This document shows positions 1 through 64,000 of a stretch of DNA of 64,000 bases, one piece after another; positions within the stretch are counted from its first letter, which is position 1, and each line of letters starts with the position of its first letter. The notes under the pieces are model-generated. The model did not search any database. It was not told the origin of the DNA and worked only from the letters and a program-made list of their open reading frames with translations. The DNA is from an uncultured Bacteroidales bacterium (GTDB taxonomy: Bacteria; Bacteroidota; Bacteroidia; Bacteroidales; UBA932). Location of the stretch: contig ONII01000009.1 of the NCBI GenBank assembly GCA_900317845.1, positions 51,285 through 115,284 of the forward strand, written 5' to 3'. The position numbers were made by a program, and so were the translations under genes.

Positions 1-87
1 GACATAATCCCACGCGGAATCCACCACCTCCGGCTGCGCCAGACGGTCATAGTTCCCGGTAAGGACGGTATAAATCACTTTTTTCAT
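1..87 (-). CDS. N-terminus of a glycosyltransferase-like protein (partial)
   Basis: Only the first 29 codons are in the window; the gene runs off the left edge. The start is the ATG at 87. The product begins MKKVIYTVLTGNYDRLAQP, which resembles the opening strand of DUF616/TOD1-type glycosyltransferase-like proteins (VIYTxLxGxYDxLxxP). It is divergent from the glycosyltransferase and flippase genes to its right, which supports a role in surface glycan synthesis. The fragment is too short for domain assignment, so the family is a guess from the N-terminal motif and context. Confidence 0.5.
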   Translation of the reverse strand, partial: MKKVIYTVLTGNYDRLAQPEVVDSAWDYV

Positions 88-105
88 GCCGATACAAAAT
101 TAGCA

Positions 106-138
106 TTTTGCAAGGAAAGCACAAAATCATTATCTTTG
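106..138 (+). promoter_or_regulatory. Bacteroidota -33/-7 promoter of the glycosyltransferase gene
   Basis: TTTTG at 106-110 is followed after exactly 20 bp by TATCTTTG at 131-138, matching the Bacteroidota sigma-ABfr consensus. The ATG is at 148, so the leader is only a few bases. A TTG codon inside the -7 box (136) is in frame with the gene and can be mistaken for its start. Confidence 0.75.
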
Positions 139-147
139 TTTGTTGGT

Positions 148-990
148 ATGACCGGATTTGTCGTTCTCCATTACCTGGCGTACGAGATGACGCTGCAGTG
201 CACGGAAAGCCTCCTGGGGCTTGCCGGAGAAAAACACGTGGTTATTGTGGACAACGCCTCCCCCGGCGGCTCCGGACAGCGTCTGGCGCAACATTTTGCC
301 GGAAAGGCGGAAGTAACGGTGCTCCTATCTCCGCAAAATGAGGGCTTCGCGCGCGGTAACAATCTGGGATACTGCTATTTACGGGAGCATTTCTCCTGCG
401 AGTTTGTGGTGGTCCTGAACAACGACGTCCTCATTCCGGACACGGCCTTTATCGGCAAGGTGGCCTCCCTTTACCGGGAAACGCCTTTTGCCGTGCTGGG
501 GCCGGACATCCTCAATCCCGGAAGCGGGCTTCACCAGAACCCGGCGCACCTGAGGGGCTTTACCCGGGAGGAGGTACAGGCGCGGCTGGAGCGCTACCGG
601 AAAAACCTCTCCCACTATGCCTGGAGGCGCCTGAAATGGCGCATCAAACAGGCGTTCCGCCGGGCGCCGTCGCCGGCAGAGACGCCTTGGCAGGAAGCGG
701 CCCGGGATGTAGTGCTGCACGGGGCGTGCTTTGTTTTCTCGCCGGATTTCATCCGGGTGCGGGAATATGCCTTTAACCCCGGCACCTTCCTCTTTTTTGA
801 AGAGGACATCCTGCACTACGAATGCCTGCAGCAGGGTCTTCACCTGCTGTACAGCCCCAAGGTTCAGGTGCTGCATCTGGAAGATGTTGCCACCGACAAG
901 GCGTATCGGACCAACGCCCGAAAAGAAAAAATGAAACTGCAGGAAAGCATCCGTTCCATGGAGGTCCTGCTTAACCTGATGCGCCGCTGA
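148..990 (+). CDS. Family 2 glycosyltransferase (GT2)
   Basis: A soluble GT-A fold glycosyltransferase of 280 residues, predicted to move a sugar from a nucleotide-sugar donor to a lipid-linked or polysaccharide acceptor on the cytoplasmic face of the inner membrane. The N-terminus MTGFVVLHYLAYEMT, followed by VIVDNASPGGSG, NEGFARGNNLGY and VVVLNNDVLIP (the DxD-like NND), is typical of rhamnosyl/galactofuranosyl GT2 enzymes such as WbbL and GlfT. I chose ATG 148 because the in-frame TTG at 136 lies in the promoter. It is 3 bp from the flippase gene and surely cotranscribed with it. Acceptor and sugar cannot be read from sequence. Confidence 0.85.
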   Translation: MTGFVVLHYLAYEMTLQCTESLLGLAGEKHVVIVDNASPGGSGQRLAQHFAGKAEVTVLLSPQNEGFARGNNLGYCYLREHFSCEFVVVLNNDVLIPDTAFIGKVASLYRETPFAVLGPDILNPGSGLHQNPAHLRGFTREEVQARLERYRKNLSHYAWRRLKWRIKQAFRRAPSPAETPWQEAARDVVLHGACFVFSPDFIRVREYAFNPGTFLFFEEDILHYECLQQGLHLLYSPKVQVLHLEDVATDKAYRTNARKEKMKLQESIRSMEVLLNLMRR

Positions 991-993
991 CCC

Positions 994-2421
994 ATGGCCA
1001 CTTCTTCCATCAAACAGGCGGTTTACCTGAATGCCGCCGCCCGCTACTCCACACTGGTGCTGCGCCTGCTGTTCAACGCGGCGCTGGCCCGTATCCTGGT
1101 GCCGGAAGACTTTGGTGTAGTGGCCGTTGCCATGGTGTTCACCACTTTTTTCAGCCTGCTCTCGGACATGGGGCTGGGTGCAGGCATCATCCAGAACAAA
1201 GAACTGAGCCGGGAGGATATCGGGAGCATTTTCGCCTTCTCGCTGCGGCTGGGGCTCATCCTGATGGGCGCCTTTGCGCTTTTCTCCTTCCCCATGGCCC
1301 ATTTTTACGGAAACCGGGCACTGGTTCCGGTGGGCATGCTGCTGTCTGTCCAGCTGTTTTTCAATACGCTCAATGTAGTGCCCAACGCGCTGCTGCTCAA
1401 ACAAAAGGAGTTCAAGAAGGTAGCGCTCCGCATCCTGTGCGCCTGCCTTACCTCGGGCATTGTGGGGATCGGGCTGGCGCTGACGGGCCTTAACTATTAC
1501 GCCCTGGTGGTGCAGGCCATCCTGGATGCCGTGTTCATCTTCAGCTGGAACTATTTCTCCACGCGGCCGCCCATGGCCCGCAGGCCCGCGTGGGCCAGCC
1601 TGGAAAAAATCCGCAGCTACTCCGGATACCTCTTCAGCTTCAACCTTATCAACTACTTTGCCCGCAACCTGGACAACCTCCTCATCGGCAAGTACATGGG
1701 GCCTGCGCAGCTGGGCTACTACGACAAGTCCTATAAGCTCATGCTGTATCCGGTGAACAACCTCACCCATGTGATTACGCCGGTACTGCATCCCATTCTT
1801 TCCGAGCACCAGAACGACAAAGCCTATATCTATGACAAATATCGACAGGTAGTAAAGGTGCTGTCGCTGCTGGGGGCGTTCATCACCCCGTTTTTCTGGT
1901 TTTCTAGCGGAGAGATTATTCCCATCCTGTACGGGAAACAGTGGCTTCCGGCCATCCCCTGCCTTCAGTGGATGGCCCTCGCCATGTGGGCGCAGATGAT
2001 TCTTTCATCGGCCGGCACCATTTTCCAAAGCCTGGGAGACACCCGGCGGCTCCTGTGGAGCGGAAGCATGAATGCCATTATGGTGGTGGTGTTCATCATT
2101 GCCGGTTTGGCAGAAGGCAGCATTGTGGCCGTGGCGCGGAATGTAGCCATTGCCTATAACCTGCAATTCGTGGCCACGTTCTACATCCTGGTGCACCTGT
2201 CCTTCGGGTTCCGCACGCGGGACTTCCTCAAGGGCCTGCTGCCGGACCTGTGCGTGATGGGGGCCGTAGCCCTCTCCGGATACGGCTGCACCTTCCTCCC
2301 GGCGCTTCCGCTGGTGGGCGCCTTTGCCGTCAAACTGGCCATCATGGGTGCCGTGTACTTGCTGGCGCTTGTTCTTACCCGCCAGCTCAGGCCGCTTGTG
2401 GCCCTTCTTTTCCGCCGCTAA
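994..2421 (+). CDS. Oligosaccharide flippase (Wzx/PST family)
   Basis: A polytopic membrane protein of 475 residues in the polysaccharide transporter branch of the MOP superfamily, close to WzxC/TuaB. These proteins flip undecaprenyl-linked glycans across the inner membrane. The family's usual N-terminus is visible (YLNAAARYSTLVLRLLFNAALARILVPEDFGVVAVA), as are about 12-14 hydrophobic segments and the FARNLDNLLIGKYMG stretch mid-protein. The gene follows the GT2 gene by 3 bp and is closed by a hairpin shared with convergent glnS. The pairing of one GT and a flippase suggests a short glycan unit or the edge of a larger locus to the left. Confidence 0.88.
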   Translation: MATSSIKQAVYLNAAARYSTLVLRLLFNAALARILVPEDFGVVAVAMVFTTFFSLLSDMGLGAGIIQNKELSREDIGSIFAFSLRLGLILMGAFALFSFPMAHFYGNRALVPVGMLLSVQLFFNTLNVVPNALLLKQKEFKKVALRILCACLTSGIVGIGLALTGLNYYALVVQAILDAVFIFSWNYFSTRPPMARRPAWASLEKIRSYSGYLFSFNLINYFARNLDNLLIGKYMGPAQLGYYDKSYKLMLYPVNNLTHVITPVLHPILSEHQNDKAYIYDKYRQVVKVLSLLGAFITPFFWFSSGEIIPILYGKQWLPAIPCLQWMALAMWAQMILSSAGTIFQSLGDTRRLLWSGSMNAIMVVVFIIAGLAEGSIVAVARNVAIAYNLQFVATFYILVHLSFGFRTRDFLKGLLPDLCVMGAVALSGYGCTFLPALPLVGAFAVKLAIMGAVYLLALVLTRQLRPLVALLFRR

Positions 2422-2422
2422 A

Positions 2423-2454
2423 AAAAGGGGCCGACCACTTGGCCAGCCCCTTTT
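2423..2454. terminator. Bidirectional hairpin terminator
   Basis: AAAAGGGGC (2423-2431) pairs perfectly with GCCCCTTTT (2446-2454) around a loop that can itself pair GGCC with GGCC. A/T tracts lie on both sides and convergent genes end on either flank (flippase at 2421, glnS at 2473), so it can serve both strands. Confidence 0.85.
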
Positions 2455-2472
2455 GCCAATTACAGACGATAC

Positions 2473-4107
2473 CTATTCCGGTTTGTAAGAGTCCTTGAGC
2501 GCCGTGGTTTTGTTGAAAACGGGGTGCTCCGGAGTGGAGTCTTTATCCACAATATAGTAGCCGGTGCGTTCAAACTGCACGGCAATACCGCTTTGATCTT
2601 CCAGGAGAGCGGGTTCCGCCCAGCCCTTGCCAATAACCAGGGATTCCGGATTCAGGAAATCTTTATAGTCCTTATCCTCAGGCACTTGGGACATGTCCGC
2701 CAGGGTGAAGAGTTTGTCGTAATTGCGAACCTCCAGCTCCTTGGCAAACTGCGCGCTCACCCAATGGATGGTGCCCTTGACGGAACGGTACTCCGGTGAA
2801 GGGTCATAGGTGCACTTGAGTTCCACCACTTCCCCGTTCTCGTCCTTGATGACCTCATTGCACTGGACGATATAGGTGTATTTGAGACGGACCTCGCCGC
2901 CGGGTTTGAGGCGGAAGAACTTTTTGGGAGCATCTTCCATGAAATCGGCCCGGTCGATAAGGAGCTCTCCGGTGAAAGGGACACGGCGCTTGGCACCGTC
3001 GGGATCGGCCGGATTGAGCGGGCAGTTGAACCATTCCACCTTGCCTTCCGGCCAGTTGGTGATGGTAAGTTTGACAGGATCCTGCACCACCATGTAGCGG
3101 TTGGAGCGCTCATTGAGGTCCTGGCGCACACACCATTCCAGCAGCTGCAGGTCCATGAGTTGGTCCCGCTTGCTCACGCCAATCTTGTCGCAGAACATGC
3201 GCAGAGCCTTGGCGGTATAGCCGCGGCGGCGCACACCGCAGAGGGTGGGCATGCGAGGGTCGTCCCAGCCGCTTACCAAGCCCTTTTGCACCAGCTCCAG
3301 GAGCTTGCGCTTGGACATTAAGGTATACGTTAGGTTAAGGCGGGCAAATTCATACTGGTGAGAGGGATAGATACCCAGCGTTTCAATGAACCAGTCGTAC
3401 AGCGGACGATGGACGTCGAACTCCAGGGTACAGATGGAATGGGTGATGTGCTCGATGGAGTCGCACTGGCCGTGGGTGAAATCGTACATGGGGTAGATGC
3501 ACCATTTGTCCCCGGTGCGGTGATGGTGGGCAAATTTGATGCGGTACAACAGCGGGTCGCGGAACATCATGTTGGGATGGGCCATGTCAATTTTGGCGCG
3601 AAGCACTTTCTCCCCTTCTGCATACTTTCCGGCCTTCATTTCCCGGAAGAGCTTGAGGTTTTCCTCCACGGAACGGTCCCGCCAGGGGCTGGGCGTACCG
3701 GGTTTGTCCACGGTGCCGCGGCCGGCGCGAATCTGGTCCTGATTCTGGTCGTCCACATAGGCCAGGCCCCGCTGGATGAGTTCTTCTGCCCAGGCATACA
3801 GCTGGTCAAAGTAGTCGCTGGCATACAGTTCCTTGTCCCACTGAAAGCCCAGCCACTTGATGTCCTCCTTGATGGAGTCCACGTACTCGGTGTCTTCCTT
3901 GGTGGGGTTGGTGTCGTCGTAGCGGAGGTTGGTTTTGCCGCCGTACTTCTGCGCCAGGCCAAAGTTGAGGCAGATACTCTTGGCATGACCCAGATGCAGG
4001 TATCCGTTAGGTTCCGGCGGGAAACGGGTCATGATGCTGTCCACTTTGCCTTCTGCGAGGTCTTTCTCTATGATTTCTTCCAGAAAATTGAGTTTACGCT
4101 CTTCCAT
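2473..4107 (-). CDS. glnS: Glutamine--tRNA ligase
   Basis: Class I aminoacyl-tRNA synthetase of 544 residues that charges tRNA-Gln directly. The signature HIGH motif is PNGYLHLGHAKS (HLGH at residues 38-41) and the KMSKS-equivalent is LMSKRK (about 263-268). The two C-terminal anticodon-binding beta-barrels follow and are of normal length. The ATG at 4107 fits the family N-terminus (NFLEEIIEKDLAEGKV...TRFPPEPNGYLHLGH). It is monocistronic, with its own -7 box just upstream and a shared hairpin at its 3' end. Presence of glnS suggests that Gln-tRNA is made directly rather than only by amidation. Confidence 0.98.
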   Translation of the reverse strand: MEERKLNFLEEIIEKDLAEGKVDSIMTRFPPEPNGYLHLGHAKSICLNFGLAQKYGGKTNLRYDDTNPTKEDTEYVDSIKEDIKWLGFQWDKELYASDYFDQLYAWAEELIQRGLAYVDDQNQDQIRAGRGTVDKPGTPSPWRDRSVEENLKLFREMKAGKYAEGEKVLRAKIDMAHPNMMFRDPLLYRIKFAHHHRTGDKWCIYPMYDFTHGQCDSIEHITHSICTLEFDVHRPLYDWFIETLGIYPSHQYEFARLNLTYTLMSKRKLLELVQKGLVSGWDDPRMPTLCGVRRRGYTAKALRMFCDKIGVSKRDQLMDLQLLEWCVRQDLNERSNRYMVVQDPVKLTITNWPEGKVEWFNCPLNPADPDGAKRRVPFTGELLIDRADFMEDAPKKFFRLKPGGEVRLKYTYIVQCNEVIKDENGEVVELKCTYDPSPEYRSVKGTIHWVSAQFAKELEVRNYDKLFTLADMSQVPEDKDYKDFLNPESLVIGKGWAEPALLEDQSGIAVQFERTGYYIVDKDSTPEHPVFNKTTALKDSYKPE

Positions 4108-4128
4108 AATCTAACTGTTATTAGCCCT

Positions 4129-4136
4129 CAAAGGTA
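4129..4136 (-). promoter_or_regulatory. -7 box of glnS promoter
   Basis: On the minus strand TACCTTTG matches TAnnTTTG and lies 21 bp before the glnS ATG. I see no convincing -33 box at the usual distance. Confidence 0.55.
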
Positions 4137-4177
4137 CGAAAAAATCCCCACAAATGTGCAGATACAAAAAAAATTAG

Positions 4178-4185
4178 TAATTTTG
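4178..4185 (+). promoter_or_regulatory. -7 box of spt promoter
   Basis: TAATTTTG matches the Bacteroidota -7 consensus and leaves a leader of about 25 bases before ATG 4218. The -33 region is weak. It is back to back with the glnS promoter. Confidence 0.55.
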
Positions 4186-4217
4186 CACGTTTAAACAGAC
4201 TAAAACCTACATATAAT

Positions 4218-5408
4218 ATGGGACTTTTACACGCGAGACTGGCCAAGTATGACCTTCCGCAGAAGATGCAGGAAAGAGGAATTTACCCTTATTTCCGCCA
4301 AATCACCAGCAAACAGGGCACCGAAGTTACCATGGACGGTAAGCAAATCCTCATGTTCGGTTCCAACGCCTATACCGGCCTCACCGGTGACGAACGCGTC
4401 ATCAACGCCGGCATCGAAGCCCTGAAAAAATACGGTTCCGGTTGCGCCGGCTCCCGTTTCCTGAATGGCACGCTGGACATTCACGTGCAATTGGAAAAAG
4501 AACTCGCCGCCTTCGTGGGCAAAGATGAGGCCCTGGTCTTCTCCACCGGCTTCACCGTCAACAGCGGCGTTATCCCCCAGCTCCTCACCAAGGACGATTT
4601 CATCATTTGCGATGACCGCGACCATGCCTCCATCGTGGACGGCCGCCGCCTGTCCTTTGCCAAGAGCCTCCACTACAAGCACAACGACATGAAAGACCTG
4701 GAGCGCTGCCTCAAACGCTGCCCCAAGAATGCCGTGAAGCTCATTGTGGTGGACGGTGTGTTCTCCATGGAAGGAGACCTGGCCAAACTGCCGGAGATTG
4801 TGGAGTTCAAGCACAAGTACGACAACGTAGCCATCATGGTGGACGAAGCCCACGGCCTGGGTGTCTTTGGCAAGCAGGGCCGCGGCGTATGCGACCACTT
4901 CCACCTCTCCAAGGAGATCGACCTTATCATGGGTACCTTCTCCAAGAGCCTGGCGGCCATTGGTGGTTTCATCGCCGCAGACAGCGTCATTATCAACTAC
5001 TTGCGTCACACCGCCCGTACCTACATTTTCCAGGCTTCGGATACGCCCGCCGCAACGGCCAGCGCCCTGGAGGCCCTGCACATTATCCAGAAGGAACCCC
5101 AGCGCATCACCAACCTGTGGGATGTCACCAACTATGCCCTCCGCCGCTTCAAAGAGGCCGGCTTCGAGATTGGAGACACGGAAAGCCCGATTATCCCGCT
5201 GTACGTGCGCGACATGGAGAAAACCTTCATCGTCACCAAACGGGCCTTTGACGAGGGCGTATTCATCAACTCCGTGATTCCGCCGGCATGCGCCCCGGAA
5301 GATACGCTCATCCGCTTCTCCCTGATGGCCACCCATACCCGCGAACAGGTAGACCGCGCCGTAGACGCCCTCACCAAGGTGTTCAAGGAAGAAGGCATCA
5401 TCAAATAG
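4218..5408 (+). CDS. spt: Serine palmitoyltransferase (sphingolipid synthesis)
   Basis: PLP-dependent alpha-oxoamine synthase of 396 residues. It condenses serine with a long acyl-CoA/ACP to 3-ketosphinganine, the committed step of Bacteroidota sphingolipid synthesis. It is near-identical in layout to the Bacteroides enzyme: N-terminus MGLLHARLAKYDLPQK, DDRDHASI with the stacking His 136, DEAHGLG (209-215) and the Schiff-base Lys 243 in GTFSKS. The close relatives KBL and BioF differ in the N-terminus. The gene is monocistronic and followed by a long palindrome. Sphingolipid production is expected to affect envelope properties and, in a host-associated species, host signalling. Confidence 0.93.
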   Translation: MGLLHARLAKYDLPQKMQERGIYPYFRQITSKQGTEVTMDGKQILMFGSNAYTGLTGDERVINAGIEALKKYGSGCAGSRFLNGTLDIHVQLEKELAAFVGKDEALVFSTGFTVNSGVIPQLLTKDDFIICDDRDHASIVDGRRLSFAKSLHYKHNDMKDLERCLKRCPKNAVKLIVVDGVFSMEGDLAKLPEIVEFKHKYDNVAIMVDEAHGLGVFGKQGRGVCDHFHLSKEIDLIMGTFSKSLAAIGGFIAADSVIINYLRHTARTYIFQASDTPAATASALEALHIIQKEPQRITNLWDVTNYALRRFKEAGFEIGDTESPIIPLYVRDMEKTFIVTKRAFDEGVFINSVIPPACAPEDTLIRFSLMATHTREQVDRAVDALTKVFKEEGIIK

Positions 5409-5500
5409 GTGACAGCTAACCACTTCACCTACAACACATTACAGAATAATCCTCGTTCAGATTTTGAACGAGGATTATCTTATAAATGCCTAAGGGTGAA
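5409..5500. repeat. Dispersed palindromic element, copy 1
   Basis: A 14-bp perfect inverted repeat (left arm 5446-5459, right arm 5465-5478, core ATAATCCTCGTTCA) preceded by GTGACAG 37 bp upstream. A second copy with the same stem sequence, the same GTGACAG and the same 37-bp offset occurs at 46561-46650. It lies between spt and the convergent aspartokinase-like gene and could act as a terminator, although no clear T-run follows it. Confidence 0.75.
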
Positions 5501-6760
5501 TTACTTAGCAATCACGTTTGCGGCTTTGTCCACATCTGCGGCGGCGACCACCACGGAGATACTCAGTTCTTCCCCGCCCTGGGCGCTGGCGATGATGTTG
5601 ATGCCAGCGTTGCCCAAAGCGCTGTACACCGCGCCGGACGTGCCGGGCAGGTTGCGCATGCGGCTGCCAAACACGGTGACAATCCCCACCGCCTGGTTAA
5701 GCACCACCACGTCGTCCAGCGGGAGCAGCGGATTGTCCTTGAACAGGCTGCGGATAGCCGTGAGGGCCCGCTCCTTCTCCTCCGTGCGGATGGCAAAGCT
5801 GATGGAATACTCGGAGGAGGTCTGGGCAATGAAACGCACATTGACCCCGGCCGATGCCAGGCAGGAGAAAATGGCGCCGGACATGCCCACGCGGCCCAGA
5901 AGGCCGGTACCGTATACGGTAATGAGGTCCAGGTCCTTGTCTGCCAGGACGGCGGTCTTATGCGAGGACCCCGTGGAAATGAGCGTACCTTCAAATTGTT
6001 CGTCCTCGATATCTTTTACCAGGATGGGGATGCCCGCATTCTTGGCCGGCCAGATGGCGTAGGAAGAGAAAGGGGCACGGTCCGATGCGCAGTAGTGAGC
6101 TGCTTCATCGTAGGTGATGGCGCTGAGGCCTTCTACACCATGGGCTTCCACATGGAACTCGATGGTTTCCGCCTTTAAAACGGCAGCGATGAGCGCGGCC
6201 ATCATATGGGCGCCGTCCTTGCCCACACGCACAATATACCCTGAAGTGAGACGGCCGTAACCGCCGGAAATCACCAGCGGGCCGCTGCCCTTGCAACGGG
6301 CCGTGATTTGCTGCTTGGAGGCGTTCCAGTCAAAGTGCTGCTCGCCTTTGGAGTCACTGCTGCAAATCATGAGCTCTGTGCCATCCAGAAGTTTCCCTTG
6401 CACGTGCTGGTTCACGGCCTCCGCGCACAGGCGGGCACATTTGGCCATCACGTAGTCCTCAATGGCAATGGACGAGGTTTGCACGTACATGGCTTCCCTA
6501 AGGTAGGTGGAAATGGTGTCGATGGTTTTTTCCACCATCTGGACGTACGCAGGATTCACCGCCATGTCCAGGAAATACTTCCGGATGGCCTCCAGATCCT
6601 CCTTGGCCGATTTTTTCTCCTGGATGGTCTTGCGGATGGCTTCGCGGAACATGCCTTCGATGGTGCGCTGCGGCCGGATGACGGCAATGGTGCCGGAGCC
6701 GATCAGGCTTGCAATCTTTCCAATGGAATGTTGCTTAAGGACGAATGCTTTTACTATCAT
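5501..6760 (-). CDS. Aspartokinase-like protein with degenerate kinase domain and ACT domains
   Basis: 419 residues, collinear with monofunctional aspartate kinase (LysC/ThrA kinase part). The C-terminal third carries two ACT-type ligand-binding domains (for example GTGLLGRVGMSGAIFSCLASAGVN and GSRMRNLPGTSGAVYSALGNAGIN). The catalytic half looks inactive: the N-terminal KFGGTS nucleotide motif is absent, the GRxGSDY motif reads VGKDGAHMM, and TDVDGV reads VEAHGV. It is therefore more likely a regulatory or amino-acid-sensing homologue than the enzyme, unless it is a highly diverged kinase. The start has a TAAAATTTG-like box just upstream. It stands alone between a palindrome and a divergent membrane-protein gene. 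Confidence 0.75.
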   Translation of the reverse strand: MIVKAFVLKQHSIGKIASLIGSGTIAVIRPQRTIEGMFREAIRKTIQEKKSAKEDLEAIRKYFLDMAVNPAYVQMVEKTIDTISTYLREAMYVQTSSIAIEDYVMAKCARLCAEAVNQHVQGKLLDGTELMICSSDSKGEQHFDWNASKQQITARCKGSGPLVISGGYGRLTSGYIVRVGKDGAHMMAALIAAVLKAETIEFHVEAHGVEGLSAITYDEAAHYCASDRAPFSSYAIWPAKNAGIPILVKDIEDEQFEGTLISTGSSHKTAVLADKDLDLITVYGTGLLGRVGMSGAIFSCLASAGVNVRFIAQTSSEYSISFAIRTEEKERALTAIRSLFKDNPLLPLDDVVVLNQAVGIVTVFGSRMRNLPGTSGAVYSALGNAGINIIASAQGGEELSISVVVAAADVDKAANVIAK

Positions 6761-6847
6761 GGTGCAAATTTTAATTAGCCGTTACGAACCACAAATATAA
6801 CCATTTCGTTCCGTTTGGTCAAGAGATGCGCCGGTATTCTTCCCGCC

Positions 6848-6879
6848 TTTGGAGATGTCTTTTTTTCTTCTTACCTTCG
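6848..6879 (+). promoter_or_regulatory. -33/-7 promoter of the YczE/YitT-like gene
   Basis: TTTG (6848-6851), 20-bp spacer, TACCTTCG (6872-6879); one mismatch to the -7 consensus. ATG follows at 6903. Confidence 0.65.
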
Positions 6880-6902
6880 TAAGATAGTAAACCACACTGA
6901 TT

Positions 6903-7589
6903 ATGACCAAAACCAATAGCCTGATGGTCCGATACGGCATCTCCACCCTGGGTCTCCTGGTAGTAGCGCTGGGTGTGGGCCTGTCCATCAAATCCAACCT
7001 GGGTATCGCGCCCCTTTCCTGCATCCCTACCGTCCTGAGCCTCCGCTTCACGCACGTTTCCGTGGGCACGTTCACCTGGATCTTCAACCTGCTGTTCATC
7101 GTACTGCAGGCCGCCATCCTTCGCAAAGACTTCAAATGGGAACACGTGCTGCAGGTGCTGCCCATCCTCATCTTCGGCTACATGGTGGACGGGGCTATCT
7201 GGCTGTTTGATGCCCTGCAATCCCCCGCCACCAACTACGTGGTGCAAATCCTGCTGTGCCTGGGCGCCGTGGTGCTCACCGCCGTTGGCATCCGCCTGGA
7301 AGTGGTGGGCCAGGGATGGATTCTCCCGGCCGACAACACCCTGTACATCATCACGCTGCGCACGGGCGCACGCTTCTCCGTTGTCAAAATCCTCATGGAC
7401 GTGGCGCTGGTAGTCATTACGGTGCTGCTGGCCCTGTGGTTCTTCGGCCTTCTCACCGGCAACGGCCACACCATGGTGGTCCGGGAAGGCACCCTGATCC
7501 AGGCCCTCCTTACCGGCGCCTGCATGCATGTGACGGATCCCCTGCTGAACCGCTGGCTGGAGCCGGTGGTAGCCCGGGCCCGGAAATAA
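6903..7589 (+). CDS. YczE/YitT-like integral membrane protein (DUF6198-like)
   Basis: 228 residues with about five to six hydrophobic segments. The pattern GISTLGLLVVALGVGLSIKSNLGIAPLSCIPTVLS is the hallmark of the YczE/YyaS/YitT group (glycine-rich first helix, then NLGxxP). The C-terminal soluble YitT domain is lacking. The family probably consists of small inner-membrane transporters or permease-like proteins, with no substrate established. It has its own promoter, stands as a single gene and ends about 100 bp before the convergent methyltransferase gene. Function remains unassigned beyond the membrane family. Confidence 0.75.
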   Translation: MTKTNSLMVRYGISTLGLLVVALGVGLSIKSNLGIAPLSCIPTVLSLRFTHVSVGTFTWIFNLLFIVLQAAILRKDFKWEHVLQVLPILIFGYMVDGAIWLFDALQSPATNYVVQILLCLGAVVLTAVGIRLEVVGQGWILPADNTLYIITLRTGARFSVVKILMDVALVVITVLLALWFFGLLTGNGHTMVVREGTLIQALLTGACMHVTDPLLNRWLEPVVARARK

Positions 7590-7689
7590 GCTCCCCTGTC
7601 CAAACACTCCGAAGCTCGAACCTCTCGTTCATCGCAGAGCTACGCCGACTTCAATCATTCAACGACGGGCTTGACCGATAAAGTGGGAT

Positions 7690-8364
7690 CTACCAGATGA
7701 AAGGGATCACTTTGTACTTCACCTTCTGCTTGTAGTCCTTGTAACCCTCCAGCCCTTCCTCCAGGACCATCTCCTCATTCTTTATACGTTTGGCGATCAG
7801 CGGAATGTACAGCAACATGATCAGGAACGAGAGGGGTGAAGCAAGCACCAGCGGCATGGCTAGGAAAAGGACGGTCGTCGCCATGTACATCGGATGCCGG
7901 ACGACTCCATAAAGCCCCGTGTCGATGACCTTCTGATTCTCCTGCACTTCGATGGTTCGGGACAGGTAGGTGTTCTCCCGCAAAACCTCCGCGTAGAGCA
8001 GATAGCAAATCAGGAAAAGACCTGCCGATACCCAAACAGCCCAGTCAGGCAGCACGCACCAGCCCAAACGCCAATTGAAGCCCGCCACGACAAACGCGGC
8101 GACAAACAGGAGGCCGCTGAGTTTGACGACCGTCTTCTGCTCCTTCTCTTCTTCTTTGGCATTCAGCCGCTTGCGGAGCAGTTCCGGATTCTTCGCCATC
8201 ATGACCAGGCCGGCACAGAACATCGGCACAAGCAGGATGCCCATCAGCAGACAAGCCTGCCAATACTGAAACGACCCCGCCGGCAGGAAAAGCAACAGGC
8301 CGATAACGATCACCCCAAGCAGAAACTTGCCGAGAGCTTGCAGGAAGAGTCCGTCCTTGTCCAT
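7690..8364 (-). CDS. Isoprenylcysteine carboxyl methyltransferase family membrane protein
   Basis: 224-residue membrane protein with about five hydrophobic segments and the C-terminal ICMT/PEMT signature VIDTGLYGVVRHPMYMA, the SAM-binding RHPxY core. Bacterial members methylate unknown, probably lipid or small hydrophobic, substrates; eukaryotic members methylate prenylated Cys. A charged cytoplasmic loop (LNAKEEEKEQKTVVK) separates the early helices. It lies 6 bp after the MNT nucleotidyltransferase start on the same strand, so it may be the last gene of the HEPN-MNT transcript, although no functional link is evident. Confidence 0.82.
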   Translation of the reverse strand: MDKDGLFLQALGKFLLGVIVIGLLLFLPAGSFQYWQACLLMGILLVPMFCAGLVMMAKNPELLRKRLNAKEEEKEQKTVVKLSGLLFVAAFVVAGFNWRLGWCVLPDWAVWVSAGLFLICYLLYAEVLRENTYLSRTIEVQENQKVIDTGLYGVVRHPMYMATTVLFLAMPLVLASPLSFLIMLLYIPLIAKRIKNEEMVLEEGLEGYKDYKQKVKYKVIPFIW

Positions 8365-8370
8365 GGTTGT

Positions 8371-8667
8371 TTAAATGCAAACTCCGGTTCGCAGCACGTC
8401 CTCGTACAACGGAGACGGATGTCTCTGGTCTATCAGAACAGGCTCGATCAACGTGTTAACATTCCAGGTAAGCGACCACAATAATGCGGATGCCTTTAGG
8501 AAATCGTCTTTCACCTCAGGGACAACCACGGCCACGTCGATATCACTGTCGGGGCGGGCCTTGCCTTTACTATAGGAGCCGTACAGGTAAACGGTAGCAG
8601 AACCGAAATGCTCCAGCACAAGTGTCTTATACTGCCGTACAGCCGCTATAACATCTCTTTTACCCAT
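8371..8667 (-). CDS. MNT-type minimal nucleotidyltransferase (HEPN/MNT pair)
   Basis: 98-residue minimal nucleotidyltransferase. The catalytic signature is complete: GS at residues 30-31 followed after ten residues by the Asp pair in DSDIDVAVV (D42, D44). MNT proteins of HEPN/MNT toxin-antitoxin systems act as antitoxins, in studied cases by attaching AMP to the partner HEPN ribonuclease. Here the gene overlaps the HEPN gene by 22 bp, giving coupled translation. The C-terminus is short, as is normal for the family. Confidence 0.85.
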   Translation of the reverse strand: MGKRDVIAAVRQYKTLVLEHFGSATVYLYGSYSKGKARPDSDIDVAVVVPEVKDDFLKASALLWSLTWNVNTLIEPVLIDQRHPSPLYEDVLRTGVCI

Positions 8668-9035
8668 TGCTGCACCTCCTTTGTTTTAGAGAGAATCTCC
8701 TGACACTTCTCTGCGGATAACGATTCTCCGATTGCTTGCTTATAGGACGGATAACGTGCTTCGATATTCAAAGGCATCATTTGGCTGACAAATGCCTTCT
8801 GCCCGTCATCCAATAACTGTCCCAAACCGCAACTCTGTGCCAGGTTGATCAGGTTGTGGGAATACGGAGCAGGCTCTTCTTTCCGACTACTCCAATATGC
8901 CTTGAAGATCTTTTCAAGAACCTGATGACACATATATCCAACATATAACCACCTGCCGGTACGAAACATCGCATCGGCAGTATCCAGATCATAATCGGAT
9001 AACTCTGTCCAATATTTGACTTTGTCCAAGTCCAT
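8646..9035 (-). CDS. HEPN domain protein (HEPN/MNT pair)
   Basis: 129-residue all-helical HEPN protein, the putative toxin of the pair. Visible features are the N-terminal helix WTELSDYDLDTADAMFRTGRWLYVGYMCHQVLEKIFKA, the HNLINLA helix and the C-terminal ARYPSYK motif shared by the PF05168 branch. The canonical RX4-6H ribonuclease motif is not obvious, so ribonuclease activity is uncertain; some members of this branch are not toxins. The start at 9035 is 8 bp from a TATCTTTG box, so the mRNA is nearly leaderless. Confidence 0.82.
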   Translation of the reverse strand: MDLDKVKYWTELSDYDLDTADAMFRTGRWLYVGYMCHQVLEKIFKAYWSSRKEEPAPYSHNLINLAQSCGLGQLLDDGQKAFVSQMMPLNIEARYPSYKQAIGESLSAEKCQEILSKTKEVQQWVKEML

Positions 9036-9043
9036 AACTATCG

Positions 9044-9051
9044 CAAAGATA
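9044..9051 (-). promoter_or_regulatory. -7 box of the HEPN-MNT operon
   Basis: TATCTTTG on the minus strand, 8 bp before the HEPN ATG. No clear -33 box. Confidence 0.6.
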
Positions 9052-9063
9052 CGATATTTTACG

Positions 9064-9093
9064 AAAAAACCGGAAAATCTTTCGACTTTCCGG
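9064..9093 (-). terminator. Rho-independent terminator of tRNA-fMet
   Basis: CCGGAAA (9087-9093 on the minus strand) pairs with TTTCCGG (9070-9076), followed by a run of six T on the minus strand. It begins 6 bp after the tRNA 3' end. Confidence 0.85.
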
Positions 9094-9099
9094 CTTTAG

Positions 9100-9172
<73 letters not shown>

Positions 9173-9216
9173 ATGTGGAGTGCAAAGGTAGGGACTTTTT
9201 TCGGATAATCCAAATT

Positions 9217-10560
9217 TTATTTAAGGAAATTCAGAATTTCCTGCAGCGCAGAGGCCTTAAATGCCTTTTGCTCACCGCTTTGCAGGTTTTTCAGATTAAC
9301 GGTGCCGGCCTCCATTTCGGAGGAGCCATTGATGGAAATGAACGGAATGCCTTTCCGTTCCGCGTATTCGAACTGCTTGCGAAGCTTCACGGCGTCCGGA
9401 TACACTTCCACGGCTACGCCGGCGGCACGCAGATCCCGGGCGATGGGCAGAATGTACTTCAACTCATCGGCCCCCATGACGGCAAACAGGAGTGTTGTAG
9501 CCTGCGTAAGCGCTGCCGGGAAGAGTTCCAGACCGGTGAGGACGTCGTAAATGCGGTCTGCGCCAAAGGAGATGCCCACGCCGGAGAGGTCCGGAAGGCC
9601 GAAGATGCCGGTGAGGTTGTCGTAGCGGCCACCGCCGCAGATGCTGCCAATCTCCCAATCCAGCGCCTTTACCTCGAAGATGGCGCCCGTATAATAATTA
9701 AGGCCGCGCGCGAGCGAGAGGTCCAGTTCCACCGGTGCCTGGATGCCCACCGCGTCGATAAGGCCAAACAACTCTTCTACCTCTTCCAGGCCCTTGAGGC
9801 CCGTCTGGGAGCTAATGCCGGAGGCGCTGCCGCCCTGGAACAGCCGGCGCATGGCACCGAGTTTATCGGCAAAACTGCCTTCCAGGGACAGGATTTGGCC
9901 GATGACGGCGATACCCTGCTCTGAGAGGCCCTTCTCCGCCATTTCTTCCTTCACTTTGTCCAGGCCGATTTTATCCAGTTTGTCGATGGCCACGGTAATG
10001 TCCACCACCTTGTCCGGAGCACCAGCAATTTCCGCGAAGCCCGTGAGTACCTTGCGGTTGTTGATGTGGATGCCCACACGCACGCCCAGTTTGCCAAAGA
10101 CGGCATCCACCATTTGCACCAGTTCCAGTTCGTTGACCTGCGAACGTGTACCAATCACGTCTACGTCGCACTGGTAGAACTCACGGTAGCGGCCCTTCTG
10201 GGGGCGGTCTGCCCGCCAGACAGGCTGAATCTGGAAGCGCTTGTAGGGGAAGGAAATCTCGTTCTGGTGCTGCACCACAAAGCGGGCAAAAGGGACCGTG
10301 AGGTCATAGCGAAGACCCTTTTCCGGGGCCAGCGCTGCTTTCTCGCCGCTGTTCTGGATGCGGAACAGGAGTTTATCGCCTTCTTCCCCGTATTTACCCA
10401 GCAGGGTGGAGAGGTTCTCCATGGCCGGCGTTTCTATCTGCTGATAACCGTAGGCGCGGAAAACAGAACGGATGGTATCGAAAATATAATTGCGGCGGGC
10501 CATTTCCATTTGGCCGAAATCGCGGGTTCCTTTGGGTATGGAAGGCTTCTGTACAGACAT
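9217..10560 (-). CDS. hisS: Histidine--tRNA ligase
   Basis: Class II aminoacyl-tRNA synthetase of 447 residues. Motifs are all visible: N-terminal PKGTRDF, motif 2 region [14 protein letters not shown], the His-specific [23 protein letters not shown] and motif 3 [17 protein letters not shown]-terminal anticodon-binding domain (about residues 350-440) follows. Length is normal. The gene lies alone between two tRNA genes and is divergent from tRNA-Gly, with about 50 bp between the start codon and the tRNA. Confidence 0.98.
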
Positions 10561-10596
10561 TGTTTCAAATTTTTTACAAAATTAAGAAATTTTCTG

Positions 10597-10604
10597 TATA
10601 TTTG
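10597..10604 (+). promoter_or_regulatory. -7 box of tRNA-Gly promoter
   Basis: TATATTTG ends 10 bp before the tRNA; a T-rich -33 region (TTTTT) lies at about the right distance. Confidence 0.6.
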
Positions 10605-10614
10605 CATTCCCGTT

Positions 10615-10690
10615 GCGAGATTAGCTCAGTTGGTAGAGCGTTGGCTTCCCAAGCCGAAGGTCGCGAGTTCGAGCCTCGTATCTCGCTCCA
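10615..10690 (+). tRNA. tRNA-Gly (CCC)
   Basis: 76-nt cloverleaf: acceptor GCGAGAT/ATCTCGC, D-arm GCTC/GAGC, anticodon stem TTGGC/GCCGA with loop TTCCCAA (anticodon CCC), T-arm with GTTCGAG. The 3' CCA is encoded. CCC reads only the GGG codon. A terminator follows at once. Confidence 0.9.
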
Positions 10691-10698
10691 ATAAAAAA

Positions 10699-10722
10699 GC
10701 CAGCCGAAAAGGCTGGTTTTTT
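10699..10722 (+). terminator. Terminator after tRNA-Gly
   Basis: CCAGCC (10700-10705), loop GAAAA, GGCTGG (10711-10716), then six T. A preceding A-tract could extend the stem. Confidence 0.9.
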
Positions 10723-10742
10723 GCGTTACCGCCGTCGCCGGT

Positions 10743-10778
10743 GCTGTCATCGTCCCAAACTTTGGACCCATGACCGCA
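10743..10778 (+). repeat. 36-bp inverted repeat, left copy
   Basis: Identical over 36 bp to the reverse complement of 11606-11641. The two copies bracket the AlkD-like gene. Each copy is itself an imperfect palindrome around CCAAACTTTGG. Confidence 0.9.
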
Positions 10779-10806
10779 TTTAAGGCCGCAATTATCCTGC
10801 CAATTT

Positions 10807-11562
10807 TTACATTTTCATGTATTTAGAACGCTCTTCCGGGGGGAATTTTTCAATCGCGTACCGCAACATGGTACGGGGCATGGTGGAGATGCGGGGCGTG
10901 AGGAAGGCTTTGAGCGCATCCTTGTCGCGCTTCCCGGCCTCACGGAGCAACCAGCCCACGGCTTTGTGAATGAGGTCGTGGGGATGATGAAGGAGGATGT
11001 CGGAGATGGCAAATGTGTCGTCCAACTGCCCATGCCGAACAAAAGTCATGGTGCTGACAATACCGATTCGCTGCTCCCACAGGGTACGGCCGTCCCGCGC
11101 CAGATGGTAAAGGAGGCTGCGGTCCTTCTGCGGAAGCAGCCACTGCCCCAGCAAGGGATACGAGGACAGGTCCACCAGGTCCCAATTATTAATCCGGTCT
11201 GTATGGGAGAGATAAAAGTCGATACAATACCGCTTTATCGAGAGAATGCGTTCCGGAGAAGCATCGTCCCCAAAACATGATCCTGCAGCGCTCCACTTCC
11301 CGGGATGGGAAAAGATTTCTACCAGAGTCAGGAGTGCAGCGAGCCGAACCTCATGGTACTCGCTGGTCATGCATTCCTCCAGGTGTTCCGGACTCACCTC
11401 CGACCAGCATGCTTTCACCACTTGACGGGTAACCGGGACCTTAATGCCCAGAAACACATCCCCTTCACCGTACTGGCCGGGGCCGGTTTTGAAGAAGCGC
11501 GCCAGTCCCGGCACCTGGGCGGGATCGGCATGGCTAATCAGGGTATGAAACAGCACATTCAT
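10807..11562 (-). CDS. DNA alkylation repair protein, AlkD-like HEAT-repeat glycosylase
   Basis: 251 residues made of helical (HEAT-like) repeats, collinear with AlkD/AlkC-type DNA glycosylases that excise bulky or cationic alkylated bases without base flipping. Visible family features are GIKVPVTRQVVKACW near the N-terminus, EVRLAALLTLVEIF, and the NNWDLVDLSSYPLLGQWL segment carrying the W-D-x-x-D catalytic region. The start is taken at ATG 11562, only 5 bp after TATCTTTG (11568-11575), so the message is effectively leaderless; an upstream in-frame extension would cross the promoter and repeat. The gene is enclosed by the 36-bp inverted repeat. Confidence 0.85.
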   Translation of the reverse strand: MNVLFHTLISHADPAQVPGLARFFKTGPGQYGEGDVFLGIKVPVTRQVVKACWSEVSPEHLEECMTSEYHEVRLAALLTLVEIFSHPGKWSAAGSCFGDDASPERILSIKRYCIDFYLSHTDRINNWDLVDLSSYPLLGQWLLPQKDRSLLYHLARDGRTLWEQRIGIVSTMTFVRHGQLDDTFAISDILLHHPHDLIHKAVGWLLREAGKRDKDALKAFLTPRISTMPRTMLRYAIEKFPPEERSKYMKM

Positions 11563-11567
11563 CTTTG

Positions 11568-11575
11568 CAAAGATA
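11568..11575 (-). promoter_or_regulatory. -7 box of the AlkD-like gene
   Basis: Minus-strand TATCTTTG located 5 bp before the ATG; it decides the start in favour of 11562. Confidence 0.6.
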
Positions 11576-11605
11576 CGCTTTTCGAAGGACAAAACATCCA
11601 GCAAG

Positions 11606-11641
11606 TGCGGTCATGGGTCCAAAGTTTGGGACGATGACAGC
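11606..11641 (-). repeat. 36-bp inverted repeat, right copy
   Basis: Exact reverse complement of 10743-10778. It lies just upstream of the AlkD-like promoter. I could not see a target-site duplication outside the pair. Confidence 0.9.
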
Positions 11642-11645
11642 GCTC

Positions 11646-11724
11646 GGGAAGGCAGAGGGGCATGGGAAGACAGAGGGGCATGGGAGGCAGAGGGGTATGG
11701 GAGGCAGAGGAGACGGAGGGGTAT
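11646..11724 (+). repeat. Purine-rich tandem repeat, about four units of 17-18 bp
   Basis: Four imperfect copies of a GGGAGGCAGAGGGG(C/T)AT unit, with almost no pyrimidines on the plus strand. It ends at the -33 box of the glutamine synthetase promoter, so copy-number change would alter DNA directly upstream of that promoter. Confidence 0.85.
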
Positions 11725-11754
11725 TGACAAATCGGCAAAGATTGGGTATCTTTG
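11724..11754 (+). promoter_or_regulatory. -33/-7 promoter of glutamine synthetase
   Basis: TTG at 11724-11726, 20-bp spacer, TATCTTTG at 11747-11754; ATG at 11774. Confidence 0.8.
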
Positions 11755-11773
11755 TACTCCAAACCACACAGAC

Positions 11774-13288
11774 ATGAACAAATTCATTGAACTCAACCCC
11801 AACGAAGTGGTGTCTTTCCTGGAAAAGATGCCCGAGGATTTCACCCGCGAAGACATGCTGCACTTCATCTGCGAGAAAGGCATCCGGATGATTGATTTCA
11901 TGTATCCGGCAGAAGACGGCCGCGTGAAAACCCTCAACTTTACCATAAACAGCCTGGCCTATGCAGAAACCATCCTCACGGAAGGTGAGCGCGTAGACGG
12001 TTCCAGCCTCTTCCCTTCCTTCATCGAGGCCGGCAACAGTGACCTTTACGTTATCCCCCGCTACCGGACCGCCTTTGTGGATCCGTTCAACGAGATTCCC
12101 ACGCTGTGCTTCCTCTGCGGCTTCTTTGACAAAAACGGCGAGCCGTTCGACTGCGCGCCGCACGCTACGCTCATGCGCGCGGAAAGCGCGTTTGAAAAGT
12201 CCACCGGCCTGCAGTTCGAGGCCATGGGAGAGCTGGAATACTACGTTATCTGTGAGGAAGACAAACTGTTCCCCGCCACGGACCAGAAGGGCTACCATGA
12301 GAGCGAGCCTTTCGCAAAACTGAACGACTTCCGCCGCGAATGCATGGACCATGTCGCCAAAACCGGCGGCCAAATCAAATACGGCCACAGTGAAGTAGGC
12401 AACTTCACCCTGGACGGCAAAGTATACGAACAGAACGAGATTGAGTTCCTCCCCTGCCCGCTGGAAACCGCTGCAGACCAGCTTCTGCTGGCCAAATGGG
12501 TCATCCGCAACCTGGCGTACCGCTACGGGCTGGATGTGAGCTTCGCCCCCAAAATCACCACCGGCAAAGCCGGTTCCGGCATGCACATCCACATGCGGCT
12601 GATGAAGGATGGAAAAAATGTCACCCTGGGCAAGGACGGGAAACTCTCGGAAGAAGCCCGCGCCGCCATTGCCGGCCTGATGACCCTGGCACCATCCATT
12701 ACCGCCTTCGGCAACAAAAATCCTACTTCCTACTTCCGCCTGGTGCCGCACCAGGAGGCCCCGACCAATGTATGCTGGGGAGACTGCAACCGCAGTGCGC
12801 TGGTGCGCGTTCCGCTGGGCTGGAGCGCCGGAACCGACATGTGTTCCAAGGCCAATCCCAAAGAAAAGGCCGCCCCGATGGACACCACCGGCAAGCAAAC
12901 CTTCGAGATGCGCAGTCCGGACTGCAGCGCGGATATTTACCAGCTCATGGCCGGCCTTTGCGTAGCCACCCGTATCGGCCTGGAAATGCCGCGTGAAAAA
13001 GCGCTCAAGATTGCTGCCGATACCTACGTGGACATGGACATCCACAAGAGCGAGAATGCCGCCCGCCTGGCAACGCTGGAACAGCTGCCCACCTGCTGCA
13101 CGGAAAGTGCAAATTGCCTGGAGAAGGTCCGCGCCACGTACGAGGCCGCAGATGTCTTCCGCCCGCGCATGATAGACGGCATTCTAAAGGCCCTACGGGC
13201 CCATAACGACACCCAGCTGCACCGGGAAGCCCGTAACGACACCAAACTAATGAGAAGACTTGTAGAGCAGTACTTCTACTGCGGCTAG
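11774..13288 (+). CDS. glnA: Glutamine synthetase (GSI-like, about 500 residues)
   Basis: 504-residue ligase making glutamine from glutamate, ammonia and ATP. The order is a beta-grasp N-terminal domain (GRVKTLNFTINS...EGERVDGSSL) and the catalytic domain with metal-binding EAMGELEYYV, the NEIEFLPCPL Glu, the HIHMRLM His and the glutamate-binding RVP...R segment. The adenylylation-loop Tyr motif of enterobacterial GSI (NLYDLPP) is not present, so control by adenylylation is unlikely. It is monocistronic with a strong promoter placed directly after a purine-rich tandem repeat. Confidence 0.93.
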   Translation: MNKFIELNPNEVVSFLEKMPEDFTREDMLHFICEKGIRMIDFMYPAEDGRVKTLNFTINSLAYAETILTEGERVDGSSLFPSFIEAGNSDLYVIPRYRTAFVDPFNEIPTLCFLCGFFDKNGEPFDCAPHATLMRAESAFEKSTGLQFEAMGELEYYVICEEDKLFPATDQKGYHESEPFAKLNDFRRECMDHVAKTGGQIKYGHSEVGNFTLDGKVYEQNEIEFLPCPLETAADQLLLAKWVIRNLAYRYGLDVSFAPKITTGKAGSGMHIHMRLMKDGKNVTLGKDGKLSEEARAAIAGLMTLAPSITAFGNKNPTSYFRLVPHQEAPTNVCWGDCNRSALVRVPLGWSAGTDMCSKANPKEKAAPMDTTGKQTFEMRSPDCSADIYQLMAGLCVATRIGLEMPREKALKIAADTYVDMDIHKSENAARLATLEQLPTCCTESANCLEKVRATYEAADVFRPRMIDGILKALRAHNDTQLHREARNDTKLMRRLVEQYFYCG

Positions 13289-13416
13289 GACTTTTACGGA
13301 CTAAACTACCCCTAAAAATTCACCGACCCCTCGCAATCGCTGCGAAGGGCCGGTTACTTAACCTAAACTTAAACTATGAAAAACTTCGTTGCAAAAATAA
13401 GAATAAGAATTGATTG
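13289..13416. other. Intergenic region between glutamine synthetase and uvrD-like gene
   Basis: Contains a hairpin candidate around 13323-13350 (CCCCTCGCA opposite TGCGAAGGG) that may end the glutamine synthetase transcript. The rest is AT-rich; I see no convincing gene. Confidence 0.5.
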
Positions 13417-15900
13417 TCACAACTTTTTATGCCTAATTTTTGCAAATTTTAGCAAAAGAAGTTTTTCACCGTACTTTTCGAATAGGATTTTTGCTTTCAG
13501 ATCCGGAACCTGTCCGGTAATTTCAAGGACTTTTCCTGCCCCAAAACGATTGTGTTCTATTTGGTCTCCCACCCGGAAGGAAGACGCGGGTTCCGGGACA
13601 AAGTTCGGGTCGATGAGCGGCGGGCGCTCCGGCTCCGCGGTGCGGGAGGGCTGAGATGCCCGGTCGGGGCCGGGCATGACGCCGCGGGAGGAGCCCGGCA
13701 TGACGGGACGGGAAGGGCCAGACGCAGCAGGACGGCCGGGACTCGTCATGGCCGGCTTGACCGGCCATCTCCCGGCGCCACCGGACCAGCGGAAGCCGCC
13801 GTCCGGGCGGCCGCTGCCAAAGCGGGGACGTTCTTCTTCCAGGCCGGAGGCGGCCATCATCTCTTCCCTCAGAAGCGGTTTATCCAGATACTGCGGTGCC
13901 AGTTCCTTGAGGAAGCGGCTGGGAGCGTTGGACTCGTGCTTGCCGTTGCGCATGCGCGTTTGGGCAAAGGAGAGGGACACCGCCCGTTTGGCGCGTGTGA
14001 GGGCCACATAGAACAGCCTGCGCTCCTCCTCCAGGTCTGAGGGGGTGGCCATCCAGCCGCCGGACGGGAACAGATTCTCTTCCATACCCGCCACAAACAC
14101 ATACGGGAATTCCAGCCCCTTGGCCGTGTGCACCGTCATAAGTGCCACTTTGTTATTGGTCTCGTCCTCAGCCACATCTACATTGGACAGCAGCGATACA
14201 TTCTCCAGATAATCTGCCAGCGTCACGCGCGGCAGTTCCGCATCCGGCACCAGCGAAGCGTCCTGCACGGCGCCGTCCTCCACCAGCGAATTCCGGTAAT
14301 CCCCATGCTGCTCCTCCACATAGGCCTTGACACTGTTGAGAAGTTCCTCCACATTGGAGAACCGGGACTGTCCCTCCACGGAAGTATCGGCCTTGTAAAA
14401 GAGGTAAATGCCGCTTTCCGAGGCCAGGGACATGGCTGCGTCATAGGCATCCCCCTGCGCAGCCTCTGCTGCTGCTTTGCCCATCATGGTGCAGAATGCC
14501 TGTATTTTGCCGATAGCCGCTCCCTTAAGGCCGAAAGACTCCAGATTGGGCAGCGCCGCTGCTTGAAACAGTGACACACGCGATGCCTGTGCTGCGGCGA
14601 TAAGGGCGTTCAAAGAGGTGTCGCCAATGCCCCTTGTGGGCTTATTGACAACACGCTTAAACGACTCATCATCATTGAGATTCACGGCTAACTTAAAGTA
14701 GGCCATGAGGTCTTTAACCTCTGCCCGCTCAAAAAACGAGTTGCCGGAATAAATCATGTAGGGGATGTTGCGGCGGCGAAGCTGCTCTTCCAGCGCGCGG
14801 GACTGCGAGTTGGTGCGGTAGAGGATGGCAAAATCGGCATATTCCGCCTGGGCCTCCCGCATGCGGGCGAGGATGGCGTAGGCAATCTGCTGGGCCTCTT
14901 CCTGCTCGGTAAAGGAGCGCACCAGGTGAATCACCTCTCCTTTCTCCCCCATGGAAACGCACTGTTTGGGAATGCGGCTCTCGTTGTGGGCGATAAGGGA
15001 ATTGGCGGCGTTCACAATAGTTTGGGTGGAACGGTAGTTCCGCTCCAGGCGAAACACCTTGGCCCCCGGGAAATCCTTCTGGAAATTGAGGATGTTCTGG
15101 ATTTGGGCACCGCGGAAGCCATAGATGGACTGGGAATCGTCCCCCACCACGCAAATATTCCGGTGACCGGCAGCCAGTTTTTTGAGGATGATGTACTGGG
15201 CCATGTTGGTATCCTGGTACTCATCCACCAGAATGTGGCTGAAGCGGCCGGCAATGGCCTCCAGGGCCTCCGGACTGCGTTTAAAGAGGATATTCAGGTA
15301 CAGGAGGATATCGTCAAAATCCATGACGCCGGACTGGCGGCACAGCTCGCAGTAGCGGGCATAGATGCGGTAGATTTCCGGCTTTTTATGGTGGTTGTCG
15401 TCTTCCCGGAAACCGCCCACACCGTTCATATAGGGCGTGGGGGTTACGAGGTCGTTCTTGGCCTTGGAGATGCGACTGAGCACCTCCTTGGGCTTGTACA
15501 CTTTGTCGTCCAGTTCCAGCTGCTTGATGCAGGTTTTGACGGCGCTCACGGAATCCGTGGTGTCGTAAATGGTAAAGGTGGCCGGGAAGCCGATAAGCTC
15601 CGAATACTCCCGCAGGAAACGGATAAAGATGGAGTGAAAGGTACCCATCCAGATTTTCCGCGCCTGCCGTTCCCCTACCATAAGGGCGATGCGTTCCTTC
15701 ATCTCCCCCGCCGCCTTTTTAGTAAAGGTAAGCGAGAGAATCCGCTCCGGCGGAATCCCTTTATCAATCAGATATGCAATTCTGGAAGTCAGTACCCGGG
15801 TTTTCCCCGAACCTGCACCAGCGACAATCAACATCGGCCCCTCGATACATTCAACGGCCTTCTTCTGCTCAGGATTCAAATCCCTCAAAATCTCACTCAT
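13417..15900 (-). CDS. UvrD/PcrA/Rep-family ATP-dependent DNA helicase
   Basis: 827-residue superfamily 1A 3'-5' helicase for repair and replication restart. Visible motifs: Q-motif LNPEQKKAVE, Walker A VAGAGSGKTRVL (residues 27-38), Walker B ILVDEYQDTN, motif III GDDSQSIYGFRGA, motif IV RLERNYRSTQ, motif V VALMTVHTAKGLEFPYVF and motif VI RRLFYVALTRAKR. The last 160 residues hold a low-complexity Gly/Pro/Arg linker (about 690-760) made largely by palindromic repeats, then a normal C-terminal tail (FRVGDQIEHNRFGAGKVLEI), the Tudor-like PcrA tail thought to contact RNA polymerase. PcrA/UvrD versus Rep cannot be settled. Confidence 0.93.
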   Translation of the reverse strand: MSEILRDLNPEQKKAVECIEGPMLIVAGAGSGKTRVLTSRIAYLIDKGIPPERILSLTFTKKAAGEMKERIALMVGERQARKIWMGTFHSIFIRFLREYSELIGFPATFTIYDTTDSVSAVKTCIKQLELDDKVYKPKEVLSRISKAKNDLVTPTPYMNGVGGFREDDNHHKKPEIYRIYARYCELCRQSGVMDFDDILLYLNILFKRSPEALEAIAGRFSHILVDEYQDTNMAQYIILKKLAAGHRNICVVGDDSQSIYGFRGAQIQNILNFQKDFPGAKVFRLERNYRSTQTIVNAANSLIAHNESRIPKQCVSMGEKGEVIHLVRSFTEQEEAQQIAYAILARMREAQAEYADFAILYRTNSQSRALEEQLRRRNIPYMIYSGNSFFERAEVKDLMAYFKLAVNLNDDESFKRVVNKPTRGIGDTSLNALIAAAQASRVSLFQAAALPNLESFGLKGAAIGKIQAFCTMMGKAAAEAAQGDAYDAAMSLASESGIYLFYKADTSVEGQSRFSNVEELLNSVKAYVEEQHGDYRNSLVEDGAVQDASLVPDAELPRVTLADYLENVSLLSNVDVAEDETNNKVALMTVHTAKGLEFPYVFVAGMEENLFPSGGWMATPSDLEEERRLFYVALTRAKRAVSLSFAQTRMRNGKHESNAPSRFLKELAPQYLDKPLLREEMMAASGLEEERPRFGSGRPDGGFRWSGGAGRWPVKPAMTSPGRPAASGPSRPVMPGSSRGVMPGPDRASQPSRTAEPERPPLIDPNFVPEPASSFRVGDQIEHNRFGAGKVLEITGQVPDLKAKILFEKYGEKLLLLKFAKIRHKKL
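13656..13768. repeat. In-frame palindromic repeats inside the uvrD-like gene
   Basis: Two perfect palindromes of the ATnnCCGG class: 13656-13677 (ATGCCCGG/CCGGGCAT) and 13748-13768 (ATGGCCGG, CTTGA, CCGGCCAT), with a partial copy between. They encode part of the C-terminal linker. The reading frame used differs from that in uvrA and carbamate kinase. Confidence 0.8.
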
Positions 15901-15920
15901 ATAGACCTGTATTTATAGGG

Positions 15921-15948
15921 CGAAATTAGTAAAAATTTTGTAACTTCG
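15921..15948. promoter_or_regulatory. Overlapping divergent -7 boxes of uvrD-like gene and nqr operon
   Basis: Minus strand TAATTTCG (15921-15928) faces the helicase gene; plus strand TAACTTCG (15941-15948) faces nqrA. Both deviate by one base from TAnnTTTG and neither has a good -33 box, so the assignment is tentative. Confidence 0.35.
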
Positions 15949-15986
15949 CGCAGTATTTTTTGCAAATACACAAAACTGTATCAATA

Positions 15987-17309
15987 ATGTCAAACAATCT
16001 CGCTTTGAAAAAGGGTCTGGACGTTCCCATTAAGGGAGCCGCCAAGCCCGAAGTCATCAAAACCGTGAGCCCGGACATTGTTGCTGTCAAGCCTACAGAC
16101 ATCCACGGCCTGGTTCCCAGGCTGCTGGTCAAAGAAGGCGATGCAGTAAAAGCCGGTTCTCCCGTGATGGCTGACAAACAGCGCCCGGAAATCCTCCTCA
16201 CCAGCCCCGTCAGTGGCACCGTGCAGCAGATTGTCCGCGGCGAAAAGAGAAAATTGCTGGCAGTTCTGGTAAAGGCAAGTGCTAAACAGGACTATGTGGA
16301 CTTTGGCACCAAAGCTCCGGCTTCGGCGGCAGAAACCAAGGAACTTCTCCTGAAGAGCGGCCTGTGGGTTTCCCTCATCCAGCGCCCTTACGGCGTCATG
16401 GCAAGCCCGGACCTCACCCCCAAGGCAATTTTCATCTCCTCCTTCAACACGGCTCCGCTCGCCGCAGACAGCGAATTTGCCCTGGCCGATGCCCTCACGG
16501 ACATCCAGGCCGGCATTGACGCGCTTGCCAAGGTGGCGCCCGTGCATGTCTCTTTCCGCAAGGGTTCCCGCTTCGCCCAGGTGAAGAACGCTACCCTGCA
16601 CGAAGTCTCCGGTCCCCATCCGGCCGGCAACGTAGGTGTACAGATCAGCCACATCGCCCCCATCCAGAAGGGTGAGACCGTGTGGACGGTATCCCTCCTG
16701 CTTCTCGCCGCCATCGGGCATGTTGTGAACACCGGCAAGCTGGAGCTTACCCGCAAAGTGGCCGTTACCGGTCCCAAGGCGGAAAAGACCGGCTATGTGG
16801 AGTGCCTTCCCGGCACCCCCGTCAAGGACATCACCTCTGTTGCAGAGGGTGTGCGCGTTGTGGGCGGCGACGCCCTCAGCGGCGAATGCCTGGGTGCAGA
16901 AGGCTACATCGGCCTTTTTGACAACCAGCTCACCCTCCTGAAGGAAGGCACCGACCGCGAATGGTTCGGTTGGGCCAAGGTGTTCCGTCCTTCCGTGTTC
17001 AGCTCCTCCTGGTGCTATTTCTCCTGGCTCACCCCCAAGAAGAAGTACAACATGGACACCAATCTGCACGGCGGTCCCCGCGCCTTCGTGGAAACCAAAT
17101 GCTTCGAGGATGTCACCCCCATGGACATCTTCCCCATCTACCTTATCAAGGCCTGCCTGGCCGGCGACATTGAGAAGATGGAAAAATTCGGCATCTACGA
17201 AGTCCTTCCGGAAGACCTCGCCCTGTGCGACTTCGTAGACCCTTCCAAGAACGAGATCCAGGCCATTATCCAGAAGGGTATCGACCTCATGATCAAAGAA
17301 ATGGCATAA
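15987..17309 (+). CDS. nqrA: Na+-translocating NADH:quinone reductase subunit A
   Basis: 440-residue cytoplasmic subunit of the sodium-pumping NQR respiratory complex. The N-terminus LALKKGLDVPIKGAAKP, the hybrid/barrel motif LLVKEGDAVKAGSPVMADK and the conserved HGGPRAFVETKCFEDVTPMDIFPIYLIKACLAGDIEKME segment identify it; it carries no covalent cofactor. ATG 15987 is preferred over an in-frame TTG at 15960 because it gives the family N-terminus. It is the first gene of a six-gene operon in the standard order, with 4 bp to nqrB. Confidence 0.97.
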   Translation: MSNNLALKKGLDVPIKGAAKPEVIKTVSPDIVAVKPTDIHGLVPRLLVKEGDAVKAGSPVMADKQRPEILLTSPVSGTVQQIVRGEKRKLLAVLVKASAKQDYVDFGTKAPASAAETKELLLKSGLWVSLIQRPYGVMASPDLTPKAIFISSFNTAPLAADSEFALADALTDIQAGIDALAKVAPVHVSFRKGSRFAQVKNATLHEVSGPHPAGNVGVQISHIAPIQKGETVWTVSLLLLAAIGHVVNTGKLELTRKVAVTGPKAEKTGYVECLPGTPVKDITSVAEGVRVVGGDALSGECLGAEGYIGLFDNQLTLLKEGTDREWFGWAKVFRPSVFSSSWCYFSWLTPKKKYNMDTNLHGGPRAFVETKCFEDVTPMDIFPIYLIKACLAGDIEKMEKFGIYEVLPEDLALCDFVDPSKNEIQAIIQKGIDLMIKEMA

Positions 17310-17313
17310 GACT

Positions 17314-18438
17314 ATGGCAGAAGAGAAAAAACCCTGGTGGTATTCCACCTATGACGCTTTTGATACCTTCCTGCGTGTACCGGGTACGGTAACCCGCAAG
17401 GGCGCCCATGTGCGCGACGGTATCGACCTCAAGCGTGTGATGATCATGGTTGTGGTCGCTCTGGTTCCCGCTGCCTTGTTCGGCATGTACAATGTGGGTC
17501 TCCAGACTTCCACCGTCTACGGACTGGAGTGGGGCTTCTGGCAAATGTTCTTCTATGGACTGCTCAGGATGCTTCCCCTGTTCGTGGTTTCCTATGTAGT
17601 GGGTCTTGCCATTGAGTTTGCAAGTTCCCAGATTCGCGGAGAAGAAGTGAACGAGGGGTACCTCGTCACCGGCTTCCTCATTCCCCTGATTGTTCCTGTG
17701 GACGTTCCCCTGTGGATGCTCGCCCTGGCCGTTGCGTTCTCCGTTATCTTCGTCAAAGAAGTGTTCGGCGGCACCGGCATGAACATCTGGAACCCGGCCC
17801 TGGTGGCACGCGCCTTCCTGTTCTTCTCCTATCCTTCCAGCATGTCCGGCTCCAGCGTGTGGGTTTCCAAGACCTGGGTACCCGCCCTCAAGGACGTAGA
17901 TGCCATCAGTGCAGCTACCCCGCTGGCCATCGCCCATGACGGTGCCTTCGACGCCGCCACCGGTGCCGTGGGTCAGTACTCCTTCATGGATATGGTGTGG
18001 GGCTTCATTCCCGGTTCCACCGGTGAAACCAGCGTGATTGCCATCCTGCTGGGTGGTATCCTCCTGGTTTGGAGCGGTGTGGCTTCCTGGAAGATTATGG
18101 TCTCCTCCGTGGCCGGCGGCCTCCTGGTCGGCTGGCTGGGCCAACTGGCTGGTGCCACCGCCGTTCCCTGCTACTATCAGCTGGTAATGGGCGGCTTCCT
18201 GTTCGGCTCCGTATTCATGGCCACCGACCCTGTCACCGCTGCCCAGACGGAAACCGGCAAGTGGATCTACGGCTTCCTGGTAGGTGCCCTGGCCGTGGTT
18301 GTACGCCTGTGGAACCCCGGTTACATGGAAGGCATGATGCTCGCCATCCTGCTCATGAACACCTTTGCTCCGCTCATCGACCACTGCGTAGTGTCCGTGC
18401 ACACCAGCCGCAGGGCCAAGAAAGCTGTAAACGCCTAA
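17314..18438 (+). CDS. nqrB: Na+-NQR subunit B (covalent FMN, quinone site)
   Basis: 374-residue membrane subunit with about ten hydrophobic segments. It carries one covalent FMN, riboflavin and part of the quinone and Na+ paths. The FMN-attachment segment reads DAISAATPLA (residues 196-205), so Thr 202 is the expected phosphodiester-linked residue; the usual SGAT is SAAT here. It is homologous to RnfD, but the neighbouring nqrA and nqrF settle the complex as NQR. Confidence 0.96.
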   Translation: MAEEKKPWWYSTYDAFDTFLRVPGTVTRKGAHVRDGIDLKRVMIMVVVALVPAALFGMYNVGLQTSTVYGLEWGFWQMFFYGLLRMLPLFVVSYVVGLAIEFASSQIRGEEVNEGYLVTGFLIPLIVPVDVPLWMLALAVAFSVIFVKEVFGGTGMNIWNPALVARAFLFFSYPSSMSGSSVWVSKTWVPALKDVDAISAATPLAIAHDGAFDAATGAVGQYSFMDMVWGFIPGSTGETSVIAILLGGILLVWSGVASWKIMVSSVAGGLLVGWLGQLAGATAVPCYYQLVMGGFLFGSVFMATDPVTAAQTETGKWIYGFLVGALAVVVRLWNPGYMEGMMLAILLMNTFAPLIDHCVVSVHTSRRAKKAVNA

Positions 18439-18450
18439 AGGAATTGCGCT

Positions 18451-19263
18451 ATGAATACAAATAATAATGTATATACCGTCATCTACACCACCGTCATTGT
18501 GGTGGTAGTAGCAGCGCTCCTTGCATTCGTCTCCCAAAGCCTCAAGGCCAAGCAGGATGCGAATGAAAAGGCCGATACCATCTCTCAGATGCTCACCGCC
18601 GCCGGGTATGCCACCAAGGCAGATCTGGAGAAGCTGGGCAACACCGCCGTCCTTGCCAAGTACGACGAGGAGATTGAAGACGCTTTCGTGATTAATTTGG
18701 ACGGCGACAAGCTCCGGGAACTGGAAGGCAACGATGTCTTCAGCCCCAAGCAGCTCAAACGCCAGAACTACAACCTCAAGGGCGGTCCCAACAAAACCGG
18801 TGAACCGGAACTTCCCGTGTTCATCTTCAAGAACGGCCGCACCGTGGTTCCCATCTACGGAGCCGGTCTGTGGGGTCCTATCTGGGGCTACCTCTCCTTC
18901 GAAGCAGACCAGCAGACCATCGGCGGCGCCTACTTCGACCACGAGTCGGAGACCGCCGGCCTGGGCGCCAAGATTAAGGACGATCCTTCCTTCCAGGCAC
19001 AGTTCGTGGGAGAAAAAGCCCTCTTTGCCGATAGCAACGTGTTTGATATCGTGAAAGGTGGCGCACCCAAGGATGCAGAAGGCAAGTCCATGATTGACAA
19101 CAAGATTGACGCTATCACCGGTGCCACCATGACCTCCAACGGTCTGGATGCCGCCATTGACACCTGGCTGGCCGCCTATGCGAAGTATTTCCAGGGCAAT
19201 AAGCCTGCCTGCGAGCAGCCCTGCTGCCAGGAAATCGAAACCACAAAATGTGAGGAGGAATAA
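18451..19263 (+). CDS. nqrC: Na+-NQR subunit C (covalent FMN) with Cys-rich tail
   Basis: 270 residues: one N-terminal transmembrane helix (about 7-28) and a periplasmic FMN domain. The flavinylation motif DAITGATMTS (221-230) ends with the acceptor Thr 228. GLWGPIWGYLSF is the conserved core. Beyond the family's usual C-terminus there is a tail NKPACEQPCCQEIETTKC with four Cys in about 15 residues, not a normal NqrC feature. The FMN would be attached by an ApbE flavin transferase, which is not in this window. Confidence 0.95.
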   Translation: MNTNNNVYTVIYTTVIVVVVAALLAFVSQSLKAKQDANEKADTISQMLTAAGYATKADLEKLGNTAVLAKYDEEIEDAFVINLDGDKLRELEGNDVFSPKQLKRQNYNLKGGPNKTGEPELPVFIFKNGRTVVPIYGAGLWGPIWGYLSFEADQQTIGGAYFDHESETAGLGAKIKDDPSFQAQFVGEKALFADSNVFDIVKGGAPKDAEGKSMIDNKIDAITGATMTSNGLDAAIDTWLAAYAKYFQGNKPACEQPCCQEIETTKCEEE

Positions 19264-19266
19264 GCC

Positions 19267-19881
19267 ATGGATGCAAAACTGAAAGAAACCATTCTGAACC
19301 CCATTTTCAAGGGGAACCCCATTACCGTCCTGGTGCTGGGCATTTGCTCCTCCCTGGCGGTTACCGTAACGCTGAAAGGCGCCCTGGTGATGACCCTGTC
19401 CGTAATTGTGGTAACGGGCATTTCCAGCCTCATCCTTTCCCTGCTCCGCAACACCATTCCCGGCCGTGTGCGTATCATCGTCCAGTTGGTGGTGGTGGCC
19501 ATGATGGTTATTCTGGTGGACCAAATCCTCAAGAGCTTTGAAGCCACCTATGCCATTGACAAGCAGCTGTCCGTGTACATCGGCCTCATCATTACCAACT
19601 GTATCGTGATGGGCCGTATCGAGGCTTTCGCCCTGGGCAACAAGCCCTGGCCCAGCTTCCTGGACGGCGTTGCCAACGGTGCCGGTTATGGCCTTATCCT
19701 CCTTATCGTTGCCTTCTTCCGCGAGCTCCTGGGCAGCGGAACCCTGTTTGGCATCGATATTCTGAACCGCTTTGGTTATGTTCCCAACAACCTGGTCATT
19801 CTGCCGCCCTTCGCCCTCATCCTCCTGGGATGCATTGTGTGGGTGCAGCGCAGCATCCAGAAAGACCTGCAGGAAAAATAA
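19267..19881 (+). CDS. nqrD: Na+-NQR subunit D
   Basis: 204-residue membrane subunit with six helices, a paralogue of NqrE with inverted topology. The two share the Fe centre between the half-helices carrying conserved Cys (GICSSLAVTVTLK and LIITNCIVMGRIEAFA here). It lies 3 bp after nqrC. It is similar to RnfE. Part of the sodium-translocating core of the complex. Confidence 0.95.
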   Translation: MDAKLKETILNPIFKGNPITVLVLGICSSLAVTVTLKGALVMTLSVIVVTGISSLILSLLRNTIPGRVRIIVQLVVVAMMVILVDQILKSFEATYAIDKQLSVYIGLIITNCIVMGRIEAFALGNKPWPSFLDGVANGAGYGLILLIVAFFRELLGSGTLFGIDILNRFGYVPNNLVILPPFALILLGCIVWVQRSIQKDLQEK

Positions 19882-19893
19882 AGTACATGCCCT

Positions 19894-20490
19894 ATGGAAT
19901 ATCTTAGCTTATTCGTAAAGTCCATCTTCGTGGACAACATGATTTTCGCTTACTTCCTGGGAATGTGCTCGTTCCTGGCGGTATCGAAAAACGTGAAGAC
20001 CGCTGCCGGCCTGGGCCTCGCAGTTATCTTCGTGCTCCTGGTTACGCTTCCTATCAACTATCTCCTCAATACCTACGTGCTCGCACCCGATGCCCTCATC
20101 GAAGGGGTGGACCTGAGCTTCCTCAGCTTCATCATCTTCATTGCCGTCATCGCCGCCATTGTGCAGATTGTGGAAATGGTGGTAGAGAAATTCTCTCCCG
20201 AACTCTATTCCGCGCTGGGTATCTTCCTGCCGCTGATTGCCGTGAACTGCGCCATCCTGGGCGGTTCCCTGTTCATGCAGCAGAAAGACTTCCTGAACAT
20301 TGGCGAGGCCACGGTGTACTCCCTGGGTTCCGGCCTTGGCTGGTTCCTGGCCATCGTTTCCCTGGCTGCCATCCGCGAGAAAATGAGCTACTCCAACGTT
20401 CCGGCCGCTCTCAAGGGCCTGGGTATCACCTTTATCACCGTGGGTCTGATGGGTATCGCCTTCATGACCTTCATGGGCATAGCACTGTAG
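19894..20490 (+). CDS. nqrE: Na+-NQR subunit E
   Basis: 198-residue membrane subunit with six helices, partner of NqrD. The Cys-bearing motifs [18 protein letters not shown] and [18 protein letters not shown], thought to ligand the intramembrane iron cluster, are intact. It is similar to RnfA. It begins 12 bp after nqrD and ends 12 bp before nqrF. Confidence 0.95.
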
Positions 20491-20502
20491 GAGGAAAGCA
20501 TT

Positions 20503-21777
20503 ATGGGTAATACAATCATCTACTCCATCATCGTCATTACAGTAGTGACCCTGATTCTGGTGGCCCTCCTCCTTTGGATCAAGAGCGCCCTCACCCCTTC
20601 CGGTACCGTCAAGATCAACATCAATAACGGCACCAAAGAGCTGGAAGTAACTCCCGGCGGCGATGTCATGCACACCCTGGCAGACCACGGCATCTTCCTT
20701 CCCTCTGCCTGCGGCGGCAAGGCCAACTGCGGCCAGTGCAAACTGCAGGTGCTGGAAGGCGGCGGCACCATCCTTCCTACGGAAACAGGCTTCTTCTCCC
20801 GCAAACAGATCAAGGAAGGCTGGCGTCTGGGCTGCCAGGTGAAGGTAAAGGACAACATCCAGATCGCCGTTCCGGAAAGCGCCCTGAGCGTGAAAAAGCT
20901 GGAATGCGAGGTTATCTCCAACGAGAACGTTGCCACCTTCATCAAGGAATTCACCGTCAAGCTTCCGGAAGGCGAGCACATCGACTTCAAGTCCGGTGAA
21001 TACATCCAGATTGACATTCCCGAATACGAGGCCGACTTTGCCGATATGGGCGTGGCCGATATCTACAAGGGCGACTGGGAGAAGTACGGTATCACTTCCC
21101 TGAAGTTCAAGAACACCGTTCCCACCATCCGCGCGTACTCAATGGCCTCGTATCCCGCCGAGAAAGACCTCATCAAGCTGAACGTGCGTATCGCAACCCC
21201 TCCGTTCGACCGCACCCAGCCCAAGGGCGTGTTCAAGTTCGTCCCCGGTGTTCCTCCGGGAATCGCCTCCACCTATGTGTTCTCCCGCAAACCCGGAGAC
21301 AAGGTGATGATTTCCGGTCCCTACGGTGAGTTCCTGCTCCCGAAGGACGACCCTGACAGCCAGGAATATGTATTCGTGGGCGGCGGCGCCGGCATGGCTC
21401 CCCTCCGCAGCCACATCATGCACCTGTTCAAGACCCTCAAGACCAAGAAGGAAGTGCACTTCTTCTATGGCGCCCGCGCCCTGGTGGAAGCCTTCTACCT
21501 GGAAGACTTTGCAGAAATCGAGAAAGATTTCCCGAACTTCCACTTCCATCTGGCCCTGGACCGTCCGGACCCGGCAGCCGATGCAGCAGGCGTGAAGTAC
21601 ACCGCCGGTTTTGTTCACAACGTAATGAACGAGACCTACCTGAAGAACCACGAAGCCCCCGAGGATATCAAATACTTCATGTGCGGTCCGCCCATGATGA
21701 CCAAGTGCGTATGCGACCTCCTGGACAGCCTGGGTGTTGCCCCCGAGAGCATCCTCTTCGATAACTTCGGCGGTTAA
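20503..21777 (+). CDS. nqrF: Na+-NQR subunit F (NADH dehydrogenase, 2Fe-2S, FAD)
   Basis: 424-residue electron-entry subunit. An N-terminal helix (about 5-27) anchors it. The 2Fe-2S ferredoxin domain has Cys 70, 76, 79 and 111 (LPSACGGKANCGQCKL...LGCQV). The FAD domain carries RAYSMASYP and the NADH domain carries YVFVGGGAGMAPLRSH and YFMCGPPMM; the C-terminus is LFDNFGG, as in the family. It is the last gene of the operon and is followed by a strong terminator. Confidence 0.97.
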   Translation: MGNTIIYSIIVITVVTLILVALLLWIKSALTPSGTVKININNGTKELEVTPGGDVMHTLADHGIFLPSACGGKANCGQCKLQVLEGGGTILPTETGFFSRKQIKEGWRLGCQVKVKDNIQIAVPESALSVKKLECEVISNENVATFIKEFTVKLPEGEHIDFKSGEYIQIDIPEYEADFADMGVADIYKGDWEKYGITSLKFKNTVPTIRAYSMASYPAEKDLIKLNVRIATPPFDRTQPKGVFKFVPGVPPGIASTYVFSRKPGDKVMISGPYGEFLLPKDDPDSQEYVFVGGGAGMAPLRSHIMHLFKTLKTKKEVHFFYGARALVEAFYLEDFAEIEKDFPNFHFHLALDRPDPAADAAGVKYTAGFVHNVMNETYLKNHEAPEDIKYFMCGPPMMTKCVCDLLDSLGVAPESILFDNFGG

Positions 21778-21791
21778 CAGCCCCCACAAAA

Positions 21792-21820
21792 TCGGTAGAA
21801 AAAGTTTTTTTTCAACCGAT
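21792..21820 (+). other. Weak hairpin after nqrF
   Basis: ATCGGT and ACCGAT flank an A/T-rich loop with eight consecutive T. It may assist termination ahead of the stronger hairpin 20 bp further on. Confidence 0.4.
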
Positions 21821-21832
21821 TCCCATACAGAA

Positions 21833-21872
21833 AAAGTGTTGTTTCACGAAAAAACATGTGAAACAACACTTT
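21833..21872 (+). terminator. Strong terminator of the nqr operon
   Basis: A perfect 15-bp stem (21833-21847 with 21858-21872, core GTGTTGTTTCAC) with a 10-base A-rich loop, then CTTTTT. Confidence 0.92.
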
Positions 21873-21886
21873 CTTTTTACCGATGC

Positions 21887-21918
21887 TTGGAAGTGTGGCC
21901 CGACTTACTGTAGCTTTG
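21887..21918 (+). promoter_or_regulatory. -33/-7 promoter of the surface lipoprotein pair
   Basis: TTG at 21887-21889, 21-bp spacer, TAGCTTTG at 21911-21918; ATG at 21945. Confidence 0.7.
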
Positions 21919-21944
21919 CCGGTGACATAAAACAACACGTCATC

Positions 21945-22961
21945 ATGACACGAAGCGAAAAAACAGGCCGGACTCTCAATCGACACTACCTTTCATCTTC
22001 ACTGCGCTCTTCCGCGTGCCGCGCCTCTGCGACAATGCTGGCTGCACTCCTGCAGCTGCCGGCCTTTTTTTCCTCGTGTAGTTCACACGCCTACACGCCT
22101 GAAACGGCGCCTGTATATACTACTTTACAATGGACCAAAACGCCTGCGCCCGAGGCCGTAGATCTCTTTTTCTTTGAGACAGAGGGCAGCCAGCTCCTGG
22201 ATGCCTATCAACAGATTGTGCAGTTGGACCGGGAAAAACCCGTATACGGAATGTGCGCTCTGGGAGCCAAACGCCTGGTGGCACTCTCGGGCATGGCTGG
22301 GGAGACCGCCCGCTGGGCCGATATCCGCACGCTGGGGAACTTGCAAAAGCACGTTTTCTCGCTGGCGGAGGAATCGGCCCGGACTCCCCTTCTCTTTGGA
22401 CAGGCGCAACTGGAAGCAGGCGCCTCGCGGCGCTGCGTCCTGGACATGAATCCACTTCTGAGTGCCATCCGGCTCCGTTCCGTCTCCTGCGACTTCCTGG
22501 GACGGCCGTATTTTGGCGAACCTTTTTTTCTTACCCAAATCTTTCTGACATACGCCGGCTCCGAGTACCGGCCGCTGGAAGGAGGAGACGGAGAACCGGT
22601 GTCGTGGGTGAACCCGGGGTATCTGGACACGGTGGCCCTGCGCGCATTCAAAGAGCCCTCCCTGCTATGGCAGGAGGGACCGGGAGAGGTGAGTTGGACG
22701 CCGGTGTACACGGAGCAAACCTTCTACTGCTATCCCGGCAGCCGGACCCGTCTGGTGCTGGAGGCCCGCTACGATACCCTTACCTGCTATTACCCCATCC
22801 CTTTGCCACAACTGGTGGCGGGAACTTGCCTGGAGATGGACGTCACCCTCACAAGGCTGGGAGCGTCGGACCCGGATTTTCCCACCGTTAGCGGGGCGGT
22901 TTCCCTTCACACCCAACGGATTCCCTGGGACATGAGGGAACCGGTAACTGTCACCTATTGA
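21945..22961 (+). CDS. Putative surface lipoprotein, fimbrillin-cluster type (DUF5119-like)
   Basis: 338 residues. A long basic N-terminal region precedes a hydrophobic stretch and lipobox (LQLPAFFSSCSS, Cys near residue 46), so it should be lipidated and exported. An inner ATG at about codon 31 would give a more ordinary signal peptide. The mature part is beta-rich with no enzyme motif. It is followed after 3 bp by a DUF4906 lipoprotein; such pairs occur beside fimbrial tip/anchor genes in Bacteroidales. The DUF5119 label is from general resemblance and context only. Confidence 0.6.
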   Translation: MTRSEKTGRTLNRHYLSSSLRSSACRASATMLAALLQLPAFFSSCSSHAYTPETAPVYTTLQWTKTPAPEAVDLFFFETEGSQLLDAYQQIVQLDREKPVYGMCALGAKRLVALSGMAGETARWADIRTLGNLQKHVFSLAEESARTPLLFGQAQLEAGASRRCVLDMNPLLSAIRLRSVSCDFLGRPYFGEPFFLTQIFLTYAGSEYRPLEGGDGEPVSWVNPGYLDTVALRAFKEPSLLWQEGPGEVSWTPVYTEQTFYCYPGSRTRLVLEARYDTLTCYYPIPLPQLVAGTCLEMDVTLTRLGASDPDFPTVSGAVSLHTQRIPWDMREPVTVTY

Positions 22962-22964
22962 GCC

Positions 22965-24242
22965 ATGAAAACATACCTTTTGTATCTATTCTTCATATTG
23001 TTCGTTTTGGTCGGATGCACGCGCGCAGAGCTCTCCACAATCTCTGTCAGCTTTTCCTTACTACCTGAGAGCAATTTCCCCACGCGTGCAAACGACCCCG
23101 ACGAAGACCGCATTGCCGACTACAACCTGTTCATTTTCAACGCATACGGGCTGTTGGAAGAAAAGGTGTATGTTTCCTCCAGGCAGCTGGAAACGGAGAA
23201 TGGTGTGGTTACCCACCATACAAGGCTCATGCAAAACGTACCCTACACCATCCTGGCCGCGGCCAACCTGGGCTACGAACTCCCCTGCCGCACACTGGCG
23301 GAGGCCAAGGCCTATCGCTACCATATGGCCTACCCGGACGAGTTCACGCCGGGCATTCCCATGGCGGTTGTCCTGGACAACGTCCGGGTGGGTGAAGACG
23401 GGCACTTTCCCCTGCCCCTGAAGCGGCTGATGGCGCGCGTGGACCTCAGGATAGACCGGACCGGCCTGGACCCGGACGTTCATTTTACGGTACGCAGCGT
23501 CCAGATTGGCGGGTGCCCCGCCTCCGTTCAGCTATTCAACGTACAAAGCAAGGCGGAATCCCGGGAACACATTTTCCGGGAGGGCTTTGTGAAAAGCTGG
23601 CGGGAAGTGGATGCGCTGAATAGAGAAGAGAGCCTGGGGATGAGCGGTACCTGTCACTTTTATCTTCTTGAAAACTGCCAGGGAGACCTGCTGGAAAACG
23701 TCACCACCGACCAGGGAAAGGTGTTTCAAAACAGCCTATACCAGGAGGTTTGTTCCTATATAGAGATCAAGGCCGATTACCGCTCCCCTCTTTGGAACAG
23801 CCGGAGCGACAGTTTCCTCATCTACCGCTTCTACCTGGGGGAGAATCTGAACAATTTTGACGTGGAGCGGAACGTGTGCTACCAGATAAGCGTACGGCCG
23901 GAAGGCGATGGTTTGAGGGAAGACAGCTGGCGGGTGGATAAAAGTGGCCTGGAGCCTGCCGACAAAGCCTTTATCCTGCATCCGGCGGCCTACAACGAAT
24001 GCCGGAGCGGCGAGGATTTCCACCTCTGGTGCGAAGTGCGGCCCGCCGGCACACCCATGACCATTGACCCGCTGGCCCACGACACAGACCCGCGGGTGCA
24101 GGAAGTCTTTGACTATACGGTGGACGACGACGGCTACGGACTCACGCTGCATACCAAGAAGGGCGGCACGGCCGTGGTTTACTTCAAGGCCGGCCCGCCG
24201 GTAAACCGGGATACCCTGGCCCTGGTGGTTGTGGACCCATAA
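22965..24242 (+). CDS. DUF4906-type surface lipoprotein
   Basis: 425 residues with a lipoprotein signal (LYLFFILFVLVGCTRAE, lipid-acceptor Cys near 18). The mature part carries NFPTRANDPDEDRIADYNLFIFNAYGLL, the N-terminal fimbrillin/Mfa-like pattern, and later VERNVCYQISVRPEGDGLREDSWRVDKSGL, characteristic of DUF4906 proteins. These are cell-surface proteins related to minor fimbrial components of Bacteroidales. It is the second gene of a two-gene unit and ends 1 bp before the convergent glycosyltransferase gene. No major fimbrillin or FimB-like anchor is seen next to it. Confidence 0.75.
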   Translation: MKTYLLYLFFILFVLVGCTRAELSTISVSFSLLPESNFPTRANDPDEDRIADYNLFIFNAYGLLEEKVYVSSRQLETENGVVTHHTRLMQNVPYTILAAANLGYELPCRTLAEAKAYRYHMAYPDEFTPGIPMAVVLDNVRVGEDGHFPLPLKRLMARVDLRIDRTGLDPDVHFTVRSVQIGGCPASVQLFNVQSKAESREHIFREGFVKSWREVDALNREESLGMSGTCHFYLLENCQGDLLENVTTDQGKVFQNSLYQEVCSYIEIKADYRSPLWNSRSDSFLIYRFYLGENLNNFDVERNVCYQISVRPEGDGLREDSWRVDKSGLEPADKAFILHPAAYNECRSGEDFHLWCEVRPAGTPMTIDPLAHDTDPRVQEVFDYTVDDDGYGLTLHTKKGGTAVVYFKAGPPVNRDTLALVVVDP

Positions 24243-24243
24243 C

Positions 24244-25167
24244 TCAGTGCTTTTTGAGCCACCGCTTAACCTTGAACAAGCGGTAGCGGTACTTGAGGGA
24301 AGACATGGCGCTGCCTGGTACCTGCATCACCTCTTCCCTCAGGAAGGGAAATTCCCCAAAAATGGAAGGGGAAAAGCAGATAGCTTTCCATCCGCAATAG
24401 GCATACAAATAAGGCAGAAAACGGTCGATGGGGCTCTTCCTTCCCCGCCAGTAGGCAATGAGCTGCAGGAAATTACGGGCCGATGCCGCATCCCGCTCTG
24501 CCTTCTGCACATTGGAAATAGAAGATCTACGGTCCCTCCTGTAATGGTAGAGCGGCTGCGGGACCCGCACGCAGGTATGGGCATAGAGGAACACCTGTGC
24601 AAGCAGTACCATATCCTCGTGCATGCCGATGGTGGGGAAAAACAATTCCTGCCGGAAAAGGCTCCGGCGAATGAGTTTATTCCACACATAGGCACCGGCA
24701 TGGAAACACATGAAAGCATCTGCATACGCCTGGCAATCGGCATAGGCACGCACCTTTTTTTCCTTCCGGTGCCCGTCTTCATACTCATGATAAGCATAAC
24801 AATAGGCCACGTCGGCCTGTGCGCCTTCAATGGCTTTGAGGAGTTCCTCCACCATGTTTTCTTCCAGCCAGTCATCGGAATCTACATGCAAGACATAGAT
24901 ACCCGAGGCCGCTTTGAGCCCGGTCAGACGGGCCTGGGGCAAGCCGCCATTTTCTTTACGAATCACCTGTACCCTGCGCTCCGGATACCGGGCCAGCACC
25001 CCTTGTAATACAGAGAGCGAACCATCCTTGCACCCGTCGTCCACAAAAATGAACTCGCAATCTTGCCAGGCCGTTTGCCGAAGGAGTGATTCGGCACACC
25101 GCCCTATGTAAGGTTCCACCCCGTAAAACGGGACGATTACCGATACTTTTACCTGAGACATAGCCAT
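24244..25167 (-). CDS. Family 2 glycosyltransferase
   Basis: 307 residues, GT-A fold: VKVSVIVPFYGVEPYIGRCAESLL, FIFVDDGCKDGSL, the nucleotide-sugar DxD-type VLHVDSDDWLEENM, and an acceptor domain with MHEDMVLLAQVF. The last gene of a minus-strand run. Its start overlaps the preceding GT2 gene by 19 bp; the ATG at 25161 is also possible. It shares architecture with its neighbour, so the two probably arose by duplication. Likely to add hexose or hexosamine to a surface glycan. Confidence 0.88.
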   Translation of the reverse strand: MAMSQVKVSVIVPFYGVEPYIGRCAESLLRQTAWQDCEFIFVDDGCKDGSLSVLQGVLARYPERRVQVIRKENGGLPQARLTGLKAASGIYVLHVDSDDWLEENMVEELLKAIEGAQADVAYCYAYHEYEDGHRKEKKVRAYADCQAYADAFMCFHAGAYVWNKLIRRSLFRQELFFPTIGMHEDMVLLAQVFLYAHTCVRVPQPLYHYRRDRRSSISNVQKAERDAASARNFLQLIAYWRGRKSPIDRFLPYLYAYCGWKAICFSPSIFGEFPFLREEVMQVPGSAMSSLKYRYRLFKVKRWLKKH

Positions 25168-26066
25168 AGTTTAAGGATAAGTTGTTGTATGAGCAAAACG
25201 CGACGACGGGGCATCAGGGGCAGTTTCCGGGCCTTTTCCTTCAGGAAAGGATAGTCGGTGAACAGGCTGCGGTCCATTGAATATCCCACCCAGGCAGCGT
25301 GAAGAAAGAGCTCGTTCTCCAGCCCCGTTACAGGGGAATCGGCCTGCCCGGCAAAAGCGCAGTAGAAGTCCATCATGTTGCGGGCGCTGCGGGAACGGCG
25401 TACAGCTTTTTTTACCCGTGTGGCACTGCCCCGGTTGGTGCGGTCGTAATGATATAGGCCTTCCTTGAGTTGCACCACCTTCCGGGCCCTATAGAGCGCC
25501 TGCGTGCAGAACACCAGGTCTTCGTGCATGGAATAGACCGGATAGAAAAGGCCCTCACAGAGGCCTCTGCGCCAGAATTTATTCCATACGTAACCATACG
25601 CGCCGTCATTGTACAGGCGCCGGCGGAAAAGGCCGGTATCGGCAATGGAACTGGCTTTCTCGCTATCCAGTTTGCTGCGCCTGGCGTACTCCTTCCAGAA
25701 ATCGAACACCACGACGTCGGCCTGCGTAGCCTGTGCATAAGCCACCAGTTTCTCAATGGCGCAGGTCTCCAGCCAATCATCGGAGTCCACCATGAGCACA
25801 TATTCCCCTCTTGCCGCTTCCAGGCCGGTTTTTCTTGCCAGCGACTGCCCCTCGTTGGGCTTGGAGAGGATTTGGACGCGCTGAGCCACGGCCGGATATT
25901 CCGACAAAACTTCCTTGAGTACAGCTACGGAACGGTCCGGCGAGCTGTCGTCCACAAAGAGGAACTCCACCTCCGGGTAAGTCTGTGCAAAAAGGCTCCG
26001 AGCGCAGCGGGAGATGTACGCCTCCACACCATAAACGGGCACAATGACGGAAACAAGCGGCTGCAT
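25149..26066 (-). CDS. Family 2 glycosyltransferase
   Basis: 305 residues with the same order of motifs as the next gene: VSVIVPVYGVEAYISRCARSLFAQTY, FLFVDDSSPDRSV, YVLMVDSDDWLETCA and MHEDLVFCTQALY. It begins at an ATG whose A is the last base of the upstream gene's TGA, so translation is coupled. A basic C-terminus (MPRRRVLLIQQLILKLWLCLR) may associate with the membrane. Substrate unknown. Confidence 0.88.
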   Translation of the reverse strand: MQPLVSVIVPVYGVEAYISRCARSLFAQTYPEVEFLFVDDSSPDRSVAVLKEVLSEYPAVAQRVQILSKPNEGQSLARKTGLEAARGEYVLMVDSDDWLETCAIEKLVAYAQATQADVVVFDFWKEYARRSKLDSEKASSIADTGLFRRRLYNDGAYGYVWNKFWRRGLCEGLFYPVYSMHEDLVFCTQALYRARKVVQLKEGLYHYDRTNRGSATRVKKAVRRSRSARNMMDFYCAFAGQADSPVTGLENELFLHAAWVGYSMDRSLFTDYPFLKEKARKLPLMPRRRVLLIQQLILKLWLCLR

Positions 26067-26905
26067 CAGAATAGATTTTGGAAACGGTTAGGAATACGGA
26101 CCACAATTTTAAGCCCCAGCATGCCCGGTTTGTTCCAGGCATAGGGCGGACGGAAAAGGGCTTGCAGGCGGCGAGCCAGCCGGGTCCAGCGGTCAAAATC
26201 GCGGGCCTTGAGTTCCGTCACCAGGCGGATGGCGCGCGAGCGCTTTTGCATGTGCTTGCCCCAACCCTGTGCCAGACGGTCCTTGTCCCGGAAGCGGTCC
26301 TCCAGGCGTTTCATGTCAAAGTAGCCAAAGTGGAACAAATACAAATCCTTGGCTATATGGAAGTTATGTCCCTTGATCCGATGAAAGCCACTGCCCCAGG
26401 TAAGGGGCGCCGCCAAGATGGACGGCTTGGTGTAACGCGTGCCAATCTGGGCATAATGCCGCTGGTTCAGGAAGGGTTTGTCTTCCGTAATGTCCGCTTC
26501 CTCACCCAGTTTTTGGCCAAAATCCAGCCCCAGGGCCGACAGGGAGCCGTTCACCCGGATACCGCTCAGGTACTCCAGCAGGGTTTTTCCAAGTTTGGGA
26601 TCCACCACCACAAACTCGTCCGCATCTACGCCGATGACAAGGTCGTACCCGCCGGCAAGGAGTTCCGCCGCCTTCCCGGAGAGGAACTTGAGCCGGCCTT
26701 TCTCGGCCGACACCACCTGCGTCCCTATCTTTTCCACCGCACAGGCATGCGTGCCCGCACAGAAGGGCGCCACCTGCTGGTCCAGGCCATCGTAGAAGAT
26801 ATACAGATGCTCTTTTCCGCCCAGTTCCCGGGAATAGTATTCCACCCACTTGCGCAGGTAGAAATCGTCGTTACGGACCATGGTAATGGCGGCAATCTTT
26901 TTCAT
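26066..26905 (-). CDS. Glyco_tranf_2_4 type glycosyltransferase
   Basis: 279 residues beginning [28 protein letters not shown], with VIGVDADEFVVV as the DxD-like metal motif and a SGFHRIKGHNFHIAKDLYLFHFGYFD segment; this is the PF13704 pattern found in many capsule and LPS gene clusters. Its start overlaps the uvrA stop by 4 bp (ATGA), so it is translated together with uvrA. A GT directly coupled to a DNA-repair gene is unusual. Confidence 0.82.
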   Translation of the reverse strand: MKKIAAITMVRNDDFYLRKWVEYYSRELGGKEHLYIFYDGLDQQVAPFCAGTHACAVEKIGTQVVSAEKGRLKFLSGKAAELLAGGYDLVIGVDADEFVVVDPKLGKTLLEYLSGIRVNGSLSALGLDFGQKLGEEADITEDKPFLNQRHYAQIGTRYTKPSILAAPLTWGSGFHRIKGHNFHIAKDLYLFHFGYFDMKRLEDRFRDKDRLAQGWGKHMQKRSRAIRLVTELKARDFDRWTRLARRLQALFRPPYAWNKPGMLGLKIVVRIPNRFQNLF

Positions 26906-29796
26906 ACGCGTAAGTATTTGGCAGTAAACGTATTCCCCTTGGCGGCAAGGTCTTCCGGCCTGCCGGCGAACACCACTTCCCCGCCCCGGTCTCCGGCATC
27001 CGGACCCAGGTCGATCACCCAGTCTGCGCTGCGGATTACATCCAGGTTGTGCTCTACCACAATGACGGTATGGCCCTTGCCGATAAGGACGTCGAACGCC
27101 TTCAGGAGCTTCTCTACATCGTAGAAATGCAGGCCGGTGGTGGGCTCGTCAAAGATAAAGAGGATGCGCTCCCGCCCGCCTTCTGCCAGCGAGAGGAAAT
27201 AGGCCAGCTTGATGCGCTGGCTTTCGCCGCCGGAAAGGGTGCTGGAAGGCTGTCCCAGCTTGATATAGCCAAGGCCCACGTCGACCAGCGGCTGTAACTT
27301 GGCGGCAATGGTTTTGGCGGCATCTTCCTTTTGGGCGCCAAAGAAGGCGATGGCCTCTTCCACGCTCATGTTCAGGATGTCGTCCACATTCTTGTCCTGG
27401 TATTTCACCTCCAGGATTTCCGGCTTGAAGCGCTTGCCGCCGCAGCTTTCGCACACCATGGTGACATCGGCCATGAACTGCATGCCAATCCGCACAAAAC
27501 CGTCTCCCTGGCATTCCGGGCAGCGGCCGCCGTCCTGGTTGAAGGAGAAATACGACGGCGTGAAGCCGTTGATTTTGGCATATTGCTGCTCGCTCAGGAG
27601 CTTGCGGATATCGTCATAGATTTTCAGGTACGTGACGGCGTTGGAACGGCTGCTTTTGCCGATAGGGTTCTGGTCCACGTATTCCACGCGCGTGATGCGG
27701 CTCAGGTCCCCCGCCAGGCCTTTGAACGTGCCCGGAAGGTCCCCGGTCTCGTTGATGCGCCGGTGCAGGGCCGGATACAGGATATCTCCCACCAGCGAGC
27801 TTTTGCCGCTGCCGGACACGCCCGTAACCACCGTGAAAGCGTTGAGCGGGAACTGCACGTCAATGTCCTTGAGGTTGTTCTGCATGGCCCCCTGCACGGT
27901 GATGGAATAGTGCCAGGGATTCTTTTCCCGCACGTACGGCTTGCGGATGCCCGCCAGGTACTGCAGGGTGAGCGAGCGCTCTGTCATCCCGAGCGAAGCG
28001 TTTGTCATCCCGAGCGAAGTCGAGGGATCTCCCTGAAACACCACTTCTCCCCCATTCACGCCGGCCTTGGGCCCCAGGTCGATGAGGCAGTCTGCCGCAC
28101 GGATAATCTCCGGGTCATGCTCCACCACCACCACCGTATTTCCAATGTCCCTCAGGCGCTTAAGGACGGCAATAAGCCGGTCCGTATCCCGCGGATGCAG
28201 GCCGATGGAAGGCTCGTCCAGGATGTACATGGACCCCACCAGGGAGCTTCCCAGGGCCGTTACCAGGTTCACCCGCTGGCTTTCTCCGCCGGATAGGGTG
28301 TTCATGGTGCGGCTGAGGGTGAGATACCCCAGCCCCACGTCCTGGATGCACTGGAGGCGGTAGCAGATTTCCTCAATGGCCTTTCCGGCAACGCCCAGTT
28401 CATACTCCGTGAGAGGTACCCGGTCGGAGCCGGGTATGACGTCATGACCGGCTTGACCGGTCATCTCCTGGAACCAGACCAGGAGCTCCTCCACGGTCAT
28501 GGAGAGGAGGTCGTGGATGGTTTTTCCGCCTATTTTCACATACAGGGCCTCTTTCCGCAGGCGGCTGCCGCCACAGGCGTGGCAGGTGGTGCGGCCGGAA
28601 TAGCGGCTGAGCATGTATTTGTACTGAATTTTATAACGATTGGCTTCTACCCACTCGAAGAACTCGTTGATGCCCACGATGGTGCTCTCGTCGCCCATGG
28701 TGGAACGGGCGTCCCACAGGGTGCGTTTTTGCGCGTCCGTGAGCTTGCAGTAAGGCTCAAATATGGGGATGCCATACTTATCGGCATTCTTTACAACCTG
28801 GTCCTTGAACCAGCCCATTTTTTCTCCCCGCCAGCAGGCGATAGCGCCGTCGTAAATGCTTTTGGTCTTGTCCGGGACCACCAGGTCCTCGCTCACGCCC
28901 ACAATCTTACCCAGTCCGCCGCACACCGGGCACGCGCCCAACGGCGAGTTAAAGCTGAAGAGGTATTCGTCCGGTTGCCGGAAGGTAAGGCCGTCCCGCT
29001 CGAAACGCGAGCAAAAGCGAATCAGACCCCCGATCAGGTCGGGGGTGACGTCATGCCCGGCTTGACCGGGCATCTCCCACAAGGCCATGTCGCCGCCTCC
29101 TTTGTCGAAGGCGGTCTGGATGGAGGCATGAAGCCGCGTGCGAAGATCATCGTCCAGCGCACCCCGTACCTTGACGCGGTCTACCAGAAGCCATAGGCCT
29201 TCCGGGTACTTGCCGTCCATTTGCATGACGTCCTCAATGGCGTAGAGGGTACCATCGGCCGGAGAAAACAGGCGGCCAAAACCCTCTTCCTTGAGCGCGA
29301 GCATGAGTTCCACCTGGTCCTGGCGGCTATCCCAATGGAGGTCCGCCAGAATGTACCACGCCCCTTCCGTGAGGGCTTCCAGCACATCCTTGACGGTATG
29401 GGCCTTCACCTCTTCCCCGCTCACGGGCGAATAGGTGCGGCCAATGCGGGCGAACAGGATGCGCAGGTAGTCGTAGATTTCCGTGGTGGTGGCCACGGTG
29501 GAACGCGGGTTGCGAATGTTCACCTTTTGCTCGATGGCAATGGCCGGTGGAATGCCTTCTATGGCATCTACGTCCGGTTTTACCATGCGGCCCAGGAACT
29601 GCCGGGCATAGGAGGAAAGGCTTTCTGCAAAGCGGCGCTGGCCCTCTGCAAAGAGGGTGTCAAAGGCCAGGGAACTTTTTCCGCTGCCGCTCACGCCGGT
29701 AATGACAACCAGCCGGTTACGGGGGATTTCCACCGTAATGTTTTTCAGGTTGTTTACCCGGGCGTTTTTAATGATGATGTTTCCTTCTACCGGCAT
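26902..29796 (-). CDS. uvrA: Excinuclease ABC subunit UvrA with palindrome-encoded inserts
   Basis: 964-residue damage-recognition ATPase of nucleotide-excision repair. Two ABC modules are complete: first Walker [17 protein letters not shown] (about 31-46) with signature [11 protein letters not shown], second Walker [17 protein letters not shown] with [11 protein letters not shown]. Zinc modules CPVCGG, CHACGG and CPEC...CESCGG are present. Three short inserts stand out at about residues 241-257, 444-460 and 589-605; all are encoded by palindromic or direct repeats and lie in loops. A TACCTTTG box is 8 bp upstream, right after the NusG-like gene's stop. Confidence 0.97.
27983..28030. repeat. 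Duplicated GTCATCCCGAGCGAAG element inside uvrA
   Basis: Two exact copies of the 16-mer at 27983-27998 and 28004-28019, followed by TCGAGGGATCTCC. They encode the repeated peptide SLGMT in UvrA (about residues 589-605). A different family from the CCGG palindromes. Confidence 0.8.
28417..28464. repeat. In-frame double palindrome inside uvrA (copy 2)
   Basis: TACCCGG/CCGGGTA (28417-28436) and ATGACCGG, CTTGA, CCGGTCAT (28444-28464). Encodes EMTGQAGHD and IPGSDRV in UvrA. Confidence 0.85.
29026..29073. repeat. In-frame double palindrome inside uvrA (copy 1)
   Basis: ACCCCCGA/TCGGGGGT (29026-29046) and ATGCCCGG, CTTGA, CCGGGCAT (29053-29073). Encodes EMPGQAGHD and TPDLIGG in UvrA. Confidence 0.85.
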
Positions 29797-29803
29797 ATCG
29801 GTA

Positions 29804-29811
29804 CAAAGGTA
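29804..29811 (-). promoter_or_regulatory. -7 box before uvrA
   Basis: TACCTTTG on the minus strand immediately after the NusG-like stop and 7 bp before the uvrA ATG; an internal promoter in the run. Confidence 0.5.
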
Positions 29812-30438
29812 CTAAATTTTCTCCAGATTCTGCGGAGGAATATAGGTGGTGGCCACGGCGATGATCCCCTCTATCACCACCAGCAGGCGGCGGTCCCGGC
29901 GGATGCGCTTGATATAGCCTTCTGCGCCCCTCAGCGGGCCTTCCTTTACGCGGACACGGTCTCCGGTGGCATAGCGGGATATGTCGTCATCGGCATAGAA
30001 TTCCAGGCCCTTGGAGCCGGCATCTACCACTATGCGGAAGCAGGCCATTTCTTTGTCCGGGATGGAGGCCATTTTTCTTTCGCCGTCCTTGTACGTGCTA
30101 TAGATGTACCCGCGCATGTTGGAGCTGGCATTGCGTTCCTTCAGATAGGTATCTACTTCCAGGAGCTGCTCTTCCGTGCAATGGACAAAGAGAAGTGCGT
30201 TTACCAGCGGCCGGCGCTCATAAATCATGGGCCCTTCCATCACGTAACGGGGATCCTGGTGCTCGGGGGCCTTGGCCAGCCTTTTGCGGGCCAGCATGTG
30301 CGCAATGCCTTTAAGGAGGACTTTTTGAACGGGAAGATAGGTGTCGATGCCCCGGGCGTCCAGATAGGCCTCTACATCGAACACTTTGTTGAAGAAAATC
30401 TTCAACGCATACCATTTCATCTGGGGTGCTTCTTCCAT
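29812..30438 (-). CDS. NusG-like transcription antiterminator (UpxY type)
   Basis: 208 residues: an NGN domain starting [31 protein letters not shown] and a C-terminal KOW-like domain ([22 protein letters not shown]). UpxY-type paralogues promote readthrough of their own, usually first-gene, capsule operons in Bacteroides. ATG 30438 is chosen because TATCTTTG lies just upstream at 30460-30467; longer starts would cross that promoter. It heads a minus-strand run of uvrA and three glycosyltransferases, so it may act on that transcript. Confidence 0.85.
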
Positions 30439-30459
30439 GAGGCCAAGTCTTAGGGATTG

Positions 30460-30467
30460 CAAAGATA
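30460..30467 (-). promoter_or_regulatory. -7 box of the nusG-like gene
   Basis: TATCTTTG on the minus strand, 21 bp before the ATG; a TTTG lies about 22 bp further upstream. Confidence 0.6.
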
Positions 30468-30527
30468 CCATTTTTTTTGGTAGGAAAGACAAAGAACAAA
30501 AATATTCTAAATTTTTTTGGAAACCCC

Positions 30528-30557
30528 TTGCAAATTCAAAAATTGTTCGTACCTTTG
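30528..30557 (+). promoter_or_regulatory. -33/-7 promoter of tRNA-Asp
   Basis: TTG at 30528-30530, 19-bp spacer, TACCTTTG at 30550-30557; the tRNA begins at 30589. Confidence 0.7.
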
Positions 30558-30588
30558 CAATCCCGAAAGGGAAGTTCACTGAAAACTT

Positions 30589-30663
30589 GGTGCGGTAGTT
30601 CAGTCGGTTTAGAATACCGGCCTGTCACGCCGGGGGTCGCGAGTTCGAGCCTCGTCCGCACCG
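30589..30663 (+). tRNA. tRNA-Asp (GTC)
   Basis: 75-nt cloverleaf: acceptor GGTGCGG/CCGCACC, discriminator G, anticodon stem CGGCC/GCCGG-type with loop carrying GTC, T-arm GCGAG/TTCGAGC/CTCGT. CCA is not encoded. Confidence 0.93.
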
Positions 30664-30665
30664 CT

Positions 30666-30706
30666 CAAAGGGTTCCAAAGACAACTTTGGGACCCTTTGT
30701 TTTTTA
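30666..30706 (+). terminator. Terminator after tRNA-Asp
   Basis: CAAAGGGTTCCAAAG (30666-30680) pairs with CTTTGGGACCCTTTG (30685-30699), then six T. Confidence 0.92.
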
Positions 30707-31534
30707 GTCTTGTTTCAGGGCGTACACCTGCTCGCGGACGAACTGGGCCCACTGGGTGTCGGTGCGCTCCGGGGTAAAGGTTTGCCAGGAAATGGGCTTT
30801 CCAATCACCATCTTAAAGTGCTGGCCCTTGTAGCGGAAAAGCTCGTCCGGGAGGGTGAGCATTTCCAGATTCAGCTTGATTTTGAAGAATTTGCGGAAGG
30901 CGGCAATGCGGTAAAAGCGCTTGGAGTTGTGGCCGGAGAACCAGACGGGAATCACATCCCGCTGCGTTTCACGGCTTTTGGTAATGAAGGTCTTTTTCCA
31001 CTCCAGGTCCATAATCTGCCCGTCGATTTTGCGGGAGCAGGCGCCGGCCGGGAAATACAACACCTGCCTGTCGCTGCGGAAGGCCTGGTCCAGCAGGACC
31101 GCCAGTTCCCGGGACTGGGCGTTCCCCAGCTTGTTCACCGGAATCAGATAATGGTGTAACTGCTTGATGTGCAGGAGGAAATTATTGGCCGGAACAATCA
31201 CATTGTCCTTATACCTGCGCGCCAGCCACGCAACCTCCAGACCGGCATCGGCCCCACCCAGCGGATGGTTGGAAGCAAAGGTGAAAAGGCCGTCGGAAGG
31301 AATATTCTCCTCCCCTATCACCTCCAGTGATACGCCCAGGTCCTTAAAGAAATCGAACACAAAATCCGGCCCCACCTTCCCTTTGGAGAAATTGCGGTTA
31401 AAGTCTTCTTCGTGGACCAGTTTGCGGATAAACCACATCACCGGCCGCGGAAACAGTTTTCCGTGGTTCACTTTTCTCACAACCGCATTGGTGTCGATGA
31501 GAATGGATTCATTCTGAGGCGTTTCCATAGGCAC
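30704..31534 (-). CDS. Glycerolipid-type acyltransferase (PlsC-like)
   Basis: 276 residues. FTFASNHPLGGADAGLEVAW holds the acyltransferase H-x(4-5)-D site and VLYFPAGACSRK is the phosphate-binding FPEG-like block; IPVWFSGHNSK follows. This is the Bacteroidota branch of PlsC/hemolysin-type lysophospholipid acyltransferases, probably membrane-associated and acting on phosphatidic acid precursors or ornithine/amino lipids. It starts 6 bp after the sodium symporter gene, so the two are cotranscribed. An alternative start is the second Met (31528). Confidence 0.8.
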   Translation of the reverse strand: MPMETPQNESILIDTNAVVRKVNHGKLFPRPVMWFIRKLVHEEDFNRNFSKGKVGPDFVFDFFKDLGVSLEVIGEENIPSDGLFTFASNHPLGGADAGLEVAWLARRYKDNVIVPANNFLLHIKQLHHYLIPVNKLGNAQSRELAVLLDQAFRSDRQVLYFPAGACSRKIDGQIMDLEWKKTFITKSRETQRDVIPVWFSGHNSKRFYRIAAFRKFFKIKLNLEMLTLPDELFRYKGQHFKMVIGKPISWQTFTPERTDTQWAQFVREQVYALKQD

Positions 31535-31540
31535 AAAAAA

Positions 31541-32383
31541 TTATCGTTTCCGGACGATTCCCACATAAATGAGCAGCACCACGTTCATCATCAGCGAATA
31601 CAGGATGGCAGGAATGGCCATTTTTTCATTGGCAAAGATGAACGGACTGGAGGCAATGGCGATGGCCTGCGCGGCATTTTGCATGCCCACCTCAATGACC
31701 ACCGTCCGGCGCTGGCGGGCGTCCGTGCGTACCAGGCGGGACAGCAGGGACGAGCAGCCGATGGCCACCAGGATAAGCGCAGTGACGCATAGGCCCAAAA
31801 TGCCGATATTGTCCAGGATGGTCCGGTGATGCTGGATATAAAAAACGGTGATGAGCACCAGCAACAGCGGGAAAGCGAGCTTTCCGAGTACCTTGTCCGT
31901 CTTTTCCGCCGCCTTGGGCGCGGCATAATGCAGGCCGATGCCCAGAAGCACGGGCAGCAGCATCAGCAGCAAGTTCTGCTTGATAAGGTTCCCTACCGGC
32001 AGCGTAATGCCCACGCTCTCCCCCACCATGTTGGTGGCCACGCTCATAATGAACGGAATGGTAAAGAGCGTGATAACGCTGCTAAGCGCGGTGAGCGTAA
32101 CGGAAAGCGCCACATCCCCGCCGGCCAGTTTGGAAAACACATTGGACGAACTCCCCCCCGGACAACAGGCAATTAAGATAAGGCCGATAAAAAACACCGG
32201 CTCCAGCCTGAACACCCACGCCAGCCCCAACGCGATGGCCGGAAGCAGCACCAGCTGCCCCACCAGCGCCACCACAATGGGCCACGGGTGCGCAAACACC
32301 TTTCCAAAGTCACTGAACTTGAGCGAAAGCCCCAGATCGAACATCAGGAGCGTTAGTATTGGGAGCACAATCCATATAGCCAT
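31541..32383 (-). CDS. Bile acid:sodium symporter (BASS) family protein
   Basis: 280-residue membrane protein with about nine to ten helices. The diagnostic motif LIACCPGGSSSNVFSKLAGGDVALSVTLTALSS (Na+-binding crossover) and GMQNAAQAIAIASS in the second half identify the BASS fold. Substrates range from bile acids to keto-acids and cannot be told here. ATG 32383 fits the first helix, and a TATTTTTG box lies 5 bp upstream. First gene of a two-gene unit with the acyltransferase. Confidence 0.85.
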   Translation of the reverse strand: MAIWIVLPILTLLMFDLGLSLKFSDFGKVFAHPWPIVVALVGQLVLLPAIALGLAWVFRLEPVFFIGLILIACCPGGSSSNVFSKLAGGDVALSVTLTALSSVITLFTIPFIMSVATNMVGESVGITLPVGNLIKQNLLLMLLPVLLGIGLHYAAPKAAEKTDKVLGKLAFPLLLVLITVFYIQHHRTILDNIGILGLCVTALILVAIGCSSLLSRLVRTDARQRRTVVIEVGMQNAAQAIAIASSPFIFANEKMAIPAILYSLMMNVVLLIYVGIVRKR

Positions 32384-32423
32384 TCTGCAAAAATAAACGA
32401 TTCCGCGCAATTAGACAAAAAAA

Positions 32424-32467
32424 GATTCCCCGACTGCTCCGGTCGTTCCGGGCGTAGTCGAGGAATC
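32424..32467 (-). terminator. Terminator built from a dispersed palindrome
   Basis: GATTCCCCGACT (32424-32435) pairs with AGTCGAGGAATC (32456-32467) with one mismatch. On the minus strand it is followed by a T-run, so it can end the transcript of the helix-hairpin-helix gene. Confidence 0.75.
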
Positions 32468-32487
32468 TACTGTGTAGTTAGTAAGAA

Positions 32488-32895
32488 CTAGTAAGTAACT
32501 ACCGGCTCCAGGGCCTTGGCGCCATCGATGTACTTCTGGATTTCTTTTTCCACGGGAGTACGCTTGCACAGGTGCTTGGCCTCGTTGATTTCCAGCATTT
32601 TGGCGGCGAGGTTGGCAGCGTTGCGGTTGCGGAGTTCCTTCACGGTGTCCACACCGGCGGCTTCCAGCAGTTCTGCGAACTGAGGGCCCACACCCTTAAT
32701 ACGGAAAAGGTCTGCGTGATTCACCCAGGTGAGGATGAGGTCTCCGCGGATACCGGTCTTCTCTTCCAGCTCCTTACGGCCTTTGGCGGAAGCGCCGGCG
32801 GCAAGCAGTTTTTCGTCGGTGTCGATACCTACAGCGAGGAGTTTTTCCGCGAAAACAGGGCCAATACCCTGAATGTCAATGATTTTGTAAGCCAT
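32488..32895 (-). CDS. Helix-hairpin-helix protein (DUF4332-like)
   Basis: 135 residues with two HhH units, IDIQGIGPVFAEKLLAVGIDTDEKLL and FRIKGVGPQFAELLEAAGVDTVKELRNR; each has the GIGP/GVGP hairpin of nonspecific DNA-binding HhH motifs. This matches DUF4332-like single-domain proteins. No enzyme domain is attached. The start is ATG 32895 (MAYKIIDIQGIG); a longer reading frame would cross the promoter. Function unknown; binding to DNA or RNA is an inference from the motif. Confidence 0.75.
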   Translation of the reverse strand: MAYKIIDIQGIGPVFAEKLLAVGIDTDEKLLAAGASAKGRKELEEKTGIRGDLILTWVNHADLFRIKGVGPQFAELLEAAGVDTVKELRNRNAANLAAKMLEINEAKHLCKRTPVEKEIQKYIDGAKALEPVVTY

Positions 32896-32939
32896 GGTTA
32901 CGTTAGTTTTTATTAGATTAATGGTTAAATTCGTATCCA

Positions 32940-32947
32940 AAGTTAAA
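32940..32947 (-). promoter_or_regulatory. -7 box of the HhH gene
   Basis: Minus-strand TAACTTTG about 45 bp before ATG 32895; -33 not clear. Confidence 0.45.
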
Positions 32948-32977
32948 AAATTTCGCACAAAAAAGAAAATATTTTCA

Positions 32978-32985
32978 TATATTTG
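32978..32985 (+). promoter_or_regulatory. -7 box of the 33005 gene
   Basis: TATATTTG, 19 bp before ATG 33005; -33 weak. Confidence 0.5.
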
Positions 32986-33004
32986 CAGCAGAGGCTAAAT
33001 ATTT

Positions 33005-33466
33005 ATGGAGACTTTCCCGCTAGATAACGAAAAGGTTTACTTCTCGTCAGACATGCTTACACTGGATTGCGACGGCACTCCCGTGACCTTGAGCATTACG
33101 GAGTGGCTCCACAAAGACCCTGTCCGCATCCACCGGATGATTGTCAAGGAAAAAGTGCTGCAAGTGGATCAGTTTGAAGTATTTGCACCGCTGGTTTCCA
33201 AGCTCAGGAGAGCAGACTACGAGTATTACAAGCGCATTACCGGCCTCAAAATGATCATCGACTTCCCCGGTTACACCTCGGAAATCGAAGCCCGCATCCC
33301 CTACGACACAGACCCTATCGCCTTCTACAAATGGTGGCGCAAGGGCAAAAACGAGCACAGAGTATACCTCTCCCCCGCCTACCAGTTCAAACTGTTCCAG
33401 AAAGTTTACAAGATGGAACCCAAAGTGATGCTCAAAAAAGACATCGACTTTGTGAAAAATTTCTAA
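33005..33466 (+). CDS. Hypothetical protein, 153 residues
   Basis: I do not recognise a family. The protein is soluble, mixed alpha/beta, with no signal peptide or transmembrane helix, and is rich in aromatic and charged residues (ADYEYYKRITGLKMIIDFPGY; IAFYKWWRKGKNEHRVYLSP). Codon use is like the neighbours, and it is followed after 4 bp by the leucine-rich-repeat gene, so it is a real, cotranscribed gene. It heads a plus-strand run that continues into rluA and tcdA. Confidence 0.6.
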   Translation: METFPLDNEKVYFSSDMLTLDCDGTPVTLSITEWLHKDPVRIHRMIVKEKVLQVDQFEVFAPLVSKLRRADYEYYKRITGLKMIIDFPGYTSEIEARIPYDTDPIAFYKWWRKGKNEHRVYLSPAYQFKLFQKVYKMEPKVMLKKDIDFVKNF

Positions 33467-33470
33467 GCCC

Positions 33471-34091
33471 ATGACCCTGGAAGAAGTACTGGCTGTCCCC
33501 ACGGTTCCTACGCAAGCAGAACTGGACAGGGACGTATGGGATGGTGAAAACTGCCTGAGCTATTCTGCCGACGGCAAACGCCTCCTGGATGCGGAGAATT
33601 TTCCCGGAGAAGTTACGGTGCAGGACGGCTGTGAGGTCATCTGCGACAACGTCTTCGCCTTCCAGGACTACATGGCCGGCCGCCGGATTGGCGAGCCCAT
33701 TCCCCTGGAGGACCGCTCCTCATACCTGGAAAAAATCCATCTGCCGGGTTCCATTACGCACATTGGCGCCAACGCCTTTGCCGAATGTGGCGAACTCCTC
33801 CACATCAAACTGCCCACCGGCCTCCTGTACATTGGCGAAAGCGCCTTTGTAGACTGCTGGCAGCTGGAAAAACTGGCCCTGCCCGCCAAAACCATGGCCA
33901 TTGGCCCCCGGGCCTTCCAGGGCTGCATCAACCTGTATCAGGTTAAGCTGAACAAAGCACTGGAGCTGATTGGTACCGACGCCTTCGATGACTGCGAATC
34001 GCTGGAAGCCATCCTCATTCCCCGTGGCAGCAAAGCAAAGTTTAAATCAATGCTGCCCAACAACTTACACAAATTATTGGAAGAAGTATGA
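33471..34091 (+). CDS. Leucine-rich repeat (BspA-like, LRR_5) protein
   Basis: 206 residues with four or five LRR_5 repeats in the C-terminal two thirds (LEKIHLPGSITHIGANAFAECGELLHIKLPTGLLYIGESAFVDC and following), the BspA/TpLRR pattern. No signal peptide is present, unlike surface BspA proteins, so it is probably cytoplasmic. The N-terminal 75 residues are unassigned. Its stop overlaps an ATG (ATGA) that appears to be the original start of the pseudouridine synthase gene. Confidence 0.78.
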   Translation: MTLEEVLAVPTVPTQAELDRDVWDGENCLSYSADGKRLLDAENFPGEVTVQDGCEVICDNVFAFQDYMAGRRIGEPIPLEDRSSYLEKIHLPGSITHIGANAFAECGELLHIKLPTGLLYIGESAFVDCWQLEKLALPAKTMAIGPRAFQGCINLYQVKLNKALELIGTDAFDDCESLEAILIPRGSKAKFKSMLPNNLHKLLEEV

Positions 34092-34158
34092 CAAGTTATA
34101 ACTGCTGGAAACCCTCTTCAGCCTCTTTCCCCAGCAGTCACGCACGTCCGTAAGGAAT

Positions 34159-35037
34159 ATGCTGTCCAAAGGCCAGGTACAGGTGAACGGGGAGGTAAAA
34201 ACCGCCTTTGACCACCCCTTGCGCAAAGGGGACCGCATTGAGATTCTGCCCAAGGGCATTTCCATTGCCCGCGCCACGCGGGAAGACGCCCGGGATGCCG
34301 TGGAAAAGGCCGGCGTCAAAATCCTCTTTGAGGACGAGCATTACCTGGTGGTGGATAAACCCTCGGGGATGCTCAGCGTGTCATCGGCCCATGGGAGCCT
34401 GGCCAAGAGCGGGAAACGGGAACAGACGCTGTATGCCATGCTGAATGCCTATGTGAAGGTGAACAAGCGCATGCAGCGCAAGGAGGACCTCATCAGCGGC
34501 GTTACGCCGGACCGCAGCACCGCCAAGGTGTGGATTGTGCACCGCCTGGACAAAGGCACTTCCGGTGCCGTGGTGTTCGCCAAGGACGAGCGTGCCAAGG
34601 ACCTGCTGCAAAGCAAATGGAAGGAACTGGTGGCCGAGCGCCGCTACGTGGCCTGGCTGGAAGGCAAGGTGGAAAAAGACGCCGGCGCCATCCAAAGCTG
34701 GCTGCTGGAGAGCCCCAAATCCCTGAAAATGAAGTCTTTTGACACGGAAGTCAAAGACGGGCAGCTGGCCATTACGCACTACAAGGTGCTCCAGCGCACC
34801 AAGTACTATTCGGAGGTGGAATTTGAGTTGGAGACCGGCCGCAAAAACCAAATTCGCGTGCATGCGGCGGAGCTGGGCCATCCGGTGGCCGGCGACGACA
34901 AATACGGGGCCCAGACCAATCCCATCAAGCGCCTGGCCCTGCATGCCCATACGCTGGTCTTCCGCAACCCCTACAGCCAGAAGATGGTGCGCTGCACCTC
35001 CCCGCTTCCGGATTCTTTCGCCCGATTTGTCAAATGA
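34159..35037 (+). CDS. RluA-family RNA pseudouridine synthase, S4 domain interrupted at N-terminus
   Basis: 292 residues from the first in-frame ATG. The catalytic motif is VWIVHRLDKGTSGAVVFAK with Asp in HRLDxxTSG; the RKNQIRVHAAELGHPVAGDDKYGA block closes the domain. It is an RluA/C/D-type enzyme, substrate site unknown. The S4 RNA-binding domain is cut short: upstream in the same frame the bases still encode LLETLFSLFPQQSRTSVRN, but a TAA precedes it and no start codon is present. An ATG at 34088 overlapping the previous stop would join this reading with one extra base, suggesting a 1-nt deletion near 34101. Confidence 0.85.
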   Translation: MLSKGQVQVNGEVKTAFDHPLRKGDRIEILPKGISIARATREDARDAVEKAGVKILFEDEHYLVVDKPSGMLSVSSAHGSLAKSGKREQTLYAMLNAYVKVNKRMQRKEDLISGVTPDRSTAKVWIVHRLDKGTSGAVVFAKDERAKDLLQSKWKELVAERRYVAWLEGKVEKDAGAIQSWLLESPKSLKMKSFDTEVKDGQLAITHYKVLQRTKYYSEVEFELETGRKNQIRVHAAELGHPVAGDDKYGAQTNPIKRLALHAHTLVFRNPYSQKMVRCTSPLPDSFARFVK

Positions 35038-35753
35038 ACAGCGCCTTCTCGCGTGTTGAGCGGCTCCTCGGGACCGACGGCCTGGCACAACTGACCCGGG
35101 CCCGCGTTATCCTCTTTGGCGTGGGCGGCGTAGGCGGCTGGTGTGCAGATGCCCTCGTACGCAGCGGCATCGGCCATCTTACCCTGGTAGATCCGGACTG
35201 CGTGGATGTCACCAACATTAACCGGCAACTGCCCGCAACAACGCGTACCGTGGGCCGTCCCAAGGTGGAAGTGCTGCGCGAAAGACTTCTGGAAATCAAT
35301 CCTTTATGTGGCGTCACCGCCCTGCAGGAGCGCTATACCCTGGGGGCCGATTTCCAGCTGGCCGGGTACGACGTGATTATCGACGCCATTGATTCGCTCA
35401 CAGACAAAGCCAACCTCATTTTGGAAGCCACTGCCTGCCCGGGCGCCTTTTTCTCCTCCATGGGCGCCGCCTGCAAGATGGACCCTACGCAGGTGCGCGT
35501 GGCGGAATTCTTTGACGTGCGCGGCTGTCCGCTGGGCGCCGCATTAAGAAAAAGGCTACGCAAAAACGGAACCTTGCCTGCCAAAAAATTTCTGTGCGTT
35601 TACGACGAGCAGGTGCTGCCCAATCTGGGGCCGGAACTGGATCCCGGGCCCGGGAAAGCCGTTGCCAATGGCACCCTGGCGCCCATTACGGGCATTTTCG
35701 GGTTCACGCTGGCCGGCCTGGCTATTGAGCACATTGTGGGCAAATCCCTTTGA
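35034..35753 (+). CDS. tcdA: tRNA threonylcarbamoyladenosine dehydratase
   Basis: 239-residue E1/ThiF-fold, ATP-dependent enzyme that cyclises t6A37 of tRNA to ct6A. Visible: FSRVERLLGTDGLAQLTRARVILFGVGGVGGWCADALVRSGIG (nucleotide-binding GxGGVG and Arg), LVDPDCVDVTNINRQ and the IDAIDSLTDKANLI segment. Length is normal. It overlaps the rluA stop by 4 bp, grouping two tRNA/rRNA modification enzymes. It converges with and overlaps the Fur-family gene by 32 bp. Confidence 0.9.
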   Translation: MNSAFSRVERLLGTDGLAQLTRARVILFGVGGVGGWCADALVRSGIGHLTLVDPDCVDVTNINRQLPATTRTVGRPKVEVLRERLLEINPLCGVTALQERYTLGADFQLAGYDVIIDAIDSLTDKANLILEATACPGAFFSSMGAACKMDPTQVRVAEFFDVRGCPLGAALRKRLRKNGTLPAKKFLCVYDEQVLPNLGPELDPGPGKAVANGTLAPITGIFGFTLAGLAIEHIVGKSL

Positions 35754-36123
35754 GCAGGTAACTTTCCTCCTGCACCTGATACCCTTCCGGTGCGCTCACC
35801 GGCGGAACGGGAATCTCCTCCAGACAGTACGTCTTGTGGCACTTCACGCAGTAAAAATGCACGTGAAGGTCATCGTCGGGGCCGTCGTGATGGCTGTGAC
35901 AGAGTTCGTACCGCACCGGATCCCCGTCCAGCACGTGCACCAGATGGGCGTCCTTGAACGCCACCAACGCGCGGAACACATTGCTCTTGTCGATGGATTC
36001 CAGCCGCGCTTCCAGCTCCATCATGGACAGCGGACGGTGGGCCTCCTCCAGGGCACGCGCAATGAGGAGACGATTGGCCGTCACCTTTACGCCATGCGCC
36101 GCCATCAGGTGCTCTACATTCAT
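35722..36123 (-). CDS. Fur-family metalloregulator
   Basis: 133 residues: an N-terminal winged helix (VTANRLLIARALEEAHRPLSMMELEARL...SNVFRALVAF) and a C-terminal dimerisation domain with HVHFYCVKCHKTYC and a terminal CPQC, the two CxxC pairs of the structural zinc site. The histidine cluster HSHHDGPDDDLHVHF likely binds the sensed metal. The sensed metal (Fe, Zn, or peroxide as in PerR) cannot be settled. Its start overlaps the stop of the fucose-isomerase-like gene by 4 bp. Confidence 0.85.
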   Translation of the reverse strand: MNVEHLMAAHGVKVTANRLLIARALEEAHRPLSMMELEARLESIDKSNVFRALVAFKDAHLVHVLDGDPVRYELCHSHHDGPDDDLHVHFYCVKCHKTYCLEEIPVPPVSAPEGYQVQEESYLLKGICPQCAQ

Positions 36124-37310
36124 AGGAGTGCCTCCAGCAGGGCCTTGTGATGTCCGGGAAGGATGATATGGTGGTTGCCGATAGGACAGGTCAGGAAATA
36201 ACGGGCATCGGCAGGCTGCAACTGCAGCGCCACCTGCGTGCGGCAGAGGTTGTCTTCATACTGGTTGTACTGCAACTCCCCTTCTGCCACAAAAAGGCGG
36301 TCCAGCTTGCCGGAGACCTTGAACACCGTCACCTTGCCCTGCGGCAGTTCGCCGTGGATGCCCACGCCGATGCCGGACTCGTAATGGGTGTCCCACTGCC
36401 AGTTGCGCACCATGTTGAAGGGCACGGTGCAATGGGCAAAGAGCATTTTGCCGCTTTCTACGTCTATGCGGGCCGGATTGGCCTGGAAGCCCGTTTTTCC
36501 GGTGAGCGCCTGGGCAATCATCATGCTCAGCAGGGCCGGGACATCGCCTTCACAGGCGGCCGGAATGCCGGCGGCGTTGAACTTGGCCAGCGCCAGGCAG
36601 CCGGTATTGCCCACGGAGGTGAGAAGGTCGAAGCAGCGAAGGGTGAAAGCGCTGAGCTGGTAGCGTTTGACAATCACCTCCAGTGCGTGATAGATTTGCG
36701 AAGCACCGGGATACGCTGCACGGACAGCATCGGTCATCGGGTCCTCCGGAGCCGGGTCCTGCGGGGCCTTGGCCACCTCCTGCAACAGCTCCTCCATGGG
36801 AATTTCCACCAGGCGGGCGCCCAACTTTTCGCTGATGGCAGTGCTGTCCGCGTGGCTGGCGATGAGCCAGTCCGACGGCTGGCCAATAACGCCGATGCGA
36901 GCGCCAAAGAGTTTCTTGCGGGCCGTAGCCAGCTTTTCCAGAATTTGCAGCCGCTTTTTCAGGTACTCCGTGCTGCCATGGAGCACCTCCCCCTTGAGGC
37001 CCTGCTGCTGCAGGTAGGAGAGAATTTCCAGCGAGGCAGCCAGCGAATTGCTCTTTCCGGAAGTGAGTAAGTAATAACGGGTTACGCCCCTTGACAGCAT
37101 ATCCGGGAGCAGTTTCTTGAAGATTCCCTCCGCACCGCCGGTGCGCACGTAAATGACATCCATGCTGCCGGTGGTCCCGAACTCCGAATAATCGTCCCCT
37201 TTGAAGCTGTATTTCCCTTTGGGGAAGATGGCCGAAAGGAATTCGTCACTGATTTTAGCCACGGCCTGCTCATTATGCAGGCTGGAAGTGAGCGTATAAA
37301 TTGCAATCAT
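36120..37310 (-). CDS. L-fucose/arabinose isomerase-like protein
   Basis: 396 residues with two N-terminal Rossmann-like halves and a C-terminal barrel, like FucI/AraA-related proteins. Recognisable pieces are RIGVIGQPSDWLIAS, CEGDVPALLSMMIAQALTG and the C-terminal LFAHCTVPFNMVRNW with the catalytic-domain HCTxP motif, then HHIILPGHH. It is shorter than FucI (about 590), and substrate is unknown. The gene is coupled to the downstream Fur-family regulator, an odd pairing. Its start lies just before the divergent SRP RNA promoter. Confidence 0.7.
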   Translation of the reverse strand: MIAIYTLTSSLHNEQAVAKISDEFLSAIFPKGKYSFKGDDYSEFGTTGSMDVIYVRTGGAEGIFKKLLPDMLSRGVTRYYLLTSGKSNSLAASLEILSYLQQQGLKGEVLHGSTEYLKKRLQILEKLATARKKLFGARIGVIGQPSDWLIASHADSTAISEKLGARLVEIPMEELLQEVAKAPQDPAPEDPMTDAVRAAYPGASQIYHALEVIVKRYQLSAFTLRCFDLLTSVGNTGCLALAKFNAAGIPAACEGDVPALLSMMIAQALTGKTGFQANPARIDVESGKMLFAHCTVPFNMVRNWQWDTHYESGIGVGIHGELPQGKVTVFKVSGKLDRLFVAEGELQYNQYEDNLCRTQVALQLQPADARYFLTCPIGNHHIILPGHHKALLEALL

Positions 37311-37323
37311 AAAAAAAATTTCC

Positions 37324-37331
37324 TACCTTTG
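37324..37331 (+). promoter_or_regulatory. -7 box of the SRP RNA
   Basis: TACCTTTG ends 5 bp before the RNA's first stem. Confidence 0.65.
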
Positions 37332-37336
37332 TGCCC

Positions 37337-37433
37337 GGGAAAGTCTTACACGACCAGCTCCCTCTGAATTCCCCCAGGACAGGAATGTAGCAAGGGTAGG
37401 AGGTTGTAGCGGTGCGATGTAAGGGGCTTTCCC
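37337..37433 (+). ncRNA. ffs: Signal recognition particle RNA, small (4.5S) type
   Basis: About 97 nt. GGGAAAG at the 5' end pairs with CTTTCCC at the 3' end. The apical part contains AGGACAGGAATGTAGCAAGG, the conserved Ffh-binding domain with its GGAA-type tetraloop and asymmetric loop. A run of seven T follows as terminator. Partner of Ffh in co-translational membrane targeting. Confidence 0.9.
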
Positions 37434-37442
37434 TTTTTTTGT

Positions 37443-37925
37443 TTACTCCATGTGCAGGCTGTCGAAGATGAACGGAAGGAGGTCATCCACGCAACTGAAC
37501 TTACGAATGCGCTTGCTCCCTACCAGAATTACCTTGAGCGGACGCTTGTGTTTTTTCTGATATTCCGCCATTACCTGCCGGCAACTGCCGCAGGGCGAGG
37601 CCGGGCTTTCACACAGCACGCCGTGGTCGCTCCCGGCAATGGCCAGGGTATCCAGCGGAACATCCGGGTAGTTGGCACCGGCCCAGAACATGGCCGTACG
37701 CTCTGCGCAAAGTCCGGACGGATAGGCGGCATTCTCCTGATTGGCACCCTTGACAATGACGCCGTTGGCCAGCTTGAGCGCAGCGCCCACCTGGAAATGC
37801 GAATAGGGCGAGTAGGAGCCTTTCTGGGCCTCCAGGGCCATGGCGACCAGTTCCTGATCTTCTGAAGACATCTCCGACGCGGAGGAGAATTCTTGGTACT
37901 TGATGGTTAATTGTAACTCACTCAT
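37443..37925 (-). CDS. cdd: Cytidine deaminase
   Basis: 160-residue zinc-dependent deaminase of cytidine and deoxycytidine for pyrimidine salvage. The active site is complete: CAERTA (Cys 73, Glu 75) and PCGSCRQ (Cys 112 and 115), with SYSPYSHFQVGAAL and NQENAAYPSG for ribose contacts. Length fits the tetrameric type. It lies convergent to the SRP RNA and 45 bp downstream of the carbamoyltransferase gene. Confidence 0.95.
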   Translation of the reverse strand: MSELQLTIKYQEFSSASEMSSEDQELVAMALEAQKGSYSPYSHFQVGAALKLANGVIVKGANQENAAYPSGLCAERTAMFWAGANYPDVPLDTLAIAGSDHGVLCESPASPCGSCRQVMAEYQKKHKRPLKVILVGSKRIRKFSCVDDLLPFIFDSLHME

Positions 37926-37970
37926 GGCTATTAGTTCGTTATCGGGTCTTGCAAGATACGCATTATTTCG

Positions 37971-38972
37971 CTAATCTCCAAGCGTAGCCACCATCACGGC
38001 CTTGATGGTGTGCATGCGGTTCTCGGCCTCGTCAAAGACAATGCTGGCGGGACTTTCGAACACTTCTTCCGTAACTTCCACGCCGTCCAGGCCGAATTTT
38101 TGGTACACATCCTCCCCTGCCTTGGTGTCCCGGTTGTGATAGGAGGGCAGGCAGTGCATGAACTTGCAGGCGGGGTTGCCGGTGCGTTCCATCAGCTTGG
38201 CGTTCACCTGGTAAGGCATCAGGATGCCGATACGCTCTTTCCAGACGCTGTCGGGCTCGCCCATGGACACCCAAATGTCCGTGTACACAAAATCGCAGCC
38301 TTTGACGCCCTCGTCCACGTTGTCCGTGATGGTGATGCGGGCGCCGGTTTCCTTGGCCACGGCAAAGCACTGTGCCTGGAGTTCCGCACTGGGCTGCAGG
38401 GCTTTAGGCGCGACAATACGCACGTCCATGCCCATTTTGGCGCCGCCCACCAGGAGGGAGTTCCCCATGTTGAAGCGGGCGTCCCCCAGATAGGCGAACT
38501 TCACCTGATTCAGCGGTTTGGTGCTGTGTTCCTCCATGGTAAGGAGGTCTGCCAGGATTTGCGTGGGATGGAACTCGTTGGTGAGGCCGTTCCACACGGG
38601 CACGCCGGCGTATTTGGCCAGCTCTTCCACAATGGCCTGGCCAAAGCCGCGGTACTCGATGCCGTCGTACATGCGGCCCAGCACACGGGCGGTATCCTTC
38701 ATGGTTTCCTTGATGCCGATCTGCGAACCGGTGGGGCCCAGGTAGGTGACATGGGCGCCTTGGTCGTGCGAGGCTACCTCAAAGGCGCAGCGCGTACGGG
38801 TGCTGGTCTTTTCAAAGATAAGGGCGATGTTCTTGCCCTTGAGGTGCTGCTCCTCCTTGCCGGCCTTCTTGGCGGCTTTTAAGTCACGGGCCAGATCCAG
38901 CAGATAACGGATTTCGGCGGGGGTATAGTCCAGCAGTTTCAGGAAATTGCGATTCTTAAGGCTTTGTTCCAT
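37971..38972 (-). CDS. arcB: Ornithine carbamoyltransferase (probably catabolic)
   Basis: 333 residues. Carbamoyl-phosphate motif STRTRCAFE (57-65), ornithine-side [10 protein letters not shown] and the central [19 protein letters not shown] are intact. In sequence alone argF and arcB look alike. The immediate upstream genes are carbamate kinase (2 bp away) and an arginine deiminase-like enzyme, so I infer that it works in the phosphorolytic direction, splitting citrulline to ornithine and carbamoyl phosphate. A biosynthetic role is possible if no other copy exists. Confidence 0.9.
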
Positions 38973-38974
38973 AA

Positions 38975-39937
38975 TTATTTAACGATTCTAGTTCCGCAGG
39001 AAGGGTTTCCCAGCTCCCCTGCTTCGGTGATAATGCATTCTTTGCCGCCGTTTTGCACAAACAGGATGGCGGCTCTTACCTTGGGGGCCATGGAGCCCTC
39101 CGCAAACTGGCCTTCTGCGAGGTACTGCTGTGCCTGGGCCACCGTGAGGGTGTCCAGCGCCTGCTCGTTCTCTTTCCGGAAGTTGATGTACACCTTGGGC
39201 ACGTCCGTAAGGATGTAAAACTCGTCCGCCCCAATGCTGTTGGCACACAGGGCCGATGCCAGGTCCTTGTCGATGACCGCCTCTACGCCCTGTCCTTTGA
39301 CGACGGGGATGCCCCCGCCGCCCACGGTGACCACAATATAGCCTTCGCGGGCCAGGCGGCCCACCAGCTCCACGTTCCGGATGCCGATGGGGACCGGCGA
39401 CGCCACCACCTTCCGCCACCCGCGGCCCTTAGGGTCTTCCCGGTAAGATGGCCGGTCGGAGCCGGCCATGACGTTGTCATTCCCGGCTTGACCTCCGTCA
39501 TTCCCGGCTTGACCGGGAATCTCCTTGTAATACGGCCCTACCGGCTTGGTGGGGTTCCGGAAGGCAGGATCATCGGCCTTCACTTCTACACGGGTAACCA
39601 GCGAAACTACCTTGCGGTCCAGGGCATGTTTGGCCAACACGCGGTCCATGCCACTCTCGATGAGATAGGCAATGGAACCTTGCGTTTCCGCGCCGCAAAA
39701 ATCCATGGGCTGGGCGGGCAGGCCATATTCCTTTTCGCCGGCCTGGTGCCGCAGCAGGCCGTTTCCTACCTGCGGACCATTGCCATGGCCGATAACCAGG
39801 TTGTACCCTTTTTCCAGGAGCGGCACCAGGTTCTCGCAGGTGCGCTCCACATTTTCCAACTGTTCGGGGAAGGTGCCCTTCTGGCCCGCGCGCAGCAGCG
39901 CGTTGCCCCCGAAAGCAATCATAGCAAGTTTGGTCAT
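38975..39937 (-). CDS. arcC: Carbamate kinase with palindrome-encoded insert
   Basis: 320-residue amino-acid-kinase fold enzyme that makes ATP from carbamoyl phosphate and ADP. Visible: [37 protein letters not shown] and the terminal [16 protein letters not shown]. An insert at about residues 139-163 ([20 protein letters not shown]) is encoded by palindromic repeats and sits in the flexible PFVGP/subdomain region between VGPYYKE and [13 protein letters not shown]. It ends 2 bp before the carbamoyltransferase gene. The rest of the protein is standard. Confidence 0.93.
39448..39520. repeat. In-frame palindromes inside carbamate kinase gene
   Basis: ATGGCCGG/CCGGCCAT (39448-39469), a half copy ATTCCCGGCTTGAC (39479-39492) and a full ATTCCCGG, CTTGA, CCGGGAAT (39500-39520). 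Same layout as the uvrA copies. Confidence 0.88.
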
Positions 39938-39938
39938 A

Positions 39939-40853
39939 TCAGTCTCTTCTGAGGGGTAAAGTAGAGCAGCGAAGCAGGCCGCCCATCTTGGAAATTTCCC
40001 GGTAAGGCACCGTTTCCACCGTCATGCCCCATTTGTCCCGGAGGTGCTTGATGAGCCGATAGAAATGTTCCTCTACCACCACTACATCCTCCGAAATGGA
40101 GAACACGTTGGAGTTCATGGCGTACATTTCCTCCGTGGTAATCTCGAACACGTTTTCCTCGCCAAAGATATCTACCAGGTGCTGGGCGTCCCGCGGGTTC
40201 ATGAAACCGCGCCGGTAGATGATGGCTTTGTCATGCCCCACCGGCATAAAGGTGCAGTCCAGGTGCAGGATGCCCTGGTACGGGTCTGTGTCGCTCTTGA
40301 GGAGGTTCAGGGGCATAATGGTGCGCTCCGGGAAAATCATCTTGAGATAATCCACCGCCAGGCGGTTGGTACGGGCCGTCTTTACCTGGCTGTAGTCCGG
40401 GAAATTGTACTGGCCCAGGAAGATGTAGTTCTTGTACAGGATTACGTCTCCCCCTTCCACGTGCACCGCCTCCGGCAGGTTGTAAATTTGTTTGTAATGG
40501 ATTTGCCGGTAGATTTCCTCATAGGCGTCAATCTCTTCCTGGCGGTCCGGGATAATGTTGGAGACGATGATTTTGTCGTCAATCACAAACCCCACGTCCC
40601 GCGAGAACACCTGGTTGCAATTGGGCACCGGTGCCGGCCGGAACACGTCTACGTCGTATTTCTTGAGGATTTTCTCGAAGGCGGTCATCTCGCGGATGAT
40701 GTCTTCCTCTGCCGGATACACGCCATGCAGCACTGACTCATAGGACTTGCTGTCGAAGGTTTCTTCCAGCGTGGGTGTGTTTCCCGGCGAGTACGGCCAG
40801 CCCAGCACAACTGCCCGCAGCCGCCCTGTTTCCGATGTAATATGTAATTGCAT
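39939..40853 (-). CDS. Arginine deiminase/amidinotransferase-family protein
   Basis: 304-residue guanidino-group-modifying enzyme fold. Catalytic features: the Cys in the C-terminal GGLLRCSTLPL, the HLDCTFMPVG His region and the VHVEGGDVILYKN block. Likely converts arginine to citrulline and ammonia. It lies 1-2 bp before carbamate kinase and the carbamoyltransferase, which completes an arginine deiminase pathway for ATP and ammonia. It is shorter than classical ArcA (about 400), and belongs to the compact Bacteroidota type, so dedicated amidinotransferase activity cannot be excluded. Confidence 0.8.
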   Translation of the reverse strand: MQLHITSETGRLRAVVLGWPYSPGNTPTLEETFDSKSYESVLHGVYPAEEDIIREMTAFEKILKKYDVDVFRPAPVPNCNQVFSRDVGFVIDDKIIVSNIIPDRQEEIDAYEEIYRQIHYKQIYNLPEAVHVEGGDVILYKNYIFLGQYNFPDYSQVKTARTNRLAVDYLKMIFPERTIMPLNLLKSDTDPYQGILHLDCTFMPVGHDKAIIYRRGFMNPRDAQHLVDIFGEENVFEITTEEMYAMNSNVFSISEDVVVVEEHFYRLIKHLRDKWGMTVETVPYREISKMGGLLRCSTLPLRRD

Positions 40854-40857
40854 AAAA

Positions 40858-42858
40858 TTAGTTAGTCTTGAGCGTTATACCCCCCCCAGCTAGCTCTGCA
40901 TCCAGTTTCTCGTAAATGGAGTTGTTGCTCTTATACTCGGGGACGATGAGTTTCATTTTGCGCACGGTGGCCATGTCGTCGAACTGCTTGGAGATATCTA
41001 CAAGCTCGTCAATTTCCCGGGCCACCTGATCATAGTCGTATTCGCGCACCTGGGCAATACGGATTTTTTCATGGAAGGTGGGTTTGGTGCCTTCCAGTTC
41101 ATTGAGGACTTCCTCATAGAGTTTCTCCCCGTCCCGCAGGCCCGTGTACTTGATTTCCACATTTTTGGCACCGGACATGGCAATCATACGCTTGGCCAGG
41201 TCTGCAATTTTGACCGGCTGGCCCATGTCAAACACAAAGATTTCTCCGCCGGCGCCTTTGGTTCCGGCTTCCAGTACCAGACGGCAGGCCTCCGGAATGA
41301 GCATGAAGAAGCGGACAATGCGTTCATCGGTTACCGTAACGGGGCCGCCGCGGCGGATTTGCTCCCGGAACAGCGGAATGACGGAACCGTTGGAACCCAG
41401 CACGTTGCCAAAGCGGGTGGTGACAAACTGGGTGCGGTCCGGGCGCTTGCCGGTATGGCCTTTGGAAGACTCCATGGCTTCCAGCTTGAGCTTGCGGTCC
41501 AGACTTTGGACGTAGATTTCGCAGATACGCTTGCTGCAGCCCATTACGTTGGTGGGGTTCACGGCCTTGTCCGTAGAAATCATCACAAACTTTTTGGCAC
41601 CGTATTTTACGGACATATCGGCAATGACTTTGGTGCCGTAAATGTTGTTGAGAACGGCCTCCGAGGGGTTGTCTTCCATCATGGGCACGTGCTTGTACGC
41701 GGCGGCGTGGAAAACATAGTCCGGACGGAAGGTGCTGAACACGCTCTCCATGCGGGTGCGGCGGCTGATGCTGGTGACCACTACCTCTGCCTCTACATCC
41801 GGGAACTCGCGGGCCATCATGAGGCGGACGTCGTGCTGCGGGGTTTCCGCCTGGTCTATCAGCATCATTTTGGCGGGCTTGAACGCCGCCACCTGACGGA
41901 CGATTTCCATGCCGATGGAACCGGCGGAACCGGTGATAAGGACGCGTTTGCCGGTGAGCACTTCCTCTACGGACTTCATGTCCACCCGGATTTCCTGACG
42001 GGGCAGAAGGTCTTCCACGCTCACCTCTTTGAGCTGGACATCTTTTTCTCCTTCTTCCTGCACGGTGCCGTCTTTGATACTGGCCTCCGTGGCCCAGTGG
42101 GACATATAGATTTTGACACCATTGGCGATGCAGATATCCTGGAGTTTCTGGTTGTTCTGGAATTCACTGATTCTCATCGGGCTTACCAGCATGGCCTGGA
42201 TGCGCTCTTTCTTGATAACGGCCTCCATGTCCGCATCCTTGGAATATACCTTGACACCCAGCAGTTTCATGTCCTTGATGCGGTGCTCGTGGCTGATGAA
42301 GCCCACAACCTCAAAGCGGCGCGGGGTTTGCGAGCGCACCGCCTTGGCCACGGCCACGCCACCGGAAATGGCACCGTAAATGAGGGCACGCTGGGCCTGG
42401 GCACTCTCGTTGACACCGTCGAAGACCAGCTTGACCAGCACGCGCATAATCCACATGACAAACGTGGCCAGCGCAAAGGCGACAACCAAGTCCAGATAGG
42501 AGAATGCCGACAGGGCCCTGACATGGAAGTAACTGAAAAGCCAGCAGCAGCCCAGGGAAATGGCCAGGGAAACCGTGTTGGCATACACCAGCTTAAGAAG
42601 GTCTACAAAGCTGGAATACCGGAGAACGCCGGAATAGGTTTTAAAGATACGGATGCCGATCCAGCTGACAACGGAATAGAAGAACGCCGAGTACAGAAGG
42701 GCGGCACGGCTCTCGAAGGCGATATCCGTATTGTTGGTTATCCAGAAGGTAAAGCAGCAGGAGGCGAATACAATGACGGTATCGGCCAGCAATACGACCC
42801 AATAAGGCAGTACGTTCCTGCGAAAATACCAGGTCGAAAGTTTTTTAAATACGTTCAT
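40858..42858 (-). CDS. CapD/PglF-type nucleotide-sugar dehydratase/epimerase
   Basis: 666 residues: four N-terminal transmembrane helices (about 15-130), a CoA-binding-like Rossmann segment (about 140-260), then an SDR domain beginning RVLITGSAGSIGMEIVRQV with VFHAAAYKHVPMMEDNP and MISTDKAVNPTNVMGCSKR. The family converts UDP-GlcNAc to 4-keto-6-deoxy sugars at the membrane, feeding capsule, O-antigen or protein glycans. A perfect -33/-7 promoter precedes it and the arginine deiminase gene starts 4 bp after its stop, so both may be on one transcript. Confidence 0.88.
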   Translation of the reverse strand: MNVFKKLSTWYFRRNVLPYWVVLLADTVIVFASCCFTFWITNNTDIAFESRAALLYSAFFYSVVSWIGIRIFKTYSGVLRYSSFVDLLKLVYANTVSLAISLGCCWLFSYFHVRALSAFSYLDLVVAFALATFVMWIMRVLVKLVFDGVNESAQAQRALIYGAISGGVAVAKAVRSQTPRRFEVVGFISHEHRIKDMKLLGVKVYSKDADMEAVIKKERIQAMLVSPMRISEFQNNQKLQDICIANGVKIYMSHWATEASIKDGTVQEEGEKDVQLKEVSVEDLLPRQEIRVDMKSVEEVLTGKRVLITGSAGSIGMEIVRQVAAFKPAKMMLIDQAETPQHDVRLMMAREFPDVEAEVVVTSISRRTRMESVFSTFRPDYVFHAAAYKHVPMMEDNPSEAVLNNIYGTKVIADMSVKYGAKKFVMISTDKAVNPTNVMGCSKRICEIYVQSLDRKLKLEAMESSKGHTGKRPDRTQFVTTRFGNVLGSNGSVIPLFREQIRRGGPVTVTDERIVRFFMLIPEACRLVLEAGTKGAGGEIFVFDMGQPVKIADLAKRMIAMSGAKNVEIKYTGLRDGEKLYEEVLNELEGTKPTFHEKIRIAQVREYDYDQVAREIDELVDISKQFDDMATVRKMKLIVPEYKSNNSIYEKLDAELAGGGITLKTN

Positions 42859-42896
42859 ACACTATCTTAAACGTCTTCACGGGTGGTTAGTAACTG

Positions 42897-42927
42897 CAAA
42901 TATACACATTCTTTTCCAGCGGAGCAA
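42897..42927 (-). promoter_or_regulatory. -33/-7 promoter of the capD-like/arginine deiminase unit
   Basis: On the minus strand TTG (42925-42927), 20-bp spacer, TATATTTG (42897-42904). Confidence 0.75.
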
Positions 42928-42967
42928 GTCTATTTAGGTTCATTCGGCCCGATGGAAAATAATTTCG

Positions 42968-42975
42968 TATCTTTG
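42968..42975 (+). promoter_or_regulatory. -7 box of the phosphatase gene
   Basis: TATCTTTG, 20 bp before ATG 42996; an in-frame TTG at 42987 is a less likely start. Confidence 0.55.
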
Positions 42976-42995
42976 CGACGCAAAACTTGTTACCC

Positions 42996-43652
42996 ATGGA
43001 TATGCAGTACAATTTGGTCCTCTTTGACCTGGACGGAACACTGATTGACACGCTGGCAGATTTGGCGGAGGCGGTGAACCATGCCCTGGGCCTGCGCGGC
43101 TACCCGCTGCACCGCCTGGAGGAGTATCGCCGGATGGTGGGCCACGGGGTGCGGAACCTGGTGAAGCAGGCCCTGCCGGAGGGTGCGGGCGAAGCGCTCA
43201 TTGATGCCGCCCTGGCCGATTTCAAAGCCTATTACACCGCCCATATCGACGTACATACGCGTCCCTACCCCGGGATGCAGGAACTGCTCCGGGACCTGCA
43301 TGCGGCGGGTGTCCGGATGGCGGTGGCGTCCAATAAATTCCAGTCCGGGACCGAGCTGCTCATTCATGAATTTTTCCCGGAGACTCCCTTTGTGGCCATC
43401 CTGGGCAACCGGGAAGGCTATCCGCTCAAGCCGGATCCGGAGATTGTGGGCGAGGTACTGCGGGCGGCCGGCATGCCCCGCGAGCAGGCCATCCTGGTGG
43501 GCGATTCCGGCACGGATATGAAAACGGCGGAGAACGGCGGCATTTCCGCCATTGCCGTGGGCTGGGGATATCGACCCATGGAAGCCTCTGAGAAATACCG
43601 CTTTGCGGGCAGCGTGGCAGAGCTTCGCGCCTTGCTGTTCGGGCCGGCCTGA
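42996..43652 (+). CDS. HAD-superfamily phosphatase, phosphoglycolate phosphatase-like
   Basis: 218 residues. HAD motif I LVLFDLDGTLIDT, a helical type-1 cap, motif II VASNKF, motif III Lys in PLKPDPE and motif IV VGDSGTDMKTAENGG are all present. It resembles Gph/PpaX-type enzymes that hydrolyse phosphoglycolate or pyrophosphate. The exact substrate is uncertain, as usual for HADs. Single gene, ending 2 bp before the convergent lipoprotein gene. Confidence 0.87.
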   Translation: MDMQYNLVLFDLDGTLIDTLADLAEAVNHALGLRGYPLHRLEEYRRMVGHGVRNLVKQALPEGAGEALIDAALADFKAYYTAHIDVHTRPYPGMQELLRDLHAAGVRMAVASNKFQSGTELLIHEFFPETPFVAILGNREGYPLKPDPEIVGEVLRAAGMPREQAILVGDSGTDMKTAENGGISAIAVGWGYRPMEASEKYRFAGSVAELRALLFGPA

Positions 43653-43654
43653 GG

Positions 43655-44161
43655 TCATTTGCCCACAACTTTATCCCAGGTTTTTTCAAAGACGAACCGG
43701 CACTTGCGGCGGATATCGGTTCCGTCTATGTCCAGGGAGCCGCTGTCGTATTCCATCACCATGCTGTCTTCCGTGGACGAAACGACCCCCCAATAGGTTC
43801 TGCCAGACTTGATTTTCCCACGTTTCATTTTCACGGAGAAAGTAACCTTGGTATGCTTGGTGCTCCCCTCCTCCAATGGCGTAAAACGGTCCGAATAGTT
43901 GAGGGTCATGGTGTTCTCGCTGGTCTTTAAGTTGGTACTTGAGAGGATGTACGTGGACGAATGGTAGAGTTGCAGCTGGGCGAAATCGTCCGGCTCGTCC
44001 GTTTTAAGGTCGTAGGAGGCCGTGGTTTTTTTCCCGTTGGTGGTGATGGTCCAGTCCTCATGCACAGCCTGCCAGGAGCCTACAATGTCTGCCGGCGGAA
44101 CATCCTTATAGCAGGACGTAAGCAGACCGCCTGCCAGTATTATGCTTAATAACCGTTTCAT
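43655..44161 (-). CDS. Small lipoprotein, lipocalin-like
   Basis: 168 residues. Signal peptide with lipobox MKRLLSIILAGGLLTSCYKD (Cys 17), then a beta-rich domain starting IVGSWQAVHEDWTI, the opening typical of lipocalin-like stress or envelope lipoproteins in Bacteroidota (GxW). No enzymatic residues are apparent. It follows the DUF3667 gene by 54 bp on the same strand and may be cotranscribed with it. Function unknown. Confidence 0.7.
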   Translation of the reverse strand: MKRLLSIILAGGLLTSCYKDVPPADIVGSWQAVHEDWTITTNGKKTTASYDLKTDEPDDFAQLQLYHSSTYILSSTNLKTSENTMTLNYSDRFTPLEEGSTKHTKVTFSVKMKRGKIKSGRTYWGVVSSTEDSMVMEYDSGSLDIDGTDIRRKCRFVFEKTWDKVVGK

Positions 44162-44215
44162 GCTCTCAAGTTTGCACATGCGCAAAGTTAAGCCATTTCT
44201 CCAAAAAATACAACC

Positions 44216-45190
44216 TTACACGAAATCGGAGACGCTAAAGACGCCCCTGGACCAGGCCACCGTAACGAGGACCAAGGCCACCAGGATCCAGAACAAGAGC
44301 CAGATGAGGGCATAGAAAATGCCGGTCCGGATGGTTCTGCCAATGCTTTTGCGCCAGCTGAGCGAGAGCCACTGGCGGTAATCGATCACCAAAATGACGG
44401 ACTGGACAATAAGGCCTGCCGATGTTTCCTTCCCCAAGGTGAGAAGGACGGCGAAGAGCATGAAGAAGCAGAACTGGCAGAGGACATAGGCGGCCGCGGC
44501 GGCCGATGCCGACCAGCGGACCTTGTACTTTCTGAGCGCCAGGCCCATGGAGAACCACAGGAGGAAGAAATTTCCCAGGAACAGCGTGATGCCCTTGCTT
44601 CTGAGGGAGCCTTCTATGGCCGCGAGGATGGCTTCCGGGCGCGTATCCACATCTTCCGGATGCTGGTCCAGATAAGGAAGGCGGCTTACCTGCTTAACCA
44701 GGCTGACGAAATCCTTGAACTCATTGGTATCGGTCATTTTTTCGATGGCGGCGTCGGGGGCTTCTTCGGAGGTGTCGGGGGCTGTGGCTTCCTCAGTGGT
44801 TTCTGTGACTTCCGGGGCTTCCTTAGGGGCGTCTTTTAATTCCACGGAAATGCCTTTATCCTCTTCTTCCTCCTTAGGCGACAGGGGCTGCAGGGCGGCC
44901 GATATCAGCGAGAAGAAGGCATAGAAGATGATGAGGGCCGTCAGCGGTGCCAGATAACGGTCGTGCTTGCCGCCAATATAGTCCCGAATCATGTATCCGG
45001 GGCGCAGGAGCAGGTGCACGAAGGTGCGCTTGGCGTCGTCATTGAGGAACGGGATGCTGTCAAAGGCGCCTTTGTAGAACTCCCCGCCTTCCACTTCCTT
45101 TTTGGCGGCACGCTCCCGCTTCCAGGGATAGTACCCCAGTACCTGCCAAATGTGGAACGCCCTTAAATAGACCTTGATCGAATGCTTCAT
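44216..45190 (-). CDS. DUF3667-like membrane protein
   Basis: 324 residues. The N-terminus has HLLLRPGYMIRDYIGGKHDRYLAPLTALIIFYAF, the motif that defines DUF3667, with the first helix after it. An acidic, Thr/Glu/Ala-rich linker (about 104-150) leads to three or four C-terminal helices. It is 3 bp downstream of the alcohol dehydrogenase gene. No biochemical function is known for the family. Confidence 0.75.
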   Translation of the reverse strand: MKHSIKVYLRAFHIWQVLGYYPWKRERAAKKEVEGGEFYKGAFDSIPFLNDDAKRTFVHLLLRPGYMIRDYIGGKHDRYLAPLTALIIFYAFFSLISAALQPLSPKEEEEDKGISVELKDAPKEAPEVTETTEEATAPDTSEEAPDAAIEKMTDTNEFKDFVSLVKQVSRLPYLDQHPEDVDTRPEAILAAIEGSLRSKGITLFLGNFFLLWFSMGLALRKYKVRWSASAAAAAYVLCQFCFFMLFAVLLTLGKETSAGLIVQSVILVIDYRQWLSLSWRKSIGRTIRTGIFYALIWLLFWILVALVLVTVAWSRGVFSVSDFV

Positions 45191-45193
45191 AGG

Positions 45194-46357
45194 CTATAAC
45201 GATGCCGTCAGTATTTCCGCGATATCCTGCTCTGCCAGAGGGGCATAGGCATGCTCCAGGCCCTCGTTCTCGGCCACGTGACGGGCCATCTCCGGAATGC
45301 GCTCCGGCCCGATACCCACCTCCCGCAGGTGCATCGGGATGCCCATGCTCTCAAAGAAGGCGTAGGTTTGTTCGATGGCCTTCTCCGCGATGGTTTCCGG
45401 TTTGAGCGTAGGGTCGATGCCAAAGACGTTGACGCCATACTTGACAAAACGCGGGAGCGTCCCGGGGCTCAGGATGTGCTTCATCCAGCGGGGCGTGATA
45501 ATGGCCAGGCCCACGCCGTGGGTGATGTCATAATAGCCGCTGAGGGCGTGCTCGATGCCGTGCATCGGCCAGCCGGATTCACTGTTTCCCAGGCTCATGA
45601 TGTTGTTGCACGCCAGGGTGCACACAAACATCATTTCTGCGCGCGCCTGGTAGTCCTCCGGGTTTTCCAGGCAGGCTTTCCCGTTCACCATGAGGCTCTT
45701 GAGGCCGGCCTCGCAGAAGCAGTCGTTCATGAGGGTGGTGTCTGCGCAGAAATACTGCTCCAGAATATGGTTCATGGCATCTGCCACACCTGCCGCCGTC
45801 TGGTTTTTGGGAACCGTGAACGTGTAGCACGGGTCCAGGAACGAGACTTTGGGGAAGACAAGCGGCGAGAAGTAGCACAGTTTGTCGTTGGTTTCCGTGC
45901 GGGAGATGACGCCGCCGCCATCGTATTCGCTGCCGGTAGCCGCCAGGGTGAGAATGTCCACGATGGGAAGGGCTTTCAAGGTGGGGGCTTTGCCGGTGAT
46001 GAGGTCCCAGGGGTCTCCGTCAAAGCACGCGCAGCCCGCAATGGCCTTGGAGCAGTCCAGCACGGAGCCGCCGCCCACGGAAAGGATTACCTCAATCTGG
46101 TGCTCCTTGCACAGTTTAACGCCTTCCAGCACCGACGGATTGTACTTGGGATTGGGCTGGATACCGGAAAGTTCCGTAATGTCAAAGTCTTGCAGCAGCT
46201 CCTTCACCTTTTGGTAAAGGCCTATGCGCTGGATGCTTCCGCCCCCGTAGGTGAGCAGCACTTTTTTTCCGTATTGTCCCAGCACTTCCGGGAGCTTCTC
46301 AATAACCCCTTTTCCAAATACGATGCGCGTAGGGGTGCAGTATTCAAAGTTTTGCAT
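45194..46357 (-). CDS. Iron-containing alcohol dehydrogenase (BdhA/YqhD type)
   Basis: 387 residues, NAD(P)-dependent. YTPTRIVFGKGVIEKLPEVL-like N-terminus (YCTPTRIVFGKG), LTYGGGSIQRIGLY, the GGGSVLDCSKAIA nucleotide motif, and metal-binding residues in DAMNHILEQY and HGIEHALSGYYDITHGVGLAI. Closest in layout to butanol dehydrogenase BdhA and aldehyde reductase YqhD. ATG 46357 gives the family N-terminus. A longer frame would include a Pro/Arg-rich stretch read through the leader. Own -33/-7 promoter upstream. Confidence 0.9.
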   Translation of the reverse strand: MQNFEYCTPTRIVFGKGVIEKLPEVLGQYGKKVLLTYGGGSIQRIGLYQKVKELLQDFDITELSGIQPNPKYNPSVLEGVKLCKEHQIEVILSVGGGSVLDCSKAIAGCACFDGDPWDLITGKAPTLKALPIVDILTLAATGSEYDGGGVISRTETNDKLCYFSPLVFPKVSFLDPCYTFTVPKNQTAAGVADAMNHILEQYFCADTTLMNDCFCEAGLKSLMVNGKACLENPEDYQARAEMMFVCTLACNNIMSLGNSESGWPMHGIEHALSGYYDITHGVGLAIITPRWMKHILSPGTLPRFVKYGVNVFGIDPTLKPETIAEKAIEQTYAFFESMGIPMHLREVGIGPERIPEMARHVAENEGLEHAYAPLAEQDIAEILTASL

Positions 46358-46439
46358 GGCGTTGCTTGTTTTATGCTTGCCGGCTTTCCAGCTTTGGGGC
46401 CTTGGGCCTTTGGCCGGTGCCGACCTGCCGTCAGTCTTA

Positions 46440-46470
46440 CAAAAGTAGGGAAAAAACCACAAAAAATCAA
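46440..46470 (-). promoter_or_regulatory. -33/-7 promoter of the alcohol dehydrogenase gene
   Basis: Minus-strand TTG (46468-46470), 20-bp spacer, TACTTTTG (46440-46447); leader of about 75 bases. Confidence 0.7.
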
Positions 46471-46560
46471 CACATTGTCCACTCCGGTCCCTTCCCCCAT
46501 CTTCAACGCCCCTCTCGTCCTTGTTTCCGGCCCTTTTTTTGGGTGTATCTCCTCAATCGC

Positions 46561-46650
46561 GTGACAGTTAATCATCTGTCCCACAGCCATTTACGCAATA
46601 ATCCTCGTTCAAAATTCGAACGAGGATTATCATATAACACGCTGTAAATC
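46561..46650. repeat. Dispersed palindromic element, copy 2
   Basis: ATAATCCTCGTTC (46598-46610) pairs with GAACGAGGATTAT (46618-46630). GTGACAG lies exactly 37 bp before the stem, as in the copy at 5409-5500. Both copies lie just beyond the 3' end of a minus-strand gene. Confidence 0.75.
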
Positions 46651-46678
46651 AATAACTTAACCGCCACTCGAAAGCCCC

Positions 46679-46933
46679 TCATGGGCGGAGATAGCGCGAC
46701 AGGGGGACGCCGGAGCGGACCACATGGTCCTTCTTGCCGTCCGGGTGCGTGATGGTGACAGTGAAGTCGATGGTGGCCGTGACGCTCCCCTTCACCGAGC
46801 GGAAGCTGGTGGGCAGGACCGATGAAATCCGGTACCCCTGCACCGAGAAGCCCTGGAAATACTGCGCATGCGCGGGTAAGATACTGAGCATCAGCGCAAT
46901 GAGGAGGGCAAGGCCATGTCGATTCTGTAGCAT
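46679..46933 (-). CDS. Small secreted protein, 84 residues
   Basis: A signal peptide with a clear cleavage site (LALLIALMLSILPAHAQ) and a 60-residue mature part, YFQGFSVQGYRISSVLPTSFRSVKGSVTATIDFTVT and so on, which resembles one strand set of LEA-14-like or immunoglobulin-like periplasmic domains (F-x-V-x-G-x-R-I...SLRGVxGxVxV). It may be a short version of that family. It begins 4 bp after the superoxide dismutase stop. No recognised function. Confidence 0.55.
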   Translation of the reverse strand: MLQNRHGLALLIALMLSILPAHAQYFQGFSVQGYRISSVLPTSFRSVKGSVTATIDFTVTITHPDGKKDHVVRSGVPLSRYLRP

Positions 46934-46937
46934 GTCC

Positions 46938-47525
46938 CTAGCCCCGCGTGGTGTATCTCCGTTCTACCTCGTCCCAATTAACGATGTTCCAGAGCGCCTT
47001 TAGATGATCCGGCCTACGATTCTGGTAATCAAGATAATAGGCGTGCTCCCAGACATCGAAGGTAAGGAGTGGAACCAGGCCCTTTTCCACGGGGTTGTGC
47101 GCACCTGCCTCCTGGGAGATTTGCAGCATACCATCAGGACTGGCCGACAGCCATACCCAGCCGCTGCCAAAAAGCCCCGCTCCCTTGGCCTCGAACTCCT
47201 TCTGAAAAGCCTCGAAGCTACCCCACTGCTTTTCAATTTGGGCAGCGAGGTTTCCCGCCGGAGCGTTGTCCGCCTTAGGCGCCTGGAACTGCGTGAAATA
47301 GAGGTTGTGGTTCAGGATTTGCCCGGCGTTGTTGAACAGGGCACCATCGGCCTTACGGACGATTACCTCCAGTTCCATTCCTTCGAAGGGGCTGCCAGGG
47401 AGCAGGTTGTTCAGGTTATTCACATACCCCTGCAGGTGCTTGCCGTGGTGGAAAGACAGGGTTTGGGCAGAAATGACCGGTGCCAGAGCGTCCGGTGCAT
47501 ATGGGAGGTTGATGAGCGTAAACAT
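46938..47525 (-). CDS. sodB: Superoxide dismutase (Fe/Mn family)
   Basis: 195 residues. Metal ligands are visible: His 26 (SFHHGKHLQGY), His 73 (ILNHNLYFTQF), and Asp/His in DVWEHAYYLDYQNRR. GSGWVWLS is the C-terminal domain signature. Protects against superoxide in the cytoplasm; Fe versus Mn or cambialistic use is not decidable by eye, although Bacteroides enzymes are cambialistic. ATG 47525 gives the family start; TATCTTCG lies about 20 bp upstream (47546-47553). Confidence 0.95.
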   Translation of the reverse strand: MFTLINLPYAPDALAPVISAQTLSFHHGKHLQGYVNNLNNLLPGSPFEGMELEVIVRKADGALFNNAGQILNHNLYFTQFQAPKADNAPAGNLAAQIEKQWGSFEAFQKEFEAKGAGLFGSGWVWLSASPDGMLQISQEAGAHNPVEKGLVPLLTFDVWEHAYYLDYQNRRPDHLKALWNIVNWDEVERRYTTRG

Positions 47526-47545
47526 ACTGTCGTCTATTTTCTTTG

Positions 47546-47553
47546 CGAAGATA
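47546..47553 (-). promoter_or_regulatory. -7 box of sodB
   Basis: Minus-strand TATCTTCG, one mismatch to consensus. Confidence 0.45.
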
Positions 47554-47610
47554 CAAACTTTTCTCATAATACCAGCGCCCCTCTCCATAGCAAATCCTGC
47601 GACAATTCCA

Positions 47611-47635
47611 AATTTTGGCAAGGCTTGCCAAAATT
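47611..47635. promoter_or_regulatory. Operator-like palindrome before the winged-helix-like gene
   Basis: AATTTTGGCAAG (47611-47622) and CTTGCCAAAATT (47624-47635) form a perfect 12-bp inverted repeat. Its end overlaps the TTG -33 box (47634-47636) of the promoter whose -7 box is GATCTTTG (47658-47665). A related palindrome overlaps the -33 box of the gene at 56060-56866. Confidence 0.65.
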
Positions 47636-47684
47636 GTGCGTCTGACGACCGGGCCGCGATCTTTGCAAGAAAATATTGCACTGT

Positions 47685-48101
47685 ATGTCAAAGAACGTTA
47701 CCATAAAGTCCGTTGTACCGGCTGGCACCCAGGGAAGTTTCTCCCTCCCGGAGCATGGCGTCAAGCTATACCTCAACCCTGCCGAGAGCACACTGTATCA
47801 ACTGTTTCTAGCCCACCCGGAGGGCCTTCTGGCCGATGACCTGGTTCTCCACTGGGAAGAACTCCGGGACATCTATGCCCACGAATCCCGTTTTGGCAGT
47901 CATGCACTCCAGGAGGATGCCCTGGTTTCCCTCTGCTCCGAATCCAAGCGTGTCTTCTACAGCAACATCTCCCGCATCAAACGAAAGTTCGTAGACGCAA
48001 TTGGCGCCCGGAAAGCCAGGGGCTACTATATAAAACGGTATCCGAATGGCCTATACCGAACCCTTGCCACACTAACCACCGCGCCACCCCACCAAGTCTG
48101 A
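47685..48101 (+). CDS. Putative winged-helix DNA-binding protein
   Basis: 138 residues, no membrane or secretion signal. The C-terminal half (ESKRVFYSNISRIKRKFVDAIGARKARGYYIKRYPNGLYRTLATL) has the pattern of a winged-helix recognition helix and wing, as in response-regulator C-terminal domains. The N-terminal part (LYQLFLAHPEGLLADDLVLHWEELRDIY) looks helical. No family name can be given. A palindrome overlapping its own -33 box suggests autoregulation. An in-frame TTG at 47676 is less likely as the start than ATG 47685. Confidence 0.55.
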   Translation: MSKNVTIKSVVPAGTQGSFSLPEHGVKLYLNPAESTLYQLFLAHPEGLLADDLVLHWEELRDIYAHESRFGSHALQEDALVSLCSESKRVFYSNISRIKRKFVDAIGARKARGYYIKRYPNGLYRTLATLTTAPPHQV

Positions 48102-48136
48102 TACAAAGTTATAGCCAATTCCACCCCATCCCAAAT

Positions 48137-48155
48137 CTTTGCAAGGTTTGCAAGG
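48137..48155. repeat. Third, imperfect TTGCAA-type palindrome
   Basis: CTTTGCAA (48137-48144) opposite TTGCAAGG (48148-48155). Same core as the palindrome at 56963-56991. It lies 3' of the winged-helix-like gene, not at a recognisable promoter. Confidence 0.5.
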
Positions 48156-48186
48156 ATATGATTCTGCTAATTATAGCACACAAAAC

Positions 48187-48211
48187 AAAAAGCGCCCTTC
48201 GAAGGACGCCT
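48187..48211 (-). terminator. Terminator of the toxin-antitoxin remnant
   Basis: A palindromic stem (GCGTCCTTCGAAGGGCGC on the minus strand) followed by CTTTTTG. Confidence 0.7.
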
Positions 48212-48214
48212 TGT

Positions 48215-48390
48215 TCATTTCTTGAACAAATCTGAATGAGTGCCGGTACGAACTAAATTCAGAATGTGTAATTCTCCATTATCTTCTTTATTTCCAGATA
48301 ACGCGTGTCTTTATTCTCCTCTGGAAGATTTCGCTTGCGTGCCAGCTTCAAATCCTTCTTATACTGGCCAGACAGGACGATGGTTCTCAT
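48215..48390 (-). pseudogene. YafQ/RelE-type toxin, deleted internally
   Basis: The start MRTIVLSGQYKKDLKLARKR is the normal N-terminus of a YafQ-type mRNA interferase. After LPEEN the frame diverges and stops. In another frame, shortly after, the bases encode DNGELHILNLVRTGTHSDLF, the family's C-terminus with its catalytic-region His and Phe, then TGA. About 40 central codons are missing. The ATG overlaps the antitoxin stop (ATGA), as in live systems. It cannot make a functional toxin. Confidence 0.8.
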
Positions 48391-48578
48391 AGTGAAGATA
48401 CGGTCTTCAGATAGTCGTCGAAAGAATCACATCTGGTACCACCACCATTACGAATTTCCGAAATGGCAGCCAGAGTTGTATCATTAGGTTCATCTATGAC
48501 ACCCAGGCTACGAAGGTAACCAACAAGGCTCTTACCCGCCTTGGTTCTTTCATTAATTGTGATTGTATAAGTTGCCAT
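48387..48578 (-). CDS. Antitoxin of a decayed YafQ-type system (RelB/DinJ-like)
   Basis: 63 residues, MATYTITINERTKAGKSLVGYLRSLG at the N-terminus and an acidic/neutral C-terminal tail (SFDDYLKTVSSL) that would cover the toxin. It is small, with no evident ribbon-helix-helix beyond the N-terminal strand. It precedes the broken toxin gene with a 4-bp overlap and has a perfect -33/-7 promoter, so it may still be expressed as an orphan antitoxin. Confidence 0.7.
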   Translation of the reverse strand: MATYTITINERTKAGKSLVGYLRSLGVIDEPNDTTLAAISEIRNGGGTRCDSFDDYLKTVSSL

Positions 48579-48602
48579 AACCTAATCCAAATTTATCCTT
48601 GA

Positions 48603-48634
48603 CAAAAGTAGCAAAAATCTAGCCAACAAACAAA
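48603..48634 (-). promoter_or_regulatory. -33/-7 promoter of the antitoxin gene
   Basis: Minus-strand TTTG (48631-48634), 20-bp spacer, TACTTTTG (48603-48610). Confidence 0.75.
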
Positions 48635-48674
48635 AAGAACAATCTTACCTCAACGAAAAGAAAAAGGAACGCGC

Positions 48675-49547
48675 TCATTCCACATAGCCTTCCTGGTCGT
48701 AGCCTTTCTGATGGCGGTGAATGAGCGAAACCAGCGGGAGCAGACGGGCATCGGGGACCTCCATCTTTCCAAAACGCTCAAACTGAGCCTGATAGCGCTC
48801 ACGGCTACCGGAGGCGGATAGGCGCTGCTCGATATCGGCCGGGACAAAGAAGGCTGAGCGGTCGGGGCCCAGATAGCGGTAGAACTCGGTGAGGTAGATG
48901 TTGATGCCCGCCAGGTCGAAGTCCCCGAAGTGCACATAGAAGTTGGGAATCTCCTGCAGCCAGGTGACGAGATCCCGCGACTGGGGATAGCGGGAGACCA
49001 GCAGCAAGGGCGCCACGCCATCTCCGCCAAACTGGTCCTGAATCTGTTCCCAAACCTCCTGTTGCCGCTCCGGGAGGCGGAAGTTCTCCATATTCTCCAC
49101 GCCCACCACAATGGCGTTGGAGGGGATGCGGAAGTTCAGGAAGTCATTGATATAGAGGAAACTGCCGGGGCACGGACACATCAGGATTTTTCGATCCCCC
49201 AGCCGCACGCTCAGCGGGCCGATGACATTCACCGGAAAGCCCGGGCAGGAGCGGACGGCCACGACCTTGGAGTCTCCGAGGAGCTGCACCTGCTGCGCAC
49301 GGGAATCGGCACCGGAGAGAACCGCTGCAGTTTCCTCCAGTTTGTCCGGCTGCAGGCCCTTGCTCCGCAGAAAGACATCAAACGCCGCCCGGGAAACCAC
49401 CTTCAGGGACTTCCGGCTGCCCCTCACAATACTGGAAACGCCCCCTTCCGACAGCATTTCATCGGACCATTCTGCCGGGAACCGACTAAAAGGGAGGGTC
49501 TCGCCTTGCCGCAATGCAGCAAACGCCTGAATCAGAGAAGCTCTCAT
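48675..49547 (-). CDS. jetD: Wadjet subunit JetD (TOPRIM nuclease)
   Basis: 290 residues. The C-terminal DUF2220/TOPRIM-like core has the acidic residues expected for the nuclease: Glu 151 in VVGVENMENF and the DxD pair in HFGDFDLAGINIY (Asp 209, 211). JetD cuts plasmid DNA after the JetABC motor has extruded a loop and met itself on a small circle. The protein is shorter than type I JetD proteins (about 390), so the N-terminal arm (DUF3322) is reduced. It overlaps jetC by 4 bp (ATGA) and is the last gene of the operon. Confidence 0.85.
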   Translation of the reverse strand: MRASLIQAFAALRQGETLPFSRFPAEWSDEMLSEGGVSSIVRGSRKSLKVVSRAAFDVFLRSKGLQPDKLEETAAVLSGADSRAQQVQLLGDSKVVAVRSCPGFPVNVIGPLSVRLGDRKILMCPCPGSFLYINDFLNFRIPSNAIVVGVENMENFRLPERQQEVWEQIQDQFGGDGVAPLLLVSRYPQSRDLVTWLQEIPNFYVHFGDFDLAGINIYLTEFYRYLGPDRSAFFVPADIEQRLSASGSRERYQAQFERFGKMEVPDARLLPLVSLIHRHQKGYDQEGYVE

Positions 49548-52500
49548 TCTGCTGCCGCCTCCTTCCGGCTCAGCAGTGACTGAATTACCGTGCGCGTTCC
49601 GTCCTTGGACAGCAAATAAGTGTGCTTGTAATCGGCCACGTTGTACGGCACGGGCGACCCGTTCACCAGAAAGATGTTGCGCGCGCCGGCGAAATCCAGG
49701 ATGCCGCGGACATTCCGGGGATGCAGCCGGCCAATCTCGTCCATCACGCAGTGGATGCGAAAATCCGAAAAACGCCCGCTCACCCGCTCCTTGAACACAT
49801 TGATGAGCATAATGTTCACCATCGCCTTCACCAGAACGTCCGTGCCGTCGGAGCCCACGGACGATATTTTCTCCACCCAGCCGGTGTCGTTGTCGTTCTC
49901 TGTGATCCGGAACTGGAGCTGGAAGGTGTCGCTGAGGGTGAGCCGGCTGCGCGAAGCATGTTCGCCGCCGGTAAGCAGTTTCATCAGCGACAGCAGATGC
50001 CCCACAGCCGCACTGCGGGACTCGTCCCGGGAAGCCCCGGAGAAGAGGTTCACCTGGTCCAGGTCGTAGCCGTGTTCATCGGCAAATTCCTTGATATGGC
50101 CCAGCAGGGTAACCATTTTATCGGCCGACGGGATGGTGCGAAGCTCAATACTCTTCACCGCGCCGATAAAGTTTTTCTCCTTAAAGTCGTAGTTGATATC
50201 CTTGACGATACCGGCAATCTCGGAGGAATTGCGCGAGACCTCGTCCATCTCGTGGGAGATGCGAAGGAGCAGTTCCGTGTAATGCCCGCTGGTGCGGCTG
50301 CGGAATTCCTCTATTTTGTCACTCTCCATGAATTCCACCAGCGAGGAGGCGAAGGCGCGGTACTCCTCGTCGGAGTGGTTGTCTGTCTTGAAATCGAAGA
50401 TATTCCCCGGGTTAAAGTGGGAAGTAAAGGCGTTAACGCTCTGATAGAAAGCTTGTTCCGTATTCCGTTTTTCGCTCAGGACCCGATGGATGGTATCGAT
50501 GAGCTGCCGGCAGGTTTTGTCCGTCTTCTTCTCCCGTCCCTCCGGGAGAAGAGGAAGGGCGTTACTTTGCTCAAAATTCTCCGCCTCCGAGAGGCCTTCC
50601 CGGAGCTGCTTCACAGCATCCCTCAGTTCCTGAAGGGTTTCCGTGGCGCGGGCAAGGGCATCCTCTTCTTTTCTTCGCTTAAGTTTATAACGCTCTGAGA
50701 GCGAAGTCTTTTTACCCTCCACCTTGGACTTTTCCGAGAGGAAGATTTCCTTCTTGTCCAGGTAGTCCTCCTTGTCTTTCCGGTAATTGAAAAGAATCTC
50801 CTTATTCTGCGCAATCCGTTTCAGCCGCTCCTGCAGGCTATGAATCTCCTTTTCACAGCGTTCCAGTGCCGTGGCATCGGCCCCCTGCCCGGAGAGTTCC
50901 CGGGTCTGCTCCGCGTGCAGTGCTTCCAATTCTGCTGAGAGTTCCTTCTCCCGGGTAGATATCTCTGCCTCCACCCGGGTGAGAGCATCGTCGTGCTGCT
51001 TTTGCAGCGACTTGCGCTTGCGGGCATCGGCCTCCATAAGCTTCTGGACCTCAGCCTCTTTCTCCTTCAGGAGGGCGTTCAGGGCCTCCGCGGCCAGCAC
51101 CTTCTCCGCGGTCAGTGCCTGCAGAGCCTCCTTGCACCTTCCCATCGCATCTTCCCGGGCCTTGCGGGTGTTTTCTTCCAGGAGCGAGAGGCGCTTGCCG
51201 GCATCCTCCAACTTGGCCGGCAGCATAAGGGCGGCCGCCTGCAGGCCGGATAGCTCGTCCCGCAGCGGCTTGATCCGGGCATTGTACTTTTTCCGAAGAA
51301 TAGCAAGTGCAGACTCCTTCCCTGCCAGAAGACCCTCCTGCCGCTCTTTCAGCGCTGAGAGTTCCTTTTCCCGCTGCCCTTTTTCTTTCATCAGCTGCTC
51401 CGGCGTGCGCACACGCATCTTGAGGGAGCTCAGGTCCAGATCCACCCCAAACAGGGAATCCCCCTTCGCCTCCGAGGGGTATAAGTTCTTGGCATAGAGC
51501 ACCGTACGTTCATCGGCTACTTTTCCTATTGTCCCCTCCCAGCCGGGCTTGTGCCGGGAAAGCCACTGGATCAGGGAACCGTCCATGGAGGCTAGGAGCC
51601 CCTCGATTTCCGCAATCTGGGCATCCCGTCCCTTCATCTGCGCCCCCACCTCCGAAAGCTGGTCGTCCCATTCGCGCGCTTCCCGATGCTGCTGGAACTG
51701 CCCTTCCTGCATGAGCTTCTCCACAAGCGCCTCCTGTGTTTTTATCGATGCCTCTAACCTGCCTTTTTCTCCGGCGAGGCGGGACTGCTCATCCCGGGCA
51801 GCCTGAATCTCCTGGGCAAAAGGCGAAAGATGGGCCGCGAGCGCCAGCTGTTTATCCGCTGCTGCCATCCGCTCCTGCAGGTCCGTGAGCAGGCTTTCCT
51901 GCGCCGACACGCGCTCCCGGAAGGCCTCATCCACACCGGAGAGCCCCGCCTGAAGAGCCTCCGAGAGCTTTTGTACCTGCGCATTCAGCGCTGCACCAAT
52001 CTCTACCTTTCGCCCCTCCCGGGCTGCGCGCCAGACGTCAAATCCCAGTTTCAATTCCCGCTCACGGTCCTTGTACTTGGCCGTGATATCGGCATACTCC
52101 CGGGTGAGCCGGTCACGGAGCGCCTGTGCCGATTCCAACGAGGCCTGTAGCGCCGGCTCCTGCCCGTCCTCCTCAATAATCGTCTGGATACCAAGCCCTT
52201 CGTATTTCTTCCGAAGTTTAGGAATCCTGTCCAATTTATCGTTCAGGGCACCCAGTTCCTGCTCCAGGGAAGAGAGTTCATGATTAAACTTATCCTGCAA
52301 ATCGTCCAGCCTGTCCTTACACTTCTGTTGCAGCACCTCCGTCTCTTCTACCTGCCTGTCCAGCAGCGGAATCCGCTCCTGCGCATACCGGCGGGCGTAG
52401 CGGAGCTCCAGTAGGCTGCCCGTAAGTTCATCGTCCAGATACAGGAGCTTCCGGTACAGCTCCACCACCTTCTCCCCCTGGCGACGCACCGTCACCTCCC

Positions 52501-53203
52501 CTTGTTTATTCTTCTGGAACCACTGGGAAATGTCATTATATTCCCGTTCAAAACCCGCAAGCTGGCTGCGAAAATACACCAGGTCGATGCCCGGCTCTTC
52601 GTCTCCGAGGGACCTTATTATAATGTCCTTAATGAAATCGGCATCCACCTTGGCGCCCAGAAACACATTCTGGAGGCTTCGTGGAATGTTCTGATACTTA
52701 GCCGTTTCCATGATGCAGAAGCGGGCAAACTCCTTGCCGGTGGCGCGCTTGTTCCCGTAGATAATGTCCCGGTACTCCTGGTACTCGTCCACAATACGGG
52801 TCATGGGAGCGCCCTCCACGCGGCGGCGAATGACGGAAGAGTCGGCCGTCACCTCCCCGGCCTCGTCAATGAGCCATTCCCGCCGGAACGGTGCCCCGAT
52901 AAAGCGGAAGACGCTATGCGCGTGCGAGCGGGAAACCAGCACCGTAAAGGCGCCGAACTCGCTCTCCACCTCGTAGGCGATGTAGGAATTGGCGCCCGGA
53001 AGATAGAAATCGTCAAACGACTTCTTCTCCCGGCTGATGCCCAGGTGCATCTTGTCCCCCGTATAGAAAAACAGGATGGCACGGAGCACGGTGCTCTTTC
53101 CAACACCCTGCGTACCAATCAGATGCACATTCCCGTCCAGGCGTACCTCCCCGTAACGGATGTTGGCGCTGTTCACAAATACAATTCTACTGAGCTGTCT
53201 CAT
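49544..53203 (-). CDS. jetC: Wadjet subunit JetC (SMC/MukB-like ATPase)
   Basis: 1219 residues. Walker A is GTQGVGKST (30-38) in an N-terminal ABC half-domain; long coiled coils fill about residues 240-930, with a hinge-like break near 560-620. The C-terminal half has a Walker B-like HCVMDEIGRLHPRN and NIFLVNGSPVP. This is the DNA-loop-extruding motor that together with JetA and JetB recognises circular plasmids. Its start overlaps jetB by 17 bp. Nothing in the sequence suggests inactivation. Confidence 0.92.
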   Translation of the reverse strand: MRQLSRIVFVNSANIRYGEVRLDGNVHLIGTQGVGKSTVLRAILFFYTGDKMHLGISREKKSFDDFYLPGANSYIAYEVESEFGAFTVLVSRSHAHSVFRFIGAPFRREWLIDEAGEVTADSSVIRRRVEGAPMTRIVDEYQEYRDIIYGNKRATGKEFARFCIMETAKYQNIPRSLQNVFLGAKVDADFIKDIIIRSLGDEEPGIDLVYFRSQLAGFEREYNDISQWFQKNKQGEVTVRRQGEKVVELYRKLLYLDDELTGSLLELRYARRYAQERIPLLDRQVEETEVLQQKCKDRLDDLQDKFNHELSSLEQELGALNDKLDRIPKLRKKYEGLGIQTIIEEDGQEPALQASLESAQALRDRLTREYADITAKYKDRERELKLGFDVWRAAREGRKVEIGAALNAQVQKLSEALQAGLSGVDEAFRERVSAQESLLTDLQERMAAADKQLALAAHLSPFAQEIQAARDEQSRLAGEKGRLEASIKTQEALVEKLMQEGQFQQHREAREWDDQLSEVGAQMKGRDAQIAEIEGLLASMDGSLIQWLSRHKPGWEGTIGKVADERTVLYAKNLYPSEAKGDSLFGVDLDLSSLKMRVRTPEQLMKEKGQREKELSALKERQEGLLAGKESALAILRKKYNARIKPLRDELSGLQAAALMLPAKLEDAGKRLSLLEENTRKAREDAMGRCKEALQALTAEKVLAAEALNALLKEKEAEVQKLMEADARKRKSLQKQHDDALTRVEAEISTREKELSAELEALHAEQTRELSGQGADATALERCEKEIHSLQERLKRIAQNKEILFNYRKDKEDYLDKKEIFLSEKSKVEGKKTSLSERYKLKRRKEEDALARATETLQELRDAVKQLREGLSEAENFEQSNALPLLPEGREKKTDKTCRQLIDTIHRVLSEKRNTEQAFYQSVNAFTSHFNPGNIFDFKTDNHSDEEYRAFASSLVEFMESDKIEEFRSRTSGHYTELLLRISHEMDEVSRNSSEIAGIVKDINYDFKEKNFIGAVKSIELRTIPSADKMVTLLGHIKEFADEHGYDLDQVNLFSGASRDESRSAAVGHLLSLMKLLTGGEHASRSRLTLSDTFQLQFRITENDNDTGWVEKISSVGSDGTDVLVKAMVNIMLINVFKERVSGRFSDFRIHCVMDEIGRLHPRNVRGILDFAGARNIFLVNGSPVPYNVADYKHTYLLSKDGTRTVIQSLLSRKEAAAE

Positions 53204-53741
53204 CGGCGGCCTCCTCCTCGCTAATCGTTAACATTTCCACCAGCCCTTCCAGGAAATGGAAGGCCGATGTCACCTTGTACACCTGCTCGAACTCGTTCTC
53301 CAGTTCGATGAACCCCGCTTTTTCCATATCGTCCAGGAGCATCTGGACCGTGTCTTTGGCGCTGTGCTGTCCGGGATAGAGCTTGCGCGCCTTTTCTTTC
53401 AGTTCTACATCGGCCGAAATGGCCTCCGTGATGGCCGATGGCGTAAAGCGCACGCCGGTGGAAAAGCCGCTGTGGAAGGTTTTCACAAAATCCAGGCGGT
53501 CGATCCACACCCCCAGCGCCGTGAGCCGTCGGGTAAGGTCCGTGCGGGACTCCTCGCGGGAGAAATGGAAGTAGCCGTTCCCCTGCTCCAGCACAAAACC
53601 AATGCCTTGATAATATGCCTTATACTCGTCAAAATTCTCCTCTATATAGTCATAGAGGCGGCGGACATCGGCCCGGGTGCTGTCCTGACTGATGAATCCT
53701 CCCCGGGAGAGGAGCTCGAATATTTCTTTGGTCCTGATCAT
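53187..53741 (-). CDS. jetB: Wadjet subunit JetB (MukE-like, DUF4194)
   Basis: 184 residues of paired winged-helix-like domains: TKEIFELLSRGGFISQDSTRADVRRLYDYIEENFDEYKAYYQGIGFVLEQGNGYFHFSREESRTDLTRRL is characteristic of DUF4194. JetB is the MukE-like KITE subunit that binds the JetA kleisin. It starts 3 bp after jetA and overlaps jetC, as in other Wadjet operons. Confidence 0.88.
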   Translation of the reverse strand: MIRTKEIFELLSRGGFISQDSTRADVRRLYDYIEENFDEYKAYYQGIGFVLEQGNGYFHFSREESRTDLTRRLTALGVWIDRLDFVKTFHSGFSTGVRFTPSAITEAISADVELKEKARKLYPGQHSAKDTVQMLLDDMEKAGFIELENEFEQVYKVTSAFHFLEGLVEMLTISEEEAADETAQ

Positions 53742-53744
53742 GGT

Positions 53745-54944
53745 CTAACGCGGATAAATGAGTGGATACAGGAAGCCTTCCGCCTCACGGTACTCCCCGG
53801 TGATGCGGAAATCTTCGTCGAATTCCACCGCCAGGCGGCAGAAAAGGGTGAGGGTGTCTTCCGGAGTCATCGGCTCCGAGAAATGATAGTTGCCGATGAA
53901 GGTCATCAGGTCCTGCGAGCTACCCAGGAAGGCGTTTCTTACCTCAAAGGTGTTCAGGGTGTCCCTGACCACGGCACCCCGGGAAAGTTCCTCCGGGGAG
54001 AGCGGCTCCGGGTCTGTCTTCCGCCGGGCCGTGGGGCTTTTCAGCGCCGTGTGCGCCTCCTTCAGGGCGGCAATGCCATCCGGCGTATTGGTAAGGGCTT
54101 CCAGCGACGGCAGGCAGTTATACCAGGGGCGTTTTTCCAAGAAGGCGGGTCGATGCGTCTGCAGTGCCCAAATCACATCGGTGCTGCTCTCCCACACCAA
54201 CTGGTCCTTAAGGTACTTGATGCGCCGGATTTTCTCAACCAGACGTTGCTCCGCCTCAATCTTGTTCAGGTACACGATAATTTGGCGGTCCAGTTCAAGT
54301 AAACCATGGTAAGCCTCTGTGAGCGAATCCCTTACCATGGAAACTGTTTCCTTCAGATGGGCATCCATAGAAGGGCCGAAAAACACCCGCTGACGCTCGT
54401 CAAAGAGCTTTTCCGCCTCCTTGATCAGGAGGGCGATATCGGCCCGCTTGCGGTCCAGGTTCTCCAGGCGCTTGCGCTTGACGGCATAGTCCCGCTCATT
54501 CTTGTAGGTGCTGTCGATGGCCCGCTTGAGGTCAATGACATTGCGGTGCGTGGAAAGGGCGATGCTCCGGAGGATCCGGAGGATCTCCCCCATATAGCGA
54601 TGCTTCCGCGCGTCCGAACCTACTGTGAGCCACAGTTCGATGTTCTCGTTCAGCGCATCAATATGCTGCTTCACGGAGAGCACGTTGATTTCCTCGTTTA
54701 CCTCCAGTACCTCCTCGAAAAAGCGCAGGTAGGTATCCTCCAGCACCAGCAGACCGTCCGCCTCGCGGATGACCCCGTGATCCAGAAGATAGTCCAGCCG
54801 GCGGCTGTCCTGGGATAGGAAATGCTCCATCGCCTGCTCCGCCCGGAGCGACGGCGCCTTCCTGCTCACGAACAGGAATCTGAGTATGTCTTTTTCCCGG
54901 GAGATGACGCGCAGCAGCGAATCAATGTCACTGAAAGCGTTCAT
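53745..54944 (-). CDS. jetA: Wadjet subunit JetA (MukF-like kleisin)
   Basis: 399 residues, first gene of the operon. An N-terminal winged helix (ILRFLFVSRKAPSLRAEQAMEHFLSQDSRRLDYLLDHGVI), a helical middle with coiled coil (about 100-240), and a C-terminal winged helix that would bind the JetC head. JetA bridges the motor as the kleisin. It is shorter than type I JetA (DUF3375, about 480) and without the clear DUF3375 signature, so the operon may belong to type II or III; I leave the type open. Confidence 0.82.
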   Translation of the reverse strand: MNAFSDIDSLLRVISREKDILRFLFVSRKAPSLRAEQAMEHFLSQDSRRLDYLLDHGVIREADGLLVLEDTYLRFFEEVLEVNEEINVLSVKQHIDALNENIELWLTVGSDARKHRYMGEILRILRSIALSTHRNVIDLKRAIDSTYKNERDYAVKRKRLENLDRKRADIALLIKEAEKLFDERQRVFFGPSMDAHLKETVSMVRDSLTEAYHGLLELDRQIIVYLNKIEAEQRLVEKIRRIKYLKDQLVWESSTDVIWALQTHRPAFLEKRPWYNCLPSLEALTNTPDGIAALKEAHTALKSPTARRKTDPEPLSPEELSRGAVVRDTLNTFEVRNAFLGSSQDLMTFIGNYHFSEPMTPEDTLTLFCRLAVEFDEDFRITGEYREAEGFLYPLIYPR

Positions 54945-54985
54945 AATTCCAGACGGGCGCTGTGGTTAGTTCCAGCACCCGTGTA

Positions 54986-54993
54986 CAAATATA
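54986..54993 (-). promoter_or_regulatory. -7 box of the Wadjet operon
   Basis: Minus-strand TATATTTG about 42 bp before the jetA ATG; the -33 box (CTTTC) is weak. Confidence 0.5.
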
Positions 54994-55031
54994 GAAATGA
55001 TTGTTGAAACGTGAAAGAAGAAATGAGATTT

Positions 55032-55247
55032 TTATTCCTCAATCTCCTTAGCAAACATCCTCAGTATCTCCCGTATTTCTCCTCCAGCCGCTCCAATATC
55101 TTGTACACCGTCAATCAACGCGTCAAAGTACTCGTCTACAGATACCGTACTTGCCATCACGCGCTCACGGGCAGAGACTCCGTATGCCACCGCCGGTTCT
55201 TCAAGAACCTGCGGCTTCTCCTCATTCACTGGATATCTCTTTGCCAT
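55032..55247 (-). CDS. Hypothetical 71-residue protein
   Basis: Start ATG 55247 (MAKRYPVNEEKPQVLEEPAVAYG) follows a TATTTTTG box (55269-55276). Acidic, with a likely helical C-terminus (EYFDALIDGVQDIGAAGGEIREILRMFAKEIEE). It resembles small orphan antitoxin-like proteins found near toxin-antitoxin loci in Bacteroidota, which is only an impression. It ends 88 bp before the Wadjet operon begins; cotranscription is possible. Confidence 0.45.
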   Translation of the reverse strand: MAKRYPVNEEKPQVLEEPAVAYGVSARERVMASTVSVDEYFDALIDGVQDIGAAGGEIREILRMFAKEIEE

Positions 55248-55300
55248 AAAACTATGCATTATCATAGGCAAAAATAGCGATTATCGTTCAACAATGCAAA

Positions 55301-55393
55301 TCAATCACCATAATACTCGGTTTCCGCCAAATCGTGTTCCAGCAATTCGGGTAACAGACCAATATCATAAATAAACTCTTTGTCGTATGACAT
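55301..55393 (-). CDS. Possible 30-residue ORF
   Basis: Encodes MSYDKEFIYDIGLLPELL plus an acidic tail, reading from ATG 55393 to TGA 55301. It starts 5 bp after the end of the phosphoesterase remnant, and may be the start of a truncated neighbour of that gene. No ribosome binding signal is evident. Low confidence. Confidence 0.25.
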   Translation of the reverse strand: MSYDKEFIYDIGLLPELLEHDLAETEYYGD

Positions 55394-55397
55394 GGGC

Positions 55398-55639
55398 TCA
55401 AACCAAAACTATTCCATCATCATTAAACCTAAACGCACACCGCACGTCCAGGCACATATAGTAATCGCAGATAACAGGTTGGGACATCTGCTGGGTGTAT
55501 ACGCATCCGTGGGAGTAATGCCTTCGTATGTATATGGATCCAAATAGTCTCCCAGGAATAGGATGTGCTCCTTGCCAAGATATTCATTAACTGCTTGACG
55601 CCAAAAAGTACGTCCGTGAACGTCGGGTATAGCTATCAT
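55398..55639 (-). pseudogene. Metallophosphoesterase, internally deleted
   Basis: The N-terminus MIAIPDVHGRTFWRQAV...HILFLGDYLDPY is a calcineurin-type phosphoesterase opening with DxH and GDYxD metal motifs. After about 46 codons the frame loses its family resemblance. A second frame just downstream encodes ICDYYMCLDVRCAFRFNDDG, typical of the C-terminal end of such enzymes, stopping at 55398. The catalytic middle is missing. Decayed by deletion and frameshift. Confidence 0.7.
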
Positions 55640-55674
55640 AGTTACTTAGTATTCATAGCGTATAATATTATTCG

Positions 55675-55747
55675 TGGCCGCGGTGGGATTCGAACCCACG
55701 ATATCGACATTACTAGTGTTGTCCTTTAACCACTAAGGTACGCGGCC
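55675..55747 (-). tRNA. tRNA with anticodon AGT (Thr), atypical
   Basis: 73-nt cloverleaf: acceptor GGCCGCG/CGCGGCC, D-arm CCTT/AAGG with GG in the loop, anticodon stem CAACA/TGTCG (one A-C mismatch), loop CTAGTAA giving AGT, T-arm GTGGG/TTCGAAT/CCCAC, A at 73. A34 threonine tRNAs are very rare in bacteria. CCA not encoded. It lies about 70 bp downstream of a permuted tRNA-like RNA on the same strand. Confidence 0.8.
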
Positions 55748-55774
55748 TGGACCGGATTTCTTATCCTTCTTTTC

Positions 55775-55792
55775 CGGCCCCCAGGTTGGCCG
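55775..55792 (-). other. Short hairpin between the tRNA-like RNA and the AGT tRNA
   Basis: CGGCC and GGCCG on the minus strand with an 8-base loop, no T-run after it. May mark a processing boundary rather than a terminator. Confidence 0.4.
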
Positions 55793-55818
55793 ATAGGATT
55801 CAGAGTATTTCAAGCTGA

Positions 55819-55966
55819 TGCTTTATAGCCCATGATCTACCATTTGATCTAATCCACCGTGTATTAAATTGATTTAGAGGTGGATGCAGGACTTGAACCT
55901 GCAACCTTGGGCTCTCTTGTCGAAACACTTAACCTCTGAAGAGCCTATACTTTAAACCATAAAGCA
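55819..55966 (-). ncRNA. Circularly permuted tRNA-like RNA (bacterial Y RNA / YrlA-like)
   Basis: On the minus strand a 3' tRNA half comes first: GCCCA, variable AGGTT, T-arm GCAGG/TTCAAGT/CCTGC, acceptor ATCCACC. After a 19-base linker comes the 5' half: acceptor GGTGGAT, TA, D-arm GATC/GATC with A14, GG and A21, then anticodon stem TGGGC. Acceptor (7 bp), D (4), T (5) and anticodon (5) stems are all perfect and every spacing is canonical. The open anticodon end continues into a further helix TGCTTTATG/TATAAAGCA with about 45 nt bulged on one side. This is the topology of the tRNA mimic in bacterial Y RNAs. It lies in the 3' region of the 56060-56866 gene. Confidence 0.75.
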
Positions 55967-56059
55967 GATGCTTTGGCACGATGCTGAAGCTGACGCGCAT
56001 CCCACCGGGACGCTAATTAAGCTGACACATAATGCTTATGCTGATCTGCCAATCAGGAA
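55967..56059 (-). other. Structured 3' region between the unknown gene and the tRNA-like RNA
   Basis: On the minus strand there are two GTCAGCTT repeats flanking a stem (GCGTCCC, GGT, GGGATGC) and a CATAA/TTATG hairpin. No reading frame. Probably the 5' part of the same RNA or a leader to it. Confidence 0.45.
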
Positions 56060-56866
56060 TCATTCGTTCCCGTAGAAAATATACTGGAGGAGCTTGTCCG
56101 TGGCAAGATTCGGTTCGATAGTGGGAGTATCATTGACGGTCTTAGTTGCCTCAATTACCGCATTCATCAATTTGCTAATGCGCTCCTGAACCAGTTGTTT
56201 CTGCCTCAACGTCCATTCTCCAGAGAATTTCTGGGACGTATATGATCCTCGTTTTATAGTAGTCTTAACCTCTTTAGTAATAGGCCGATAGCTGGACGGC
56301 AGGTGCTCCTTGTCGATATTGGGGTCCAGCAGAATCTCCGTGTCCGTGATGGTAGTGAAGCTGTCGCCCTCCAGGCGCGGGGTCTCGAAGATATCGGGCC
56401 GACCCTGATAATCCTCGTTCGCGCTGGCCTTCCAGATTTCGGAGTCCGACCGGACCGGGATGTTCGCGACCAGGTTCTTCAGGTTCTCATCGGTCAGGAT
56501 GTTCTTAAGCCGAAGCAGTTCCGTTGCCGACAGGCTGCCCAGGTTGAGCCCGTCCACGACGAACGGCACCCTGGCCGACCCGGCGGCATTCGTCGCCTCA
56601 ATGGCAAACTGATCTTTTAGATAAGGTAGCAAAGCCTTATCCACCAGCCGCTTAATCTCTTCCGACACCGTAGTGGCCACTACCGTGTGGCCCATCTTGG
56701 TAGGGTCCTCCAACTGCCCTTCCGCCGCATGGAAAGTCTTTTTCTCACCCTTGAATGAAGTGGAATTCCGTTTGAAGAACTCCCCCTGCTTGCGCAACGA
56801 TTCCGTATAAACCGCCCGCTCGTGCTCGGCCTTCGCCAGCGTTACGTTCATCTTTTCCTGTGCCAT
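56060..56866 (-). CDS. Unknown protein linked to the tRNA-like RNA
   Basis: 268 residues; I do not recognise the family. No signal peptide or transmembrane segments. The N-terminal third is lysine/glutamate-rich and helical (MAQEKMNVTLAKAEHERAVYTESLRKQ...). The centre is mixed alpha/beta (LPYLKDQFAIEATNAAGSARVPFVVDGLNLGSLSATELLRLKNIL). The C-terminal third has KRGSYTSQKFSGEWTLRQKQLVQERISKLMNAVIEATKTVND. Its promoter is perfect and overlaps a palindromic operator. A tRNA-like RNA and an AGT tRNA follow on the same strand within 400 bp, so RNA binding or tRNA-related function is a fair hypothesis. Confidence 0.6.
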   Translation of the reverse strand: MAQEKMNVTLAKAEHERAVYTESLRKQGEFFKRNSTSFKGEKKTFHAAEGQLEDPTKMGHTVVATTVSEEIKRLVDKALLPYLKDQFAIEATNAAGSARVPFVVDGLNLGSLSATELLRLKNILTDENLKNLVANIPVRSDSEIWKASANEDYQGRPDIFETPRLEGDSFTTITDTEILLDPNIDKEHLPSSYRPITKEVKTTIKRGSYTSQKFSGEWTLRQKQLVQERISKLMNAVIEATKTVNDTPTIEPNLATDKLLQYIFYGNE

Positions 56867-56934
56867 AATATATAATGTTTAGTATCCCCCCAACAAGCGG
56901 AACCCGGTGGGGACATCCCCGGCATTTCCAAGGG

Positions 56935-56991
56935 CAAAGATACGGGCCTATTTCACCCTCTGCAAATCTTTGCAAACCTTGCAAAGATTTG
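56935..56991 (-). promoter_or_regulatory. Promoter with operator palindrome of the unknown gene
   Basis: Minus-strand TTTG (56963-56966), 20-bp spacer, TATCTTTG (56935-56942). The -33 box is one end of a perfect palindrome CAAATCTTTGCAA/TTGCAAAGATTTG (56963-56975 with 56979-56991). A similar palindrome overlaps the -33 box of the 47685 gene. Confidence 0.75.
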
Positions 56992-57039
56992 GAAATCAGC
57001 AGAAAAAGATTATTGAGGACCGTAACCGGGGCTTTATTC

Positions 57040-57070
57040 TTGCCAATACCACTAATTCCGGCTATCTTTG
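57040..57070 (+). promoter_or_regulatory. -33/-7 promoter of the glycosylase-like gene
   Basis: TTG (57040-57042), 20-bp spacer, TATCTTTG (57063-57070). The GTG start at 57077 is 6 bp on, so the mRNA is leaderless. Confidence 0.75.
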
Positions 57071-57076
57071 CATAAT

Positions 57077-57676
57077 GTGAACACAGAAAAGCATCCATTT
57101 GAGCCGTTCCTGCCTTCTGGCGCCCACATCCTATTCCTGGGGAGCTTCCCGCCCCAGCAGCATCGCTGGTGCATGCCGTTCTACTACCCTAACTGGATCA
57201 ACGACTTCTGGCGCATCATGGGACTAATTCACTTTGGGGACAAGTTGCATTTCTGCGTGCCGGGGGAGAAGCGGTTTGACGAGGCTGCGATTCGGCAATT
57301 CTGCACCGAGGCCGGCCTGGCCTTCTACGACACTGCCACCGAAGTCCGCCGCCTCCGCGACAATGCATCCGATGCCTTCCTGGAAGTCGTCACCCCCACC
57401 GACATCCCCGCCCTTCTGGCCCGTATTCCGGAGTGCCACACCCTCGTCACCACCGGCGAAAAAGCCAGCGCCCTCGCCGCTGCAGCCTTCGGTTGCCCCG
57501 TCCCTCCCGTAGGAGGACACGTTGATATCGTCCTTCCTCATCGCGGACTCGTTTCCCCTCATCGCGGGCTTGACCCGCGATCTCCCCTCCGCTTCTGGCG
57601 CATGCCCTCCACCTCCCGCGCCTACCCCCTCCCGCTCGAGAAAAAGGCCGCCGCCTATCGGCAGCTATTCCCTTAA
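57077..57676 (+). CDS. Uracil-DNA glycosylase superfamily protein with palindrome-encoded insert
   Basis: 199 residues. ILFLGSFPPQQHRWCMPFYYPNWINDFWRIMG is the start of a UDG-fold protein of the DNA-deoxyinosine/MUG-like branch, with GSFPP at the active-site position, and WRMPSTSRAYPLPLEKKAAAY is the C-terminal DNA-contact motif. An insert LPHRGLVSPHRGLDPRSPL before WRMP comes from palindromic repeats read in the opposite orientation to those in uvrA. Start GTG 57077 fits the promoter; the in-frame TTG at 57068 lies inside the -7 box. Confidence 0.82.
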   Translation: MNTEKHPFEPFLPSGAHILFLGSFPPQQHRWCMPFYYPNWINDFWRIMGLIHFGDKLHFCVPGEKRFDEAAIRQFCTEAGLAFYDTATEVRRLRDNASDAFLEVVTPTDIPALLARIPECHTLVTTGEKASALAAAAFGCPVPPVGGHVDIVLPHRGLVSPHRGLDPRSPLRFWRMPSTSRAYPLPLEKKAAAYRQLFP

Positions 57677-57735
57677 TCGCGGGCTTGATCCGCTCTGTTT
57701 CGTCATTGCCGGCTTGACCGGCAATCTCATGCCAG
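57561..57735. repeat. Palindromes at the 3' end of and after the glycosylase gene
   Basis: ATCGCGGG, CTTGA, CCCGCGAT (57561-57581, in frame), a half copy ATCGCGGGCTTGA near 57675, and ATTGCCGG, CTTGA, CCGGCAAT (57715-57735, overlapping the end of the acetyltransferase gene). Confidence 0.85.
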
Positions 57736-58053
57736 CATCATTTTATAGCAGTTGGTCTCGTAGCGTTCGAAGCCCAGGGACTGGTAGAGGCGGTTGGCGG
57801 CTACGCGTGTGGGATTGGAGGTTAGCTGGATGTGATGGACATTGAGGCTCTTCGCGGCATCGACCATGGCCAGCATCAACTCCTTGCCATATCCTCTGCC
57901 TCGGCAGCGGGAACTTACGATCACCGATTCAATATCGGCAATGGTGAACTCCAGCGTGTGCTTGATGCACAGCGTTCCGGTGGCGACGATGTGGGGTGGT
58001 ATGTGGTTAGTTCTTGGACCATAGTTATACAGGGCTTGGCTTACATTTCCCAC
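57727..58053 (-). CDS. GNAT acetyltransferase, N-terminally truncated
   Basis: 108 residues corresponding to the second half of a GNAT domain: IESVIVSSRCRGRGYGKELMLAMVDAAK is the acetyl-CoA-binding motif A (RxxGxG/A), NPTRVAANRLYQSLGFERYETNCYKM is motif B. The N-terminal strand and helices before GTLCIKH are lacking; the first twelve residues (MGNVSQALYNYG) do not belong to the family. A remnant that may not fold. Its 3' end overlaps a dispersed palindrome. Confidence 0.65.
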   Translation of the reverse strand: MGNVSQALYNYGPRTNHIPPHIVATGTLCIKHTLEFTIADIESVIVSSRCRGRGYGKELMLAMVDAAKSLNVHHIQLTSNPTRVAANRLYQSLGFERYETNCYKMMLA

Positions 58054-58745
58054 TTTTCAAAGCTTACAATAAACAGCCCACAGAGAACAGCTAAAAATAT
58101 ACTTAAGAGCGTACCCGCAAGCACATACTCGGTTTTATTCGTCTGACTGTCACTAAAACGAATAATGGACTTGGCTGCCACCAACAAACCAAGGGCCTCA
58201 TAGTGTCCCAGACAAACGAATACAAGAATAAGCCATCTCTCAATAACGCCAATCAAAGCGCCGGCATTAAACTGGGCGTCTTTATTTTCCTCCGGAATCT
58301 TAACACAATTCTGCTTCAGTAAGAGTTTAATGAAGATGTTAGCCGGCTTCCAGCATATCAGAATTGAGATTAAAACAACAACATATTTGAGTGATCCCCA
58401 TGAAGGTATCGCCCAACAATGTCCCTCACACCAAAGATATGCCGCCAAGCCAAGAACCAAAACATGGGAAATTTGATCGACAACAAACCATTTAATGTTA
58501 TCCGGCCTGTATGACTTCCAGATATCAATAGCGAAGTGCGAAAGGCCGACAAACAATGCCGGCAACCAAAAATCAACGTCCCATGAGACAAGCCATGTCA
58601 ATCCAAAAACAATCAGGGCATGAATGTATTGATGGACACTACACCAATGCTTTTCCGTCTTGTTTTTACAAGAGGCCGACGTTTGGAAAACATAATCTGC
58701 TACCAGGTGTGCTAAAAGAATACATAAAAACAACTCTACCCACAT
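58041..58745 (-). CDS. DUF3307 integral membrane protein
   Basis: 234 residues, six to seven hydrophobic segments. The N-terminus LFLCILLAHLVADYVFQTS...KTEKHWCSVHQYIHALIVFGL is the DUF3307 signature (HLxADYxxQ...HxxxH). DUF3307 proteins are usually next to a SatD-like gene, as here, with a 10-bp overlap. Proposed effector or transport partner of SatD, function unknown. Base composition is AT-richer than the housekeeping region, suggesting acquisition. Confidence 0.82.
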   Translation of the reverse strand: MWVELFLCILLAHLVADYVFQTSASCKNKTEKHWCSVHQYIHALIVFGLTWLVSWDVDFWLPALFVGLSHFAIDIWKSYRPDNIKWFVVDQISHVLVLGLAAYLWCEGHCWAIPSWGSLKYVVVLISILICWKPANIFIKLLLKQNCVKIPEENKDAQFNAGALIGVIERWLILVFVCLGHYEALGLLVAAKSIIRFSDSQTNKTEYVLAGTLLSIFLAVLCGLFIVSFEKWEM

Positions 58746-59398
58746 AACTCCTTAAAATCTAATTGTTCATAATCCTTTATAGCGGTATTTAGCAGCCCCC
58801 ATTGGGCACTGGTCGATCGCATGTTCACTGCCGATTGATAGATACCCAGTCTTCTGCTGATATCGACTTCCTTATGTCCCATCAACTTGTAAAATACCAC
58901 CTCCGCCTGCTTCGCCGAATAGGAATCAACAAGATTGCTAAGCAGTGCCACATAAGACTCCATACAATCGTTAAATGCAGCGGGAACCGCCTCTATCTCA
59001 AATGCCGAAAACAAATCCCTTCTACTGATATCATCAAGATTTCTGCCCGACAAATAGATAGCAGGTCCGTTAATGATGTCCTCCACCTTATCGGCATAAC
59101 TTATATCAGCAATTCCAATTGAGAACCTTATACCGTGCCGATGAAGCAACTCATGGCATTCAAATCCATCTACCAAAATCTTAACGAAAAGTTTGATAAG
59201 GATAGCAATCCGAAGAGAATAACGATACTCTGGCACAACACATTCTATGCTATCCCCCCTTACAATCCTGGCCCAAAAACCAGGATAGCTTTGTTCGAAA
59301 TCGTCAAGCAGCCTCTTTAATCTTTCACGGAGAACTAACAAGTCCTCCGTCTGTAACGAGGTCGATCGGACGATATCTGCGGAAATTGTAGCTATCAT
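58736..59398 (-). CDS. SatD-like protein: cyclase-like domain plus helix-turn-helix
   Basis: 220 residues. MIATISADIVRSTSL, IVRGDSIECVV, HGIRFSIGIADI and GPAIYLSGRNLDD line up with the order of motifs in class III nucleotide cyclases (FADIVGST, GDGxxAxF, RIGIHxG, GxxVNxAAR). The first metal Asp is present; other catalytic residues differ. The C-terminus has an HTH (YKLMGHKEVDISRRLGIYQSAVNMR). So it could sense nucleotides and regulate itself. It overlaps the DUF3307 gene and is preceded by an array of CTGATA half-sites. Confidence 0.75.
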   Translation of the reverse strand: MIATISADIVRSTSLQTEDLLVLRERLKRLLDDFEQSYPGFWARIVRGDSIECVVPEYRYSLRIAILIKLFVKILVDGFECHELLHRHGIRFSIGIADISYADKVEDIINGPAIYLSGRNLDDISRRDLFSAFEIEAVPAAFNDCMESYVALLSNLVDSYSAKQAEVVFYKLMGHKEVDISRRLGIYQSAVNMRSTSAQWGLLNTAIKDYEQLDFKELCG

Positions 59399-59442
59399 AC
59401 AGCAATTATCTTATATCCGATGCAAAAATATCAAATATTTTC

Positions 59443-59501
59443 CTGATAACAAATAAATATCAGATTTTTCGCTGATATTTTTAGATTATCAGATGATAAT
59501 C
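59443..59501. promoter_or_regulatory. Operator array upstream of the SatD-like gene
   Basis: Alternating CTGATA (59443, 59472) and TATCAG (59458, 59487) half-sites spaced 14-15 bp, and a perfect palindrome GATTATCA/TGATAATC at 59484-59501. Likely target of the HTH of the SatD-like protein. Confidence 0.6.
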
Positions 59502-59528
59502 TCTTTCTATATTCTCCAGGGTCGATGG

Positions 59529-59810
59529 TTACAAAAAAGGCAGATGCTTCGGCATCTGCCCCCCCCTGTTTCCTCCCATTCTCCTCACCGTAGGCTTAAC
59601 CCAATACTGGAACTCCAAAGAGTATCGTTTTTTCATCCAACGAAAGTACATGTAAGTAAAAAACATAGAGGCTTCCCATCCTCGTTCTAAATCAACATAC
59701 TCAATTAATCGCCAAAACGCATTTGGGCCATAAGCCGGATGAGCAAACTCTATATATTCTTTTAGGGCCATGACCCAATATTCAGTTTCTAGGCTTCTGT
59801 GGAATAGCAT
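59529..59810 (-). CDS. Hypothetical 93-residue protein
   Basis: Not recognised. Aromatic-rich (AHPAYGPNAFWRLIEYVDLERGWEASMFFTYMYFRWMKKRYSLEFQYW), no clear membrane helix. A second Met at codon 14 (59771) is an alternative start. The C-terminus ends in a basic, glycine-rich tail. It lies between the SatD operators and the 59966 gene. May be a small accessory gene or a fragment. Confidence 0.45.
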   Translation of the reverse strand: MLFHRSLETEYWVMALKEYIEFAHPAYGPNAFWRLIEYVDLERGWEASMFFTYMYFRWMKKRYSLEFQYWVKPTVRRMGGNRGGQMPKHLPFL

Positions 59811-59937
59811 CAGGCTACTTTTTAGTCAGGTCCCTCTGCCCCATCGGAATGCTTAGTAGTTAGAGCTCTATAACATACCGTTAGGTTGTCGGAATAAATT
59901 TCAAATAAATGTTGCAAAGCATAGGAATATTTTTACT
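59811..59937. other. AT-rich intergenic region
   Basis: No gene visible; only the -33 region (TTG at 59913-59915) of the following promoter. Confidence 0.4.
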
Positions 59938-59945
59938 ATATTTGT
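59938..59945 (+). promoter_or_regulatory. -7 box of the 59966-61638 operon
   Basis: TATATTTG, 20 bp before ATG 59966. Confidence 0.6.
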
Positions 59946-59965
59946 AGCAACAAAAATATAAGTTT

Positions 59966-60577
59966 ATGATACACTTTCAAAATAGCCTGTTCCCAGATAA
60001 CAAGGGAACCTTCGACCCCGAAGTTTTTGTAAGAGAACATATTAATGAACATGTCGCTGAGTGGATTACTTCTTCCATTAAATCTGCGTTCTCCAATATG
60101 CTCAACATGTGCGAAATTCAGCCTTTAACGCTCCGTGCCCAATCGGACGTTCTGCACGACGGGGCGTTTGCGCAGATTATGCAAAATGCGTCTTTACTCC
60201 CAGGCGACATAAAACCCATGTTCTACAGTGATATCTCTGGAAACAAAAAACAGTATTTCGAATTCAACGGCTATTTTTATGTGCTTCGAAAATCCGGAGT
60301 TATTTCTAATGGAACCAGGATAGATAAAGCTATTCAAAACCAAGAACTAGATAAGCATGTTATCACCATTGAATATACCATTAGTCCACTACGAGATTCA
60401 ATCAGTTCAATATCTTTTAAATACATCAAAGGAGACGGAACTGAACTCGATTATATTTTGCCGACCAGTTCTTCGGAGATCTCGAGTATTACTCTTCCCG
60501 ATAATAGTAACACGGACAGTTCTACGGAAACATATACTCCTCGATTCAAGAAATCCAATCATAAGAAAGCTTTATAA
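59966..60577 (+). CDS. Hypothetical protein paired with an ImmA/IrrE peptidase
   Basis: 203 residues; family not recognised. No signal or membrane segments. The N-terminal part is helical (FVREHINEHVAEWITSSIKSAFSNMLNMCEIQPLTLRAQSDVLHDG), the middle beta-rich (QYFEFNGYFYVLRKSGV), and the C-terminal 40 residues are Ser/Thr-rich and probably disordered. Its stop overlaps the start of the XRE-ImmA gene by one base, so the two are coupled. By analogy with COG2856 modules it may be the toxin or substrate of the peptidase. Confidence 0.55.
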   Translation: MIHFQNSLFPDNKGTFDPEVFVREHINEHVAEWITSSIKSAFSNMLNMCEIQPLTLRAQSDVLHDGAFAQIMQNASLLPGDIKPMFYSDISGNKKQYFEFNGYFYVLRKSGVISNGTRIDKAIQNQELDKHVITIEYTISPLRDSISSISFKYIKGDGTELDYILPTSSSEISSITLPDNSNTDSSTETYTPRFKKSNHKKAL

Positions 60578-61638
60578 TGGAGTGTTATAATTATGCCCTT
60601 TTAGAGGTAGCAAGACAACTCCGAGGATTCACCCAAGAGCAAGCCGCCAATTTGATTGGCATTTCTCAAGGCAAACTATCCAAAGCAGAAAATCAAATTC
60701 AGCAATTACCAGAAGCTGTTTTTGATAGTATTGCTACGGCTTATGATTTCCCCGTCAGTTTTTTTAAAAGAAGTGATGACCAGTCTGTAGAGGAGCACTT
60801 CTACTTTAGACGCAAGATTACTATTCCGGTTAAAACGATCGAGTCATTCAAGGCACAGATTAGAGTCTTGAAATTAGTTCTTGATGATCTCCTTGAGCCT
60901 ATAGAACTTCCCGAATGTAACCTTCCATCACTATCACCTGATGAGTATTCTGTTAAAGAAATTGCTGCGACGATTCGGAAAAAACTTGGAATAACGAATG
61001 GACCCGTTCCCAATTTAACAGCGACCCTGGAAAAGAATGGCATCTTGGTTTTTAAGTTTGATTTTGGGACCAATAAACTGGACGGATTATCATCCATCAC
61101 AAGTTCCGGTCACAAGATCATTTTCCTCAATAGCCAAATGCCCAATGACCGTAATAGGTTTTCTTTAGCCCATGAGATCGGACATATTGTGATGCACCTT
61201 GGGCAAGGAAGACCTGGCTCTGAAGAACTAGAGCAGCAGGCTGATGAATTTGCGTCTGACTTTCTAATGCCAGAAGATGAAATTGGTTTAATGCTCTATA
61301 ACTTAAACCTATCCACTTTAGCTGAATTGAAGAAGAGATGGAAAGTCTCGATGAGAGCTCTTATTCGTAGGGCTAAAGATTTACACTGCATCTCTGAAAA
61401 CACCTATCGAGCATTTCAAATAACATTCTCAAAAAAAGGATATAATAGAGAAGAGCCCATCCTTTTAGCGGCAGAGACCCCTACGGTTATTCGTGATTCT
61501 CTTATGCTATATAAGCGTGAACTGGGTTATAGCGAAAAAGACCTTATGCGTATTATGCGCATTAATGAAAATGATTATTATAGATGGTTTAGAATCTCAT
61601 CGATCATACCTCTTAATTTCAAACTATCACTCTCATGA
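60577..61638 (+). CDS. XRE-ImmA/IrrE (COG2856) regulator-peptidase
   Basis: 353 residues. Residues about 8-65 are an XRE HTH (LRGFTQEQAANLIGISQGKLSKAENQ). The zinc peptidase domain follows with FSLAHEIGHIVMH (HExxH) and the third ligand region ELEQQADEFASDFLMP. C-terminal about 80 residues are helical with an HTH-like LGYSEKDLMRIMRINENDYYRW. Proteins of this build act as antitoxins or as switches of mobile elements by cleaving a repressor. AT-rich codon use suggests horizontal origin. Confidence 0.82.
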   Translation: MECYNYALLEVARQLRGFTQEQAANLIGISQGKLSKAENQIQQLPEAVFDSIATAYDFPVSFFKRSDDQSVEEHFYFRRKITIPVKTIESFKAQIRVLKLVLDDLLEPIELPECNLPSLSPDEYSVKEIAATIRKKLGITNGPVPNLTATLEKNGILVFKFDFGTNKLDGLSSITSSGHKIIFLNSQMPNDRNRFSLAHEIGHIVMHLGQGRPGSEELEQQADEFASDFLMPEDEIGLMLYNLNLSTLAELKKRWKVSMRALIRRAKDLHCISENTYRAFQITFSKKGYNREEPILLAAETPTVIRDSLMLYKRELGYSEKDLMRIMRINENDYYRWFRISSIIPLNFKLSLS

Positions 61639-61647
61639 TATAAAACG

Positions 61648-61675
61648 GGTCAGCAACCTGATGTGGTTGCTGACC
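61648..61675 (+). terminator. Hairpin after the XRE-ImmA gene
   Basis: GGTCAGCAACC (61648-61658), loop TGATGT, GGTTGCTGACC (61665-61675). Perfect 11-bp stem, but no T-run follows. Confidence 0.6.
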
Positions 61676-61797
61676 TCTCCTCCACAATCATATTGGGAGG
61701 GACGTCCCCATCGTGCGAAGGCGTGATTGTCTTCTACCATTCCCGCTATCCAGCTGGGGCCGGCCGATGCCAGGGCCTATTACTGACACCCAAACAC

Positions 61798-63120
61798 TTA
61801 TAATCCTTCCACTTTATACCCCTCCTCCCCGAACGCGGCGTTCAGGAGCGCAAAACGGTCCGCCAGTTCCAGCGAAGTATACCGGAACACCGCCTTGGAG
61901 CCCTCGCGATGCAGCCCCGCCGCATAGTAGTTGATTTGCACCTTATTGAGCATATCCACATGTGTCTTGCGCGCCAGCTTGGAAGAAGCCACCTCATATA
62001 AGGGCCGATACACCGTATCCCCCACCTCCGGATCATACAAACACACGGGCCTGTCAATTCCGCAAAACTTCAGGAGCCGCCGCAAAGCCTTGTTATACAG
62101 CTGCTTCTCATAATTAGGATTGTGCCCGTTAAAGCCAAAGTGCGTCCGCCGGATAATCTCATAAGCCGGCTTAATCAACGGCGTCATAACCTCCCGCTTA
62201 CTCACCCTTGCAGTCTTGGACGGGATATAATGCACATACGGAATCCCCTCCTCCGACACCGCCACCTTCTCCATACTCAGCTTCTTCAAGTCCCCTATCC
62301 GGCACCCCAGCGCACAATTCAAAACAAACATATCCTTCGCCCCTTGCAAATCCGCCGGTACCGGGCAGGAGAGAATCTGCCGGAACTCATCGGCCCGCAA
62401 ATAAAACGGCTCGTCATACTCCACGTGCATGACCGAACGTCGCTTCTCGCCTGACAGCTTCCTGAAAGGCGAGCGCCGAATCTCCCCCGTATCCTCCAAT
62501 TCGCTGAAGAATGCCTTCAGCGCCAGCAAATCGCTCACCACCGTATTATTCTTGCATCGCTTCTTGGGAGCCCGGCGTCCCCCACCCTTGGGATAAAGCT
62601 GCGGATACAGGGGCACGTACTTATACTCATCGTACACAAATTGCCGATATTCCAGCAGCAAAGAGGCGTCAAATTCCCGTGCCGATAAACCCGTCAGCCC
62701 ATTGATCACCAGGAATCGCCACAACTTCCGGGCCTTGCACAGCAGTTGGGCATACCGCGACTCCCCCACCACCCCAACCTTATGCACCTCCTCGACATAG
62801 CGCATGTACCGGCCAAACAGGGGCTCATGCCTGCTGTTGACCACCTGCGCTCCCCCCTGGGACAGCACCCGGCCCACCTGCATCTCAAAGATCCGGTCGT
62901 TCATATCCATCCGGCGGAGCTGCATGAGCGTGTAGGCCTTGCACATGGCCAGTTTATGCGTTTCCAGCTTGTCCCTGAGCGCGTTATCCTTTTCCGCTTC
63001 CTGCGGCAATGCCTGAATGCCGGTTGAATGATAAAAGGTTTGCCCCCCGTCGTCCAGGCGGAAGACGATAACCGGGGCCGCCCCCTGGGCACCCCCGGAA
63101 CACATTGTAATAGTTTCCAT
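61798..63120 (-). CDS. Tyrosine recombinase (integrase)
   Basis: 440 residues: an N-terminal arm-binding segment (about 1-90), SAM-like core-binding domain (residues about 100-200) and catalytic domain. Arg in NCALGCRIGDLKKL, Lys in HYIPSKTARVSK, the ARKTHVDML box and a Tyr in KAVFRYTSLELADRF near the C-terminus fit the Bacteroidota integrase family. It may move the accessory segment to its left or be a resident of the chromosomal hot spot. Start ATG 63120 follows a promoter overlapped by an inverted repeat. No att sites could be recognised. Confidence 0.85.
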   Translation of the reverse strand: METITMCSGGAQGAAPVIVFRLDDGGQTFYHSTGIQALPQEAEKDNALRDKLETHKLAMCKAYTLMQLRRMDMNDRIFEMQVGRVLSQGGAQVVNSRHEPLFGRYMRYVEEVHKVGVVGESRYAQLLCKARKLWRFLVINGLTGLSAREFDASLLLEYRQFVYDEYKYVPLYPQLYPKGGGRRAPKKRCKNNTVVSDLLALKAFFSELEDTGEIRRSPFRKLSGEKRRSVMHVEYDEPFYLRADEFRQILSCPVPADLQGAKDMFVLNCALGCRIGDLKKLSMEKVAVSEEGIPYVHYIPSKTARVSKREVMTPLIKPAYEIIRRTHFGFNGHNPNYEKQLYNKALRRLLKFCGIDRPVCLYDPEVGDTVYRPLYEVASSKLARKTHVDMLNKVQINYYAAGLHREGSKAVFRYTSLELADRFALLNAAFGEEGYKVEGL

Positions 63121-63134
63121 AGGTTTCCTTTTCG

Positions 63135-63155
63135 CGTGAAGATACACCCTTCACG
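63135..63155 (-). promoter_or_regulatory. Inverted repeat over the integrase promoter
   Basis: CGTGAAG (63135-63141) and CTTCACG (63149-63155) flank TATCTTCA, a -7-like box on the minus strand. Plausible autorepressor site. Confidence 0.5.
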
Positions 63156-63300
63156 TGGGAAAAGCAAATCTTGGGGCGGTAACTGGGTAGCTTTTTCAGG
63201 GCTGTCTGGCTGGCCGATAAATCCGATGCCGATGCCCACAAAAAAAGGGCCGATGCGGGCCGAGGGAGCACGCCCTGAAATGGCGAAATAATTGTAATTA
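63156..63300. other. Intergenic region before the cyclophilin-like fragment
   Basis: No gene visible. A GGGCCGATGCGGGCC-like palindrome lies near 63246-63262. Confidence 0.35.
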
Positions 63301-63511
63301 GCCCCTCTACGGCAACAACTGCGTGGTGGTGTTCTACAAGACCTTCAGCACCAGTTACAGCTATACCAGGATTGGGCGGATTACTGATCCCTCGCTTCTG
63401 GAAAGTGCCGTAGGAGGTGGAAGCGTGGAGATTCAGTTTGGGCGGCGAGGTCCCTGGGGGATGGTGAGCGGAGTGCGAGGAAGTGCGCTGACGCCCGTGG
63501 GGGTGCGCTGA
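63301..63511 (+). pseudogene. 3' fragment of a cyclophilin-like fold protein
   Basis: Encodes [19 protein letters not shown], then [19 protein letters not shown] and SVEIQF, the C-terminal half of the small cyclophilin-like fold family (PF18050-type). A stop codon (TAG) lies just upstream in frame and no start exists, so the 5' half is lost. Tail residues come from a small tandem duplication. Confidence 0.65.
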
Positions 63512-63522
63512 CGCCCGTGGAG
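63483..63522 (+). repeat. 20-bp tandem duplication
   Basis: GTGCGCTGACGCCCGTGG occurs twice with a 20-bp period (63483 and 63503). Confidence 0.8.
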
Positions 63523-63547
63523 ACAATTTGCTAATTATCAGCTACTT

Positions 63548-63589
63548 ATGTAAAAACGGTTAGGTTGTTTAGCCTAACCGTTTTTACAT
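63548..63589. terminator. Perfect 17-bp hairpin, bidirectional terminator
   Basis: ATGTAAAAACGGTTAGG (63548-63564) pairs with CCTAACCGTTTTTACAT (63573-63589), loop of 8. A and T tracts inside both arms allow function on both strands. Confidence 0.85.
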
Positions 63590-63685
63590 ATTTAACTGTG
63601 TGTCAAGCACTTAACTCCACGCCCCGAGCCGCAAACGCGCGGCAGGAGTATCTGAAAATCGTAGTCAGGCATGATAAGGTAATGA

Positions 63686-63946
63686 TTATTGATACTGATT
63701 CACGTGCTTGTACTTCTCCCCCAACTCCAGCAACCTCTCAAACATCTCCACCCTCTCCGGCTTCAACTCCCCGGCATTCATCAACTTCTTGTTGTGCTTC
63801 CACCAAGAGCGCATGTTGCGCTCCTCCGCGATAAACTTGGAGGGTTTGCGGTGATTGGTTTCCAGGAAGTCGATGGCTTCCTGCCATTTGGCGAGCCAGA
63901 GTGCGGATTTCGGCGATGACCACCCAGGCATTTCGGCGATAACCAC
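63686..63946 (-). CDS. Helicase-associated-domain-like small protein or fragment
   Basis: 86 residues. WLAKWQEAIDFLETNHRKPSKFIAEERNMRSWWKHNKKLMNAGELKPERVEMFERLLELG fits a single helicase-associated (PF03457-like) DNA-binding repeat (F...N.R.PS...EE..M..WW). Such repeats end DEAD/SNF2-type genes near integrases in Bacteroidota. The N-terminus reads through a duplicated GGTGGTTATCGCCGAAAT-like segment (63908-63947), so the gene may have lost its start. A TATATTTG box lies upstream at 63979-63986. Confidence 0.55.
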   Translation of the reverse strand: MVIAEMPGWSSPKSALWLAKWQEAIDFLETNHRKPSKFIAEERNMRSWWKHNKKLMNAGELKPERVEMFERLLELGEKYKHVNQYQ

Positions 63947-64000
63947 CCACTTGAGTTAACGTTTCAAGCCTGGTTTGGCAAATATAGGATTATTTTCTCA

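What the first reader, a model, noticed from the sequence alone, without database searches (positions are those of the whole stretch)
55819..56866. Circularly permuted tRNA-like RNA behind an unrecognised gene
On the minus strand the 3' half of a tRNA (anticodon 3' strand, 5-nt variable loop, T-arm, acceptor 3' strand) precedes its 5' half (acceptor, TA, D-arm with A14/GG/A21, anticodon 5' strand), joined by a 19-nt linker. All four stems are perfect and all spacings canonical, so chance is implausible. The open anticodon end continues into a further helix (55819-55827 with 55958-55966). Established knowledge: the tRNA-mimic module of bacterial Y RNAs (YrlA, partners of Ro60/Rsr) has this closed-acceptor topology. 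No Ro60 (TROVE) gene is here; the RNA sits in the 3' region of a 268-residue gene of unknown family with a strong promoter and operator. This may be a protein-Y-RNA-like module without Ro60.
Basis: partly seen in the sequence, partly recalled or inferred. Interest (0 to 1): 0.85.

Follow-up and report, generated by a model that had tools for sequence, protein, structure and literature searches.

The report
Phage protein paired with permuted tRNAs
An uncharacterised gene family, widespread in bacterial viruses, is usually followed by an RNA that contains one or two tRNA shapes with their halves in reversed order, which points to an undescribed protein-RNA machine that mimics tRNA.

Summary
The permuted tRNA is real: at 55913-55827 (-) it has intact T, acceptor, D and anticodon stems, with compensatory changes among ten loci. 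It is not isolated. The 268-residue gene belongs to Pfam PF25283 (DUF7873, unknown function). Of 163 DUF7873 loci from viral contigs, 132 have a permuted tRNA-like module within 900 nt downstream, same strand; 0 of 163 have one in the 900 nt upstream or on the reverse strand of either stretch. In a test that ignored acceptor pairing, 64 of 65 cases had 7 of 7 acceptor pairs. Carriers include phages of seven host genera and Streptomyces-type replicons. Three Lak megaphages keep the RNA 160-180 kb from the gene, one with a re-paired acceptor. The RNA also has non-coding-like period-6 tracts and often an encoded N-CCA (96 of 162 modules). TROVE/Ro60 was found in 2 of 29 genomes or records, not in this genome. 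No Rfam threshold is met at the module and no significant PDB fold was found. Function is inferred only.

The parts
56060..56866 (-). DUF7873 (PF25283) protein gene, 268 aa
   Evidence: Pfam E 4.8e-26, 92.4 bits against cut-off 27; AlphaFold2 model mean pLDDT 91.2
56934..56990 (-). upstream region: inverted repeat AAATCTTTGC..GCAAAGATTT and TATCTTTGC, which resembles the Bacteroidetes -7 box
   Evidence: by eye; the promoter consensus is recalled and was not tested; copies of the repeat recur in relatives' loci
56013..56046 (-). hexad tract 1
   Evidence: largely conserved in ten sequences; period-6 signal over these related RNAs z 7.9
55976..55995 (-). hexad tract 2
   Evidence: largely conserved in ten sequences
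55908..55913 (-). permuted module: anticodon-stem 3' strand
55886..55902 (-). permuted module: T-arm
55879..55885 (-). permuted module: acceptor 3' strand
   Evidence: 7 of 7 pairs, compensatory changes in relatives
55859..55878 (-). linker joining the acceptor strands (20 nt)
55852..55858 (-). permuted module: acceptor 5' strand
55834..55849 (-). permuted module: D-arm
55827..55832 (-). permuted module: anticodon-stem 5' strand
55796..55824 (-). hexad tract 3 (AAAGCATCAGCTTGAAATACTCTGAATCC); a similar stretch in Lak-C1
55674..55747 (-). ordinary-order tRNA-like domain (called tRNA-Thr(agt)) at the 3' end of the conserved block
   Evidence: ARAGORN, Rfam tRNA 65 bits; called anticodon differs between relatives; DNA similarity ends at about its 3' end

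Best explanation
DUF7873 and the RNA that usually follows its gene form one ribonucleoprotein. The RNA carries one or two circularly permuted tRNA-like domains that hang from their anticodon stems, joined by strands with a six-nucleotide repeat. Usually it would be made as the 3' part of the DUF7873 transcript and trimmed by tRNA-processing enzymes; in Lak phages it is encoded far away and must act in trans. Copies of DUF7873 would bind the repeats, perhaps one per hexad, so that the tRNA mimics are displayed. In phages the RNP most likely engages a tRNA-directed host factor (an anticodon nuclease, another tRNA-binding defence or a tRNA-processing protein) as decoy or adaptor, and the Bacteroidales copy is a horizontally acquired cassette related to that of Lak phages. 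Shown here: the gene-RNA association, the tRNA-like fold by covariation, the period-6 tracts, the encoded CCA. Inferred: binding, stoichiometry, processing, decoy function, direction of transfer.
For: Module within 900 nt downstream in 132 of 163 loci, 0 of 163 upstream, 0 of 163 on either reverse strand; 148 of 163 against 4 of 163 upstream at a relaxed cut-off; 0 of 800 dinucleotide shuffles at the strict cut-off, 18 of 800 at the relaxed one. Blind test over 148 loci: acceptor 7 of 7 in 64 of 65 cases, 0.97% expected with partners from other loci, 59 distinct acceptor strands among 64. T, acceptor and D helices 99.5% paired and 15 of 16 pairs with double changes over 35 modules, which the scanner had picked partly for pairing. 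Protein and RNA in the same 3 of 121 genus genomes. No other gene recurs widely: largest cluster of neighbouring ORFs 11 of 163 loci. Period-6 self-match 30.2% against 26.2% shuffled, z 17, period 3 not raised; period 6 above the mean of periods 4, 5, 7, 8 in 119 of 135 loci. N-CCA in 96 of 162 modules. In three of three complete Lak genomes tested the RNA is kept at a distance from the gene, 82% identical between Lak-B5 and Lak-C1, with other but fully paired acceptor and T stems in Lak-B5. Lak DUF7873 is 46-48% identical to the window's; order of tract, module, tract, hairpin and tRNA is shared by eye.
Against: No binding, expression or phenotype data. No significant fold match says that DUF7873 binds RNA. 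Gene and RNA are unlinked in the three Lak genomes (about 160, 171 and 180 kb apart), and in L041 the RNA is on the opposite strand. 15 of 163 loci show no module downstream even at the relaxed cut-off, 3 of them with under 130 nt of DNA. ARAGORN finds a tRNA in the stretch held in only 85 of 163 loci, so a link to tRNA arrays is not universal. Upstream 170-nt stretches also show raised period 6 (0.297), but together with 3, 9 and 12, as coding DNA would. The hexad consensus comes from tracts picked for period 6.
Confidence: 0.6

Rival explanations
1. It is a bacterial Y RNA (YrlA family) that has changed partner: the tRNA-like domain is closed at the acceptor and serves to tether or gate a ring protein or nuclease as Y RNA does with Rsr and PNPase.
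For: Same topology; YrlA is the best Rfam match on the permuted module: 30.4 bits, E 1.6e-4 in 701 nt; also listed for 1 of 4 loci (Klebsiella phage, 37.6 bits) and 3 of 7 (37.1, 32.9 and 28.1 bits).
Against: All are far below the gathering score of 69. TROVE in 2 of 29 genomes or records. Two modules, hexad tracts and encoded CCA are not known to me in YrlA (recalled).
Confidence: 0.2
2. The acceptor is not closed in the cell: RNase P and 3' processing cut out the linker, leaving a two-piece RNA with a mature CCA end, as in permuted tmRNA, perhaps even aminoacylated. This can hold together with the best explanation.
For: N-CCA right after the acceptor strand in 56 of 68 and 40 of 94 modules (1.1 and 2.4 expected from linker composition), U at -1 in 42 of 68 and 53 of 94, G at +1 in 47 of 68 and 78 of 94; weak matches to the permuted beta_tmRNA model in L016 and L022, 24.8 and 25.3 bits against a threshold of 84.
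Against: Many linkers are only 6-10 nt, perhaps too tight for RNase P; CCA is missing in 54 of 94 A2-type modules and in 9 of 10 Bacteroidales modules and in the Lak modules; it could be inherited from an ancestral tRNA gene.
Confidence: 0.35
3. A cis-acting 3' element that controls stability or translation of the DUF7873 messenger.
For: Position directly behind the gene in most loci.
Against: Kept, with compensatory changes, 160-180 kb away in Lak phages and on the other strand in L041.
Confidence: 0.07
4. Permuted tRNA genes: the RNA is spliced or circularised at the anticodon side and yields working tRNAs, as in red algae and some archaea.
For: Topology and processing signals resemble permuted tRNA genes (passages of PMC3978253).
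Against: The anticodon-side ends lead into conserved tracts, and there is a linked protein. Bacteria are not known to have the splicing endonuclease used there (recalled).
Confidence: 0.05
5. DUF7873 is a distant Cas7-like backbone protein that coats the RNA at six nucleotides per subunit.
Against: Those matches have E about 0.03, TM-score 0.11-0.12 and rmsd about 30 angstrom; the second model does not reproduce them (one Cascade chain at rank 40 of the 50 shown, E 2.6).
Confidence: 0.07
6. tRNA debris or an assembly artefact without function.
For: Phage tRNA arrays can contain fragments (recalled).
Against: 132 of 163 against 0 in the controls, blind acceptor test, covariation.
Confidence: 0.01

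Closest known systems
YrlA, bacterial Y RNA-like RNA (Rfam RF02553) with Rsr/Ro60
   Same: tRNA-like domain with T-arm and acceptor before D-arm, anticodon stem open towards the rest of the RNA; encoded next to a protein gene
   Different: No TROVE in 27 of 29 genomes or records; DUF7873 instead; often two modules; period-6 tracts; often encoded CCA; below the Rfam threshold
Permuted two-piece tmRNA
   Same: Permuted order, 3' strand before 5' strand with a removable linker
   Different: Here a full D-arm and an anticodon stem; no tag frame was recognised (ARAGORN calls no tmRNA in the window); DUF7873, whereas tmRNA works with SmpB (recalled)
GOLLD and ROOL RNAs (passages of PMC12286853)
   Same: Large phage and prophage RNAs of unknown function, often near tRNA islands; [quoted passage not shown]
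   Different: Those form RNA-only cages, and no protein partner of ROOL has been identified; their Rfam models are not listed here
Permuted tRNA genes of red algae and archaea (passages of PMC3978253)
   Same: Gene order and an acceptor loop closed by an intervening sequence in the precursor
   Different: Anticodon ends lead into conserved tracts with no splice site that I recognised; linked to a protein gene

Membership tests
DUF7873 (PF25283) | Match over Pfam's curated cut-off | tested here: met
   92.4 bits against 27, residues 4-264
YrlA / Y RNA (RF02553) | Score over Rfam gathering threshold | tested here: not met
   30.4 bits against 69; not listed at the gathering threshold
YrlA / Y RNA (RF02553) | tRNA-like domain in permuted order | tested here: met
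YrlA / Y RNA (RF02553) | Encoded with or bound by Ro60/Rsr (TROVE) | tested here: not met
   No TROVE match in G000; 2 of 29 genomes or records have one; L024 was too large and was not searched. Binding not testable
YrlA / Y RNA (RF02553) | Acceptor loop closed in the mature RNA | not testable with these tools
   Encoded N-CCA in 96 of 162 modules of viral loci makes it doubtful for those
tmRNA | Rfam match over threshold, or a tmRNA call with a tag | tested here: not met
   No tmRNA at the module at the gathering threshold and none called by ARAGORN in the window. In one search two lower-scoring overlapping matches of the same clan were left out of the list and may include a weak one
GOLLD / ROOL | Rfam match | tested here: not met
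   Not listed at E up to 1 in 701 nt of the window, up to 0.5 in four loci, up to 0.05 in seven loci
ordinary tRNA (the 55674-55747 element) | Cloverleaf and a consistent anticodon | tested here: inconclusive
   65 bits to RF00005, but called agt, gca, tgt, aat or undefined in ten relatives
Cas7-like proteins | Significant fold match | tested here: inconclusive
   No PDB match at E of 0.001 or less for either model; Csm3 chains first for one model only

The most novel reading that the evidence does not exclude
A new class of phage ribonucleoprotein: DUF7873 polymerises on a hexad-repeat RNA at one subunit per six nucleotides and holds out one or two permuted tRNA mimics, possibly cut open to bear real CCA ends, to capture or redirect tRNA-directed host machinery such as anticodon nucleases.
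Probability: 0.3. Interest if true: 0.95.

Novelty: categorically new. Interest (0 to 1): 0.86.

Why it matters
A protein family of unknown function gains a specific RNA partner across phages of Gram-negative, Gram-positive and cyanobacterial hosts. It would be a second, Ro60-independent lineage of tRNA-mimicking RNPs and gives a concrete, testable handle on how phages manage or defend tRNA. The strict geometry makes it easy to find and to test by mutation.

Tried and rejected
Cas7 homology: followed because the six-nucleotide period and the first Foldseek list pointed there; left as unproven after the second model. A coding explanation of the six-nucleotide period: rejected, since period 3 is not raised. 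RNAalifold on the parts between the modules returned an empty structure for all three parts, which may be a fault of that call. Conserved neighbour genes: none beyond 11 of 163 loci. A DNA pattern from tract 3 over viral contigs gave 43 loci, none with a permuted module within 200 nt before it, so the pattern was not specific. Profile comparison with PDB sequences gave 3 matches, best E 0.078. A 3'-end tRNA used for decoding was set aside because the called anticodon varies.

Literature, all ten searches: 'DUF7873' (0 papers), YrlA terms (5 listed, 6 of 26 listed), 'permuted tRNA' and 'phage' (5 of 6 listed), Y RNA with bacteriophage terms (15 of 17 listed), GOLLD/ROOL, 'circularly permuted' with jumbo phage terms (12 of 69 listed), two-piece tmRNA (8 of 10 listed), 'Lak phage' terms (8 of 14,447 listed, none of them with 'Lak phage', so uninformative), decoy terms (8 of 9 listed). 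No title or abstract start listed describes this system. Only open-licence PMC papers are held. I saw passages of PMC7824862, PMC7790460, PMC12286853 and PMC3978253; of the others only listings.

Full report
What is in the window. On the minus strand a 268-residue gene (56866-56060) is followed by about 390 nt of conserved DNA that ends with a tRNA-like element at 55747-55674. The gene is a DUF7873 member (PF25283, E 4.8e-26); PHROGs gives one match at E 0.35, NCBIfam and PADLOC none for it. Its stems are intact: acceptor 55885-55879/55858-55852, T-arm 55902-55886, D-arm 55849-55834, anticodon stem 55913-55908/55832-55827, linker 20 nt. At Rfam's gathering thresholds only tRNA, on 55747-55675, is found there; YrlA matches the module at 30.4 bits, threshold 69.

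Close relatives. A genome scan gave ten loci from ruminant Bacteroidales assemblies, 88-96% identical in protein, one of them (L011) matched only over residues 174-268. DNA similarity runs through gene and RNA and stops at about the 3' end of the tRNA-like element, and the ORFs around differ between loci by eye, so it behaves as a cassette. Nine of the ten keep the module; L011 lacks it. In ten sequences (window plus L002-L010) 98.6% of cells in the module pair and 6 of 21 pairs changed on both sides. In 121 genomes of the genus, 3 have the protein and the same 3 have an RNA match at E of 1e-12 or less (with filters that lose weak matches). In samples of 295 genomes of the order and 395 of the phylum only the own genome has a DUF7873 match.

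The wider family. tblastn finds DUF7873 in 15 Lak megaphage records at 46-48% identity and in 10 records of phages of Klebsiella. From the Klebsiella phage protein, 73 phage records are reached, named after Vibrio, Rhizobium, Gordonia, Klebsiella, Serratia, Arthrobacter, Pseudanabaena, Rhodococcus and Microcoleus, plus four Streptomyces and Nonomuraea replicons. In the annotated regions that I fetched, a stretch with few or no annotated genes usually follows the gene, often ending in a tRNA. A strict scanner finds permuted modules in 28 of 33 loci examined (9 of 10 Bacteroidales relatives; 19 of 23 phage and replicon loci, several closely related to each other); the misses are L011, three Lak loci and Microcoleus L031.

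Numbers and controls. Two alignment-guided scans and one Lak scan of viral contigs gave 163 loci (80 of 304, 80 of 136 and 3 of 3 confirmed places kept); some are near copies of each other. Modules at the strict cut-off lie within 900 nt downstream in 132 of 163, two or more in 38; none in the 900 nt upstream, none on the reverse strand of either stretch. Relaxed: 148 of 163 against 4 of 163 upstream. In 1.65 Mb of the other sequence of the loci there are 7 hits: a module pair on the reverse strand of L041, and five downstream beyond 900 nt, of which L079's is so only because its gene end was misset in that call (corrected). Shuffles: 0 of 800 strict, 18 of 800 relaxed. Because the scanner demands acceptor pairing, I ran a blind test: T-arm and D-arm in permuted order, acceptor not used; 65 cases in 64 of 148 loci; 64 have 7 of 7 acceptor pairs, against 0.97% with partners from other loci; of these 64, 52 have 4 or 5 anticodon pairs, against about 15.5%. 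Twelve of the 15 relaxed misses were searched with the model R1. L121 has a module about 200 nt behind its gene (55.9 bits); L051, L052, L168 and L190 have matches of 48.7-51.3 bits farther off, which are suggestive only, since a place in the own genome with several such matches in a row, probably tandem tRNAs, reaches 49.6 bits.

Lak phages. In Lak-C1 the RNA lies at 175034-175414 of MK250029, about 171 kb from its DUF7873 gene: tract, permuted module, tract, hairpin, ordinary tRNA, by eye the same order as in the window. A search with that RNA finds it in Lak-A2 (99%) and Lak-B5 (82% over 380 of 381 bases), about 180 and 160 kb from the gene on the circular records, and in the Lak relative G697/L203 (70%), where it lies behind the gene; two shorter Lak contigs, G698 and G699, have no match (gene places). 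The scanner confirms the module in all four, and Lak-B5 has another acceptor and T stem, both fully paired. So the RNA is kept under structural constraint where it cannot act in cis.

Anatomy of the RNA. A2-type loci often have two modules about 150 nt apart. The first module starts a median 141 nt after the stop codon (135 loci). Outside the modules the RNA has a period of six nucleotides (30.2% self-match against 26.2%, z 17; raised at 12 and 18, less at 13 and 19, not at 3). In 187 tracts picked for this period, from 113 of 135 loci, the consensus is S-A-R-R-Y-U, with A 80% and U 77% and a weak first position. The signal exceeds neighbouring periods in 119 of 135 loci; stretches upstream of the gene show 3, 6, 9 and 12 together, as coding DNA would. 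The Bacteroidales RNAs show it too (z 7.9, but over ten related sequences). N-CCA follows the acceptor strand in 96 of 162 modules of viral loci, but in 1 of 10 Bacteroidales modules. The 3' tRNA-like element of the Bacteroidales loci keeps its body but changes its called anticodon, so decoding is unlikely to be its purpose.

The protein. Two AlphaFold2 models (window protein, 132-sequence alignment, pLDDT 91.2, pTM 0.79; L043, 96 sequences, pLDDT 95.0, pTM 0.72) agree on long helices and a long beta hairpin. Neither has a PDB match at E of 0.001 or less, and the first, the only one searched there, has none in BFVD. So biochemistry cannot be read from the fold.

Mechanism. Shown: linkage, covarying tRNA shape, period-6 tracts, CCA. 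Inferred: that DUF7873 binds the tracts, that tRNA enzymes process the RNA, that the RNP acts on tRNA-directed host factors. For YrlA, competitive inhibition of an anticodon nuclease has been raised as a possibility (passage of PMC7790460), and jumbo phages carry tRNAs, RNA ligases and sometimes TROVE (passages of PMC7824862). I put the gene-RNA pair at about 0.97, a physical RNP at about 0.8, and the decoy or adaptor role at about 0.3.

Novelty. I found no description in the searches named in Tried and rejected. PF25283 is a family of unknown function, and no Rfam model reached its threshold at the modules in the calls made. Preprints and subscription papers were not searchable.

Noticed in passing
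window 48675-54944 (-): SMC-like cluster: DUF3584 (E 2.4e-67, weak JetC match), MksE (E 7.7e-40), a 399-aa protein without match and a protein with a sub-threshold DUF7281 match; looks like an Mks/Wadjet-type system beside the cassette. L008 has similar ORFs downstream by eye.
   Followed up: partly
window 55300-55640 (-); L002, L003, L004, L007, L010: A broken reading behind the cassette looks by eye like a calcineurin-like phosphoesterase; the five relatives' proteins that I tested, one each from these loci, all match Metallophos.
   Followed up: partly
window 59966-61638 (+): Two adjoining genes, the second an HTH-Peptidase_M78 protein with a strong PADLOC RmrA match (E 1.4e-61).
   Followed up: no
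window 56950-56990 and relatives: TTTGCAAAG-type inverted repeat upstream of the gene recurs at other places in several relatives' loci; may be a shared operator or small repeat.
   Followed up: no
window 37330-37437 (+): Bacteroidales small SRP RNA, 109.6 bits.
   Followed up: no
L041 (reverse strand): Two modules lie on the strand opposite to the DUF7873 gene in this contig, so the RNA can be a separate transcript.
   Followed up: partly
records behind L019 and L101: Rhizobium phage RHph_Y65 and viral record G691 carry both DUF7873 and a TROVE protein.
   Followed up: no
L030 470-998: Gordonia phage Phendrix has a tmRNA match (89 bits) in its tRNA array near the cassette.
   Followed up: no
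L011 5001-5544: Relative with only the C-terminal part of the gene matched and the permuted module missing, while the 3' tract and tRNA-like element remain; may be a decaying copy.
   Followed up: partly
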